DNA of 64,000 nucleotides from Ectocarpus siliculosus (lineage: Eukaryota > Sar > Phaeophyceae > Ectocarpales > Ectocarpaceae), in NCBI GenBank assembly GCA_000310025.1, contig FN647938.1, positions 557,861-621,860 on the forward strand, read 5' to 3'. The position numbers and the translations under genes are program-made. Within the stretch, counting starts at the first letter, position 1; each line of letters begins with the position of its first letter. A model generated the notes under the pieces. It was not told the DNA's origin. It was given only the letters and a program-made list of their open reading frames with translations, and did not search any database. This document shows, piece by piece, positions 1 to 64,000 of the stretch.

Positions 1-1242
1 GCATTTCGAAGTGTTCTTGGTTTTCACCCGCACTGAGACTGACGTCTTTTCATTGGTCAGCCGGTTAGCGCGGTCGATGCTAATAATAAAAACACACACA
101 ATCAAGGCAAAACTGAAAATAGAGTCACTAGGCCGGGGTGAAGTCGCCGCCAAGGTCGCAACTAGAACAGAATAAGCGTGGGAAATTCTTAACGTCACTC
201 CACCCAAACAAGTCCCGAGAGAAACAATTCAGTTACTTAATTCGCCTACACACATGTCACAAATCAACTTCACGGGGGATCCAAGAGGGGAAGGAGGGAG
301 CCGCTGCATCCTTTTTCACTACAGAGCTAAGCTCCTCACGACAAACATCAAACATGACGGAAGGAGGCACGGAACAATTACACTCGAAAGTTCCGGCTGA
401 CAAAATTCAAGGAAATCTCGAAGGGTGTATGTACATCTCGACGTCCAGAGCACATGGGTACCGACGCACACTGCAACACTATCCTGCTCACAGGAGCCGG
501 CCTTCGTCATACTATAAACATGGAATCCGCTGCAGAATCGAGTGAATCCAACTGCATAGACGGCGTGCATAAACTACTTATATCGCCTGAAAGAGCACGA
601 GGTAGGCATACATCAAGACGACACACACACACTCAGAAGAAACACATACATATTCATCTCGGCAATGAAGAGTTGGTCAACACAACCCCAAGCAGTCATA
701 TCTGGTACGTAACACGGACAGCGGTATCCTGCCATTGCCATATACTATTCCTGCCAACCCAAACCTACAGCGGCACGGCAAGTGTGCACTGATGACCCTA
801 GGCGAAGCCCCGCCAAAACGTCGCGCGGCGCATAACATATCTGCTTTCCCCAGCGGCCGAGCGCAGTTTCCAACCAATTTGAAGGTTAAGGTTGAGGAAG
901 CGATCCGATTTTTCGTTCGCCACTCCAAAATTGTGAGTTCCCATCCCTATCGCCCTGAATTTTGCGCGAGGACTGTTACCCTGATTAAGAAAACCACAAA
1001 CTCCGCCCACACCAGGGGACAATGCTGTGTCCTGCAGGCCGAAACAGGCGTGAGACGTGATAGCGATCGGAGTGGAACGAACGAGCGTGTCTCATGCACC
1101 CGGTCCGCCGCAAGGCGAAAAACAACAACAAGAGGGAGAAAGACTACCAGCACTGCTTCGGGGGTACAGCAAGCCTGCTCGCTCATCCGGCAGTCACCGA
1201 TATTTTATTCTCCGCCACCCGGTCCGTGGCAAGGAGGAAGAC
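1..1242. other. Intergenic / 3' flank of the coiled-coil gene
   Basis: No supported gene. Open frames here are short or antisense to the Ser/Pro-rich last exon of the minus-strand gene that ends at 1243. The stretch just below 1243 would be its 3' untranslated region. No repeat or RNA gene recognised. Confidence 0.5.
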
Positions 1243-1843
1243 CTACCAAACGCTACCGGGATGACATTCGCCGTTGTCCCCAGCGTCCTCGTCCGAGAGA
1301 CTGCTGTCGACGTCCCACGGTCGCCCCCCCCCCCCTCTCACCATGGAGCGGCCCTCGAAGGACGAGGAAACCCCTTCCGGTTCTCGCCGGCGCCTTTGCT
1401 GGCGGCGGTGACCGGGGAGCTCGTCCGCCGCTCGCGAGTGCCGCTTCGGCGGACCCACCAACTGCCATGAACCACCGCTGGGAGAGTAGCAGCCACCATC
1501 CGTCTCGTACGCGGAAGCCCCCGAGAAGCTAGACGAACGGGCCTGGCTACCAGAAGCGACGAGGGGGCGCCGTGGATGCGCCCGGGCCCTGCTCCGGGGT
1601 ACGGGGCCCCAATAACCGCCGTCATGGTCGCTACTGCTGCCGCTAACGTGAGCGCCGCCACGGGATGCCCGCCAAGTCGCCGTCGTCCTCGCTACCCTGT
1701 CGACCGCCCTGACCGTCACCGATGCCTCCGGCTGGCTCCTCCTCCTGGGCCAACGGCCAGCAGAACCATCCGAGGCCGCCGCCGAGGCGCCGAAGGACGC
1801 TCCTCCGTCCATTTGCCGCCTCTCGAAGTCGGAGGGGCCCAGA

Positions 1844-1881
<38 letters not shown>

Positions 1882-4800
1882 AGAAGAAGTGGTCGTCGTC
1901 GTCCTGGAGGAAGCCAGCCGCGCGCTCAGCTCGTAGACCTCGTGCGTGAGGTCCTCGTGCTCCCTCTCCAGGTGCGTCGACCTGTACCCCCCTCCCCCCC
2001 AGCCCGCCTCTTGCGTCGCCTGCGGCGGGGCGTACCTCCCGAGGGCACCGCCGGGACGCGTCCCCTGCGACGGGGGGTGCCTCCCGGGGGCCCCGCCGGG
2101 ACGGATGCGCGCTCTCTCGAGCGGCGGGGGGGACTGGTACCCGTCCTCATCGTAACTGTTGCTGGAAAACCGGCGGGTAAACGGCGCTGGCCGCATGTAG
2201 TGGTGCACGGTAGAGCCATCGGATTCGTCGCTGTCGGTGTCCATGTCGGTGTCCACGTGGGGAGGAGGTTCTTGTTGGCGGCGGCGGTGGGTATCAGAGG
2301 CGCGTCGACGACGGGAACCCGTGTTTCTCGGGGGAGAGATGGGCTCGGAGTGGGAGTCGCTGTCGCCGGTGGAGTCCGCGGGGGATCGAGGGTCCCCTTC
2401 CCGCGTCTTTGCCGAGTTCTTGACGTGCGCCGATGCCTGCCCCTGGATGTAGCGGGGACGGAGGATAGAGGGTCGTCACCAAACGTACCACAAGAGGGTT
2501 CCCAAGGCACAGAAAAAATAATCAGTCACATATTTAGTGGATCCAGCACAGTATCGTCAGAGGTAAGGCACCACCGGCGTCAATACACACGAACTGCGGC
2601 TACTGCTCGCATGCGCGATGACAACAAATAAAATCCATCCCTCACAAGTGGGCGACCAGACTCAAGGGCGGCATACGGGAGACTCGGGTGGTTGTTGACA
2701 CCCCACCATTCCCTGCTCACTGACAAGCGACACGCTACAGCTCAGCGCGACTGCCATAATTGAACAGAATGCAGCACGCATAATCACGACCGCGACACAT
2801 CAGGTGAGGCGATTGCATTGCGATCACGTAGTTGTGCCTTCCAGAGACTCGTGCCCACTTGCAACAAAGATCGACTCAACACAGCACTACCGATTCGCAA
2901 GGATGACCCCAACATTCCCGCGGCGAAGTGGCTCCATCACACCACACCAACAGCCGCACCTGCAGAAAGCGGATCCTGGCGAAGAGAACCTCGCCGTGCT
3001 GCTTCCTCCTCGCAATTTCCTCTCTCAGACTCAGCGCCTCCTGCAGAGCGTCATACAAGCACTCCTCCCCGATGGCCACTTTCTCGCGAAGCGCGGCCGA
3101 CTGAAGTTGCCAGCAGAGGTGGAGGAGGAGGACGAAGAAGAGGGTTCCATGGGCAAGGGCGTGAGCAGCATGGACCAATCAGAGACAGGTAAGGCAGCGG
3201 CTCGCTGCTGCACCAGCACACACGCTAGCCATTGTCACCTAGTCATCGTCACGTCAACAACACGTCAACAACCACCCTTAAGTACGTTTCGAGCCACCGA
3301 GGGCCAAAGAAGGAAGGGAAGGCAAATGAAATACCCAAAACCGTGTGGGAAAGGAACCGTCGGGCGTCCAACAGGTGCACAGCAGGATCGGTGCGGTTGT
3401 ATCGAGCGACACTGCGGTACCCGTGTGTGTACCGCTGAAAACTGCACTGCAAGACTGCTCCCACCTCTTCCTTGACAGCTTGTGACTCTTTGAACGACGC
3501 TTGCACGACATCCCGCAGAGATTGCAGATCCACCTTGGTACGAACAGATACACCGGTCGAAAGGCGGTAGCAGCAGCATCAGCACGAAGAGATGCTCGAA
3601 AGTTTTGCACCCCCTACCCAGGAGATTTAGGGGAGCATCGTTGGAATTTCTCCAACGCGAACGGCCTTAGGTGTTTGAAGGTCGTACATGACAATCCACG
3701 CTTGTGTCACGTGCTGTGCTCTCAATCTTCCACCTCGCCTCTCGACCACCGAATGATCGCCACCCTCAACATTTTTAGCGACAAACGGATCTTGGCCGCG
3801 TGTGAAGCGAATAAGAAAGGCGTTCGCTCCCACCCTGGACTGTGAGGCGACGCGGTTTCCCCCCCGCTCTGTGGGATTTATGGCTCTGCGTTGTCAAGCC
3901 AACAAGCCACACGTGACTACCTGCAACCCTCGCCAACCTGCGTTATCCCGAGCCCATCCGTCCCTGCCTCCGCCTCCTTATCGCCCCGCTCCGCCGCCGC
4001 CGCCGGTCCCCTGTCGCCCCTGTTCCCGTACAACTCGGCGTGAATCTCGCTGACTATCTTGACGAGGTCTTCATCCATCTTGCTCTTCTTTTCGTCGAAC
4101 TCTGCCTCCATCTTGACTCTCTGTCGGCCGAGTTCGGACTGCATCTCCCTGCACTGCTCCTCGGCGTTAACACGGAGTTCCTCCTTGTCGGCTTGGCTCT
4201 TTAGTGCTTGGTACCGCTTCCGTAGTGTCTGCGGGGGAGAGATGAAGGCGGGGGGGGGGGGTCGTGGGTCACACGCTCCTGTCTCAGGGGAAGGCGTTGC
4301 GCATATCGCTGCGAGATACAGTAACGGCTACGGTGTAAGCGGTTTAAGCGCAAGTACGGACTTACGAGAGGAAAATTGGCGTGTCCAGCCCATGAGAAAC
4401 GCTTTCAATCTTACGATTTTAAGAGAAAAGCGGGATGTAAGCGAGAAATACCGGCTTGTCCCACGGCTGTGCGCCCCAATACCCTGCATGATGGTGTCAT
4501 GTTCAGCTGCCAAATTGTTCCAAAGCCCATTCTCCAAACCAATTTGAAGATGTGCTCTCTATCGGCGTGTCGAATCTCGCAATGCCAGGCGGCTGTTCAC
4601 ACCCGCTTGCCACGAGAGGGCACCACTCCTGTGCCGTCCTGTCCAACGTCCAGAGTACAAACATGAAACCGACAGCTTCGGATCGCTGACCGCCATCGTG
4701 CACACAACGACGAAAAGTTACAGCACACAACCGCAGCGGGGGAACCGGCACGCACCCTGTACGCCGCCCACACTTCGTCCGCCCGACACGCGCAGGCGCA

Positions 4801-5432
4801 GTGGCTGCATGCCTCCGGGGCACCAAGGGCTGTGTCTGCGGGGCCCCTTCCTCTGTCCGACTGTTCATCGTCCCATGCCGACGCCGCCCTGGAATTCCGT
4901 CAGACAAAGCAGCAGTCAGGTGCGGTTTTCGGCCGGGGAAGAAGCGGAAAACCGCTAGCCGGAACCCTGGCACCACATGCTAGATAAAAGACCGACCGTC
5001 ACGCGTGGTTCCGTGAGAAACAAGACGATCATCACTGCACACCCGCACGACAGCCCTCGTGGCAGTTCAACCCCATCCTTGCCGCGGTTGAACCAACACC
5101 AACCTCTTCCTGCTGTATCCTTCAAAAAGAGGTGTTTCCACCGATCACATTAGACCAAATAGCAATGGTGCCGAGAGGCTAAACTAGTACTGTACGGAAC
5201 GGGGCGGTGCCAGCCGCGGAAAAAACGAGAGACATTATTTTTGTTGACAAGGATAAGTTGCACTGACGCTCGGGCCTCGTCCGCACCTGCAGCATCCCGG
5301 TCCGCCCTGACCCGCCGCCGCAGCCGCCGCCACCTCGCCCGCCTGCGACCCTCTCGCTTTTGCGGCCGCTTGCTCCTCTGATCTTGTGGGTGGCGGTGTA
5401 CACGGGTTCGGATTGGTGGTCGGTTGTTGCTG

Positions 5433-5465
<33 letters not shown>

Positions 5466-8400
5466 CGGCGGCGGCTGCTGCTGCGGCTGCGGCTGCTGCT
5501 GCTGCTGCTGCTTCTGCTGCGGCTGCTGCTGCTGCGGCGGTGGCGGCTGCTGCGGCTGCTGCTGCTGCTGCTGCTGCTGCAGCTGGCGCAGTCGCTGCTG
5601 GTGTCGCATTTGGTGTCGCCGGCTCATCGGTGTTGTCGGTGTTAACCCGGCGCGCGCTCCTAGAGTGACGTCATCCACCGAATGGTGGCCGTGCCCCACG
5701 GACATACCGGGAGCGGTGGCGATGACGGCGTTGTGAAGCCGGCTCGGCGGAAACCCTTCCACGGTTATCCGCTTCACCTGTGTGTGCCGGGGGTCAGCGA
5801 CGTCCGACCCCCGTCATTTTCTTACAGAATACCATGGTACTAAATAGGTGCCAAAACACTCAACCCAGTGCCAAATAACGAACACGCACTTCAGCGCGCG
5901 TGCCGCGCACATTGTGCGAGTGAGAGTGTTACGCTTCGCGAATGGAAGCAAACAGAAACACAAGGATGTGGTCAGGCTGCTCAGAAGGACAACGCGGTGT
6001 CTGCAAGAGACACATGTGCACTACGCAACACCAGGACGATGTACAGCAGCAATCACCGCTAAAGCCCGGCGCCGCTCCTTCCCCCGATCGGAAACAACCG
6101 CAACGACGACAGCCTTGAATAGACTATTACTCATCAGGTGCTCGTAAGGAACAGGAACAGGAACATGTGGCCTGGCTAGACACCTCATCAAGGCCACCTC
6201 GAGCACGCGGACGACACGGAAGAAGCTGCAGTACCTCACTTGCCTTCGGTAAACGGAGCCCGATGAGCTTAATGCTTGCCTTGAGGGTCTTATTGGCGCG
6301 TCGCATCACGTCCGGTAGTTCTCTGATTACGACAAGACGGGCGGGTGAAAACCGGGTGTCTGTCTTCGTTCGGCAGTGGCAGTGTGCTATCGCAAGAGCA
6401 TGAGCATGGACGCCACCACCCTGCAGTCTCTCTTGCTCTCTTGTCTTCGAACGCTGATTGGCTGGCGGGGAATAGTCTTGCTACACGGTGAGAAAAACGA
6501 TGGCTACCAGAACGATCATGCTGCGGGCACAGCAGCGCCGCGGGATCCAACAAAACAGCGAGGCAAGAAATCTCGCCGAGCGGAGACTACAAGCAGCGAA
6601 AAAAATAGTGCTTCCCGTTCTTGCCCACGCGGTAAACGGCGATGATGGGATTACGCGACAATGAGATCGAATGAAAGTTGTGACGACCAATCACACAAAT
6701 ACGAGGAACGAGAGCAACGACAAAGGTACCACAAAAAAAGACACCAAAACCGCCCTAAACACACCCTGACGCACTCTCATCGGGGCGATCTCGGCGCCCA
6801 TTGCAAAAAAAACAACGACGCCCAACATACACAAGAGAGGAGGAGCGCCCCACTGTGGCGACGATCGACCAACGGTGTTTCATGTCGGAAACATCACCCC
6901 TCACCAATTATTAAGGACGCGAGTTGTCCAAAATTGAGGCAGCTGTCCGCTGCGCCCAGCACACCCACAATTGTTCCACGAGCCCCTGGCTCACCTGCTT
7001 GCTGACGTCACAACGATCAGGTAGAGCCCCAACCTCCTACCCATCGAACAAAGCTACCTAGAAAAACTGGTAGAGGATGTGTTTGGGCATGTGCCACAGA
7101 AAAGAACCTTACCTGCGCAGGACTTCCTGATCGGTCTTGGCCATCACCTCCTTGAGCTCGTCCTCGGCGTGCCCGACTGCGCCCTTCTGCCCAGTCACCA
7201 GCTGTTCCGGACACATACGCAGATCACAAGTAAAAAATAGCGCACACCCGATCGAGACAGTGAGACACGAACAACAACAACAACAATAATGGCATAGGCG
7301 ACCACGACCACGACTACGACTACGACGACGGCAAGGCTGGTCGGGAGAGTCGGCTACAAAAGCCTTGGATGAAATTTTCCGGCACTTCTGGCTGCAGCTT
7401 GCAGTGGTGTGTCGGGAGGATATTGCAGTGATGAACGGGAAGGCGATCCTCAATAGAACGAGCTTGTCAACAACAATGATGCCTTCCTATGAATAGCACC
7501 TTACGATGGACACCTGAGATGTTCTTGTTGTCTATATTAGGGAGGCAAGCGGAATTTAATAAGAAAAACCCGTGAAAGTCGTCCGCTTCCTCTGAACGTG
7601 CACCGATCAGTCCAAACGCTATAGATAGCAAATTTGCACGGAAACACTCCTTCCCAGTGCCAACCACGAACAAAAATAAACAAACACGAAAGAGCACAAA
7701 ACAACGCCAAGCCCGCTGCGGTTATGGGTCCAAGACACTCAAGAAAACCGCGACCACCGGAGGTGCGCCCAACGAAGAATCGTAGAGCTACTGTAGCTCT
7801 CTAGTAGATGTGGTGTATCAGGTCATGCTACACAAGAGACTGCGCCAACTAGGAAAAACAGCTCTGTAAGTGTCCTGCAACAGTTGCGCCGACTGGGTTC
7901 ACTTGCTGCCGTAACCCGCCACTGCCCCGCAACAAAGGTTCATGTCCTTGAAGGTGGCGAGAAGCTTGTCGCGTTATCTTCTGCTTGGAGACAGCCGGCA
8001 GACAGAAGCGGCCAAAAATGAAGGGGGGAAAGAGGCTATCGCAAACCTATTTTTACACACGTGTACTTCAAAAGAGAAAACCACGCCGAATCGATGAAGC
8101 AAGCCTGTCCAAAGTTGGAGGTATCTTGCTAGGAGTACGAAACGCTTCGAAGGAGCACACGCGTTGCCTCTTCGATAGGCACGAGGGGACGTTCGGTGAG
8201 CAAGCCAAGCCAACGCTTCAGCGAACCCCCTTCCAAACTTTTTACTCGCCTCTATGCGGGCGATTGTTGGCCCCTCCATGATTGACCTGTGGGCTTGAAG
8301 GTCCTGGATAGACTGCTGGTAAAGCTCCTCCAGTTTTTGTTTGAGGGACTCGTACTGGCGAGGGGCGGCGGCGGCGGCGGGGCGGGGGCGGGAGGCATTT

Positions 8401-8839
8401 TTCGCACAAAGGAGGTCAACGTTTCATCTTGGTGGTACGCACCGCGGCCGAAACCCACAGAACTAGTTCTAACGCTGGAGTGGACCGGACCGGCCGCGTG
8501 TAAGTATCGCACAAAAAAAAAAAAAAAGGCAGGAGACAGCACAGCAGCTGCGCATATTCGTACGGTACTATACGAAAAAACTTGAAAGAGAGCAGCAGTG
8601 CGCTGACACTTCCCTTCCCAAACGGACTCCAAGCTGAACGCTTCAACTCATTCGGTGGTGGGCGACGTACCTCGCTGCGAACCTTCGACGTCGCCGATTT
8701 TATAGCGTCCCGCGACCCGGCGTCCACAAGCGACTTTACCATTAGGCTCATGGCTTCACCATGGCGCTCATTCACGTGGCCCAGCCTACCCAGGATGACG
8801 GAGGCCTCACACATGTCGTCCTCCATCTTCTGCTTCAGG
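1243..8839 (-). CDS. Coiled-coil, polyglutamine-rich protein of unknown function (5' partial)
   Basis: Nine minus-strand exons can be read: 8839-8671, 8354-8287 (3' edge unsure), 7186 or 7201-7113, 6322-6235, 5777-5268 (or 5287), 4228-3938, 3533-3465, 3100-2960 and 2442-1243. All other joins keep phase, but the join between 8287 and 7186 does not, so an edge is wrong or a small exon is missed. The encoded chain is about 870 residues. It begins with heptad-like helices (LKQKMEDD, YESLKQKLEEL), then a Gln-rich tract from 5423-5582, then more coiled coil (TLRKRYQALKSQADKEEL; SAALREKVAIGEE). The last 399 residues are Ser/Pro/Arg/Gly-rich and look disordered. The acceptor at 8840 has a good pyrimidine tract, so upstream coding exons are expected. 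Phase-compatible first exons are seen near 14479-14448 and 15160-15120, but neither is proven. I recognise no family; a cytoskeletal or scaffold role would be a guess from the coiled coils. Confidence 0.6.
4319..5192. repeat. Possible degraded relative of the TA-flanked inverted-repeat element
   Basis: The left end (CAGTAACGGCTACGG after a TA) matches the end of the 12756-13656 element except for one base. A weak counterpart, TAAAC..TAG.TACTG followed by TA, ends at 5192, giving a similar length. It lies wholly inside an intron of the coiled-coil gene. The right end is poor, so the boundary is uncertain. Confidence 0.25.
5423..5582 (-). repeat. CTG/CGG repeat encoding the Gln/Pro tract
   Basis: An interrupted trinucleotide repeat. 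On the minus strand it is read in the frame of the coiled-coil gene as Gln runs broken by Pro. On the plus strand it opens artificial Ala, Cys and Leu frames. The exon frame continues on both sides without a stop, so this is coding repeat. Confidence 0.75.
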
Positions 8840-9555
8840 CTGACGTGTGTGAGGGAAAGAAGGGGCGGGAACGGATGGTGAATGGCTCATCCGGCAAATA
8901 TGGAACATCTCACGGAACGACAATTTGCCGGAACAAAAAAAAGAAGGAAACCCAGCTAGGCAGATTCCAGAGTAACGGTGCGCTGTTGTGGTCTTCAACA
9001 AAACAATAAAGCCGTTTCTGGTCTCTGCTCAGTGCCTCCTAACACCATTAGCGGCCTAACTGAGGCGAACGCCTTCAATGTCACAGGCCAACCACACCAA
9101 CTACACTACCCACAAAAGGGCAGAATAGTATCTACATAGATGCTAAACAACACAACACAATCAAGAATAATCTACACCGTCCTTAAGCCACTGCTAAACT
9201 AGGCCGGGGGTGTATTTCCCGCCCGAGCTGCATCGGTGAAGCCAATCCCCTCTCACATGCCAATGCACGAAACGGAAGCACGTGTGGGGGTGCTCAGGAT
9301 CAAGACAGCCGTGGTGCGCCTGCATGCTCCATTCCAACAACAAAGAGAGGCAAGCCTGACACGTGGTATCCCTCCCCCCCCCCCCCTTGCTACAATACAT
9401 CGGGAATTATCCATGCTGCACTCTTCTCAAAGCCGTACACAGACACCTCAAGGGAGGCCACCATGCCAAAAATACAGTAACAGGCGGAGAAGCGGCACCG
9501 GGGTGCGCAACAAAATACATGCACGGCATATGATGTAATCTCATTTCCGCGCCGG

Positions 9556-9606
9556 GGTCGGTGAGATCGCACCCGTGAGATCGCACCGGGTGCGATCTCG
9601 CCGACC
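9556..9606. repeat. Short hairpin with GATCGCACC arms
   Basis: Arms 9556-9574 and 9588-9606 are 19 bp inverted repeats with one mismatch. The loop repeats part of the arm (GTGAGATCGCACC). Related GGTCGGAGAGATCGCACCGG words recur at about 10150, 10232 and 10318, and the reverse form follows at about 10374-10400. They look like pieces of one small inverted-repeat family. Confidence 0.5.
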
Positions 9607-10589
9607 TCCAAATCCAAGATTGAGCTATTTTTGAGCTGCCGGAAAGAGGAATGCGTGCACCTTTTACATGTGGGGAGGATGTCAGCGGAGCGACACTCCT
9701 TTTTATGTACGATACTGATGTTCGGTCGCGGTTCACGCGGGATGTCAGTTGTTTTCATTTAACCGGCATGGAAGTTGCCAACCGTACACTCAACCAAGCA
9801 CACAACATACAAGCCGTAACATACCCCACGCTACCGTGCACAACAAAATCGTACTATACTAGTATTCGTGTGAAGGAAGACCGAAACGAAAGCGGGAGAC
9901 AACCTGTGATACCGTATGTACCGGTACCCCGCATTGAAACCACATCGTCTGTTGTCCTTGCCACGCCTTAAGCCAAACTAGCATTCAAACCCCATGACCA
10001 CTCGCTTTATGGAAAGGACAGCCGCTACACGTACTAGTCTACGCATAGCCTACGCCTTGTCTTTGCCGGTGTGCTCCCCACCAGCAACAACGGCACCTAC
10101 ACGGCCCACGTCTGCTGTAGTTACACTGCTTTACGCCAACTGAGGTGGAGATAGGGCACCGGTCAGGGAGATGGTGCCGGAATGCGTGCCTACAACACCG
10201 CCGAGCACTACTGCACCTCCGTGTACTCCATTGGGCATTGCACCGGTCGGAGAGATCGCGCCGGGGTGCCTTGAAAAAAGCAAAACGAAATGATGTAAAT
10301 ACTGTTCCCGAGACGGGGTCGGAGAGATCGCACCGGGGTGCGAAAAAAAACAGAAAAGCATGTGTTTAAATTATCGCACCCGGTGCCATCTCTCTGCCTT
10401 ACAGGCGCTTGAAATTGGAACCCTGGTGTATGTCGCATCCCACGGTGACAGGTCTTGCACGACAACACATCCAGTATAACAGTATAACCCTGGCCCTTTC
10501 AGATATTTACATTTTTCAATCCCTCCGGCAAAAGCGGTAATTGTAAGACCGTTTCGGCATTTTTTTTGGGGTCAAACAAAACCCTCGAA

Positions 10590-10720
10590 CCAAAAGAGGG
10601 TCGGCTTTTTTTTTCCCCTCAATATGACCCAACGAATCCATCTTCATCTTTGTAGCAATGAGTCAAAGATTACAGTAGATTGGCAATTAATCCATGAATC
10701 CATGGCGTCAGCGACTGTTT
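10590..10720. repeat. Dispersed repeat, copy 1
   Basis: The segment around AATATGACCCAACGAATCCATC with the trailing words GCAAT..ATCCATGAATCCATGGCGTCAG is matched by 60780-60870 (AATATGACACAACGAATCCATC then AGCAATGAATTCATAGCGTCAG). A weaker version follows T-rich DNA at 11705-11790. No coding potential was recognised. Confidence 0.45.
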
Positions 10721-10890
10721 GAATATTTTAAAATATGTTAGCCGGCAACGTTTTTTTGTCTGAGACGGGCCCACTTTCCGCCCACGGCTCAGACAAACAC
10801 CTCTCACCAACCTCACCTTATCTGAAGCGTGGGTTCCTATTCAGTTGTTCCAGAGTTTTGAGCAGCAACAGAGTAGTAAACTACAAAAAG

Positions 10891-10976
10891 ATGGCATCGC
10901 AGGGTACAGAGTCGTTCGAGCCTTATGTCAACACCACTGGACAGACCTGCTCCTCCTGTGCGGTGTCTGTCCACAG
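10891..10976 (+). CDS. Candidate short first exon
   Basis: An ATG opens 28 codons ending at a strong donor (CACAG|GTATGT), phase 2. The peptide contains a CSSC pair. It is phase-compatible with an acceptor at about 14929 (ACTAACAAG|G) that would read into the first Met of the FYVE-SYLF gene, so it could be an upstream exon of that gene across a ~4 kb intron. The link is inference; it may equally be a chance open frame. Confidence 0.2.
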
Positions 10977-11332
10977 GTATGTATGCATGTTGTGATCGCT
11001 GTGGAAGGAACCGACAAGGAAATGTGGGATGAGACAAGCCGTCAAAATAGAGCAGTAGAACTCCCAGACCATGAGCTGTAGGCCACTCGAACTGCTGGGA
11101 GGTGGCCCAAAAGGGACCGCCTATGCAGGATTTCAAGAGTATCTAGAAAAAGATTTAAGGGAGGGGGCACGCAAACCCTATCCCTAACCCTAACATCAAC
11201 CCCAAAGCACGGATTGAATACTTTATCCCATATGTTTGCTTAATCGATTTTGCTGCGTAGACTTAGGGCTAGGGTTGGGGTTTAGAATGCCGCAAAAAAA
11301 ATCGCTGTGTGAGGGTGATTTCTGGGTGGAAA

Positions 11333-11365
<33 letters not shown>
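11333..11365. repeat. (CTG)n microsatellite
   Basis: About 11 CTG units in noncoding DNA. The Cys frame it opens on the plus strand has no other coding support. Confidence 0.7.
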
Positions 11366-12099
11366 ACATGCTGCTGAAACGCCTCCTCTCTCTTTCGCTT
11401 GATTCGGCCAACCAGGGGGGGGAAGTTGCCACGTCATAAATAACAAAAACATTAAGCAAACATAATATTGTTCCTATTTTCGGATCTTTTGATGCCAATA
11501 TTGTGCCTGGGCAATTTTGTCTAAGAGCAAAACGAAGCATTTTTCCGAAACTACCCAATATTCGCTTGCGAAATCGGAAGAGCTCGCACTGGAAAATTCG
11601 AAAATTCCTCGATCTGCCTCCACTCCGGTGTCAACAATATGCACAGTAAACCCTACGCCAGTAGTAGTGCACCCTACCCGAAAAGCAAGCAAGACTTTTT
11701 GTTTCATCGTTCTTGTTTTGTTTTCTTAATGTGACACAACGATTACGATTCCATCAAATTCCATCTCTATCCATAGAAAAGAGTCTACAATAGTTCTTCG
11801 AAATTGCAAACGAGATCTTCTGGCTCTAGCATTTTTGTACCCAGTCTTGGCATTATTTTGGGATTAGCAACTGGCACGAATTAAATGTGAAGACAACAGC
11901 AACAATAACAACAACTACTGCTGTACTTCCTACGACGGGACAGGGAAAGAGAGTTAACGAAACAAGAAGAGGCTCTCCGGTAGGAAGATGAGCCCCTTGG
12001 CCCTGGAGACAGGGCGTTGACGATAATCGTTTTGGATTCCGGAATGTACTGCACACACAAACCCATCCGTTGACAACAGGTCTACCTGCATGCAGGGTG

Positions 12100-12103
12100 T
12101 TGG

Positions 12104-12150
<47 letters not shown>

Positions 12151-12545
12151 CTTCACATTAAAAACCGTTCCGATCTCTCTCTACCCAGTACCTTCACATG
12201 TCCGTACTGATCCAACACTTGACGCGGTCGATTCCCGTGGTCACAGGCTAACTTACCCTAAAAAGGTACACTCAAATAAACTGGCACCGGGGGGTCCCCA
12301 AGTCAATAGAAATCAACGACAGATATTCTGGAGTCCTCCGCTCCCTCTGCGCGCTATGCGAGGTAACAACTTAGACTAGGAGTCAGCCTCACGGGCCAGA
12401 GAGAAAGAGGTACACCCCCTTGGTTCAATATTGGTGCTTCACACGCAAGCGGAGACAAGGCCATCTGACACAGAAATAGAGAGAAAAAAGAGCGACAAAG
12501 AGAAAAAAGAGAAAAAGAGAAAAAGAGAAAAGGAAATCAGGAAGA
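12100..12545. repeat. Dispersed repeat ending in (TTG)n, copy A
   Basis: Starts with a (TTG)n run to 12150, then about 360 bp that matches 17370-17740 at roughly 95 percent identity by eye, and ends in an A/G-rich tract. Read on the minus strand it finishes AATGTGAAGACAACAACAAC, so (CAA)n would be the 3' tail, as in some SINE-like retroelements. The same TGTGAAGACAACA word also occurs at about 11886. No protein is encoded. Confidence 0.6.
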
Positions 12546-12755
12546 AAAGAGAAAATAAAACGAAAAAGAGCGAGGACAAAAAGAGACCAGGCCGAAAATA
12601 AGAAGAATATCAGACAGAATAAGGCACACGGTGGAGAGACCACTAACGAACGAACAAGCAATCACGCAAACATGGCCACCAACCAGCGATACATGTGGGG
12701 GTTGGTGAAATGGTGCAGAGGAATGGTTGCAATCTGCGCTGGATGTACAGCAGTA

Positions 12756-13656
12756 CAGTAGCGGCTACGGTTTAAGAGAGGGTCGTGCCAAGCATGCATT
12801 TCTCTCTTAAATCGGTCATTCTCTAATACCGTTTTAGCTGCGGTATAACAGAATATTCTCTTAAAACATATCTCGATTTAAGAGAATATTCTGTTATACC
12901 GTAGCTAAATCTGTAAGATCGTGGAACATGGACACCCTCGTGCCAACTACTGTCTTAAGAGTTCATGGAGAGCGTATTATTGATGTCACATACATAACCC
13001 AGCTAGGGTCAGCACCTTAGGCTAGTTCCACGTTCCACACACCGCTTTATCTGTTGGTCGGCGAGCAACATGGACCCACGTCACGGTGTACTCTCTTCGA
13101 ACTCGGGAAATTAGTATGTCACGGTGTCGTGCGACACATTTAGTGCGTGTGGATAAACAGTAATTGTTACAGGTGTGCTGCATTCCTCTTCTAGAACTAC
13201 AACCAGAGCCCACGGATGCACCAGCATCCAAGAATAAATCCGTCCACCCACCCACTGAATCACCCACTGAATGATCCACCCATCCCCTGCACGCAACAAA
13301 ACCCAACACTCACAACTGTTAAAAAAAGTCTCGAATACACAGATGCCATGTATGTACTGCCCACAACCGGCTTTGCATGGGTGAATTGTGAAGTTCGGCG
13401 GCCCTGGCGTGTTGTCGGGCATAGCGCAGCGATCGCCCGCTGCGCAGGGCATGGTGTCTGCAGCCGTGTGTGTGTTGAGAGCTGTGTGATGTGTGAGATG
13501 GCTGCGTGACGTGGCCTCCAGAAGCTCGATTTGAGAGAAAAACTCCGAAATAAGCCAAATTCTATCTTAAATCGATTTTGGTCGTGCCAAGTGAGTTTTC
13601 TCTCTTAAACCCGTACTTTTACTTAAACATTTTACACTAAACCGTAGCCGCTACTG
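12756..13656. mobile_element. Non-autonomous inverted-repeat DNA transposon (MITE-like) with TA flanks
   Basis: The ends are CAGTAGCGGCTACGGTTTA at 12756 and its exact reverse complement ending at 13656, a 19-bp perfect terminal inverted repeat. TA lies directly outside each end (12754-12755 and 13657-13658), as expected for a TA target duplication. Subterminal GGTCGTGCCAAG words occur near both ends (12780 and about 13580). A TA duplication and a CAGT start are typical of Tc1/mariner-type elements (established knowledge). No transposase is encoded, so it would be mobilised in trans. Confidence 0.7.
12834..12908. repeat. Near-perfect internal hairpin
   Basis: Arms 12834-12865 and 12877-12908 are 32 bp long with one mismatch and an 11-bp loop. 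The structure lies inside the TA-flanked element, near its left end, and shares the CTCTTAAA and CGGT words with the terminal repeats. It may be a nested second element or a folded-back end. Confidence 0.7.
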
Positions 13657-14942
13657 TACCATACAAGTACGACCCCGGAGACAGTGCTTCGGTATTGGTA
13701 ACCTATGGTTCCTGCACTTGTAAAGTACAGCAACGCCATCGCAAGCCTGCTCAGTGATGCAGTGTCGGAGATTTGTCTGTGGAACTATGATTTTTGTCGC
13801 ATGTTTTTCATTAATTCTTTTGAGACGGAAAGGGACGCTTCGGGGAAAGGTGGCGTCGCAGTTTGGCCCCCACGCAAAATGCCGCAAATTCGTACCTTGA
13901 AGGAACCAAGTTGTCTATGCGTACATGTGTCATGTGCATAGTATACTGAATGCAGTGCGGACACATGCCGGAACGTGCGGGGAAGCAACCCAACAACCGC
14001 ACCGGTCGGACTTCGGCACATCGGCACGTTATGTAGCAGTCACAAAACGCCTGTAGTGTGGTATCTAGAATAAGAACAGCGTTCCACGGTCGTTTCAGAT
14101 CCGTTTCCGATGTAGACAACGTGGGTACACAACAATAGGGCCACCGGGTTATGGCCCCGATCTGCAAGCTGGGGAGCTTCTGCTGCTGTGCACAACGTAT
14201 ATATGCCTACAATGTAGACGAGTTAGTCTACATGCTCAACGCGATCCCGGAGTATCATTTCTTTCGTGTTCCAACGGCATATCACACCTTCGAACCAAAC
14301 AGCAGGCATCCGAAGTCCAGTCCATATTTCACCCAACGACAGACCGAAGTTTTTAAATTCCACGGCCCTATGCATTCAAACTATAAACCCATTTTGCACC
14401 GCCGCATTGGCCGTGTTACAACCTACCTGCGTGATGAGTCCTACCTATGGGTGAACTTGCCTTCTCTCTTGCTCATGGATGGTGTGTCTCGGGGTGCGAT
14501 AGTAGCAGAGGCAGACAGCAAAGGCGGTGGTTCTTTTTCAACGCGTCCGAAAGAAGCGTCGCCCCGCCGCAGCTCTTCTCCGCGTACTGGTACCCCTGTA
14601 CTCCTCTACCCGCAGGTTCAGACGCACCCCGCCGAGCTCACGTAGGCCGCACTCACGCCCACCACCACGAAGGACGAACGCACGCTGCCGGGGACCGATG
14701 TCTACAGCAATTCTACGCTCTGTCTCTTGTGTCTGTTAAATGAATGGAATGTGCGTTCAAACGCAGCGGGGAAGAGGGGCACGCGCAACCGAGAATGGGT
14801 GGAGCGTGGGGGGTGATTCATCGAAACCCCCTCAAACACCAAGCCGAGCTGGACACAGACAGGAACAACAGCCACATGGAAGCCGGAGCACAGACAGAGA
14901 GGGGCACGGCTGGAGGCTTTTGCACTAACAAGGGCAGGGGAA

Positions 14943-17900
14943 ATGATGACGGCCGCCTTCGGCGATGAATCGGCTAGCTCCATGAGCCTTCTTCCGCCAA
15001 TTGAGGTACGTCCTGCTCTGGGTACCGTGCTGTACACGTCAACTTCAATTTCGTCCGCCGACCTCCATCGTTCGCGATGATGAGTAGGGTTCGTCATCCA
15101 GACTACCTCCCGTACTTACCGTGCCTCACCCAAGCGCCCATCACCCTGTCTGAGCATCATGCATAAGCTCTCTCATTTGAGGAGTATTATTTCTGCTAGA
15201 AGTACCGCGGGTGTCGGGTGTACAACTGCACTACACTGCTGTGTAGTTTAGGTCTGTGTTTTCTGCTTCACGTACTGCAGCGCAGTGCTGTGCCGTTGTG
15301 TGCGAAGACTATTACACAAGCAACGGCGGTGCCGTGAACGCGCGAAGTTCTGGTGGCACAGGCTACACTTGTTCCTGAGTCGTATGATGTGTCGCCGGTG
15401 CTCTCAGTACATTTTTTACGCCTGCATGTGTGGACGCAGTGGATAGGCCGCCATCCCACAATCCCTATATTCGCACTTCGGACCTCCAACAGATGCAAGC
15501 ACGGGCGGTGTGTAGTACGATGGTAGCAATATGCGTATGTACCAGCTGGGGGAGGAGGCGCCCATATATGACTCATTTTGAAGCTGGCCAATGGAACGAG
15601 GGGGGCATGTCGCGCTCAACTCAAGAGTCGCACTCTACTACTGCTGTACACTTTTTTTTCGGGTCCCGTTATTTGGTTAGGTTTCAATTTAGAAATACGA
15701 ACATAGAGGCAGTTGCCAAATTCTCATTTCGACTCTGCTGCACATGTATGGATGTGAAGCAACAGGAGGCCAACCACCACGCGCAAAACTCGAAAGACTA
15801 GTTATCATCGTACAAGTTTATCCCGCTGTGTGCGAGAAGTTCGTTTTTGCGACCTAGTTCTTCCATAGTATGCATACACCGCTGCGAAAAGACGACAATT
15901 ACGCTGCCCTCCCCCTTTTTCTAGTCGACCGTGGTCGTCGCGGTTCTTTACAAAGCTGTGAGGTTATGTTTACTTTCAACAAATGCTGCCAGCCACGGGA
16001 AGGCATGCTAGTTCTACGGAGATTTTATTTCAATCGTCGTGTGTGCCTCTTTACTTATTTTCTGACCGTGTGCGGGCTGGCCGCTACGTTATTATACATG
16101 TTACAGGGCTCTGGCGGCGATACCGGGGAGGATGTAGATGGAAACCCACGAGAGGCGGCGCGACTACTGGAGGAGGAAAACCCCCATCATCAGGTGCGAT
16201 GGAACTGTGCTTCTCTTTTTTATCTGCCGTGTGGACGCAAAGGATTATAGTATGGTACATGTTTTTTTTCTTGTGAGGTTTGCGCTTATTTCTTTTCTGC
16301 CGCTGAGTGGCGTTCCTTGACGGAGAGAAAGGGAAGGAGCAGCAGGAAATGTTTTTGAAGAAGGTCACACGATATCTTCCGCAACATGATCGGACGGCTC
16401 AGAGCTCCAGCCTCCTTTCTCAGAATCGCTTGCTACTACCTCTTGGAAGGTGATCTTGTGTCCATCCTCAAACACCCCTCATTCCTCTTGCTGTCCTATC
16501 CACACCCCCCCGCCGGCCCAGCCGTCCTACAACGGCCAACGCCACGAGCAGCAAGACGTGCCAGGCAGGCAACTCATGGAAGACAGGTGGCCCAGCGGAC
16601 AATACTCCTCCTTGACAACGGTACCACCAGGTGGTGCTAGTGGTGGCAGCCCCAACGTAGCTTGGCAAGATCCAAACACTACCACAAGTGCTGGCGAAGG
16701 AGACAGCGACGGCATGGTTACTCCCGGACAGGGCCAGGCCGGACTAGCCCCGCTTGACGAGCAACCTCCCCCGGATCCGTTTGCGATGGAGAGGCCGCCG
16801 ATCGCCAACGGCGGGCGGGGGGGGGGGGGCGCCGTGGGAGGTGAAATTCGCGCGAAGCCCCCAGTCGCACCACGGCCGGCAAGGTATAGCAGTGGCGTGG
16901 CTGTTGGTCTGGTAGTGCAAGATGTAAGATTAGCGTTGCCGGACTCCTGGTGGTCTGGCTGGATGGATGATCGTCAAGCGTTGAAATGAAGCTTTTTTAA
17001 CTGTACGCGTTTTAGGGCCGACGTCCAAAATAACATGAAAGGGTGGCGTCCGACGATTTTATGACTTCTCCGGGGTTGACCTCTTCGCTTGTACCGGCCG
17101 AAGCTGGTGGGCCTGGAGTCAGAACCGGCTTGTGTTGACATCGAAAAACTGGGCACGTGAGGCATAGCGCCGCCGCTCATCTGCTTGCGACCCAGCAGTG
17201 CCAGCCACTGCTGTACCACACCAGTAACACATGCGCTGGCGGGGTACTAACACCAACACGCTCCAACACGCCGTCGTGCCTTGGCCTCCAATGCAGCGCG
17301 TACCCAAAGCCCCGTCAAGACTTGGCCGCATTCGTTGCAAAGAAGGGGTTGTTGTTGTTGTTGTTGTTGTCTTCACATTAAAAACCGTTCCGATCTCTCT
17401 CTACCCAGTACCTTCGTATGTCCGTACTGATCCAACACTCGACGCGGTCGATTCCCGTGGTCACAGGTTAACTTACCCTAAAAAGGTACACTCAAATATA
17501 CTGGCCCCGAGGGGTCCGCAAGTCAATAGAAATCAACGACAGATATTCTGGGATCCTCCACTCCCTCTTCGCGCTATGCGAGGTATCAACTGAGACTAGC
17601 AGTCACTATCTATCATGGGCCGGAGAGAAAGAGGTACACCCCCTTGGTTCAATCTTGGTACTTCACAACGCAAGCAGAGACAAGACCATCTGGCACAGAA
17701 AAAGAGAGAGAAAAAGAGAGAAAAAAAAAAAGAAAAAAGAGAAAAAAAAAGGGTATGACGGAACCGATCGTTGCGAAAGGTGGGTTCTACAGGCTTATGA
17801 CCCCCGCCCCCGTATGTATTCTTCATGTTAATCTTCCGCTGTTCGCGCAGGAGGGAATGGAACCTGACCACGACCAAGCCGTCTCCGAAGCTCTCGTCCA

Positions 17901-19769
17901 CCGCGGTTGGCGCTACCGGCGCCGCGAACGGCCACATTTCCAGCGATGGCAAGGGCGTCGGTGTGGCGGGAGTAGGAGGTGGGAGCGTGGCAGGCGGTGG
18001 GGGTGTGGGCCTGAAGCCCCCCAAGTGGTTGCCCGACGAGGACACTTCGTCGTGCTCGGGATGCGGGCGAGATTTTGATTGGGCGAGACGAAGGGTGAGG
18101 GTATGCCCGTTGTGCGGGGAGAGGGGGGAGGGTCACGTCCACAGAGGAAAAGCTCCCAACACTGGTGTTCCACGCGTGGTTCGGGGCAATGGATTATTTG
18201 GATGTATTCACCTGCTACATCTGCGCCTGTGCGTAGCGGATATGTTATTCTCTGCTGGCAGCGCCGTAATTTTGTCAACTAGTCCGATAGAGATGCAGAG
18301 ACGTCTTTGGCGGGTTTGTCGTGTTTGTTCGGTATGTTGAGCGTGGTCATAACTGCTGCCCCCTTGTAGGTCGTGGGTCTGTTTCAGGCCGTCGTTTCCC
18401 CGCTCCCACCCCCCGCTCCCACCCCCCACCCCCACGCCCCGCCGGACATGTCTTTCATTGCACAGATCCCCAACGTCGTGGCCTTGCCTCTTCCCACACC
18501 TTATTTTCGCAAATGGCGCCCCTTTTCCCGGCAACTCCTCCTTCGTTGTGCTGTACCACGGTGCTGTTATTGTGTGTCTGGCTCCTGTGGCATCGTCAGC
18601 ACCACTGTCGCCTCTGCGGAGGCATCTTCTGCTATGCGTGCAGCCAGTTCCGCGCGTTGTTGCCGCGATCGTTCGGGTCCCGAGACCCTCAGCGCCTTTG
18701 CCAGCCCTGCAACGCTAGGGTTGCGCCGCTGCAGGAGATGCTGGCCGGTGGGTGCTCTTGATGTAAACTTTTGCGCGCTAGTGGCGGTGTGAGCAAGGAA
18801 GAATTGGGTTCGGAGCGGCGTGTGTGGTCGCATGATTCGCTACCACACTTGTGTTTATCGTTGGTGAGGGGGGTCAAAGGGAACAGGTGGTGTGTAGCCT
18901 AGGATTACCTCTTTGGAAAGTTAAAGCTGTGAAACCTTTGCTGCAGCGTTTTGTAGAAAATGTTTTTTTTACGATCACAGAAAGACTACTCGCTTGACTA
19001 TAACTTCGCACGCTGTGTTATGCGAAACTGCAAGTGTCGCGAAGATTCCACAAGCCCTTATGATGTTGTACATGGTAGATTAGTCAGGCTGCTAGATTGT
19101 GGGACCGAGTCGCTGTAGTGTGGGCAATGCGGTGAAGGGAGGCGACGTGTGTCAATGGCGGGAAAAGTGTGTCTAGAAGTCTAAGGTCATTAGCAGTATA
19201 CCGTTTGGTTCGGCAGACGGGTTGTACGGTTGTACCCGTCTTCGCCCATGGCTGAATCGTGCCACCACAATCCACAATTAGCGAAATCCCTAGACGGCAT
19301 CGAAATCTCCTGCGGATTCATGCACGAGTTGCTGCATGCATGCTTACACGAAACACTTGGAATATGCCCCCACTGCTGCTGGTCGCACCCCTGCCTGCCG
19401 AGCAGAGAGCGTTAGCAACGCCGTCAAGGAGAACGATGTGGAGCGGGGAACCGTGGCCTCTTACCTCAACCGCCCGATCGTCTTCACGCTGGGAGCCGAG
19501 GTTCGGAAGGCCGCGTACACCATCCACAACTTCTCCAAAGAGTGAGTGAAGTGAAAAGCGGACGCGGAGTGCAGCCTATGCCAGGGTGTTCTATCGCGTC
19601 TGGTCTTGGTCGGTGGCGATGTCGGTGGCTGGGTCGCCCTTGGAAGTCGCTGTCTGTTTTGTTGTGCTCTTTGGTTGGAGGCACGGTGTCTCTGCCGTCG
19701 CAGCTATCCTGTTCTGTTTCACCATGTGTTCGTCGTGGTTGCCGTTGCTATCGCTGTTGCTCTTGGTGT

Positions 19770-19838
<69 letters not shown>

Positions 19839-22125
19839 CATCGTCGCGGTGTTGAAAGTACTGCTGTTGTTGTAGCTGCTGGCGTTGATTTCCGCGTGGC
19901 ATGTACTACTACGCTGGGGCTCCTCCCAAGCGCTTGGCGTTTGGGTGGTAGATGGTGATGTCGACGCCATCGTTATCCTCTTCGCGCGTGCCCTCGGCAC
20001 TACACACGCTCGTCTTCATCCTGAAACGATTTCCCTGTCGTCTGTCGACGTTGATTTGCTTCGGCCCTCTCGATCGCGTCGCGAAAAGGGGCATGATTCA
20101 AGACCAGTCCATACCGCAGGAACTTCTTAGCCGCGCCAAAGGACTCGCGTTCCTGACGGTTATCAAAGGGTGAGTCAGGATCGATGCTCAAGAGAACACA
20201 CCCCAGTGATAACTTCTGAAACAAGTGTCAACGGAGGTGGTATTGGGTTGCGGCGTGTGATGTCTTTTGCCGTCCTAGTGCTTGATCCGAGGGTAGTTTA
20301 CTGTTTTGGGCTTATGTTGACACGTCCATGATATTGAGATTGAGGTCAATACGACCGTTTGACGCAACCACGAAACGTCACCACCACGACCTCCAACAAC
20401 ATGCAATAGCAATAGTCATTCCTCGTCTCTTTTGTTCTTCTGCATGCATGATGTCAACCGCAAATCGATTGCAGGGGGTTTATCGTTGCCGGCCGTGTGG
20501 GCACTGGCCTGGTCATCTCCAAGACGGACGAGGGAGTGTGGTCCGCGCCCTCCGCCATAGCGACGCTGGGCATGGGCTGGGGCGCGCTCATCGGGGGCGA
20601 GATCACCGACTTCGTGCTGGTGCTCAACACGGATGCAGCCCTGGAGGCCTTCTCAGGTGCGTAAGCCGGGGCTGGGAGTCGTGAACACGTTCTATAATAG
20701 TCCTTTCCATGAACAGCTTGATCACACATGATGGATTGTTTCCATTACCGTCGCAGTATCCACGAAAATATTGCGCACAGCCTTTGTCCCTTCCGTCTCA
20801 CCAAAACATGGGAGTTGTTGATACACGCGTTGCTGACGCGCATCCTATCCTCGCCTGCCTTGCATCGCATCGTGTTTGCAGGAAGAGGTCAGGTGTCCAT
20901 CGGCGCAGAGCTTAGCGTGGCGGTCGGTCCCGTGGGGCGCACAGGGGCTGGCAATGTCAGCGTCGCGGCGGAGGGCGTCGCTCACGCTTATTCTTGTGAG
21001 TCAGTCACTCAGCGTTACAAGACATCCTCGGCCTCGTTTGCCTCTCATGCGGTACAAGACGGTCTCGATGCTAAGGAGTGTGGCAGAGGAGCCTCGTGGG
21101 CATCAAAACCGAACTCTCAAGAAGAAGCTAGGGAGGAATTATTTAATCATTTTGGAACGGGTGTTTGTGTGCGAAGTATTGTTGGTCGATGGCATACCGC
21201 ATACCTACCTGTGCGGGGCTAGAAATCGGACATTCAGTTCTCCTCTTGTATCCTTGTAGTACATATTCCCATTTTTTTTTTTTTTGTCCCACAGTTGCCT
21301 TACCACAAACGAAGGTCACCATGAAAAGGATACGACTGCGTGATGCGGTATGTGTGTGCCGTGAGATACCGCAGGTTGAATTGATACTAATGCGAGCGAC
21401 ATTCCCCTCACACCGTTTCAGTAGTGAACCCTGCTCGCTCTGCTCTGACCTCGCGGCGCTATTCCGATTGCCCTGTTTGTCGGGGCCCCAACACGACGGC
21501 TGGTGCTCTACGGTACCGCAGACAGTCACAGCAGAGGCCTGTTTGCAGGTCTGAGCCTGGAGGGGGGAGTGATCGTGTCCAGACCGGACGTGAACAGAAA
21601 ATTTTATGGCCGACAAGTTTCCGTGAGGTGAGAAAGGCGGGGTAACAAGATTTTGTGTGAGGAAGAGCCCAATGGTGGCCGACAACGTCATACCAGTTTT
21701 CGGCAAGCTCTCGCCGTAGCGTCGTTTTTCGCTTCCACCACTGACAGCCCCGTCCTCGATGCAACGCCTGCACATGTCTTGTCCACGTGCATCATCAGCC
21801 AGGTAAATCGATCGTATCACCGAATACAGGGAAACATGGGTACCTAGACAGCCCAGCTTCCCTCCCCAAAATGATCATGTATCGAGTTCTTCGTCGGCAC
21901 TGTACGATACTGCCACCAGCTTGCTCTTGTTATTGCTGTTGTTGTACAGCTGTTCTAACGGTTGCTGTTCCTACCGATTTTTTTTTGGTTCTGCGGTCCA
22001 GGGACCTCCTTTCTGGAAGCGTAGCGCCTCCACCAGCGGCCCGGCCTCTATACGAAGCTCTAGATAACAGGGGGCCAGGCGCCGACCAACAGCGGCTCCT
22101 TTCGCAAGGATTTCGGGTAGGCTAG
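14943..22125 (+). CDS. FYVE zinc finger plus SYLF (Ysc84/DUF500) domain protein
   Basis: Eleven exons: 14943-15005, 16107-16193, 16522-16883, 17851-18094, 18600-18747, 19406-19541, 20089-20169, 20475-20656, 20882-20995, 21522-21627 and 22002-22125. All have GT-AG borders and every join keeps phase, giving 548 residues. Residues 1-229 are Gly/Pro/Ser-rich and probably disordered. The FYVE finger spans about 230-297 with all signatures: WLPD at 230, RRRHHCR, RLC, and eight Cys (239, 242, 255, 258, 263, 266, 286, 289). It should bind PI3P on endosomes. The SYLF domain spans about 303-530 (GRVGTGLVISK, IGAELSVAVGP, YSHSRGLFAGLSLEG, PLYEAL); in Ysc84/SH3YL1 this domain binds phosphoinositides and actin. 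FYVE-SYLF proteins are known in plants and protists. A coupling of PI3P membranes to actin is inferred. The first Met is the best visible start; an upstream exon is possible. Confidence 0.9.
17348..17755. repeat. Dispersed repeat with (TTG)n end, copy B
   Basis: Direct-orientation match to 12100-12545, again bounded by (TTG)n on the left and an A/G-rich tract on the right. It sits in intron 3 (16884-17850) of the FYVE-SYLF gene. The pair encloses exons of a host gene, so the copies are not the LTRs of one retrotransposon. Confidence 0.6.
19774..19837. repeat. (CTG)n microsatellite in intron 6 of the FYVE-SYLF gene
   Basis: About 20 CTG units with a CTC interruption. It lies between the exons ending at 19541 and starting at 20089, so it is intronic. 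The Leu, Ala, Ser and Cys frames across it are artefacts. Confidence 0.75.
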
Positions 22126-24596
22126 AAATACGAGGGGGGGATCAACGGCAGGGCGTAAGCTGGTCCCTAAGGATTCGGGTGGGCTACATGCACGGGAGAA
22201 AACGTTTCCATGTCAGAGGGCGGGTTCGGTCAAATGAATCGTAGCGGTTCCGGTGCAAATCGGACGGGTTACCGTTACCTGGGCTTCTTCGGTGTTGAGC
22301 TTGTGGCCTTTGCGTAGATCGGAAAGGAATTCCAACCATCTGCGAAGAAAGTTGCTCAACAGTCACGCCCGCGTGAGATGTGGCGCATTTATTTCGAACT
22401 TTTTTTACTGCCGGATGATGAAAGACTCGCCAGGCACTATACTGTTGAATATTTCTCGGCATGTTTCAGTCGATGCACACGGATGTGCTGCACGCGTGGT
22501 GTTGGTGTACCGTACGATATCTCCGTAGATGTGATTTTATTACATGCGGTTGTGGAAGAAAGTGAGGGAGAAGCGTACATGTTCCATCAGAATGTTCCAT
22601 CAGAAATGATGCGTTGGCGGTGTTATTCTTGGTTGTGTTGCAAGTGTTCCTTGTGTTTATGTTTTGCATATCGTTTGGTGGAGTGGGCAGGCCCCGCCCG
22701 GCGGCCAGGATGGCCCAATCGCGGCGTGGGAGCTGTCGTTGTCGGTGTATGGACTGTGGTGCTGCATGCCGTGAGAGGTACCTTGCACACAGCAGTAGTG
22801 CACGAGGCACGTAGTACATGGAGTCTCTTGTGCGAAGTTTGCCGAGATTCGGGAGCAACTCCTTCTAAAATTCAGGGACCAGACTCATGTATGACGTGAC
22901 TCTCCAGCTAGAGGGCCCTGGGAGCGGGAATACACCGATGAACGTATGCGACAGAGCCACGGAGACCAGTTGTGGATGGAGTCGAAGCGTTTCGACCAAA
23001 GCCACGACAAAAGACGGCGGCGTTGGAATACCCTCGCCACGCAACGGTTGTTAGTTCGGGGCAAGTTGCTACGGCACGCGGAAGGCGGGCGCGGCGTGTG
23101 TTGAATATATTGTGTGCTGAGTGCGTCCTGTTCGCTTGGGAGTGAAGAAGACGAAGAGAAAGTAGACACTTCGCGCATGTAGGAAAACACACAAGCTTTC
23201 GCAAATCGCAATAATAGTGTGGGAAATGGTAATGGAGGGAGTGATGCAGCGACAGAAGGAGTCGTTTCGAGCTTTCAAGCCTCTGCCTTCCGTGGACCAT
23301 GTATGTGCTGTAGACGGAGTATATTCTGTAGTCTAGAACTGATCGAACTGAAAAATCCGTCGTACGGTTTCAAGTAATAGGCACAGAACTGAAGATCCTT
23401 CTGCATGTTAAGGATATTTAGCAGATCGAGTCTTGGTACTTGGTTGTCTTCATGGACCTCCTGTAGATCCACCTCATATGCTTAGACTTCTTAGTCGACA
23501 GCAACGGTGAGCGGGGCTGTGCAGATTGAGTTGGCGTCCGGCATGCCTTTTAATGACCGATGCCAACAAACTTTTTTGATCGGTGAAGAACGTGCAAGAG
23601 GGCGTTCCCCCTGCGTAATGGAAGGCGCCACCACGGAACCTCGTGTATCCATGGTTGACCGAGAGGTTGGGTTCTGACTTCCTTTGTGGGATATGCAGTA
23701 ATTCTATATCCCAACAACGACTATTTATTTTGCTTTGTTGAGCACACCTGTTTCATCCTACGTCAAGTCGATCTATCCCTTTGATATCTTCTTCTCCTTG
23801 GTTGCCTGAAGTTAATGCCACCCGTTGTGCGTTGTGTTTCGACATTTTTTTTCGTTGTTACTGCTGTATCTACACCGATCTTGGTGCTCGGTGCTACCGG
23901 TCGAGAATATGGACGGAAGCCACTTACGCTCACAAGCCGATATGACCGTTCCCCCTACCTTCTATGTTCGGGGACGATTTTTGACACATACTGCTACGAG
24001 ACATCTCACAATGAACCCACCCTACGGAGCATGTGTCCAGGAGGATATATACAGAAAGCTTGTGTTGGGCAGCACTCGCAGCGTATTTCCTGCGTGGGGA
24101 AACCAACAGAGAGTTAAAGTCTACCCTACACTAGGTTCATATTATAATGCGTAGGGTTCAAGTTGCAGTAGTTTACAGTACAGTGAACAGCACCTCGAGT
24201 ATTTGGTAAATACAGTACAGGCCATGAACTAGTGTAGCCATTGTGTAGCATTGCCGGCTGCATGCTGAGTTGTAGCAGCCCATCTCGATGGTACCGTGAC
24301 AGCACTATACGCATGAACAGGATAGTCTTAAGGGATAGAGACTCCGGGGGAGAATTGTGGCGGGGGAACGAAAGAATAAGAAAAAAACAGGGGACGAAAT
24401 CGGGACTTCCCCGCCTCTCAACGGATTGTATGGAAACCCTTTTGGATCTTGGATCTTTCGTTTGATCGACACTCGTTTGCAATCGTTTGAGGTGTGGGCT
24501 GTGTTGGCCCTTTTTGTGCGCGAGATAATCCGAGTAGTACTGGCGAGTGGATCAAGATTTGCCGTAACTGATTGACGAAATAAGGAACAGCTGGGC
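22126..24596. other. Intergenic, no supported gene
   Basis: Contains the 3' flank of the FYVE-SYLF gene. A 100-codon plus frame at 23815-24117 begins with a hydrophobic stretch but has no family signature, splice context or composition to support it. No repeat was recognised. Confidence 0.4.
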
Positions 24597-26807
24597 ATGC
24601 AGCAGAAGAGATGCGCGACCAGGCGCATAGCGCTACCGCTCGCGATCCTGCTCGTCCTAACTGTTTTCTTGATCTGGCTAGAGTTCGCAGAGGGAGGGCG
24701 GAAGCAGCAGGCGATTTCAAGGTAAACGTGCCGTCGCGTGCTGATGTAGGCCCGTTGGGTCCACCCGTGACGCCAGATCGTCTTGAGTTTCGAGTCGAAG
24801 TGGTTCGTCGTAAAGCTTCGAGGGCCTTTGCCCACTGTATGCAGAATACATACTGCTGTAGATATAGTCTAGGCCAGTCGGGCACGGTTACGTCATTTTG
24901 AAGGTTGCAATCGAATAACAAAGTGCCCGAAGCACATTCGGCCAGACCACGAGGAAGGATGATCTTTTTCACGCCATTCTGGTGTTTGTGTGAAATACAT
25001 GACGACTTCGCAACTGTACTGGCCCAACGTAAGGTACAAGGAAAGAAAGTGGTTGAGCTTCAAAAGGACGGAACACGGCAGGTTGAATCAGGTCCGGCGA
25101 ACCCCTTTTTTTATTATGCTTGGTCGTCAGTCCGACGAAGATAGACAGAGTATAGTTCTAGGGTCATTGACACAGCAGTCAATGTTTCAAACGGCATTTC
25201 TCCACAACGACCATTCCCTTGCTACAACACCACCTTCTTGCCTCCCCAACACCGAGTACAACAAAATCATCGATATAGTCTAGAGGCTGTTGGGAAGGAT
25301 TTACACGATACTGAGTACGCATGATATTCATATCGCCGTCCTTGTCGTTGTCGGCTGCGTATGTATATATGCAGGCGACGGACCAAGAAGTCCCGAGCAG
25401 GTGTAGGGAAGGACTTCTCAGAGTTCCTGCTGGTGATCGGAGCTATTATGACTTGTGTGATCGCGCCAGTCTTTTTTTTTTTCCTCCACTCCATTTACAA
25501 GGTACGTTCCTTACCAGCCGTCGACCTGTAGATCGCATGCCCTACACGGGCGACGCGGGTATCCCCTACAGTCGATCGAATCAGCATCGGATTGATGTCG
25601 ACGGCCGGCCAGCGCACGTCCAAACAACGTTTCCCCAAATCGATACCGCACCGCTTCTTACATATATCATGTAGGGCAAAGTCTATCGATCGTTTAGAAA
25701 TGAGAGTACTGAACAGCCTCAACAAGGCGCCACCACCAGCGACACAGTTGATGACGACCACAGGGCACAGGCCGAGTAGTTCGATCGGACTATTGTACGC
25801 AGCGCCCGGCGCGCATAACTTCCAGAAATAGTACCCAGCAGGTTGCGCATGAGGCATGCTACATAATCCTCTCTAACGTACCGCTACGATTTCGTGTGCG
25901 TCTTTCGGACCGAACTGCTTCCCCCACAAAGGATCCAGCGACTCCTGAGCTGGCGCGGGCATGCTGGAATGCCGTCAAGAGCAAGCTGCTATCCTACCTA
26001 GGACAGTCACCTGCGGTGCCCGGCTCCGTCGTTGGTACAAACAACACGTTAGCCTCTTTGTCAACCCCTACAGCAGCCCGACGTCGTACCCTCTACGCGA
26101 ATGACAGCACCAACTACGTCGACATGCGCAGGGACGAAAACGGCAACAAGACCTCTGGAGCTTCCTCGGCTTCGCGCCGAGCCACAACAGCTAACACGCA
26201 ACTGTACTCCGCTGGAGACGCCATCACCGAACGATCTTATCTTGCTGTACCTAGGCCGAGTAGCCGAGACCAATCCCGGCCCCGCCGATACCTTGATGAT
26301 GACCAAAGGGAAGAACCACCGTACTACGGCTACGCCGCCGCCGACAGGCGCTACCGCCGAAAAGGTGAAGATTTGCAAAGGCACCCAGCACCAGGGTACA
26401 CGGCACCCTACTCTTCAGGAGCAATTCTTCCCGAACAAAGCGGAGGGGGGCTCAAGCTGGAAGAGGACGGATTTTCGGCGGCAAGGGGGGCACAGCCTAC
26501 AAGGTGGCGGGAATACGGCGGCAACGGCCGTGACCATACCCTTCCCGCAAAAGACGTCAGGTTTCTCGGTGAGAACGAAGCCCGCAGCTCCGAACCGCGC
26601 CGGAGAGTGGAGTGGGATCCATACCCAGATGATGATGACGATGATGTTGGCAAGGGGTTGCAGGGCAACCCAACGGTTGACGATCATATGGGTCGTGGCG
26701 TGTACAAAAGCACACAGAGCAAACGGACGGTGGCAAGAAGCAAGCGGGCGAGGGCCACGAGAATCTCATTGGCTGGAAAGACGAACGGTGGGAGACAGTC
26801 TTTGTGA
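24597..26807 (+). CDS. Two-pass membrane protein with long disordered C-terminal tail
   Basis: Three exons: 24597-24721, 25375-25501 and 25932-26807, phase-consistent (2, then 0), giving 375 residues. Exon 1 encodes a basic N-terminus and a first membrane segment (about residues 11-28, LPLAILLVLTVFLIW). Exon 2 encodes a basic linker (RRTKKSR) and a second segment (about 59-79, with PVFFFFL). Exon 3 encodes 291 hydrophilic residues rich in Arg, Ser, Gly and Asp, with a six-Asp run near the end and a basic C-terminus. The topology is likely two close membrane spans with a large soluble tail. The exon-3 frame opens upstream to 25896, but the DNA before 25932 reads as a pyrimidine-rich acceptor (CCCCCACAAAG). 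Family not recognised. The agreement of two hydrophobic exons with good donors makes the model likely. Confidence 0.6.
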
Positions 26808-29800
26808 ATCAATTACCTGATGGCATGATGAAACCGCAACGTTACCCATGGAAGAGGGCGCTGGGAGAGGGAAAGGAGGGGGGGGGGGGGGGAGTCGTTT
26901 CGGCCAAGCCACACAGGCAAGGCGCTGTCTCGCTACCGTAAGGTAGGCACTCGGAGAATCGCGTCCGGACGTCGTGCTCTCTCGAGGCGATGTCGACACA
27001 CAACGACAACACGGCCACGCCCAACGGCAACCACGACCGCAACAGAGATGTTCAATGTAGAAGGGTCGAGTCGGCTGTTCATTGGGGTAAGGTTGGAAAA
27101 GTGGTGCGGCGATGGACGGGGATGAAGCATATACGAAACGAGTCCGAAAGCGATGGGAAGAGACCAATATTGATCTTTTCTGTCGTTGGCATTGAAACCA
27201 AAGGTTGTTGGCTCAAGAAAATAGCGCTGGGAGCTACCCTGCACAAGTCCGAGAATCCAACAACAGCAAGCGACTGAGTGGGTGGGATGTCGGTCGAATC
27301 CAACAAGCGCGCAGCGGCTTGCGGCTCGGTGTAAGGGATTTCGGGGTACGCAAAGGGCTCATTGTACCAGGAAATGTTTGAGGCTTCACCCTCAGAAGCA
27401 TATACTGTAGCTAGTACATTCACCCAGGCCGAAGTTTTACCCTCAGAAGCATCCACTTACATTCACCTAGGCAGTGTTCAATGGATTGCCCTGTCGTGCC
27501 AACCATTGATTGAACCTGAAAGAAAATTTGCGGTGGTTTTTCGAGAGAGTGTCTCCTCAAAAACCTTGGCGAGGAGTGGCCAGGCTGAAAGAAAAGAGGG
27601 GGGAGAGTCAACGTACGACCGAGACCAAACGTCACGGAATATCGGGCGATGATGTACCCATGGGACTAGCTTGCATGTTTCGGAGAGACGATTTCCTCGA
27701 CCTGAGACAGAAAGTACTGTCTCGAAGCATCCTTGTCGAGAAGTGAGAAGCTGTGGGTGGACGGAATTCTTAGGGGTGGGCGACAGAGAGGGCAAGTGGT
27801 ACCATCAAGAGAGTCGATTGGAAAGGATACACACACATCCATCTGTTCTTAACAATCGGCGCGGGACACCACAAAACTTGTCACGTTTCAAAGCCGTCGG
27901 TGGTGACTTTTCGAATCCAGGTGTACCACCTCCGTGATTTAGCACGCTCGTGCACACTTCAATCCCAAATCCGTGCATCCAACCTCACCGAACCGCAATG
28001 GTCGGTGGCCGAGGAGGTGTTTTAACCTATCCCCCTACACAGGCCGGTTGCGCTTGTTGCACCCCCCGTAGCCTCTCCTGGTCCTTGCGCTCCCAGCACC
28101 CCAATCAAGAGCGTTTGTGGTCCTTGCGACGTCCAACGCAGCCTTCTGCTAGATATGTTTAGTGCAGAACCTAAGACTGCATTTGGGCCGCACGGTGAGA
28201 GCACGAATTCGGCTGTTGCACGCTGTGGTTTTTGACGCTCACCAACCCGTGCATCCGATTGCTCTTTCACACGGTCACCGTCGTCATGGTTCGCGCTGGT
28301 CTATTCGACCGAGCCCTTCGGAACCATATTTCGCCGAAGCAAAGAGCACCGAGGGAGCCCAACCGCTGGCGAAACGCGATGATGAAGAACCAAGAATCAA
28401 ACATGCAACGCTTCATTTGGAAGACGACACATTTGGGTTTCCAAGCGACACGCAGGGCGTGAAAAACAAACGTGTGATGTCTGGATGTTCTTATTAAACT
28501 TAAAAGAGAGTGTACCAGATAGTCTTTGTCCTACGAACAAAATATAAACGTCCCTCTACGCAGCGTTTTCTTCCTACAGCTGCAACTCCCTCTCTCCCCC
28601 CCCATCGATTGACCTGTCGATAACTCAATTCACGCGGACGGCCCATCTTGACCCAACATACACAAGATACGACGCCGAGAAAAAACAGTCAGGGTCAGCA
28701 CCCGCACGACGGAAATTAGAAATTGCAACACCCAACGAACAGCGGGTACGTTAGATATTTCGCCCCGGCCGCTTTTCGGCAGTTCTCAGACTGTCAAGCC
28801 ATGCCCGTGATGACACCCCTCCCGACCTCCCTTACCCCGCCTGTTGGTTATTTCATACTTCTCTGTTCTAGCTTCAAATAAGAATACGTAAATTGAACTG
28901 TACTATTGTATGCGTATGCGTATGTATCATTGGCGTGGCATGGTGGCGGGATTACGAAAGTGACGAAACAGAACAGCGCAAATATACTCAAAAAATGAAC
29001 TAGTAACAATATCGAACAGACGCGGCAAACACACACTTGTACACAGCCGTGGTCCGCTAGACTGCCATGAAGTTGGCGAACAAGTCAACCTCTTCGCCGC
29101 CCTCGGACTAAATACTGGATTCGCACAAAAATGCCGAGCCACCTGTACAGGATCTGCTGACAATAACACTGCTGTCCCACGACAACGAACGCTTAAATAG
29201 ATGCCACAAACTCCGCTATACGTAAACGAGTCGGAACCCTCTTTCTCCCTAACGCTAGAATTATTTCTGACGGTCCCTCCCTCGATACCCTCGGCAAGAC
29301 CTCATTTATGCGGTGACATGAACATGTGTGCCCACAAGACAAGAGACAGACAACACGCCCCTAAGGTAGTACATAAACCACGCGCACGAGGTCAAGAGCA
29401 AAACGGAACAGCCGATTGAACATGAACGCTGCAGCCCCATTTTCCCTTTCCCTCGATTCTCCACGTTCACGCTTCAAGCGTGGCCATCGCTGCAATTTAA
29501 ATCTTCCAAGCATGAATATATCATGAATAGCCCTGCCCTCCCCCCTCCCCCCTCCCGTTCAAACAAGCTCATCACCACGCCCAGCGCCGGGGCCATCCAA
29601 AGGTGGTCGCGGACACCCTCCCCCTCTGTGTCCCCAAAAATAATGAAACGCTAAACGTCTCAAAAGAAACTCTCGATATACATGAGAGCGGAGTCACACG
29701 GTGGCAAATAATTTCATTTCCCCCCCACCCCCCTCCAACCGACAGCACAAAGCTTTCGGACTTTCATCTACCACCACGCCCAGCTCAAGGGGTTCGGGAT

Positions 29801-29968
29801 GAGGGGCCTATGGTGAGGCCCCGCCGCCCCTATTGTTTTGGACCTCCTCAAACGGCGAAAATCCTACGACACCCATCCCGGGACTGTCAGGATGCAACGG
29901 GGGCCTTGCATAAAGCACTCTATGGCACCTAACCACGGGTTGTGCACCTCTCCTCCTGCGCGCCCCCC
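26808..29968. other. Intergenic, no firm gene
   Basis: Several open frames of 70-126 codons occur on both strands. The longest minus one (27079-27456) carries a near-duplicated Ala-Ser-Glu-Gly motif (DASEGKTSAW then YASEGEASN) but has no recognised family or clear splice partner. A poly-G run lies at 26878-26892. No mobile element was recognised. The right end should include the 3' untranslated region of the minus gene that stops at 29969. Confidence 0.4.
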
Positions 29969-30982
29969 TCAACCAGAAGCACCAGCACCCCCCCCGGCCT
30001 TGGCCGACAAGTCCAAGACCGGTGACACCAGTTCCCACATGGGTCTGCCCACGAACACTACCTCGTGCGTGTCCTTGTCGTTTACCCCCTCGTCCCTGAC
30101 GGCCTCTTTGATAGCTGATGCGCACTCTCGAAGGGCGGGAGCGGGGCTCGAGTCGATGTCTTCCGGGTGGCACCTGCATCGTCAACGTTGCCATTGATGG
30201 ACATTCAGTCGTGTCAGGCACACAGCAATACCCAGTAGTAATTAAACAAGCAGTGCTGTCCTGGTTATCGTCATGAGTTATCGATACCGGTTTCGTTGTC
30301 AATTGTTGGTGAAGGCGTGGAGTGGGTGGGAGTGCTACAGTACAGCTAAGGAAGGTGCGCGAGCTACGGATGGCGGGTGAACGAAGCCTGTGATCTACTT
30401 CTAGGCTTCTAGGTATTTCTGGCCCACGTAGTTGATACCTTGGCGTCAGGGAGCCAGTGCTACAGCAGATCAGCTCGACGTCGTGCACACCGTGTGTAGT
30501 GTACGTGTGGGAATACAAGAAGTGCCCACGTTAGAAAAGCGAGTGGTGGAGAACATCACGTGCGGCTCCCAGAACCACCGCTGGAGATCAGAAAAAACAC
30601 GACAATTCGGCTTTTGAAGTGCGACGCTTTTTCAGCTTTTTTCTTTCGAGTACGAAGTATCCGGGGTGCCACCCCATTGCTTCGAGAGAGGGGAGTGATA
30701 TTCGGCGAATAAGTTTGGCCAAATTAACCGGCACGCGCAACTTTCTTCCTTAGACCGGTGCTTGAATCACCACACCGCGCCGCACGACACTCGCCTGGTG
30801 AGGGTAACCTCGAATCGGACGACGAAGTCTCCGGCATCGTCGGCACCCTGGAAGAGGGAGTCAAGCACCACGTCCACCGAAGACCGTGCCCTCAGCCGCT
30901 TCACGGCAGGCACGAAGACTTCTTCCAGGCGGGCGGCGGCATCTTCCAGTTGCTGCGCGTTCATCCCGCAGGACGCGCCCCC
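29969..30982 (-). CDS. Hypothetical small acidic protein, last two exons (5' partial)
   Basis: Exon 30982-30795 follows a pyrimidine-rich acceptor (CACCTCCGCAG) and encodes a helical segment (MNAQQLEDAAARLEEVF). Exon 30173-29969 encodes 67 residues ending AGGGAGASG and a TGA. The join keeps phase only if the donor is ACCAG|GCGAGT, a GC-AG intron. The reading frame is also open upstream to a Met at 31126, through a Ser/Arg/Pro-rich stretch that could be a targeting peptide but looks more like intron. Family not recognised. It may be the 3' end of the transcription unit whose exon lies at 33020-34092, since both are on the minus strand. Confidence 0.45.
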
Positions 30983-31126
30983 CTGCGGAGGTGCCAAGGC
31001 GCGCCAAGTGAAACACGGGGGAGAAGGGAAGGCATGTCGAGCTTGAGGACGTCGTAAGAGGCAACTGCGCGGAAGAGGAAGTGGGCACGAGGTCTTGGGT
31101 GTGCTGAAACATCGTGAGATTGCCAC

Positions 31127-33019
31127 GCTTTCGAAACAAGACTTCCACTCACTTGCCCGCCAGTTTTTTTATGATCATGGGGTTATGGTGTTGCGTTGAT
31201 CGTTGCATGGCCACAGAGCGCAAGCGAAAGTGAAAAACAAAACGAAACAGCAGGACGTCAGGAATGGCGTCATCAAAAGAAAAAACCCATAGGATAAAGC
31301 TAAGCGTCAATAATGCGCCGGCGTCACTGCCGCGACACCCAGAATGACTTCCACGGTTCGTCAATCAAGACGGTTCGTCTATCAAGATGGTACGTTATTG
31401 CCCACCGGAACGTATCATATGCGGGAAGGTTAAGGGATCCATCAATGTACAGCATGGCAAAACATATTACAGAGATAACCGCCTGCGCACCTGGAGAACC
31501 CTGAACTCGCAGTTCGTCTCCTCCAGGAAATGTGACACCAGACCGGCGGCGAAGCCTCTGCTCATGTAAAACACACACCAAGGTACAGCCAGTAGGTGGG
31601 GCGACAGATAGGGGGCAGTCAGAGAAACAGCCAAACGAACACGAGCACAGGCGGATCGTCAGATCGTTGTCATCGTTCTTGCAGGCACGGTATGAACAGC
31701 ACCACAGAATTAACCAAAAGGTGGCCCCGGCTCTCTTCTCTGCGATACGAACTGATGTGTACGTCTACACTTTGAAAAAAAGCTACTGCTGATAAAAATC
31801 GAGGATCAAGCGGTGTTGTTGAGAAGAGACAACAATATGAAAACTTCGCCGCACCAAAACCCGCACGCAGGCATCGAGGAGGAGCGCGCCTTTGCGCCAT
31901 GACGACCGACCCAAGTTTCCTTGCCGTGTGACATCGACGCAATACATCGACCATCCGACACATATCTACAGTACACCCCAAGAAAAACCATTACTATTAA
32001 AAAAACACCCAGACACCAAGGGCCGCTACGTAGAGATATATATGTAGCGAAACTCAGCGATTTCCCACCTGGCCCACGGCGGATAGACTATATGTTATAT
32101 TCAAAGGGTGCGCGTGTAGGGGGGGGGGGGGGGGGGGCCAACAAAAAAAAAAAAATGCCCCCCGCGAAAAAAAAAACCCAAACCCCCAAAATGGGGTTGA
32201 CCCCCGGGGAGGGGGGGAGGGGTTNNNNNNNNNNNNNNNNNNNNNNNNNNNNNNNNNNNNNNNNNNNNNNNNNNNNNNNNNNNNNNNNNNNNNNNNNNNN
32301 NNNNNNNNNNNNNNNNNNNNNNNNTGGGGGCATTCAGAGAAACCGCCAAAGGACCCGGGGCACGGGGGGTTTTTCAGTTTTTTTTATTGTTTTTTGCGGG
32401 CCGGTTTTAAACAGCCCCACAGATTTAACCAAAAGGTGGCCCCGGTTTTTTTTTTTGGGTTAGGAATTGATTTTTATTTTTCCATTTTAAAAAAAAGTTT
32501 TTGTTGTTAAAATTGGGGGTTCAAGGGGTTTTTTTGGGAAGAGACAACATTTTAAAAATTTTGCCGCACCAAAACCCCCACGCGGGCTTTGGGGGGGAGG
32601 GGCCTTTTGCCCCTTGACGACCGACCCAATTTTCTTTCCGGTTTGAATTGGACCCAATACTTGGCCCTTCCGACACATTTTTCCATTCCCCCCCAAAAAA
32701 AACCTTTTTTTTTAAAAAAACCCCCAGCCCCCAGGGGCCGTTAGGTAGAGATTTTTTGTTGGGGAAATTCAGGGTTTTCCCCCCGGGCCCCGGGGGGATA
32801 GATTTTTTTTTTTTTTAAAAGGGGGGGGTTTTGGGGGGGGGGGGGGGGGGGCACAGCACAACATACAACATGCCACGCGCGAACGAAGAAGCACATACCG
32901 TCAATATGGGCTTGACCCCCGGGTAGGTGGCGATGGTTGTTGTCTCTATGTACGTTCCATATTCCATATTTCAACCCACAATCACGCAAACATGAGCACG
33001 TACGCACCCGCCGACTCAC
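31127..33019. other. Gap-flanking region, partly duplicated by assembly
   Basis: No supported gene. The N run is at 32225-32324. Sequence 31610-32224 is repeated at 32325-32939 without indels at an offset of exactly 715, and the facing ends carry many homopolymer errors (long G, T and A runs). Translations through this part should be ignored. Confidence 0.8.
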
Positions 33020-34092
33020 CTTCTCGCCAGAAATTCCCCTTGGCCGGAGGTCAAGGCTCTCATCCGCTCCGCCGCCACCTGGCCCCCCTCCTCCACGGGG
33101 AACGGCACCACGGAGGTGTCGCAGTACCCGCACCCCCGATCCACCGCAAGGACATCGTAGACGACGCTGGTGGTGCTAACCTCTGCCGCGGTCTCGTCGT
33201 CCATGCCCTCCTCCCTCCAGCTGCCCTCTCCCACCCCCGCTTGCGCCGTAGCCTTCTCGCCGAGCGTACCCATGCCCCCCTCGCTAGCCACGGCGAAGCG
33301 GGCGCCCACGGCGCCGGCGTGGTGGTTAGTCCGCGGCGGCTTGGAAGGCGTGCGCCGTTGCTCGTCCAACCGCCGCCGCTGCTGCTCGTCCTGCTGCTCC
33401 TGCCGACGAACCTGCAGAGGGCCCACGCACCAGGTGCTGCCAATACCGCCACCCCTGACAGGAGTCCCAGGGCGATCCGAATCCACTGCTGCTGCTGCTG
33501 CTGTGTGCTTTGCGAGTTGCTCCGAGCCTATCGGGGCGAGCTTGAGGGACTTGAGCTTTCCGGACGAGGATCCGAGGAGGCCTTGCTCTGGTCGTCGCCG
33601 CCGGGCCGAGTCGTTGTTGTACGCCGGCAGGAGCGACGGCGATGCAGCAGTAGCAGAGTCGGCGTCATTGTGGTGGTTGTTGGTGGCATCGTCCTCGTCG
33701 GGGGACGGTGCCTCGGTGCCGTCCCTGCTGCCTCTGGTCCAGTTGCTGTGGTGCTGGATCTTGGGCTTGAGCTGTGTCTCGAACTGCTGCTGTTGTGCTG
33801 CCGCTGCTACGTCGAACAGCGAGGAGGGAGACGACTCTCCCTCTCCCTCTCCCTCTCCGCCGCCTTGGTGCGGTAGCGGCGGGGAACTGTTGCTGTTGCT
33901 GTTGCTGTTGCTGACGACGCTGGTGTTGGTGGTGCTGAGGGAGACATCGGCAAGGGATGCTCGGAGGATAGAACGAGGTCTCCACCAGGCGAAGCCGTTG
34001 CTGTTTTGTTTTGAAACTTCGCTATGACCCACGTCCTTCGGTTGATAGTCTTGACTGCTGCTGTGCTTTTCCATGTCTACCTCACATGCCAT
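33020..34092 (-). CDS. Low-complexity Ser/Gln/Arg-rich protein, first exon only
   Basis: A long minus frame ends at a strong donor (GAAG|GTGAGT, phase 2), so the protein continues at lower coordinates, possibly through the gap region. The Met at 34092 (MACEVDMEKHS) is taken as start; the frame opens further to 34221. The product has (SN)n, (GE)n, QQQQ and Ala runs, then an Arg/Gln-rich helix (VRRQEQQDEQQRRRLDEQRR) and a more ordered end with a CGYCD motif near the donor. Family not recognised. It is divergent from UTP13, whose start lies 500 bp away. Confidence 0.45.
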
Positions 34093-34591
34093 GGCACGTC
34101 TGATCCGGGTATATCTCTCCGCCGCTGGCGGGGTGTGGATCTCAGCCGTGCTGCACGCGTTGGTATCAAACAGGAGAGCTCTCTCTCTCTCTATGCTCCT
34201 CTGCGTAAGAAAAAGTCTCAACTGTCACGCACGCACCAGCTGTAGTGTACCAGCACACCGCGGACGTTGACAATCGAATCCCCCCGAAGTACAAGATATC
34301 AACGTATCAACGTGCGGCGGAAGGGTTCATGTACGCGACCATCCCACAGCTCGAAGGTGTCGCTGCAGTAGTGCCAAAGCGCCGGGGGGGAGTGGGATCC
34401 TGCTGTTCTTGTCCAAAAGTTGCGTGTTGCTGCACTGGGAATTTGACCTTTGAGAAGGGGGTCTGCGAATAAGAATAAGTTAACATACACAAGACTATTA
34501 TCTGTGATGCCCCGCTTCACTGAGTTGCTGGGACTCGACAGCAGTGGGTGTACTCCGCAGTCGGCATCTATTGCCCACGAGCTGAGTAGAT
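34093..34591. promoter_or_regulatory. Putative shared promoter region of a head-to-head gene pair
   Basis: About 500 bp between the presumed start of the minus gene (34092) and the UTP13 start (34592). It has a (CT)n run near 34180 on the plus strand. No specific promoter element is recognised; the call rests on geometry. Confidence 0.3.
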
Positions 34592-37500
34592 ATGCTCAAG
34601 GTGGCTTCTACAACACGTGGTCCTTCACTGAGTAAGGCGTGGGAAGTTTCCAAGGCGCACAAGGGAGCTTTCAGGTAAGCAATCATATCGTGTGTTTTTC
34701 AAACGTATCCGCGGCCGCCTCGTACGGATGTACCGCCAGCAGTAGCAGCACAAGCCTGCGAGAGAGACCAGAGCACCAAAACCGTCGTGTACCGGCCAGT
34801 TGCACGTACAAACACTGGGTTATCCACAACGGTACTTTCTATGCTACCGGAGACTTCTTTCCCTAGCATTCGCGCAGCTTCCACGCCGCGCAGCTTCCAC
34901 GCCATGCGCCGTGGTCCACAGCAGCGGCCAGTACCTTGCTTGGGGACATGAGTGGCCGTGCATCGCAGTGAGTGATAGGAGATGTCTTGTGTGTCGGCCG
35001 ATTCGTTCACGCCCACCTTCGCGGCGGTGTTCACGTGTTCAATGGACAGTAAAACGGCAGGTTTCTGCTGCACTTTCTGTCAGCCGCGTGTCGAGTAAAA
35101 ACATCCACTAAATACCACCAACAGGGGCAGTCATTATCCTGCGATCATGTTGTGTGGCGATGTGTAAATGACATGAACCCGTTACCCGAGACATTCGTAG
35201 CATATCACGCCCAGCATCTACCCGTTTGCGCTCGCGTGAATGCCGTTTCTGCAGACGCCTCTCGCCACCACGTATAACTTGTCCTGTAGGGTTTTATGCA
35301 GTCGCGCTTCCGACAGGGTGGCGCCCTCTCCGTTCTTAACCACGGTACATGGCTGATACAGCAGTAGTATCGCGCAGCAGTAAGTACCGATGAGCGCCCC
35401 CCTTGAATCAGCCGCCAATGGTGAAGGTGCAGCAATCATCACCACGCGGGCACGGCATGATGTACTCACTGGTGCTCCTGGCTTGGGCGCCGACTCTTGA
35501 AACCCAGCATCGCGCACCAGCTACAGGCCGGTTCACCCATCACTAATATTAAGTATGTCGTATCGACTTCGGGAGGGCACGGCAGTATCACGAGCGACGA
35601 CAAGCCCTGCTCTTCGGATGTAAATGACGAGTCGTGCCACCTCCCCACCCCGCACCCATAACTGGCCGTGAATATCGTGGGCAACCTCTCTTACACCCGC
35701 TCTATTTGTTTCTCTGCCTGCTCTGTCTGCTCTTGCATCGACCAACCTGCTCAGCGGAGGAAAGGTCGAGCTCAGCAGGGATGGCAAGTTCCTGGCCTGC
35801 CTGTACGAGTGGGACGTGTCCTTCGTCGACGTGGAGGAGGGGGTTGTGACCAAGCGCCTCAGAAGCGAGGGGAGCCCCGGAGGCGAGGAAGAAATTGTGC
35901 GTCACTTGAAAGCAGAAACAACAGTGCTGTAGTTGGGGGAACGTAAGGTCTCCACAAAGTCGGGATCGTCAGTCTTGCATGTTTTGGGCTACACGCCTCC
36001 TCGGTGCTGGTTGAGGGGTTCGTGTGTTGCCCGCGGCATGTGTGCTTTTCTTCCCGCATCGGAGGTTTCATGGTCTGGCCAGGCACGCAGATGCTTTCTC
36101 GCCACTCTGTGTCACCTAAATGAATCGAAGCCGTTTCGTAGAAAAAGGGGTGCTTGTAGCGAGTTGTCTGTTTATGCCCGCAGCAGCGTTCACGACGATG
36201 TTGCATGAATGCATCCTAACTGCCATTTGCACTATGATACTGTTCTTCGGTTCCGCAACAGTCACCTGTCGTACAGCCTACATAGATATGCGCGCAAAGT
36301 GCCCTTTTTTATTCTTGTTCGGTTCTTCAACTTCGAATACATTTGGTAGGTATCCTTTGCTCTGCACCCGAACGGGTCGGAGATCGTGACCGCCAGCCGA
36401 AGTCTCCTACTCCGGCATTGGGAGATCGCTACAGGGGACTGCAAGCGGGCCATCAAGGCCCACGATCACATCGTCCGATGCATGGACTACGATGGGTGGG
36501 TCTCATGCTTCGCGTGCGCACTGCTGTCCCGTGGCCGTGTAACGCACCTCTAGATTATGAGAACCCGTTGCGATCCACGTATCCTGCGGCGATCAAGCTT
36601 GTCGGCCTTTTGACGACGAGGAATCATGGTCTCTAGAGGGTGGTTTGTACAGGGACAAACATTGTCATTTCTGTGTGCCTGGGTGTCTTCCATGTACGAA
36701 AGTCCGACAAAGGACGAGCGTTGAGAGCGCACCAACACCACCAAGAAGCAGGAGTGAAAACAGCGATCTGTGAGCGGCTTGCCTGCGGCTGCTATTATGC
36801 GTTTTTTATTTTTTCTCGTGGTAATTTTCAAAGGCGGCAAATAATCGTGTTTGTCGTCGATGTTTCAAGGCTCTACCCCGCTCTCGCCGATGATCGATTC
36901 CTTCGGGCCTACCCACCCCACGCGCTCTCTCGCGCCCTCGCCGGTGGTGGCTCGTTCTGAGCCGCCGTCGGAGAAGTCACGAGAGAGTGGGGCAGTCTAA
37001 GCGCGGCGGCTACCTGCGGTTTTCGCGGGTGGCTGCCGTTCGTGCGGGCGTCGGGGACTCTTGAAGGATGACAAAAAAGCGTCTGTACACATCGTGATGA
37101 CCATCTAGATCCATTCTTTGAGGCGCATGAGCACGAGAGAGCTTTTCGTGAAAGGGTAATTTTCTGCTGTGTACAATAAGGTGCTTGGATAATGGCTTCG
37201 TTTTGTGTCGTCTGGCCTGTTTACCTCTTTTTCTTGGATATTCCGATCCCGCGTCCTTAGCTGCTGTTTCGAGAAGGACTTGTTTTAGTCTCCGTTGTTG
37301 TTTAGACTCTCTGGACGCAGAATGGATTGTTGCCTCCGAACCACAACACCCAGTATTTCCTTGGCCGCTTTTACTCTGCTCTCGCCGATGATCGATTTCT
37401 TCGGGCCTACCCACCCCACATGCTCTCTCGCGCCCTCGCCGGTGGTGGCTCGTTCTGAGCCACCGTTGGAGAAGTCACGAAAGAGCGGGGCAGTCTAAGC

Positions 37501-39159
37501 GCGGCGGCTACCTGCGGTTTTCGCGGGTGGCTGCCACTGTGCGGGCGTCGGGGATGCTTGAAGGATGACAAAAAAGCGTCTGCACACACCGTGATGACCA
37601 TCTAGATCCATTCTTTGAGGCGCATGAGCACGAGAGCGTTGAACCATCCTTCTTCCAAAACCACGAATCTCGTATCCTGTTTTTTTTTTTTGTGTGCCCT
37701 TCAAGGTTGATGCTGGGGGCACCGCCGTGTAGTAGTTTTTTTTTGTTTGCCTCTGCCTGCCACCATTGGAGAGGCAAGGCCGGTGTTCTCAACCACCTCT
37801 GGGTTGTTGCTTTTTCATTAGTTGCCGGTGTTCAAGCAGTCTAGAAGCGTTAGCAATCCCAAGCTCGCCGATGATGGATTCCTTCGGGCCTACCCACCCC
37901 ACATGCTCTCTCGCGCCCTCGCCGGTGGTGGCTCGTTCTGAGCCGCCGTCGGAGAAGTCACGAGAGAGCGGGGCAGTCTGAGCGTGGCGGCTGCCTGCGG
38001 TTTTCGCGGGTGGCTGCCGTTCGTCCGGGCGTCTGGGACTCTTGAAGGATGACAAAAAAGCGTCTGTACACATCGTGATGACCATCTAGATCCATTCTTT
38101 GAGGCGCATGAGCAAGAGAGCGTTGACATATCCCTCCCCCGGAACCATGAATATGACCATCTCGTATCCTGTTGTCGGCGTCCGTTCAAGACTCGATGCT
38201 AGGGGCACCACCGTCTAACGGTTTTTGATTTGCCTGTCTGCCACGATGGGAGAGGCGAGGATTTGCAGTGCTTAACAAGGCGTATGTTCTCAACCATTCT
38301 GTTTTGTTGTTTTTTATCATGAGTTTTTTCGGCAGCATTCTCAAAAATAATCACAAGCTTTAGATGATACTCACAAGCTCGCCGATGATGGATTCCTTCG
38401 GGCCTACCCACCCCACATGCTCTCTCTCGCCCCCCCCGATGGTGGCTCGTTCTGAGCTAGCGTCGGAGAAGGCACAAGAGAGCGGGGCAGTCTGAGCGTG
38501 GCGGCTGCCGGCGGTTTTCGCGGGCGGCTGCCGTTCGTGCGGGCGTCGGGGATGCTTTGAGGATGACCAAATAGCGTCTGCACACTCCGTGAAGACCATC
38601 TAGATCCATTCTCTGAGGCATATGAGCACAATAGCGTTGGTCAGTTTTCCCGCTTTTTTTCGTTCGCGGTTTTCTTTTGGGGGGCGTACGTCATGCGGAT
38701 GCTTCTGCTAAGGTCTAGTTGGTTCGAGTGTTATGTTGTAGAGAGAGGACGGCTGGGCTCGGGGAGAAGGGGGGCGCTGTTGATACGGCAACACAAGCCA
38801 ATGGCCTCATTCTTCTTTTTTTTTGCCACGGCATTTCCCCTCGTATTGAATACCATGTGAGCAGTCCCTCTTGCATTTTTTTTGTCTCGGCATCCGTATT
38901 GCACCACACCATGTGAGAAATCCCTCGGCTTTTTGTTCCTGGGCATTCCCTCTTGGCGTACATTTTTCTTCTGTTCCCACCGCAGTACCGGTACTCTGGT
39001 GGCGACGGGCAGCAGCGACTCTACCGCCAAGGTGTGGGACGTGGAGAGAGGGTACTGCACGCACAACTTTCGCGGCCACACGGGCGTCGTCTCCGTGGTT
39101 GCGTTCCACCCGGTGAGAGCAATGACACCGCGCAAGGCGGTCTGCAAGACGACGGGCGA

Positions 39160-39191
<32 letters not shown>

Positions 39192-42100
39192 TCGTTGTTG
39201 TGGTTGTGAGCACGTCGCACATGCAGGAGGGTCTCTGTGCATGCCGTATTAGTAGTTTGCCGAGTGGCTATTACGAGGAGGTGCAGTTGGCAGTTGATTC
39301 CAAGGAGCAGGGTACGTTAACCACCAAGAAGGCCACTGTAGTGACCAAGAAGAAGGGTACAGTAGTACCATAGAGACGAAGGAAAGTACAGCCAGTGGAG
39401 ACCAAGAAGGTACTGTAGAGACCCAGGAGAAGAGTACAGTCAGTGGAGACCAAGAAGGGTGCAGTAGAGACCAAGGAGAAGAGTGCAGTAGAGACAAAGG
39501 AGGGGAACAGCGACATACCTCCGAATTCTCGCAGCAACGCCTCTCTCAGTGGCCAGGCGACTTGCACTTAGGTCAAGCCCGCCTCTCCTGCACGTACTCT
39601 TCCACGATATCGACGCAAAATGTGTAACTTTCCTCAACGCAAATGTTTGGGTCCCGCGCTCTGCTTGTGCTTGGTACGCTCTTGTGTGTTTCCCCCCGGC
39701 TGCTTTTCCACGTGCAACGTGTCGCAACAGGACCCGAAACGCTTGACGCTGGTCACCGGCAGCGAGGACACGACCGTACGAGTGTGGAGCCTCTCGGAGC
39801 AGTCCTGCACGGCCGTCCTGAAGGCACACCTTAGCTACGTGACATCGCTGGCGTTCTTGCCGGGGGGGACCGGGGTGATCTCCGGCGGGCGAGATCGCGT
39901 TCTCAACGTCTGGGCCCTGGACAGGTGGGTTGTTCATTGTGTCCTGTTGAGCTGGGCGGAGTGTGTCGTGATGTTGTTGGTCCGTTCAATCGGTGTCGCG
40001 TGAATGGTGCGCAAATCGGGAAGTAAACCCAGCACAGCAGAGGCAGCAGCATCAGCATCACCAGCATAATCGCCACGACAAAAGTCAAATCGTGAGGCAG
40101 CAGCACGGTTCGTCACCCCAAATTTTTTTCTGCGTTGGGTACAAAGCTGTCACCGTGGACGTGACCTTAAGCACTCACACCACACGAAAATGATTGTGCG
40201 ACAGCCGCCAGCTGTGCCCCCAATGCTTTTTCGCGGTTGGCTGCGACAATATTTCAGCCGGTGCTACATTCGACGTGATAATAGTTGATGACGACAACCA
40301 CATACACATACACACACGAGGACTAATCATCTTCCGTCTTGGGCCGACCACAGCTCTCAAGAGTGCTGTCGGTCATCCTTGGCCCCTTGGACGTCCAAGT
40401 TCCTCGGAGATTTACACCTCCCGACGGCCCCCTCTGTCAATAGTGGGCGGTTGTTTGCGTTGAGGGCCGTTGTCGCTGTTTTCCCACACGACCCCATCCA
40501 ATCACATGGGTGGGGGATACGGGCAGTGACGTCGGATATTTACATAGCAGTTGTATGTGATCGTTCCGGCTTCAAGGACGCCCTTGGTTTTTCTCGAAAC
40601 GTATAGTCTCCCCCAGTACCCCCCACCCCCTACATCGTTTTTACATTCTGCCGGGCACAGGTATACTACCGAAGCCGCCGCTACCCCCTACATTGTTTTT
40701 TTGCATTCCGCTGGGAACCACAGTTTTGACAACAACCAATTCAGGGCACCCGTCAAGCGGGAAGTGCCCTCTAAGCAGGCACGACTCTCATGGCAATCGT
40801 GCAGCAATGCGTGAGAGGAGCGGCATGAGAATCCGCGGTGTATTAGAACATGTGGTTCATTCATGACATGCTTGCGTTTATGCCGGATGTGCTCCGTTCG
40901 TAGGTCGGAGGTGCGAAAGACGTTTCCCGTGTACGAGGAGGTGGAAGGGCTTCAGGTTCTTCCGCAGTCGGAGGAATTTTCTGAGAAATTTCCCGTGTCC
41001 GCCGCAGGCAGCCTCGTGGCGGTCGCGGGCAAGAACGGCGTCGTGAGAGTGTTCTCTCTTGAGGGTACTCTGGTCGAAGCAGCGGCACCGGGAAAAGGAA
41101 AGCACAAGCTTGACCGCGTCAACAAGAAGAACAAAAAGACTGCGTTGCCGGCAGCAAGCGACCGGGATGAAAAAGAGCAGCGGCTGACGTGCCGCTGCGT
41201 GATGACCCAGGACAACGCTTCCGCCTCCCACAGGGCCGGCTACACGTCCCTCCTCCTGGACCCGCGAAGATGTGGTCTACTGGCCGTCACCGCGGACCAC
41301 AACCTCGTCTTGCTCGAGGCTAGCGGCAAACGCCGCCTGGGGGAAACCCCGGGGGCGGCGGCGGCTGTTGGTCCTCTCGGGTCACTGGTTGCCCGGCGGC
41401 AGATCGTGGGATACAACGACGAGGTGATCGATGTGAAGAGCTTCCCCAGCGGCGGCGAGTCAGACGGGGAGAGCTGGGTTGCCGTGGCGACCAACAGCCC
41501 GCAGGTTCGGCTGTTCGAGCTGAGCAGCTTTTCGTGCCGGCTGCTGGACGGACACACGGACACCGTGCTGGCCTTGGACGTGGCACCGGACGGGTGAGCC
41601 GCCCAGCCGCTGTGGTGGTCGTTGGGAACACACATCGCTAGCCTCTGTTTGACTACGGGTGGGTATTTTAAGAGTCGTTGAGGACACGGAACGCTTACTT
41701 CAATTCGTTTTTCTCATGCGCAGTGGGTCTAGGAGTAGTTGAGAGGGCACGGAACGCTAACGTTAATGGCTTGCTCATGCGTTGTGGGTTTAGGACTCTT
41801 CGAGCATACTGGATGATAACCCGCGAACGTTGGACAAACTGAATATTCGTTGTGTCGTCATGTCCGTCGCGACACTCCCCGAATTTCTCGCCCGAATCAT
41901 TATTATTTTTGTTTTCGAGCGAATGGCCCCGAGAAAATGTCGGCTTTCCACGCATTGACACACATGCCTCCTCCAAAAGTTGCCTCGCGAAATATTTCTC
42001 TCTCGTAACCCTTTCCGCCTTCCTCCAAAACTCACCGCCCTCCTACCTCCTCAGGCGGCACCTTTGCACGTCCTCCAAGGACCGCACCTGTCTCCTGTGG

Positions 42101-45100
42101 AACGTCGACCTGGGGGTGCCGGTGGTACGGTGGTCCGGCCACGCCGACTCGGTGGGTGCGGTGGCAGCCTCGCGAAAGCCTGGCCCTTGGAACTCCTCCT
42201 CAACCTCTGCCGCCGGAGGCGCAGCTGCCTTCGTCGTGAGCGGTGCCGCCGACCGCACGCTTCAGCGCTGGGACGTCCCCTGCCGCCCGCTCGCGGCACT
42301 GGAGGGGGCGGCGAGAGACTCTCGGGAGGCGGCTGCAGAGGTAGCGGCGGAGGCAGCGGCGGAAGCCGACGGTAGAGGCAAGGGTGGCGGCGGCGGCACC
42401 GGGGTGTGGACGCCCCCGGCGCCGCTGCTGGAGACGGCGCGGCGGAGCGTGCGCGCGCACGAGCAAGACATCAACTGCGTGGCCGTGTCGCCGAATGATG
42501 CGGTGGTCGCGAGCGCGTCCCAGGACCGCACGATCAAGCTCTGGAAGGCAGCGGACCTGGAGCTGACGGGGGTGCTCAAGGGCCACAAGAGGGGCGTCTG
42601 GAAGGTGAGGCTTGAGCGGAGCTTGTTGTGGGGCCACGAGGGTCTTTTGTTTCGTGTCTAGATGCCCTTGGTATTGCTTCGCGAGCGTAGCGGCGGGAGC
42701 CATCGGAGGATGATCGAGGGGCACAGCTGTTCGGTGCTTGGTCATTTTGCTGTTGTCTTTCAAAGCGCCATGACGTCCTACAACTCATCTCTCCACTGCT
42801 GACGTTGGTTTGATGTAATCAAAACCCCAGGTGGAGTTCAGCCCCGTGGACCGCTGCCTGGCGTCGTGCTCCGGTGATCGCACCGTCAAGCTCTGGAGCC
42901 TCGCGGACTTGTCGTGCCTGAGGACGTTCCAGGGCCACACCGCGTCCGTCCTAAGCGTCGCCTTCGTTAGCGCGGGCGCCCAGGTCGTGTCCGGAGGGGC
43001 CGACGGGCTGGTGAAGGTCTGGACCGTGCGCTCCGATGAGTGCGAGGCTACGCTAGACGCGCACACCGACAAGGTCTGGGCGTTGACCACTGCGGCAGCG
43101 CCGGCGGTGAGGAGACATCGGGATGAGGAAGAGGAGGTGGAAGGCGGAGGAGAGGGGCCGAACGCGGGGATAGTGGTTGTTAGCGGCGGCGCGGACTCGG
43201 TGATTAACGTCTGGAAGGACGTGACGGCTCGAGAAGAGGTGAGGGAGTTGTCGGTGTGCGTTGATGATGCGAACGTGTTTTCTGTTCTTTTTTTTTCGTG
43301 CGCAAGCTATTGTGATGTGACGGTCCTTGGGTGTCCTTGTGGTTTTTGTTTGGCTCTTGATGAGAATCTCTTTCCGGTTGTTTGTGTTTTCCTGGTTCCT
43401 CCTAACCAACCTGGTTCTTCCGCCGCCGCCGCCCCTTGGCTTCTTTACGAAAATGCCATCTCGGGGTTTCCAGGAGAAAGTGATCGCGGAGAGGGAGAAC
43501 GCCCTACTCAAGGAGCAGGAGCTGTACAACCGGCTGAGGAACAAAGAGTATGGGCCCGCCATCGCACTAGCGCTCGAGCTCAAGCGCCCGCAGAAGCTGT
43601 GGGGCGTTCTGAGGGACGCCATGACGGAGGGGATGGGAGAAGGGGGACAAGGTGCCCCGGCGGGCGGCGATGAGGGTGAGTGTATCACAACAGAAGAGAT
43701 GGTTCCCAACCAACGTGCGATGGTGCTGACGAATCGATAGTGGACGTTGTTTAGATCGGTGGCGGAGGGCTCACAAACGGTTACAGCAGGGCTATTCTTT
43801 TTGGGTGCTCTTCCTCAACCGTCCGTACAACTATGCTCGTGTGCAGCAGCGCTTTTATGTTTGCGCTCCCACCCACGTTGCCATCGATAGTGTCATGGAT
43901 GCCCTGAGGACTCTGTCGCTTTCTCTCCTCCTTCGTGGGATATATTCTGCTTCGGCGATGTAGGCACCTTTTGTTGCATGCTATCTTTATTTTAGTTGAC
44001 AAGATATTCCAATACCCGCGGTGCTTTTAATGTTGTCAGAAACGACGACGGAGATGGCATCTCGCCGTTTGGACGAGCACGTGTCCTCCTGGACCATGGA
44101 CACCATCAGCCAGTGCCTGGGGTACTGCCGCGATTGGAACACGAACGCGAGGAAGGCGGTGGTCGTGCACGCCCTCGTGGGGAGCATCCTCCGCTGCGTC
44201 AGCATCGGTTCTCTCAAGGAGCTGCCGGTGAGCAGTGCCTCTGGACCAATGTTTTAGTGTGTACATGCTGTGTCGCGAGACTGCAAGCTTGCGAAGTTGC
44301 TTGTCTGGCTAATTCCAAAGGTGTGTCAACTGAAACGTTGGCGTTCACAAATGGTGAACAAAGCGCCAGGCTAATGTTGTACTTCTACAAACACCATGCT
44401 GGAATAATTTTCTCGCTCCCTGTACTGCTATAGACCTATAGACGGATTTCCTACGGGCTGAGAGCTCACGAGATCGCAGGAAAGGCAATCCTGATGATCT
44501 CGTGAGCCTAGAGCCCTTTTTTCGAGATTTCTCCGCCCGTTGACCTCGCCTCGAAGCGAGACTTGCACTTGCCGATAGCCCTGTGTTGCGAGGGCCTTCC
44601 CGGCGTGCCGCGCGCTCTCGGGGCGGACTGCGTGCAGCGCTAGCGAGGGCAGAAAGTCGCGTCTCCGACATGTACCATGGATCCACCAATCACACCCCGA
44701 TTTCTTGACAGTGCAGGCCACTCATACATACATTCGGCAAGCGGCTGACGTGGATTGTGCGTGTGCGCTGGCTACACACCACACACCCTGCCACACACGA
44801 CAACCAAGCCACCAAGTCTCCGCATGAGACGAGACAAAGTACTCTACTGCTGTAGTGCGTCTCCCTTTTGATCCAGGCGAAAGGCGGGGGGGTGAGCGGC
44901 CAGTGTCGTGCGTACAGCTGTCTGCAAAACTACCCCCGCCCGAGAAAAAAAAAATTGAAATACGTTGTTTGTTCCTCCGTTTCATGGAAATACTTTTTTT
45001 TTTTCCCGGAAATATCTTCTGGATACCTACCGCACTTATTGTAGAGCGGCTACCGGGACATGCTCCGCATCCCACCAACACACACCAACACACGAACTTC

Positions 45101-46804
45101 TACACTCATCTGACTCCCAAAACCCTCTAGCAGAAGATATAGAAATACTACTGCTGCTGCTGTGGGTTTCCATATTTTCATAAATCGGCAGAAAAAGTTG
45201 TCTGCTTTTCTTTGCTTTTGCTTACACACAACGTGCTGCAAACACTAAAAAAACTACCGTATGCATACGTAATGATTTGCGCTGCTTTTCCTCGCCTCCC
45301 GTACGCAACCCCGATTCTCATCACCGACGGCTGTACATCAGATCACATACGAAGACCGCACACCCGAGAAGTAGCGAACTTTATTTAGCTACAACGTCTC
45401 GCTGAGGGGGTGGGTAGCACATGGGAGAGAGGGGGGGAAGAGAGAGAAAAGCTGGTTGCTTGATGTTTATTTCTTAGTTTAATTATTCGACACACTCCCC
45501 CCCCGAGTAACCCCTCTCGTGTCATGAATAGTAGAGCATTTTAGGGGTCGCTCCTCTGTTTTCTTATTGAGACGTTTCTTCTATGGTGTGGCCCAGGTTG
45601 AGCTATTATGTTACGTAACCCTATTTTCCTACTTTTTTCGTGGAAAGTGAGCCTTTGTTTCTGAAAAACAAACTTCTTACTCCGAGCAATTAAATACTCT
45701 GTCCTCCGGCCATCGCGTAACATATGAATATAGTAATTGTGCGTCTCTGCTATTCGAACAAACAAACAAAATTTTCTCTCATTTCAAAACTCCACCCGCA
45801 CACACTTGCCATCGCCATTGAACCTACGAGCGTAGCGGCGACCGCGAAGCGCCCTTGTACTCTGCTACATATTTCCACACGTACGTGCATCGCCAGGATT
45901 GTAATTTGCAGCCCTCTCGACCACCCCTTCGCCCCCCCTCCGCAAATCCCACCCGCAGGGATGTGCGGAGTTGGTACGCGTGTTGCTTCCCTACTCGGAG
46001 CGGCACTTCCAACGCCTGGACCGCCTGCTGCAGTCGTCGTATCTCGTAGAGCACACGCTGGCCTCCATGCAGATGCTTGTGGCCGAAGGCGGTCCTACGG
46101 GTGACAGCAACAAGGCAGCGGCGAGGACACAAACTAACCGTCCCTTGGTGCGAGAGTTGAAACGCCTTCGGGATGGCAAACCCCGACAAGAAGAGGAGGG
46201 AGAGAGTGTAGATGGCGGAGTGGAGAGTGATAGTGAGGGGGGGGACAGGGTTGCAAGCCCGGTGCCTGTGTCCGAAGTTGTCGATGGGCGGGTTGTTTTT
46301 AACGTTAGGGTAGAGAACGGTGGGGCGGGAGACTCGGACAGCGAGGAGGAGGATAGCGATGTGCAGGAAAGTGACGTTGTCATGGGTGACGCGTCGAAGA
46401 GAGATCCAATTGTAGTAGAGGGCGGAGGTGGGGAGGGGTCGGCGAAAAAGCCGAAGAAGAAGCGCAAAAAGAAGTCTTCGTCCGGTGCTCCTGCCCCGAC
46501 GGCTCTCGGACTGGTGGGGCAGCCGGTCGTCGAAGCCGTGGTACCGGCGGCGGGGGCAGAAGAGGTACCAAGTGCCAGTGGTGACAAGAAGGCTCGGAAG
46601 AAGAGAAGAAGGAGCGCTGGTGACGCTAAGAACGTCGCCGGTGCAAGTCCAGCGCTCGTCAAGGTGCAGAAGCAGCCGGTGGGGGCTGTCGTACCCGAGG
46701 AGGGGGGGGCGGTAGCTGAGACGGGCGAGGACGGGGGGGGGTCCGGCAAGAAAAAAAAGAAAAAGAGGTCGGGCAAGGGCAGGCGCAAGTCGACGACAAC
46801 GTAG
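34592..46804 (+). CDS. UTP13: UTP13/TBL3, WD40 subunit of the U3 snoRNP processome (SSU processome)
   Basis: Eleven exons: 34592-34674, 35755-35896, 36350-36495, 38986-39112, 39731-39924, 40904-41593, 42055-42604, 42831-43238, 43474-43675, 44040-44227 and 45959-46804. All joins keep phase, giving 1191 residues. WD repeats fill about residues 28-780. Family hallmarks are the N-terminal GGKVELSRDG, QIVGYNDEVID at about 396, AHEQDINCVAVSPNDAVVAS, LKGHKRGVWKVEFSPVDR and GGADGLVKVWTV. The Utp13 C-terminal domain (about 781-940) includes DWNTNARKAVVVHALVG and LLPYSERHFQRLDRLL. UTP13 belongs to the UTP-B complex and acts in nucleolar 18S rRNA processing (established). The protein is longer than human or yeast forms (about 800-820) because of Ala/Glu/Gly inserts within the WD repeats and a ~250-residue acidic then Lys-rich tail (KKPKKKRKKK), which suits a nucleolar signal. 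Exon 1 was chosen by homology, phase and its GTAAGC donor. Confidence 0.93.
36883..38640. repeat. Four-copy ~0.5 kb direct repeat in UTP13 intron 3
   Basis: Copies begin CTCGCCGATGAT at 36883, 37381, 37864 and 38378 (spacings 498, 483, 514). Each has a ~255-bp conserved core (GGCCTACCCACCCCAC, GGTGGTGGCTCGTTCTGAGC, GATGACCATCTAGATCCATTC) and a variable linker. Two linkers share a GGGGCACCRCCGT word (37716 and 38202). The short antisense frames in each copy, one ending WGG*, mirror one another because of the repeat and are not taken as genes. Confidence 0.85.
39161..39189. repeat. (CTG)n in UTP13 intron 4
   Basis: About nine CTG units running into a GTT-rich stretch, just after the donor at 39113. 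Intronic. Confidence 0.6.
39300..39500. repeat. Short degenerate tandem repeat in UTP13 intron 4
   Basis: Words of the type GTAGAGACCAAGGAGAAGAGT and ACAGTCAGTGGAGACCAAGAA recur about six times. The long minus frame across it (39271-39567) is a Ser/Leu/Thr repeat artefact. Confidence 0.5.
44464..44507. repeat. Intronic hairpin in UTP13 intron 10
   Basis: Arms 44464-44481 and 44489-44507 share GCTCACGAGATC and its reverse complement, with a 7-bp loop and small mismatches. The flanking intron (44228-45958) has no other clear structure. Confidence 0.5.
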
Positions 46805-49105
46805 CCTTGTATCTTGCGTCTTTTGTCTGCTCTGCCATCCTTTTGATGTTGTGAGGGTGATCGTGATAGGTTGGGATAAGGAAGGCGGGACCACGAATTG
46901 AAAGTTGGAGTATTGAGTGGTTTTCTTCAAGTTTTGAGTGCCGTGAGCATTGCTGTCGCGTGAAGCTTGTGCCCTTCGTGTTTTGTGTTCGGGCGAAACG
47001 TACGATGGTGACACGGGCATCACCCGTTCCTTGTTTCAGAATGCACGTTCGCCATCACAGCAAAAGTCTCCTCGCCCGTTCGAGACAGTGCCCGCATCGA
47101 AGGGATGAGTTGAAGTCTTGTCTTGACATCGAAAGGCGAGCTATTTTGCAAAAGGTGTAGGTCTATTTAGTAATTTTGGTGGGGAGTTCTTGTTCTGCCG
47201 GCATCAACTCGAGCCTGCAAGGGCAGGGTGGCAGGCAAGCAGCCTAACTCGTTGCATGCAGCCTTCAGCTTTGTATCTAAGCATATTACCGTTTCTATTT
47301 TGTTCCCTTTTTACGGAACGCGCTACTGCGACTTACTTGATGGTTTCGTCACAAGACCTGGTCCCTCCATACTACCATGTACTCCGTGGGGTATGTATCC
47401 CAACAGCGCTTGATATATACTCCACGACAAGAGGGGCAAGGCGAAGACCATTGTGGTCGCCCACGACCTCCTGGTGTGTCGGCGTCGTGTTGGTACCGAA
47501 TCCGAGGAAAGAAGAGCTATGCCCCACCACCGTATGCCCGCCCAAAAAATAGACACAGCTTCTCTCACTGAAGGCTTCTTCTGGATACACTCGACAGGAA
47601 CGAGGCATGAATACAACACCACGAACAGAGGACCAAACACCTGCAAAATAAGGAAAAACCTTTCTAACAGCGAAAAATCACGCAAAGAGAGCGAACGCAC
47701 AAGCAGGAGAGAGCGCTTAGGATGAAGCCCTCCCCGCTCGGAGATGGCTATCCGAGGGTTGCAGTTGGAAAGAGGAAACGCATACGCGCATCCAAGTCTC
47801 CAGCGATGCTGATATGACTTCTGGTCTAATATCTAGACTAAAACAACTGAGATGCACACTCTGTACGGCAGCAGACACACGAACAGGGCACACATCGCGG
47901 TCGCGGCAGTTTTCTGCCGCTTCTGTTTCGGTATCGTGCTCCTAGTGGGAGAAGGCAACTTGAAGCAGGCTACCCTCGAACAAGCCACACCACTAAAACT
48001 ACCAATTCACAGGAGGAAATCTGACGTGTCGAATAAAATGACGGAACTCTATCATCGGGAGGTTCATCGGCCTAACGAAACCAACAAACACAGTGAGGAC
48101 CAAAAAGGACAAATCAACTCGCCCCAAACGAAGCCCGTGTATTCTACGAACCTAACACCGACATACGAAGAAATACTTCACACGGCTGGGCTACATCTGA
48201 ACGAGGATAGGTGTACATGGCGTAATCAAACAACCTGGGCGCGCACCTTGGACGAGCCAAGAACTTAGTCGCCACGAAAGTTGGAACTGCACGTACTGTA
48301 GTGGTAAAACCGCCTCTCAACACACACCCGGTACATACTCATCCTCAGTATCCCGTCACGATAATTTAGGGAGCAACGCGCAAAAGACCCGTGAGGCAAC
48401 GCGTTTGATTTATCCCGGACGCCCACTCAAGAATTCCACTGCCGCGCCTCGTGTCTATCAACGAAAAACACGGGCCAAATCGGCGCTGTTGCGGGTATCG
48501 CAAATACGCGGCAGATACGTCTATAATAGTCGTAAACAACTACGAACACGGCACGTTGGAACAGCCACAGCTACAAATAGCTCCTCATCCGCCCGAGAGG
48601 AAGCCCACCCCAAACTACAATCACGACGGATGTGCACAAATTACAAGGACGATATATAATACTATTGCGGAAGCAAACTCCTCAGGGAAAAAAACAGTAG
48701 TTTTTACGATCTGTTCCTGACTCTTCCTATCTAAGGCTTCCACGCCCTGTAATTGGTCGAGCGCTCTTTTACTCTCCAGCGCTCTCGCTCTCTCTGTTCG
48801 CTTTCCGAGAACGCGGCTGGGCGCAGCTGCCTTGTCGCCGAGCCCAGTTTTCGGCCACCAGGCCCTCGGTTGCCGTGGGTTGGGTCGGCCATGGGTATGT
48901 GACACGCCCCGTGTGCGGAGCTACGGTTCAACATCCGGTCAGACCTAAAGAGTCACTAAATACCAGAGCGCAACTAGACCTCGAAGAAGGTCAAGCCTGC
49001 CCACAAAAAACTGCCGAGCACGCCGCCCGGGGCACCTCAGTCTCCGCCGTACAACGACAAGACACCTCCACCACTTTGACGCTGGGCTGCCCCCTGCCTG
49101 CCTTT
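46805..49105. other. Convergent 3' flanks, no supported gene
   Basis: Lies between the UTP13 stop (46804) and the stop of the minus gene at 49106, so it holds both 3' untranslated regions. Frames at 47323-47700 (minus, hydrophobic) and 47852-48268 (plus) have no family signature. No repeat was recognised. Confidence 0.4.
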
Positions 49106-50293
49106 TCATCGACGACGCAGGCCAATCAGCAGCACCACCGCGGCCACCGCCACGACGCTGCCCCACCTCCACCTCGGGTCGTCCAAGAGCCCCCCCCCGC
49201 ACCCGCCGTCATCTCCCAACAAGAACTTGCCGACAAGGCCATTGCCCTTGCCACCACCGTACGAGAGGTCGGGGTCTGACCTACTGGTCTCCGCGGAATC
49301 GGAGGACGCCGCGTCCGTTAGCTGCTTACCCCCCCGGGTGCCGTCTCCACCCTCCTCACCTCCAGGCGCCTTGTCTTCCTGTCCAGTTGCTCCCGACAAC
49401 GCCACCTCAGGCTTCGAACCATTGACGGCGTCAGCGTCCGCGGCCGTTGCCTCTGCTACCGTGCACCCATCGGAGGGCGTACCTTGGCGATCGGCGGTGG
49501 CGGCGACAGCAGTAGCTGTCTCCGTTAACCCCGCCACAGCCGGCTCTTCGGGTTTCTCGCAGCAGGCCGTGCTGATGTCGGCCGCGGTGCAGTTGGCCGT
49601 GGCCATCACCTCGTCGGGCGCTACGCCGGCGCAATCCTCTAGCACAAGTGCTGCATCCGGCACGACATTGCGAGGACCCTCGTCTTCTGAGGTGCTCGGC
49701 GCGGAGGGTGCATCATCCAAAGCAGGTGCTGGCGTAGCCTCATCGCTCTCCACCCCGTCTGGCTGCGCTTCGTCATCTCCTACAACTTCCACGCTATCGC
49801 TCTTGACATCCTCGGTCGCCAACACTTCAACTGGTGTTGACTCATCGGAGACGGTTGCGGGGTCACCCTGGGCGGAGTCAGGTGGTGCAGGCGTTGATCC
49901 ATCTTCCCGCTCTTGTTCGTCTCCAGGAACCGATGAACTACCATCAGCCGGCGGAGAAACGGCTGCTGTTTGCTCATCGGATGTGATTGCAGGCGCAGAA
50001 CTAGGAAGCGGTGCAGGCGTCGATCCATCCTCCCGCCCCTCGTCGTCTCCAGGAGGCGTGTTCGACCCGGGGCAATGCTCTTGCTCTACACCCTCTGCCG
50101 CCGTCGCTGCCGCGGATGGTGACTCGCCCTTCAATTCGCCGACTTCCGCCGGTTGTTGGTCCTTCTCGCTCTCGTTCTCGACCGTTTTCGCCAGAAACGA
50201 CGGCGGGTGCCACTCCGCAGCGTCAGCCGAAAGGCGGGGTGACGGTGCGCTTGGGCCTGAAGCCGCGTCGTAGTAGGTGCCCACGCCGAACAT
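49106..50293 (-). CDS. Acidic low-complexity protein with C-terminal membrane anchor
   Basis: A 395-codon frame from the Met at 50293. Most of it is rich in Ala, Glu, Asp, Ser, Pro and Thr, with near-repeats such as GDDEGREDGSTPAP and GDEQEREDGSTPAP. The last ~20 residues form one hydrophobic segment (WGSVVAVAAVVLLIGL) closed by RRR, typical of a tail-anchored protein facing the cytosol. The frame is open for about 20 codons upstream of this Met and encodes a Cys-rich stretch (TPCCCHIPCALPP), so the coding exon may really start at an acceptor near 50350. A phase-compatible first exon occurs at 53090-52915. Family not recognised. The strong Ala/Glu bias and intact frame argue that it is expressed. 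Confidence 0.55.
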   Translation of the reverse strand: MFGVGTYYDAASGPSAPSPRLSADAAEWHPPSFLAKTVENESEKDQQPAEVGELKGESPSAAATAAEGVEQEHCPGSNTPPGDDEGREDGSTPAPLPSSAPAITSDEQTAAVSPPADGSSSVPGDEQEREDGSTPAPPDSAQGDPATVSDESTPVEVLATEDVKSDSVEVVGDDEAQPDGVESDEATPAPALDDAPSAPSTSEDEGPRNVVPDAALVLEDCAGVAPDEVMATANCTAADISTACCEKPEEPAVAGLTETATAVAATADRQGTPSDGCTVAEATAADADAVNGSKPEVALSGATGQEDKAPGGEEGGDGTRGGKQLTDAASSDSAETSRSDPDLSYGGGKGNGLVGKFLLGDDGGCGGGLLDDPRWRWGSVVAVAAVVLLIGLRRR

Positions 50294-52914
50294 GGGGGGC
50301 AGTGCACAAGGGATATGGCAGCAGCAAGGCGTGATGAGCTTGGTCTCCCGGGCCCTTCAGTTCACATGCGCTGGCAGGGCCTCGAGGTGAAACCCCAGCG
50401 AAGTCAGCGTTGTTGCGGGATTTCAGTACAAGGATCTACACGGTAGTTCAACGTAGAATATGGGGGGAGCTGCAGCTCCCAGGGTTGGACATGCGGGCAT
50501 GATTCTTACAACGGGTCTTCCCTAGAGGCTATATAACACGGGATTACCAAAAACGTTTCTTGTAGTTGGCCTACTCAACTCTCTACCATGTAGTCAAAAA
50601 GATAAAGTTCACAATGTGGCATTTTCAAAAAGTGTTGAGGCCCTCTACAAAAGAGGATTTGAAAAGAAAAAAAACTCTGGCATGTAGAGGGAAAACGTAA
50701 GCTAATACAGGGGGCGACAAGAAAAAACACTCTTAAACGGGGCTCTTTGGTAAACCCTCTAGAAGCTCGTGTGGGTTGGGCGCATGAATTACTTTGTGGC
50801 AGAAAAATGCTGTGCATGGTTGAAACACAGGATTGGGTTAGCTATGCATATATGCATATACGTACAAGCGTTCACACCATGACGGCACTTGTTTGTTATG
50901 GTATAGCGCCTCGATTTGCTGAGACCATTGAACGATCAACGCCGCGCGGCCATTACCCTTGTTTCTTGTCTCTTCGTGGGTTCGCATATCTCTTCCCGCG
51001 GCCATACGTGCTTGGTCCAGCGTGACCTCGGGTCCAGCGAGCCGGAGCATGTATCTCGTATGTCGAACAGGTAGTCTTTCTGTGTGTGTATCTATTTTTC
51101 GTAATATGATAAGAGGTGCGACCCTTTGTGTTTCATAAACCTGGGAATCCGGGGTCTTCTGCGGTGCTTTCTTACTTATCCGGACACACACGTACCAAAG
51201 ACAACAAGGAATGTGTAGGTAAAACACAACAACGACGCAGCTGGGCAAGTACTCTGTTGATCCGCGTGAAACCCGCGTAGCTGATTGGTCGACACCCACT
51301 CTCACCCTGCCGTATCACAAAATGCCCCAAGAATATTGCTGTGCGCTGCCGGAATTACTTTTCTCTGGTGTGCATCCCGTCTGACGTTCGGCTCTTTGTG
51401 TTGCAGCTGTCGATCTGATAAAAATCAAATAGTCTTCATCGACGTGTACAGCAGTTGCAACCACGGACAAGTCAAGTAGCACAGCTGTTGACCCTTCGAT
51501 CGCCCCTCCTCGGTTTCTCTGCGGCCACATCCACCCATCACTCTTCTGGAACGTGGCAAGCTGGGCGCACGCTCTGTTTCGGTCGGCCTTTCAACGATGC
51601 TGCTTTCAATCAACCTATGGAGGGGTGAGTGTGTCTAGGATTTCGGTTTCCAACTTTTGTTGGGAGCAGGAAGATTTCAAGATTCGAGGGCTTTTGGTGC
51701 GAGCGGGAAGTGCTTCCTGCGGAGAAATTCGGCGACGAAAAGGTCCCATGTGCATCCCGTCACGTCAAAGTAGATTTCCGAAAAACTCAGGGTACAATTC
51801 CACAATTCCAGAGAAAAGACGGCCACGTTGTACGCGACACACGCGGCCGTAAGTTGTAGAACTGGGTGACGCAGTTCCCGTCTGAACAACAATACGACTT
51901 CCTCATGTTTTTTTTTTAATCCCAGGGAATCAGGGAAGGAGGTGCCGCTAGGCGACGGAGCGGAGATTCACAACAACAGGCACGGCGGCACGGCCGACGC
52001 CGTGCGCCGTGCAACACGACGAATGTCACAAAACTATGTATCGTGCAGCAGTTTCAGCCCGAACCCTGTACTCCCACCTCCCACCCGCGCTTCACGTTGC
52101 ACCACAATTCAGAATGCTGCGGGACCACGAGACCAATGGAGATCATCGTGGAGGCTTCCCTATTGCCGGCGGCGTGCAAGGGGCATAAGCGCGCTGCTTG
52201 TACGCTCACGCAAGTTTTGGACCGAATCCGTCTATCTTCCTCTATACATCCACCACCGCATCATTCGACTCGAGCCTTCAATCCGTTAAGTCTCTGCGGT
52301 ACACTTGGTCTTGTCTCCAAAATTTGCGCCGATTGATCCCACGGTGGGAGCTACAATAAGTAGTTCTCCGCACGGGTGCAGGGTTACGCCGCACGTATGC
52401 ATCCGCTTGAGACCATGTCTATTGCTGGACCACATATTGACATTTGCGGACTGTGCGCTGATGATCAGCCTCACAGCGCGTTTGTTGCTGTTGTTGTTGT
52501 CTTGACACCAAAATCAACAACTTACAGCACGTGGAGTTTGTTAATCTCAATCTTGGTGCCCCTAGATGAACATTGGAGTGATCTATAAACTGTTGTGCTG
52601 GGTCAGAATTGTGCGGTAGCACGCCCGAGGCGATCTTATATCTGAGGTCTGAGTTACGTATGCATATGCACATCCGCGTTCGTAGTGTTCCCGCATTTTT
52701 GTTGCCCTCTGGGAGGCCGCGCGCATTATTGTGTTTTGGAGAGACCCGAGAGCGAGCAGAACGATGTACAAAGAAATACCAGTGTGAGAGAACACGATGT
52801 GCGGTTGGCAAGCGATGTATCTCTTTGTTATGGCCTAAGTGCACACGCTTCTTCTGCTCTGAAATCTAGCGGAGTACGGGGTTGGTCAGGAGGGTTGTGG
52901 TCGAGCTCACTTAC
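50294..52914. other. No supported gene; possible intron
   Basis: Short frames on both strands only. If the candidate exon at 53090-52915 belongs to the acidic tail-anchored gene, this whole stretch is its first intron. A (TTG) run is at about 52484-52500. Confidence 0.35.
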
Positions 52915-53090
52915 TTGCTGTGTGCTCTGAACGGCAACGACGCATGTTGTTGCACTTGCGACATGTTTCCGCTCCCCTCTGGAAAACGACACGCAAACAG
53001 GGCAGCACCGACAACACCATGAGACCCACCGGGCTTCGTCGAGGCGTTGCGCTCCGACAACCGTTTCTTTCCCTTGTTCTTCTTGCCCAT
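52915..53090 (-). CDS. Candidate first exon, basic N-terminus
   Basis: A Met at 53090 opens a Lys-rich peptide (MGKKNKGKKRLSERN) and runs to a consensus donor (GCAA|GTAAGT), phase 2. The phase fits an acceptor near 50353 that leads into the Cys-rich upstream part of the acidic membrane-anchored protein. The acceptor itself is weak. It is either the 5' exon of that gene or of an unseen one. Confidence 0.35.
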
Positions 53091-53372
53091 GGTCGTCACG
53101 TACGACCTTGTGGAATCTTTCCCGTGCAGACGGTTGTATTGAGTGGTTGAGTGGTTGAACAGGTGTCAAATGCTCTGTGGACGACAGAACCAGATGTATG
53201 TTCCCAGGGTGTTGCAGAGAGTCTCCGGCAGTGGAACAGCGAAGGCGTAGTGCAGCCGTTGTGTTTCTCGGCCTTGTCTCCGCTCTCTCCCTCTCAATTC
53301 CTCGTGGGATAGCAAGCAGTGATTGGATTACGTGTGTTGCCGCCCACCCACACCCCGACCCCCGATCATCCG

Positions 53373-53587
53373 ATGAACGATGGGGGCACATGGATGGATA
53401 AGTTGGGGTATATTCGGAATCACAAACTCCAGTCAGAGACCCCCTTTACCGGCCGTGCATTTGGGCCGTGCAAGCGCGCCGTGCGTTTTGGTTTGCTCTA
53501 CAACAGACAAAGGCTGGCGTGCCGAGAGGGCGAGGACGAGCGGTCGCTAGGGAGTAGGGATGACAGAGCTGAGAAGGTCATCCAGAG
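53373..53587 (+). CDS. Candidate first exon of a plus-strand gene
   Basis: A Met opens 71 codons with balanced composition (MDKLGYIRNHKLQSETPF then RAVRFGLLYNRQRL) and ends at a good donor (CCAGAG|GTGAGC, phase 2). It starts about 280 bp from the candidate minus exon at 53090, so the two would be divergent. No following exon could be joined with confidence. Family not recognised. Confidence 0.3.
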
Positions 53588-56500
53588 GTGAGCTGTCGGC
53601 GTCGAATCATTGCTTTTATACCCATCTCTCTTGCCGTGTGTTGGGCGACCATTGTTGACTACAGCAGCAGTGACCCTACCGCTTTCGAAGAGGCCAGACC
53701 GATGTTCTTCGGCAGTACGTATGGCAGCAGTCCATGGCTAACGGTCTTTGCCAAAATTACGAGTCCGCCCTGTGCTGCCTGTTGCTCGCTGCCAGTCTTG
53801 TCCAGCACAGGAAGCCTTCCCCTTACTGCCGTTGCACATCACAGCATACACCACACTCGTTTTAAACGGTTATTTCTATTCGGAGGCCGGAAAGTCGACC
53901 CGTAAAAACTCCAAAAACGAAGAGACCATCGCACACTGGCCGTCGCAAGCCTATGATTTGCGCGCGCACCACATCCGCTGCCTCGGCTGCTGTCGCGCAT
54001 AAAACAAGGCGCACACCACTACGTTGGCCTCTTACGTGAACGACTACTACAGCGTTGCGCGGAAAGTCATATGGCGAGTTCCGCTATATACGAATCGGAC
54101 GATCGTTTTGTGCCAGTGTCCGGAGGTTCGAAAAAGTAGCGATTGCACTCTGGAAGAAGTATAATTTCGTCCCTGAGATTCGATCGATGCCACTTTCGCG
54201 GGACCGCTCGGCTCCCGGCTAAGAAACGGCGTAATGTTTCCTGTTGCAGTTCGATTCTTGGGTGTGATTGTGAAGTAAGTTATGTTCCATCCTCGTCGTC
54301 GAAAAGATCACGGAACAATGCTGTGAATATGTGTGTGTGTGCAGTTTGCCAATTTCATCGAGATGGTACATACCCATAGGCAGCAGTGATGGGACCAAAT
54401 AGGTATCACTTGTGCCTGCCGTGGTAAATCCAGTTCATGTGTGGACGAGGAGGATAGTATTCATATTTGTGCGTGACCGGTCGCTGTTGTTTCTCTCCGT
54501 TGGTTTTTGTGGTCGTCTGTCATCACTAGCGTTTACGATTTATTGGGTTTTGCTCGGTCCGTTTTTCATATTCGATTCTTGTTGATATGCATATGCATAC
54601 AATATGCAGCTAGGTATTATATCCATCCAACTTTACAAATACTGCTGACTTGAAGAAATTTCCTCTTATGAACACCAGCCTCGAGCGCCAATGCCGGCAC
54701 ATCCTCCTAGGACGTACATGCCGCCGACCTGGCGCCTATCGTGTGGGTTTGGGATTAGCGTTAGGGTTTCTAGCGCCTGCCGAAGCAGATAATCCTACAA
54801 TATATTTAGTGCCGCGGTCGAAGGGGCCACACGGCGCTATAGACTAGTACGCAAATTTTACCCTTTTTGTTCCGACATGGGGTGTTCTGGTCCTGTGAAG
54901 GGTATGGGTGTGTGGCTTATGTGCACACTCTTGTGTGGTTGGCCTGTGGCCACGGAAGGCGTCGGTCAGGGTGGACCGGTATGGATATTAGAAGGTACAC
55001 TGCTGTACTGAGCGGAGACGGAAACGGTTTTTATTAATGTCAAGACAAGACAAACAAGGACCAGCCAGTGGTCGGTATCCCGTAGGAACCGTTGGGGGAT
55101 AAGTATTTAGAGAAGGTACTGGCGTGTAGATGTAGTACTCGAAAGCAGTGTGCGAAAAGGAAGTACACTAGTGTATTGGTTATACCAGAAGTACTGCTGC
55201 AAGATGCTAGCCTAGTTGGCAGGTTGGGTTGGCGAGAGGATGTCGCCATTAGGGCGAGATGAGAGAAAAACTAGGGTACAACCGTGGACGCACGTGCTGT
55301 GTCGGGAACATTAACATTTACCAGTAACACGTTGCTGTATTTGGCCGCTTACAAGCGTGCGGCGAGAGGGAACCCGAGGGAAACCGTGTGAACACCAGAA
55401 TCTTGTTTGCCGTGTCGATAGTAGTAGTGCAGTAGTTGTGGGGGTCCCTTTTCAAGAACGCGCTGTGGGTTGTTTTAGCCCCCGGGTGTTCCGTGAGGAG
55501 GGGGAGCAAGACACACAAGCTACTTTCTTCGACACAGACACGATATTTGGTTGGTTAACAAAATTTCGATGAAACACTCAATCCTTCAAAGCTTGGTGAG
55601 TCCGGAGGAATCCAATCCCCTTCCCGTACTTCTGTAGGCCAAGACTGCACCATTGCGCGAGTCCCACGAATTTCCTCTCCCTGCTGTTTTTGTAACTGCA
55701 GTTCGCCAGTCAGCAAAGCACGCCTCCACATACTACATTCCCGATGAGAAGAACAGTCTTTTCTCCACTCCGGGGGTCCGACCGAGGGGGTGGCGGACGG
55801 TGAGTGCAGCAGTATAAGCAGCAGTAGGAGGTGTTGTTGTTGTTGTTGTTGACTTTTTCTGATTGTAGGAACAGCAGCAGTACGAGCGTGTTGTTGTTAT
55901 TCTTGTTGCTAGTGCTGTTGTTGTCTTCTTTAGGGGCGTGTGTCGCTGCTGCGCGGCGGTTTACCGGCTTGGTCCGTTGTCGACCTCCTTCGCCTGACGA
56001 CGTTTGTATGATCATACCCACGTGACGTGTACACGCACAAGATGGCACTTTCGAGAAATGCATGTCTGTCGCAGAAGAACCACTCTCACCCCCGCATGCA
56101 CGCCTACTCCCGCTGCTGCTCCGATGCCACGTTTGTCTACCTGAAACAGGCAGATGTTGCGGCAGGTTACTTTACGGTGAAGCGATGGATGCCCAGGGAT
56201 CAGCAGCACCTGACGGCTGGGCTACACGGCGGCCTGACGGACCCAGCCGAGATTGCTGCCGCCAAGGTTTGGACTGCGGTAATATTACACGAAGAAAATC
56301 GTCTGAGAGAGAGCGAGACCAGAAGGAATAGCACTGCTGTGCTGTAATCGAAGGCGGGCGCGCGCACACGGCTTCGCGCTGCGCCTCCATTTTCGAGCAG
56401 GCAGTAGCGGACCTTGCTCTGTGGCGCGTTTAGCCCGATTTTTTTGTTCAGCATCGACAATGCTAGTTCAGTGGAAATGCGTCAGTCTTTACGCGGGGCG

Positions 56501-56804
56501 AATATTGTAAGAATGGTAGATGTGTTGGTGTTTTATGCGAACGATCCACAAGTGTAGTGATTGCTACGCACGCCCACCCCCCCACCCCCACGGTATCTCA
56601 CGCTTGTCTTAGTCTTAATGATCTCTCTCTTCCCCCCCCCCCTCTCTCCCCTCTCTGTCTGTCTGGCTGTCTGGCTGGCTGTCTGGCTGTCTGTCGGTCT
56701 GGCTGGTTCTCTCTCCGGGCGATCGCTCGATCGCATCGGGTGCGCCCCAGCAATCGCTTCGAGCAAACAGCAAGGCCTCCACCAGGTTCAAATCGAGAAA
56801 CAGG
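53588..56804. other. No firm gene; possible intron and scattered exons
   Basis: A plus segment at about 56157-56267 (ADVAAGYFTVKRWMPRDQQ) lies between an acceptor (GAAACAG) and a possible donor, and could be an exon, but phase with neighbours was not established. A (TTG)n run is at 55832-55852. A CT-rich stretch at 56620-56720 precedes the next coding start. Confidence 0.3.
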
Positions 56805-57371
56805 ATGGGCAGCGGGGCACGGCTGTCTACGCTGAGACGGTCGTCTGGTAGCGTTCAAGACAACAGCAACTTCGGTGGTGCTGCGGGGGGGGGGTCGTCT
56901 TGGGGTGCCGGGCGGGGAAGCGACGCAGGAACCGGAGGTGGAGGTGGCAGTGCCGCCGGCAGCGGCGTTAGCGGGGTGGATCCATCACCGGCTGCATCCC
57001 CTTCCCCCCCGCCCGCTGCTGCGCCGGCCGCTGCACCGAGTGGTGACCGTGAAGCACCGTTCTCAGGGGGGATGCTTGGCGTTGACGACGACAGCAGTAA
57101 GGTTGGCGAGAGCGGCGACGGCAGCAAGGGTGCCGGTGAGGGCGGTGAGGGCGGTGAGGGCGGTCGTGGTGAAGATGATGGTGCTGGTGGTGGCCGGAAG
57201 CGGCCGGCGGCAGCGATGGAGCCTGGGTCGGAGGATGTGGGGGAGCCGCCCCTGCAGTCGAGAAGGTATGCAGGGGATCGCGAGATCGCCGTAGGCGTAA
57301 CCTTTGACGCGGGGAAACTGTTGTCATGTACAACCTCTCAGTCCAGTCCTGCCTCGGTTCCGACGGTGTAG
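56805..57371 (+). CDS. Gly/Ser/Ala-rich hypothetical protein, probably a first exon
   Basis: A Met starts a 188-codon frame that is Gly, Ser, Ala and Pro-rich, with a (GEG)n stretch and a basic patch (GRKRPAAAM). A good donor (GAGAAG|GTATGC) after 57265 suggests that the coding exon ends there, phase 2, and the last codons are intronic. The composition resembles that of the 57953-58402 frame, but the join would be out of phase with this donor; a donor at GCC|GTAGGC would be in phase. Function unknown. Confidence 0.4.
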   Translation: MGSGARLSTLRRSSGSVQDNSNFGGAAGGGSSWGAGRGSDAGTGGGGGSAAGSGVSGVDPSPAASPSPPPAAAPAAAPSGDREAPFSGGMLGVDDDSSKVGESGDGSKGAGEGGEGGEGGRGEDDGAGGGRKRPAAAMEPGSEDVGEPPLQSRRYAGDREIAVGVTFDAGKLLSCTTSQSSPASVPTV

Positions 57372-57952
57372 ACACGGTACGTACCACCCCAAAGTCGCTC
57401 TTCCCATGTGCCGTATTCGTGCATACCCGTGGCTTGCAGTGCGACTCGTTGTGCTGGGGAGTCCTACGCTTTTGCCCAACACTTTTCGGGGTTTACTGTA
57501 AATGAAACACACCTGGAAGTGAATGATCACATTTTTTTGCGAAATGTAGCTGTCGGGAGTGCAATCACAGTTCGGGGTTTCGGAGCAAGGGTGCCCCGGG
57601 AGATAACACTATGCCATGCATGGGATGTCCTAGCATCAGTCACTCTTTCTTCGGTCGTGAGAAAAAGAAATTCACGCCAACAGTCTTGACCGGTGTAGGA
57701 TAGAGATTCCTACCCTCCTAGAGCGTTGCACGAATGTTTGCACACACACACGACCGTTGTATAAAATCCCCTCCTGCTGATAGACGATGCCCAACAGCTG
57801 TACTGCATGAAGTGTGTAAAAGATACCCAAGTATTCAACCGTTGCAAGTTTCCTTATGTCTGTTTTTTTTAGAAGAGAGGCAGGAAGTTGCTGCTCCGCG
57901 CTCCGCCTAGGGTGATACTCGCATACACACGTGGTCGTAGATCCAACAGAAG

Positions 57953-58402
57953 ATGAGCAATCCTCCCAACCCTCCGCGCGCCAACATCGGCAGGATTTCT
58001 CCCGGAGAGAAGCCGTCGCAATCGCAACCAAAGGGCGATGGCGGCCAGGAGGAAACCGCACCATCCTCCGGTGTTAGCCCATCGCAATCGACCACTCCCG
58101 ATTGTCCTCCTCCAGCTCGGGAGGGTGAGAGTGAGGGGGACGATAACGGCAAGGGCAAAGGTGGTAGCAGCCAGGACGTGTCACGCTCGTCTTCGCTATC
58201 GCAAGCACCGGAGCAGCGGAAGGAGGTGGAGTCGGCAGAGATCGTTGCTGTCGGGGCGAAGCAGAGCGTGGGGGCGGGCGGGGCCGCGGGCGATTCAGCG
58301 ACCGTTGTCGGGGATGGTGACGGGGGTAGGTGCAGCGCAGGGGCCGACACGGGGGCAAAGACGGCCGTGGTGCAGCAGTCATGGGGGGTGTGTGATAGAT
58401 AG
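57953..58402 (+). CDS. Ser/Gly/Pro-rich hydrophilic ORF
   Basis: A 149-codon frame preceded by a splice acceptor-like CCAACAG at 57949 and rich in Ser, Gly, Pro, Glu and Ala. It may be a later exon of the gene that starts at 56805, or an independent start at MSNPPNPPRANIGR. It ends in TAG. No domain was recognised. Confidence 0.4.
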   Translation: MSNPPNPPRANIGRISPGEKPSQSQPKGDGGQEETAPSSGVSPSQSTTPDCPPPAREGESEGDDNGKGKGGSSQDVSRSSSLSQAPEQRKEVESAEIVAVGAKQSVGAGGAAGDSATVVGDGDGGRCSAGADTGAKTAVVQQSWGVCDR

Positions 58403-61044
58403 GACATTGCCGTTCTTGTGGAATGATAGGAGTGTTAAAGCGAGGCTGGTCTGTTGCCTTTTAAGAACGAGGCAAATGGGCTTTTTGCTACCCTAGCCTC
58501 CGTTGTCGCTTCTTGGGGCGGCGGCGGTGGCTGCGATTAGCTTCCGGTGTTGCTTGCTTGCAGGAGCGTATTGTCCTGTTTTTGTGCATACATTGGTGTC
58601 TCGTTTGCATTATTTTATCCCATGCGTGTTGGTTGCAGGCTTGCGTGTGAGTACTTTTTTGGTGAATATACACAGGAGGAATACCAGTAGGCGGATCCGA
58701 AAGCGTTTAAATATTTTTATTCTTCTGTTTGGTGAAATGTTTCTCTGCGTGCATCGTGTTTCTCTTTGAGAAGAGAGACCACGATAGGCGGTGGGCAGAA
58801 GGGGTCCGTTTACGATGTTTTGAAACGCTTGTACTGCTTGGTTTGTTGGTTCTTGGGGTCCTCTCTCATTCCGATGCGTTGTAGACAGTCGGAGGATGTA
58901 GTCAGTCTGCACAGCAGTTGCACATATACGCGCGTTTAGTTTGTGCTTGTGTCTGCCAACCGAGCGCCTGCTGTGTTGTACAGTCCGTTTTATTGTGTCG
59001 TTCGAATAGGAAGGTGCGGAAACGGCATCCGCGGTGTTCTTTTTGGCGTATGTGCGAACCCCTGTCGAATGGAAGGTTTTCAGGCTGTTTTGCTTGTCAG
59101 CGAGGAGCCTGCCCGTTAGGGGGCGGCGTAGAAGTGCCCTCTCCCAGCGAGATTTTTGTTTGTTCTGTTTCACAATGTCTGGTACACATGCATGTTTTTG
59201 ATGTTTCTCTTCGGTGTTTTTTTTTTTTTGTGGGGGTTGATTCGAGTGCCTAGGTGAAGGTACAAGACAGCGAATCTAGTGCGTGTTTCCCTTGATGTTC
59301 AGACAAAGGATCAGCAGTAGAGCGAACAGTCAATAGCGTAGGACTTTGGCGAGCGCTCTCTCTCTATGTCGGCTTTGTTTCTACATTTGTTTTACAACGA
59401 CCATCCAGTGCTTGCAGTTCGTTTGGTTGAGGTCGCGATTGTTCGGTTTCTCGGAGCCTTGGTTTGCGCCGGGAAACTTGTTCGAACGGTACCTTGCGTG
59501 CCCCGCATGAGGCACGAAAGGTGTTGTTTCTTGCGAGACAAGGTGTGTATGGTTGTATGCTGTCGTTCCGGATACATGCAATACATGGGTGGTCGTGTGG
59601 GACCCAGTCTGTGCCGGGACCCTGTCAGGATTTTGTTTCTGTAGCCTTTTCCCTTCTGATGGTAACCGCGACGAGAGAGACGCTGTAACGCTTTGTAGAG
59701 TGCTATGGTAATTAGCGATACTGTCTGCTGTCGCACGGCGGTGGTTTGCCGTCTCTCTGCGGAGATATGTACTAGCTGTTGTACTGTTTTCTTGAATCGT
59801 CGCAGTAATGTGCCGGTTTTTTTTTGCGCGTACGACGTTTATTTCTGTTTGGAGGCTACTGGGCGCTGGAGTTCCTAGTAGCGAGATGAAAAATGCACCA
59901 ATCACTCATGAAAAGCAAGAAGCGTTGTGATTGGCCGGTGTGTGGCATCAGCTACGGAAAAGGAAGGGAGGAACTTGGTTTATTTTTATTATTTCCCCGT
60001 TTTTGTTGTGCGATTTCGCGCACAAAATAGGTTGACAAAGTAATAGGGTTGACCGGCATTCGCCTGGCCGCGTTTGTTTAGCGTCCAGAACAAGCTCAGC
60101 TCGAAATTCTCTTGGCTACAAGCGTCTCTTTTGTTCTTGGAAGTATGCTACCGTATGCATTACATTAAAGAATGACTATAATATGATAAACCGGAGGGAC
60201 TACGTTGAAGTCTACACTACCCTTGGAGTGAAACATATCGAGACAAAGTACTAATGAACACGACACGCGCTTCCTTCCCCCCGATTTAATTTCTCTGTTC
60301 CCTCTAGGGGATGAACCTCCTTTCACACAGTTCTGCAATGCACGTGTGTAATTGTGTACAACACTTGAGTTGTGTGGCTGTCCTCAAGAGCGGTCAAGCA
60401 ACGGAAATAATTGGCTATGTCCTACAGCAGTAAGTAGCCTAGAATGGTGCGTCTTGTGTCTCTGACAAGCACGTAAGAACACAAAGACTGCCCGTTCGAG
60501 ATATTACCAAAGTCGAAGGGGGTGTGTTGAAGTCCTTACAATAATAATAATAGTGAGTGAAGTGAGGGTAGAATAAGAAGCTGTCTGTAGTGGTTTAAAT
60601 TTATTTGTATGTGCACGCGCACGCGGAAGTTGCTGTTCGGTGTTCCTTCGCATTCAAAGTGCAGTAGTTAATCCTTTGTCCAGCACCTCTCCCCTCTCTC
60701 TCATCAACACGAAATCACGCATATATATCGTTCTCAATTGTACATACATACATGTGGCGGACACGGTGTTGTTTTTATTTTTCTTAATATGACACAACGA
60801 ATCCATCTCTATCAAAGAAAAGAGTCAGAGACAGATTAGCAATGAATTCATAGCGTCAGAAAAAGCTACCTGTCTGTATGTCTACGATTTCTTCCCAGAC
60901 AGCATATATATTAGGGACCTCTCCCCTGCGGGTAACAGGCCGTTGTTGTATTTTTCTTTCGTGAAAGTACTCGAAGTATTCACATTTTCTAGGTAAACGC
61001 CTAGTCTAGTGTTTGATATATATACAGAGAGAGGCGGCCCGCAC
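58403..61044. other. Intergenic, no supported gene
   Basis: AT-richer than the surrounding coding DNA, with only short frames. It holds a dispersed-repeat copy at 60760-60870 and ends at the TTAA that precedes the OTU/transposase-like unit. Confidence 0.5.
60760..60870. repeat. Dispersed repeat, copy 2
   Basis: Matches 10590-10720 in the same orientation, including the T-rich lead-in and the AATCCATC and ATAGCGTCAG words. The matching length is short and diverged. Confidence 0.4.
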
Positions 61045-64000
61045 TTAACCCTTACGTGACTACACCCCCGAATCGGGCATGTTAGCAGGCACGATAACTC
61101 TTATATGCGACAACTTTCGAACCGAATTGAGCTGTGGATACCTGCGTCGACGACGGCTCGACGGTACGACTAGACCGCTCGAAAAGAAACAAAGTAACGA
61201 CCGGGGACAGAAACAGCACGTCCCCTATACAGAAAATTGAAAGCCTGGGAGTTGCAATGCTCCGCAGCACCCTGCATCCCGCGCTGCTGCTGTGCTGCTG
61301 TGGACCTCAGTCCAGCACGCAGAAACGCGATAATGATGCTGTTTTTCCTCCTGCTTGTTGCGATTTTTCGCACGAGCGCTATGGACGGGGTTCCTGTGTA
61401 TCACGTTCGCAAGGAACAGGAGCTAGCTCCCCAGCCGGCTGCGTTGGGCCAACGGGTACAGCAGCACATCGATGGATCTGCGTCGCGCATCATTTGCAGC
61501 ACAGAATTGACAAGAGGTGGGAGGGTTATGGTCTTGCCCGACCGCGCTGGTGTGTATACCGTAAAGCCGGATGGCCACTGCGGGTTTAGTGCGATGTCCG
61601 CGGGTCTGCAGGTTTGCCTCGGTAGAACAAGGGCCGCCCCCACCCCAGAGAACATGAGGAGCGTGGTCGCCCGTCGAGCCACGGAACATGTTCTTGGCGC
61701 ATCCGGTGTTGAGGACTTGACAGCTGTACTCTCACCAGACCAGCTTGGGCGGGCCCGGAGTGTGCGTATACCGGATGTTTTAGGAGCTGCCGTGGAAGAA
61801 ATGACGGCGCCGGAGGATAAGACGGTCGGTTGGTTTCGCGAGAAAGCCCAGCTAAGTGCAACAACAAAATGGATTGACGTGACCTGGTTCTCTTTTCTGG
61901 CGTCGGAGTACGGGGTGAACATCATGTTGTGGGAGCCAAGCCCCACGTACGGCACAGTTCAGCCGTACTCAGCAGCCCTCACGGCAGGCATGTTCTTGTT
62001 CGAGAAAAAAGACAAAATGGACGAGGAGGGGGATCGCTGGGTGCATCTGCTCTATCGGAAACACGACGATCCGTGGGCAGCGCGCGAGGGTGTAGGTGAG
62101 GCAGGCCATAAACAGCACAACCACTTCGACCGTCTGCAGCTTGGACTCAACGTACATACTTCCTTCATCGATGTCGTCAGAGTTGCAAAGGAGAAAGCGC
62201 TAGGAATGGCGGCGCCGGTGCCGTCGGCGAGCGCCACGGCCGGGAAGAAAGCGCCAGGGTCCGCAAAGGTGGACGGAGAAGAGGTGGACGATCCCGAGTT
62301 CAGCATGAGACCAAGCGGCAGCAACAGCAACAACAGCAGCAGCAGCAGCCGGCAAGCGGAGGGAAAGGCTGCAGCGGGAAAGAAAAGCAAGGCGAAGATC
62401 GGGAGTAAGGTCGGGGTGAAGCGACCAACCGAGAGGCAGCCAGGGGACAGCAAGAGGCACAAGGCGGGGGGTGCACCGGGGAAGCAGCGCAAGGCGGTTG
62501 GTGTGCCGGGGAAGCGCAAGGCGGGGGGTGCACCAGGGGAGGGGAGGGGTGCCGCAAAGAAATGCAAGAGTACGCCGACGGGTAGGAGGAAATCGGTGAA
62601 GAGCAACGGCCAAGTAGACGAAGCCAACTATGATTCCGACGGCAGCATCGGGGGGGGGGACCACGAAGCGAACCCAGGGCTCCTTCGCTAGCATGTCGCA
62701 GAACGAGAAGAAGGTGGTGGCCGCCATGAAGAAGATCCAGGAGCTCAAGTACAGGCGGGCGTACTTGCTGAGCAACAAGAGGAGGGCGCGGGGTCTAAAG
62801 GTGGGTTTGTGTTCGTGTAGACTTTTCTCTTGGCATTTTCCAGGCGAATAGGCGGACCTAAGAGAAGACGACGATTTATGGTGGTGCAAAAGTTGAGTCC
62901 GATAAATAGTGCGAATCAATACTGCTGTAGCAGTTTCTTGCGTTTTTTTTTTTCGCTTGGAATACCGAGTAGAGAGTGCCCTATCAACGCTGAACAAACG
63001 CGTGTCTAGGTAGGCACTTTGTTTCGCCTCGTGTGGTCGCTAGTCTCTACCAAAAATAATCTTAGAAGTGTTGGTAAAAAGCACCTGGTTGCTTGCATGA
63101 TCATGTTGACGCCTCCGTGCCTGGCTCCTGTTGCTCAACACGGGTGTGGTTTCCAATGTTGGCAGGGGGGCAACGAATGTCGAGTTCACGATTCGGAGTA
63201 TGTAAATGCATGTGCGTGACCTGAACACCCTACTGGCCCTGTATGGTGTTACTTTTGATCGCCGTGTCAGTTTCATGTGAATCTCTCGCTCGCTCGATTC
63301 GTAGGTGTTAGTGACACCGTCGCCTCGTACGACTTTATTTTTTTTCGGATGATTGAACACAACACGGCAGGGTATGAATTGACACACCTGCCGCTCTGTT
63401 TCCGCTGTTTGCCGACGACGTGCTCAACCCAGCTCAAGGCCATACGCGACAGGGAGAAGGAGAGGCTCAAGAAAGCGGCAGAAAAGGAAAAAGAAAACCA
63501 GCTTCGGCCGCGGCAGGAGGTGGAGGAGGAGGAGCGACAAGAGAGAGAGGAGCTAGAGAAGCAGCAGCAGCAGGAGCAGGAGGAGTTGAAAGCTGAGGCG
63601 GAGGAGTACCCGGAGGTGGCGTGGACTGACCGCGGCATTCCTGACTTTGCGGGAACGACGGACCACAAGAAGAGAACCCGGCGGCAAGCGGTCAGCGCTG
63701 CTTCGCTGTCGGCGTCCGCGCGATCGAAGTTGCCCTCTCTCGATACCTTCATGGGCGGCCGCGACGAGAACGGAGAGTTCCCGCTGAGTGGTTTGATGAA
63801 GACGTGCTTCAACATGATGTTCCCCGACAAGGCAGTAGATCTTTTCGTGCAAAAGGTGAGCATTGGTGTTTTCGTGTGGTCGCATTCCTTATTAAGTTGC
63901 ACTCGAACAACTCAGTAGGGGGGTTGCACGCAAGTAAGAGACCGAGCCGTTATGCGTCGGACTTGAAAGTAGTTCCGCGGGAAGGGGGGGAGGGGGGGGG
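61045..64000 (+). mobile_element. Possible left part of a piggyBac-type transposon carrying an OTU protease
   Basis: TTAA at 61045-61048 is followed directly by CCCTTACGTGAC, the layout of a piggyBac left end (TTAA target, terminal repeat starting CCC; established for the family). About 285 bp later begins a protein with an OTU-like domain, and its downstream exon resembles the entry to piggyBac-type transposases. The right end and catalytic Asp residues are outside the window, so the call is inference. TTAACCC can occur by chance. Confidence 0.35.
61333..63855 (+). CDS. OTU-like cysteine protease domain with Lys-rich linker and transposase-like C-terminal part (frameshifted, 3' partial)
   Basis: The frame opens at 61237; start options are 61333 (MMLFFLLLVAIF, a signal-peptide-like stretch) and 61381 (MDGVPVYH). 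Numbered from 61237, the OTU core has PDGHCGF with Cys115 and Asp112, a hydrophobic strand EYGVNIMLW, and HNHFDRL with His296, the usual Asp/Cys/His pattern of OTU deubiquitinases. A Ser/Lys-rich linker repeats KAGGAPGK-type units. The frame hits TAG at 62689-62691. One base fewer in the ten-G run at 62650-62659 would instead continue it through KKVVAAMKKIQELKYRRAYLL to a donor after 62800, phase 0. The next exon, 63433-63855, joins in phase: a Glu/Gln/Lys coiled coil, then WTDRGIPDFAG and FPLSGLMKTCFNMMFPDKAVDLFVQ, like the region before TN-YA in piggyBac-type transposases. The donor at 63856 leads out of the window. Confidence 0.55.

What the first reader, a model, noticed from the sequence alone, without database searches (positions are those of the whole stretch)
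61045..63855. OTU protease domain apparently joined to a piggyBac-like transposase, beside TTAA-CCC
An OTU-like domain (DGHC, HNHFD), a Lys-rich linker, a coiled coil and a segment resembling the start of the DDE_Tnp_1_7 (piggyBac) domain follow each other in one orientation and in phase across an intron. Upstream, 285 bp before the likely start, lies TTAA followed by CCC. OTU domains are known in some other transposons, but a piggyBac-type transposase with an N-terminal OTU is, to my knowledge, unusual. If real, the protease could protect the transposase from ubiquitin-driven turnover (speculation).
Basis: partly seen in the sequence, partly recalled or inferred. Interest (0 to 1): 0.78.

Follow-up and report, generated by a model that had tools for sequence, protein, structure and literature searches.

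The report
Jumping gene with fused ubiquitin-protease-like domain
A recently active piggyBac-type jumping gene, probably in a brown alga, makes a transposase that appears to carry a ubiquitin-cutting (OTU-like) protease at its front end, a pairing I could not find described before.

Summary
The element starts exactly at the TTAA-CCC (61045-61061) and runs off the window. Sister copies (20 near-identical matches over the finding's stretch) supply the rest: 8.3-10.4 kb between CCCTTACGTGACT and its inverted copy AGTCACGAAAGGG (12 of 13 bases paired), with TTAA, TTAC or TTAT on both sides in 4 of 7 copies. Six exons with GT-AG sites and matching phases join the N-terminal domain to a complete DDE_Tnp_1_7 transposase (E=2e-32, profile 4-346 of 349). 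The domain stays with the transposase in a second lineage at 34-37% identity. Its OTU identity rests on ordered catalytic motifs and weak Pfam otubain matches (2 of 6 members, best E=2e-4); Pfam OTU, profile alignment and structure prediction gave no support. Eight related piggyBac places show no OTU match, so it was gained or lost within this family; an antisense companion gene is found in both groups. OTU domains in Ginger1 and Helitrons are known; with piggyBac I found no report. New variant of a known kind.

The parts
61045..61048 (.). TTAA target-site duplication, left side
   Evidence: sequence; of 13 left ends shown (13 of 15 loci fetched by place), 9 are TTAA, 3 are TTAG/TTAC/TTAT, 1 is GGAA
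61049..61061 (+). 5' terminal inverted repeat CCCTTACGTGACT
   Evidence: pairs at 12 of 13 bases with the 3' end of sister copy C30; single match in window
61333..62800 (+). exon 1: hydrophobic N-terminus, OTU-like domain, Lys-rich linker, conserved tail; the window copy carries a one-base insertion near 62666 that breaks the frame
61540..62160 (+). OTU-like peptidase domain (D80, C83, H264 of the predicted protein; Cys codon 61579-61581, His codon 62122-62124)
   Evidence: alignments of 4 and 6 sequences; Peptidase_C65 matches in relatives, not in this copy
62801..63432 (+). intron 1, GT-AG, phase 0
   Evidence: donor AAG|GTGGGT here, AAG|GTACGT in C472 and C474, AAG|GTGGGC in C187; acceptor CAG|CTCAA in C472, C184, C474, C74
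63433..63855 (+). exon 2: Glu-rich stretch and start of the piggyBac region, ending before the TNKY motif of exon 3
   Evidence: Pfam match of the joined protein starts at residue 613, in this exon
63856..64000 (+). start of intron 2; the rest of this copy lies beyond the window and reads N
   Evidence: donor AAG|GTGAGC; N run
60769..60877 (.). unoccupied relative of the insertion site of copy C456b, with one TTAA
   Evidence: joined-flank comparison
17349..17534 (.). unoccupied relative of the insertion site of copy C66 (a second one at 12126-12314)
   Evidence: joined-flank comparison

Best explanation
This is the 5' end of a recently active piggyBac-superfamily DNA transposon of a eukaryote (probably a brown alga). 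Its six-exon gene encodes a fusion of about 1,200 residues: an OTU-like cysteine peptidase, a Lys-rich linker, then a complete DDD piggyBac transposase with a Cys-rich C-terminus. Shown here: element boundaries, target duplication, copy number, catalytic motifs, conserved splice sites and phases, and linkage of the domain to the transposase in two lineages. Inferred: one transcript and one protein, OTU fold, peptidase activity. Most likely mechanism (inferred, about 45%): the transposase end binds the short inverted repeats and cuts and pastes at TTAA; the OTU end removes ubiquitin or a ubiquitin-like tag from the transposase or from chromatin and repair proteins around the transposition complex, raising transposition in a host that tags it.
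For: 20 near-identical copies over the whole query. Inverted ends, with TTAA, TTAC or TTAT on both sides in 4 of 7 copies, and related unoccupied sites. The joined protein matches PF13843 over 4-346 of 349 at 2e-32 and its transposase part matches piggyBat 9c0f at 2e-7. YDEQM, MDNYFTS, GGVDTADQ and a C-terminal Cys pattern are present. Splice sites kept in the subfamilies where they could be read, phases 0,0,2,1,2. OTU-like domain 34-37% identical in a second lineage, on the same strand and in the same order as transposase exons at C16, C122 and C187; at C16 domain and exon tail share one frame to the same donor. DGxC and the His motif occur in all six sequences read, in C74 and C187 across a frame shift. 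Peptidase_C65 in 2 of 6 members, best E=2e-4.
Against: PF02338 does not hit the element. hhalign of the 4-row alignment against three solved OTU sequences plus a typed consensus gives 2.4% probability and a score reached by 1 of 30 column shuffles. Structure models are poor (pLDDT 35 and 43); no OTU among the 50 Foldseek rows listed of 86. The domain evolves fast: omega 0.66-0.77, two of three bootstrap ranges passing 1, against 0.23-0.48 for exons 2-5 (exon 6: 0.68-0.74). C234, a lineage-2 place with exon tail and transposase, gave no OTU match, and C11:3879510 has an OTU match without a listed transposase. No RNA evidence. None of the 11 copies read is open in all six exons, several being cut by gaps or deletions. 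A hydrophobic, signal-like N-terminus is odd for a nuclear protein.
Confidence: 0.78

Rival explanations
1. Two separate genes in one transposon: an OTU-like accessory gene upstream and an ordinary piggyBac transposase starting in or before exon 2, not fused.
For: The frame upstream of exon 2 is open and holds an ATG in family A. The element carries another accessory gene on the opposite strand. Introns were inferred without RNA.
Against: Exon 1 has no stop before the donor in 4 of 11 copies; donor and acceptor are kept in subfamilies with fitting phase; the exon-1 tail after the Lys-rich linker is conserved in the far lineage right up to the donor.
Confidence: 0.13
2. The fusion is real but the N-terminal domain is a cysteine peptidase of another papain-like group (or an inactive relative), not an OTU.
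For: PF02338 not hit; otubain matches weak; a SidE_DUB match at 0.082 and 0.033; fold unresolved.
Against: Otubain matches in 2 of 6 members, best 2e-4; the alignment consensus matches the otubain model at the DGxC motif (0.055) while C472 matches its C-terminal part (0.0023), in the right order. DxxC, WxD, LLY and NHFD follow the OTU order as I recall it.
Confidence: 0.15
3. Chance motif matches in a repeat; no functional domain.
For: Between near subfamilies the OTU stretch is no better conserved in DNA than its surroundings (75% against 80-81% in the 5' UTR and 71-80% in intron 1).
Against: Protein match at 4e-39 to a lineage at 37% identity, where the DNA search listed only the exon tail and not the OTU stretch; an open frame through domain and tail at C16; full transposase downstream.
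Confidence: 0.03

Closest known systems
piggyBac superfamily transposons (piggyBac, piggyBat)
   Same: TTAA target, short CCC...GGG inverted ends, DDD catalytic core (PF13843), Cys-rich C-terminus
   Different: 8-10 kb, six exons, N-terminal OTU-like domain, Lys-rich linker, antisense companion gene; some copies flanked by TTAC or TTAT
Ginger1 DNA transposons (PMC2836005, passages read)
   Same: a DNA transposase carrying an OTU-like protease domain
   Different: Gypsy-integrase type core, OTU at the C-terminus, animal hosts in its table; the word piggyBac does not occur in that text
Helitron/Helentron elements with OTU (PMC2836005 and PMC6431247, passages read)
   Same: OTU-like cysteine protease in a transposon protein
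   Different: rolling-circle Rep/helicase elements, not DDE transposases
Otubain (Pfam Peptidase_C65)
   Same: order of motifs; weak profile match of relatives
   Different: the member whose score is printed lies below the gathering score; about 17-27 residues between LLYR/LLFR and the His motif, longer than in otubain as recalled; Cys followed by Gly and an aromatic
piggyBac families of the Ectocarpus TE survey (PMC12477816, passages read)
   Same: brown-alga piggyBac elements exist (table row DNA/PiggyBac: 4, 1588, 289, 0.48%; column heads not seen)
   Different: the word OTU does not occur in the main text; supplements not read

Membership tests
piggyBac superfamily | TTAA target-site duplication | tested here: met
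   of 7 copies with both ends read, 2 have TTAA/TTAA, 1 TTAC/TTAC, 1 TTAT/TTAT with the 3' GGG lost, 3 imperfect; 9 of 13 left ends TTAA
piggyBac superfamily | short terminal inverted repeats beginning CCC | tested here: met
   12 of 13 bases paired in C30
piggyBac superfamily | DDE_Tnp_1_7 domain with three catalytic Asp | tested here: met
   2e-32 over 4-346 of 349; YDEQM, MDNYFTS, GGVDTADQ read; that these hold the three catalytic Asp is recalled
piggyBac superfamily | C-terminal Cys-rich domain | tested here: met
   Cys pattern CMYPGC...CACEAFC...CKGCF read in exon 6; by eye, no profile test
piggyBac superfamily | precise excision restoring TTAA | not testable with these tools
   needs a living system; related unoccupied sites seen
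OTU cysteine peptidases | match to Pfam OTU (PF02338) | tested here: not met
OTU cysteine peptidases | match to otubain branch (Peptidase_C65) | tested here: inconclusive
   2 of 6 members, best E=2e-4; the one member whose score is printed has 18.6 bits against a cut-off of 24.3
OTU cysteine peptidases | ordered catalytic DxxC and late His | tested here: met
   in one frame in A, C16, C472 and C184 (the last two with stop codons inside); in C187 and C74 the His motif lies in another frame
OTU cysteine peptidases | OTU fold | tested here: inconclusive
   models too poor
OTU cysteine peptidases | cleavage of ubiquitin | not testable with these tools
   bench assay needed
Ginger1 | Gypsy-type integrase core with C-terminal OTU | tested here: not met
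   the only Pfam match of the joined protein is PF13843, and the OTU-like domain is N-terminal

The most novel reading that the evidence does not exclude
A piggyBac lineage captured an OTU-like deubiquitinase and made it part of its transposase to disarm a ubiquitin-based host control of transposition; its fast protein evolution beside a well-conserved transposase core is the trace of an arms race, and a hydrophobic signal-like start implies membrane passage or self-release of the protease.
Probability: 0.18. Interest if true: 0.78.

Novelty: new variant of a known kind. Interest (0 to 1): 0.52.

Why it matters
OTU and Ulp1 proteases have been joined to unrelated transposon proteins (Ginger1, Helitrons, Mutator; PMC2836005, passages), which suggests that removing ubiquitin-like tags helps mobile DNA. 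A piggyBac case adds a superfamily that is well understood and widely used as a tool, with related families in the same genome in which no such domain was found: a natural comparison that makes the question testable. The element also keeps an antisense companion gene of unknown function.

Tried and rejected
Profile alignment of the domain (4 rows) against three solved OTU sequences plus a typed consensus: 2.4% probability, score reached by 1 of 30 column shuffles. Two AlphaFold2 runs with 4 and 6 sequences: unusable; Foldseek on the second: no match at E<=0.001 and no OTU among the 50 rows listed of 86. Solved-structure sequence searches with the domain: none, or irrelevant chains. NCBIfam: none. 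PHROGs: one weak family of unknown function. IMG/VR scans with the domain alignment, the transposase core exon and the companion exon: no relatives, so no other species was brought in. Rejected: that the window copy is intact (one-base insertion near 62666); but the exon-1 indels, found in 6 of 11 copies, are single-base insertions private to each copy, so assembly or sequencing error is possible. Rejected: strong purifying selection on the OTU domain between near subfamilies.

Paper searches. Passages were read in PMC2836005, PMC6431247, PMC12477816 and PMC8204020; the others were seen in listings only. None of what I saw described an OTU joined to piggyBac. Papers outside the library, Repbase reports and supplements were not searched.

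Full report
The element. The stretch 61045-63855 is the start of a repeated element of the window's genome (G000, 189 Mb, 492 contigs). Searching that genome with the stretch gave 40 scored matches: 20 at 99-100% identity over 2,788 or more bases, 6 partial at 100%, 4 at 72-74%, and 10 short ones of 35-106 bases. Similarity between copies begins at or within a few bases of CCCTTACGTGACT (window 61049), and 9 of 13 left ends shown have TTAA before it. The window's own copy is cut: beyond the window it reads N. Seven of the 11 family-A copies fetched by place were followed to their right end, which is AGTCACGAAAGGG in 5 of 7 (C241 and C11 lack the GGG). Lengths are 8,275 to 10,426 bases, some including assembly gaps. 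The two ends of C30 pair at 12 of 13 bases. TTAA, TTAC or TTAT is duplicated on both sides in 4 of 7; the other 3 are imperfect. Joined flanks of C53, C66 and C456b find related unoccupied sites, some in this window. TTAC and TTAT pairs suggest a looser target than strict TTAA.

The gene. Six exons with GT-AG introns of phases 0,0,2,1,2 give a reading frame of 1,202 codons; this joined frame uses exons 1-3 of copy C53 and exons 4-6 of copy C66. Donors and acceptors are kept at the same places in the 72-74% relatives wherever I could read them (C472, C184 and C474 for different subsets, C74 for the exon-2 acceptor), and the exon-1 donor also in the far relative C187. The joined protein matches PF13843 at 2e-32 across 4-346 of 349 positions, and its transposase part matches the solved piggyBat transposase at 2e-7. 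TNKY, YDEQM, MDNYFTS, GGVDTADQ and a C-terminal Cys pattern are present. None of the 11 copies read is open in all six exons; C66 has a single stop, several others are cut by gaps or deletions, and 2 show only exons 1-2. The exon-1 indels (6 of 11 copies) are single-base insertions private to each copy, so real decay and assembly error cannot be told apart. Few substitutions separate the exons of these copies, which argues for recent movement.

The N-terminal domain. DGxC and a late NHF occur in all six sequences read (A, C472, C184, C74, C16, C187); C472 and C184 have stop codons inside, and in C74 and C187 the His motif is in another frame. The domain is found at 34-37% identity in a second lineage at C16, C122, C187 and C11:3879510. 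At C16, C122 and C187 piggyBac exons follow on the same strand in the same order. At C16 the domain and the exon tail lie in one open frame (603 codons) that runs to the same donor. Two exceptions: C11:3879510 has no listed transposase match nearby, and C234 has exon tail, transposase and companion but no OTU match. The C474 copy lacks the OTU stretch altogether (similarity starts at query base 1258).

Constraint. Between lineages pN/pS is 0.60-0.65, against 0.97-0.98 for shuffled codon partners; this is a rough measure, since pS is near saturation and shuffled partners are not a neutral model. Between near subfamilies the constraint is weak: omega 0.66-0.77, with two of three bootstrap ranges passing 1, against 0.23-0.48 for exons 2-5 and 0.68-0.74 for exon 6. 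Some of these relatives are decaying, which pushes omega up.

Is it OTU? For: motif order, and Peptidase_C65 (otubain) matches in 2 of 6 members, best 2e-4; the member whose score is printed has 18.6 bits, below the cut-off of 24.3. The alignment consensus matches the same model at the DGxC motif (0.055) and C472 at its C-terminal part (0.0023). Against or silent: PF02338, hhalign, two structure predictions and one Foldseek search, solved-structure sequence searches. I call it OTU-like. That the OTU triad is DxxC plus a late HY/HF is recalled.

Gain or loss. Eight further places hold a transposase core exon at 45-49% identity to this family (C137, C50, C91, C183, C16:1849347, C7, C98, C53:10168). 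None has an OTU match nearby in two searches, though a very diverged domain could be missed. A few more places are known only by the last exon and are not counted. The OTU-bearing lineages are closer to each other (61-66% in the core for C16, C187, C122 and also C234; 82-84% for C472, C474, C184). So the domain was probably gained once within this family, or lost in its sister; no tree was built.

Companion gene. A second gene lies downstream on the opposite strand. Its first exon is 70% identical in C184 and 41-46% in lineage 2 (C16, C187, C234, C122). At 38-42% it also lies beside the transposase, convergent, at 5 of the 8 places without OTU (C50, C91, C16:1853291, C137, C53:16447). Pfam gave no match for its first exon and only a weak one (DUF7340, 0.085) for its second. 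It is therefore likely the older partner of this piggyBac family.

Host. PF19114 (EsV-1-7 motif) gives 150 scored matches from 880 candidates; that this motif is greatly expanded in brown algae is recalled. The host is probably a brown alga; it was not named.

Mechanism. Cut and paste at TTAA by the DDD core follows from membership in the superfamily. The role of the OTU-like domain is inferred: most likely it removes ubiquitin or a similar tag from the transposase or from chromatin and repair proteins at the site. Ginger1's authors suggested a role of OTU and Ulp1 domains in transposition or repair (PMC2836005, passages). Self-processing is an alternative. The hydrophobic N-terminus kept in A, C472, C74 and C187 is unexplained.

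Novelty. OTU in Ginger1 and Helitrons is in print. Searches showed no OTU-piggyBac pair in what I saw of them; the main text of the Ectocarpus survey lists PiggyBac and does not contain the word OTU. I file it as a new variant of a known kind.

Noticed in passing
L015:1835-2737 (+), antisense to the transposase: Companion gene of unknown function, found in families A and C184/C472/C474, in lineage 2, and beside 5 of 8 piggyBac cores without OTU match; no Pfam match for its first exon.
   Followed up: partly
window 61333-61380: Strongly hydrophobic, signal-peptide-like N-terminus kept in four families (maximum 9-residue hydropathy 2.8-3.5); odd for a nuclear transposase.
   Followed up: partly
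L012 and L017, element ends: Target duplications TTAC and TTAT instead of TTAA, suggesting a relaxed target.
   Followed up: partly
window 60769-60877, also flanks of C53, C24 and C456b: Three copies seem to sit in members of the same short repeat family, one unoccupied member of which is in this window.
   Followed up: no
11 family-A copies, exon 1: 6 of 11 copies carry private single-base insertions in exon 1, which may reflect assembly errors.
   Followed up: partly
C27:3030317-3031855, C14, C25, C3, C456:1174084: Exons 5 and 6 are both reported in open frames of 603-606 codons, so intron 5 may be readable in frame in several copies.
   Followed up: no
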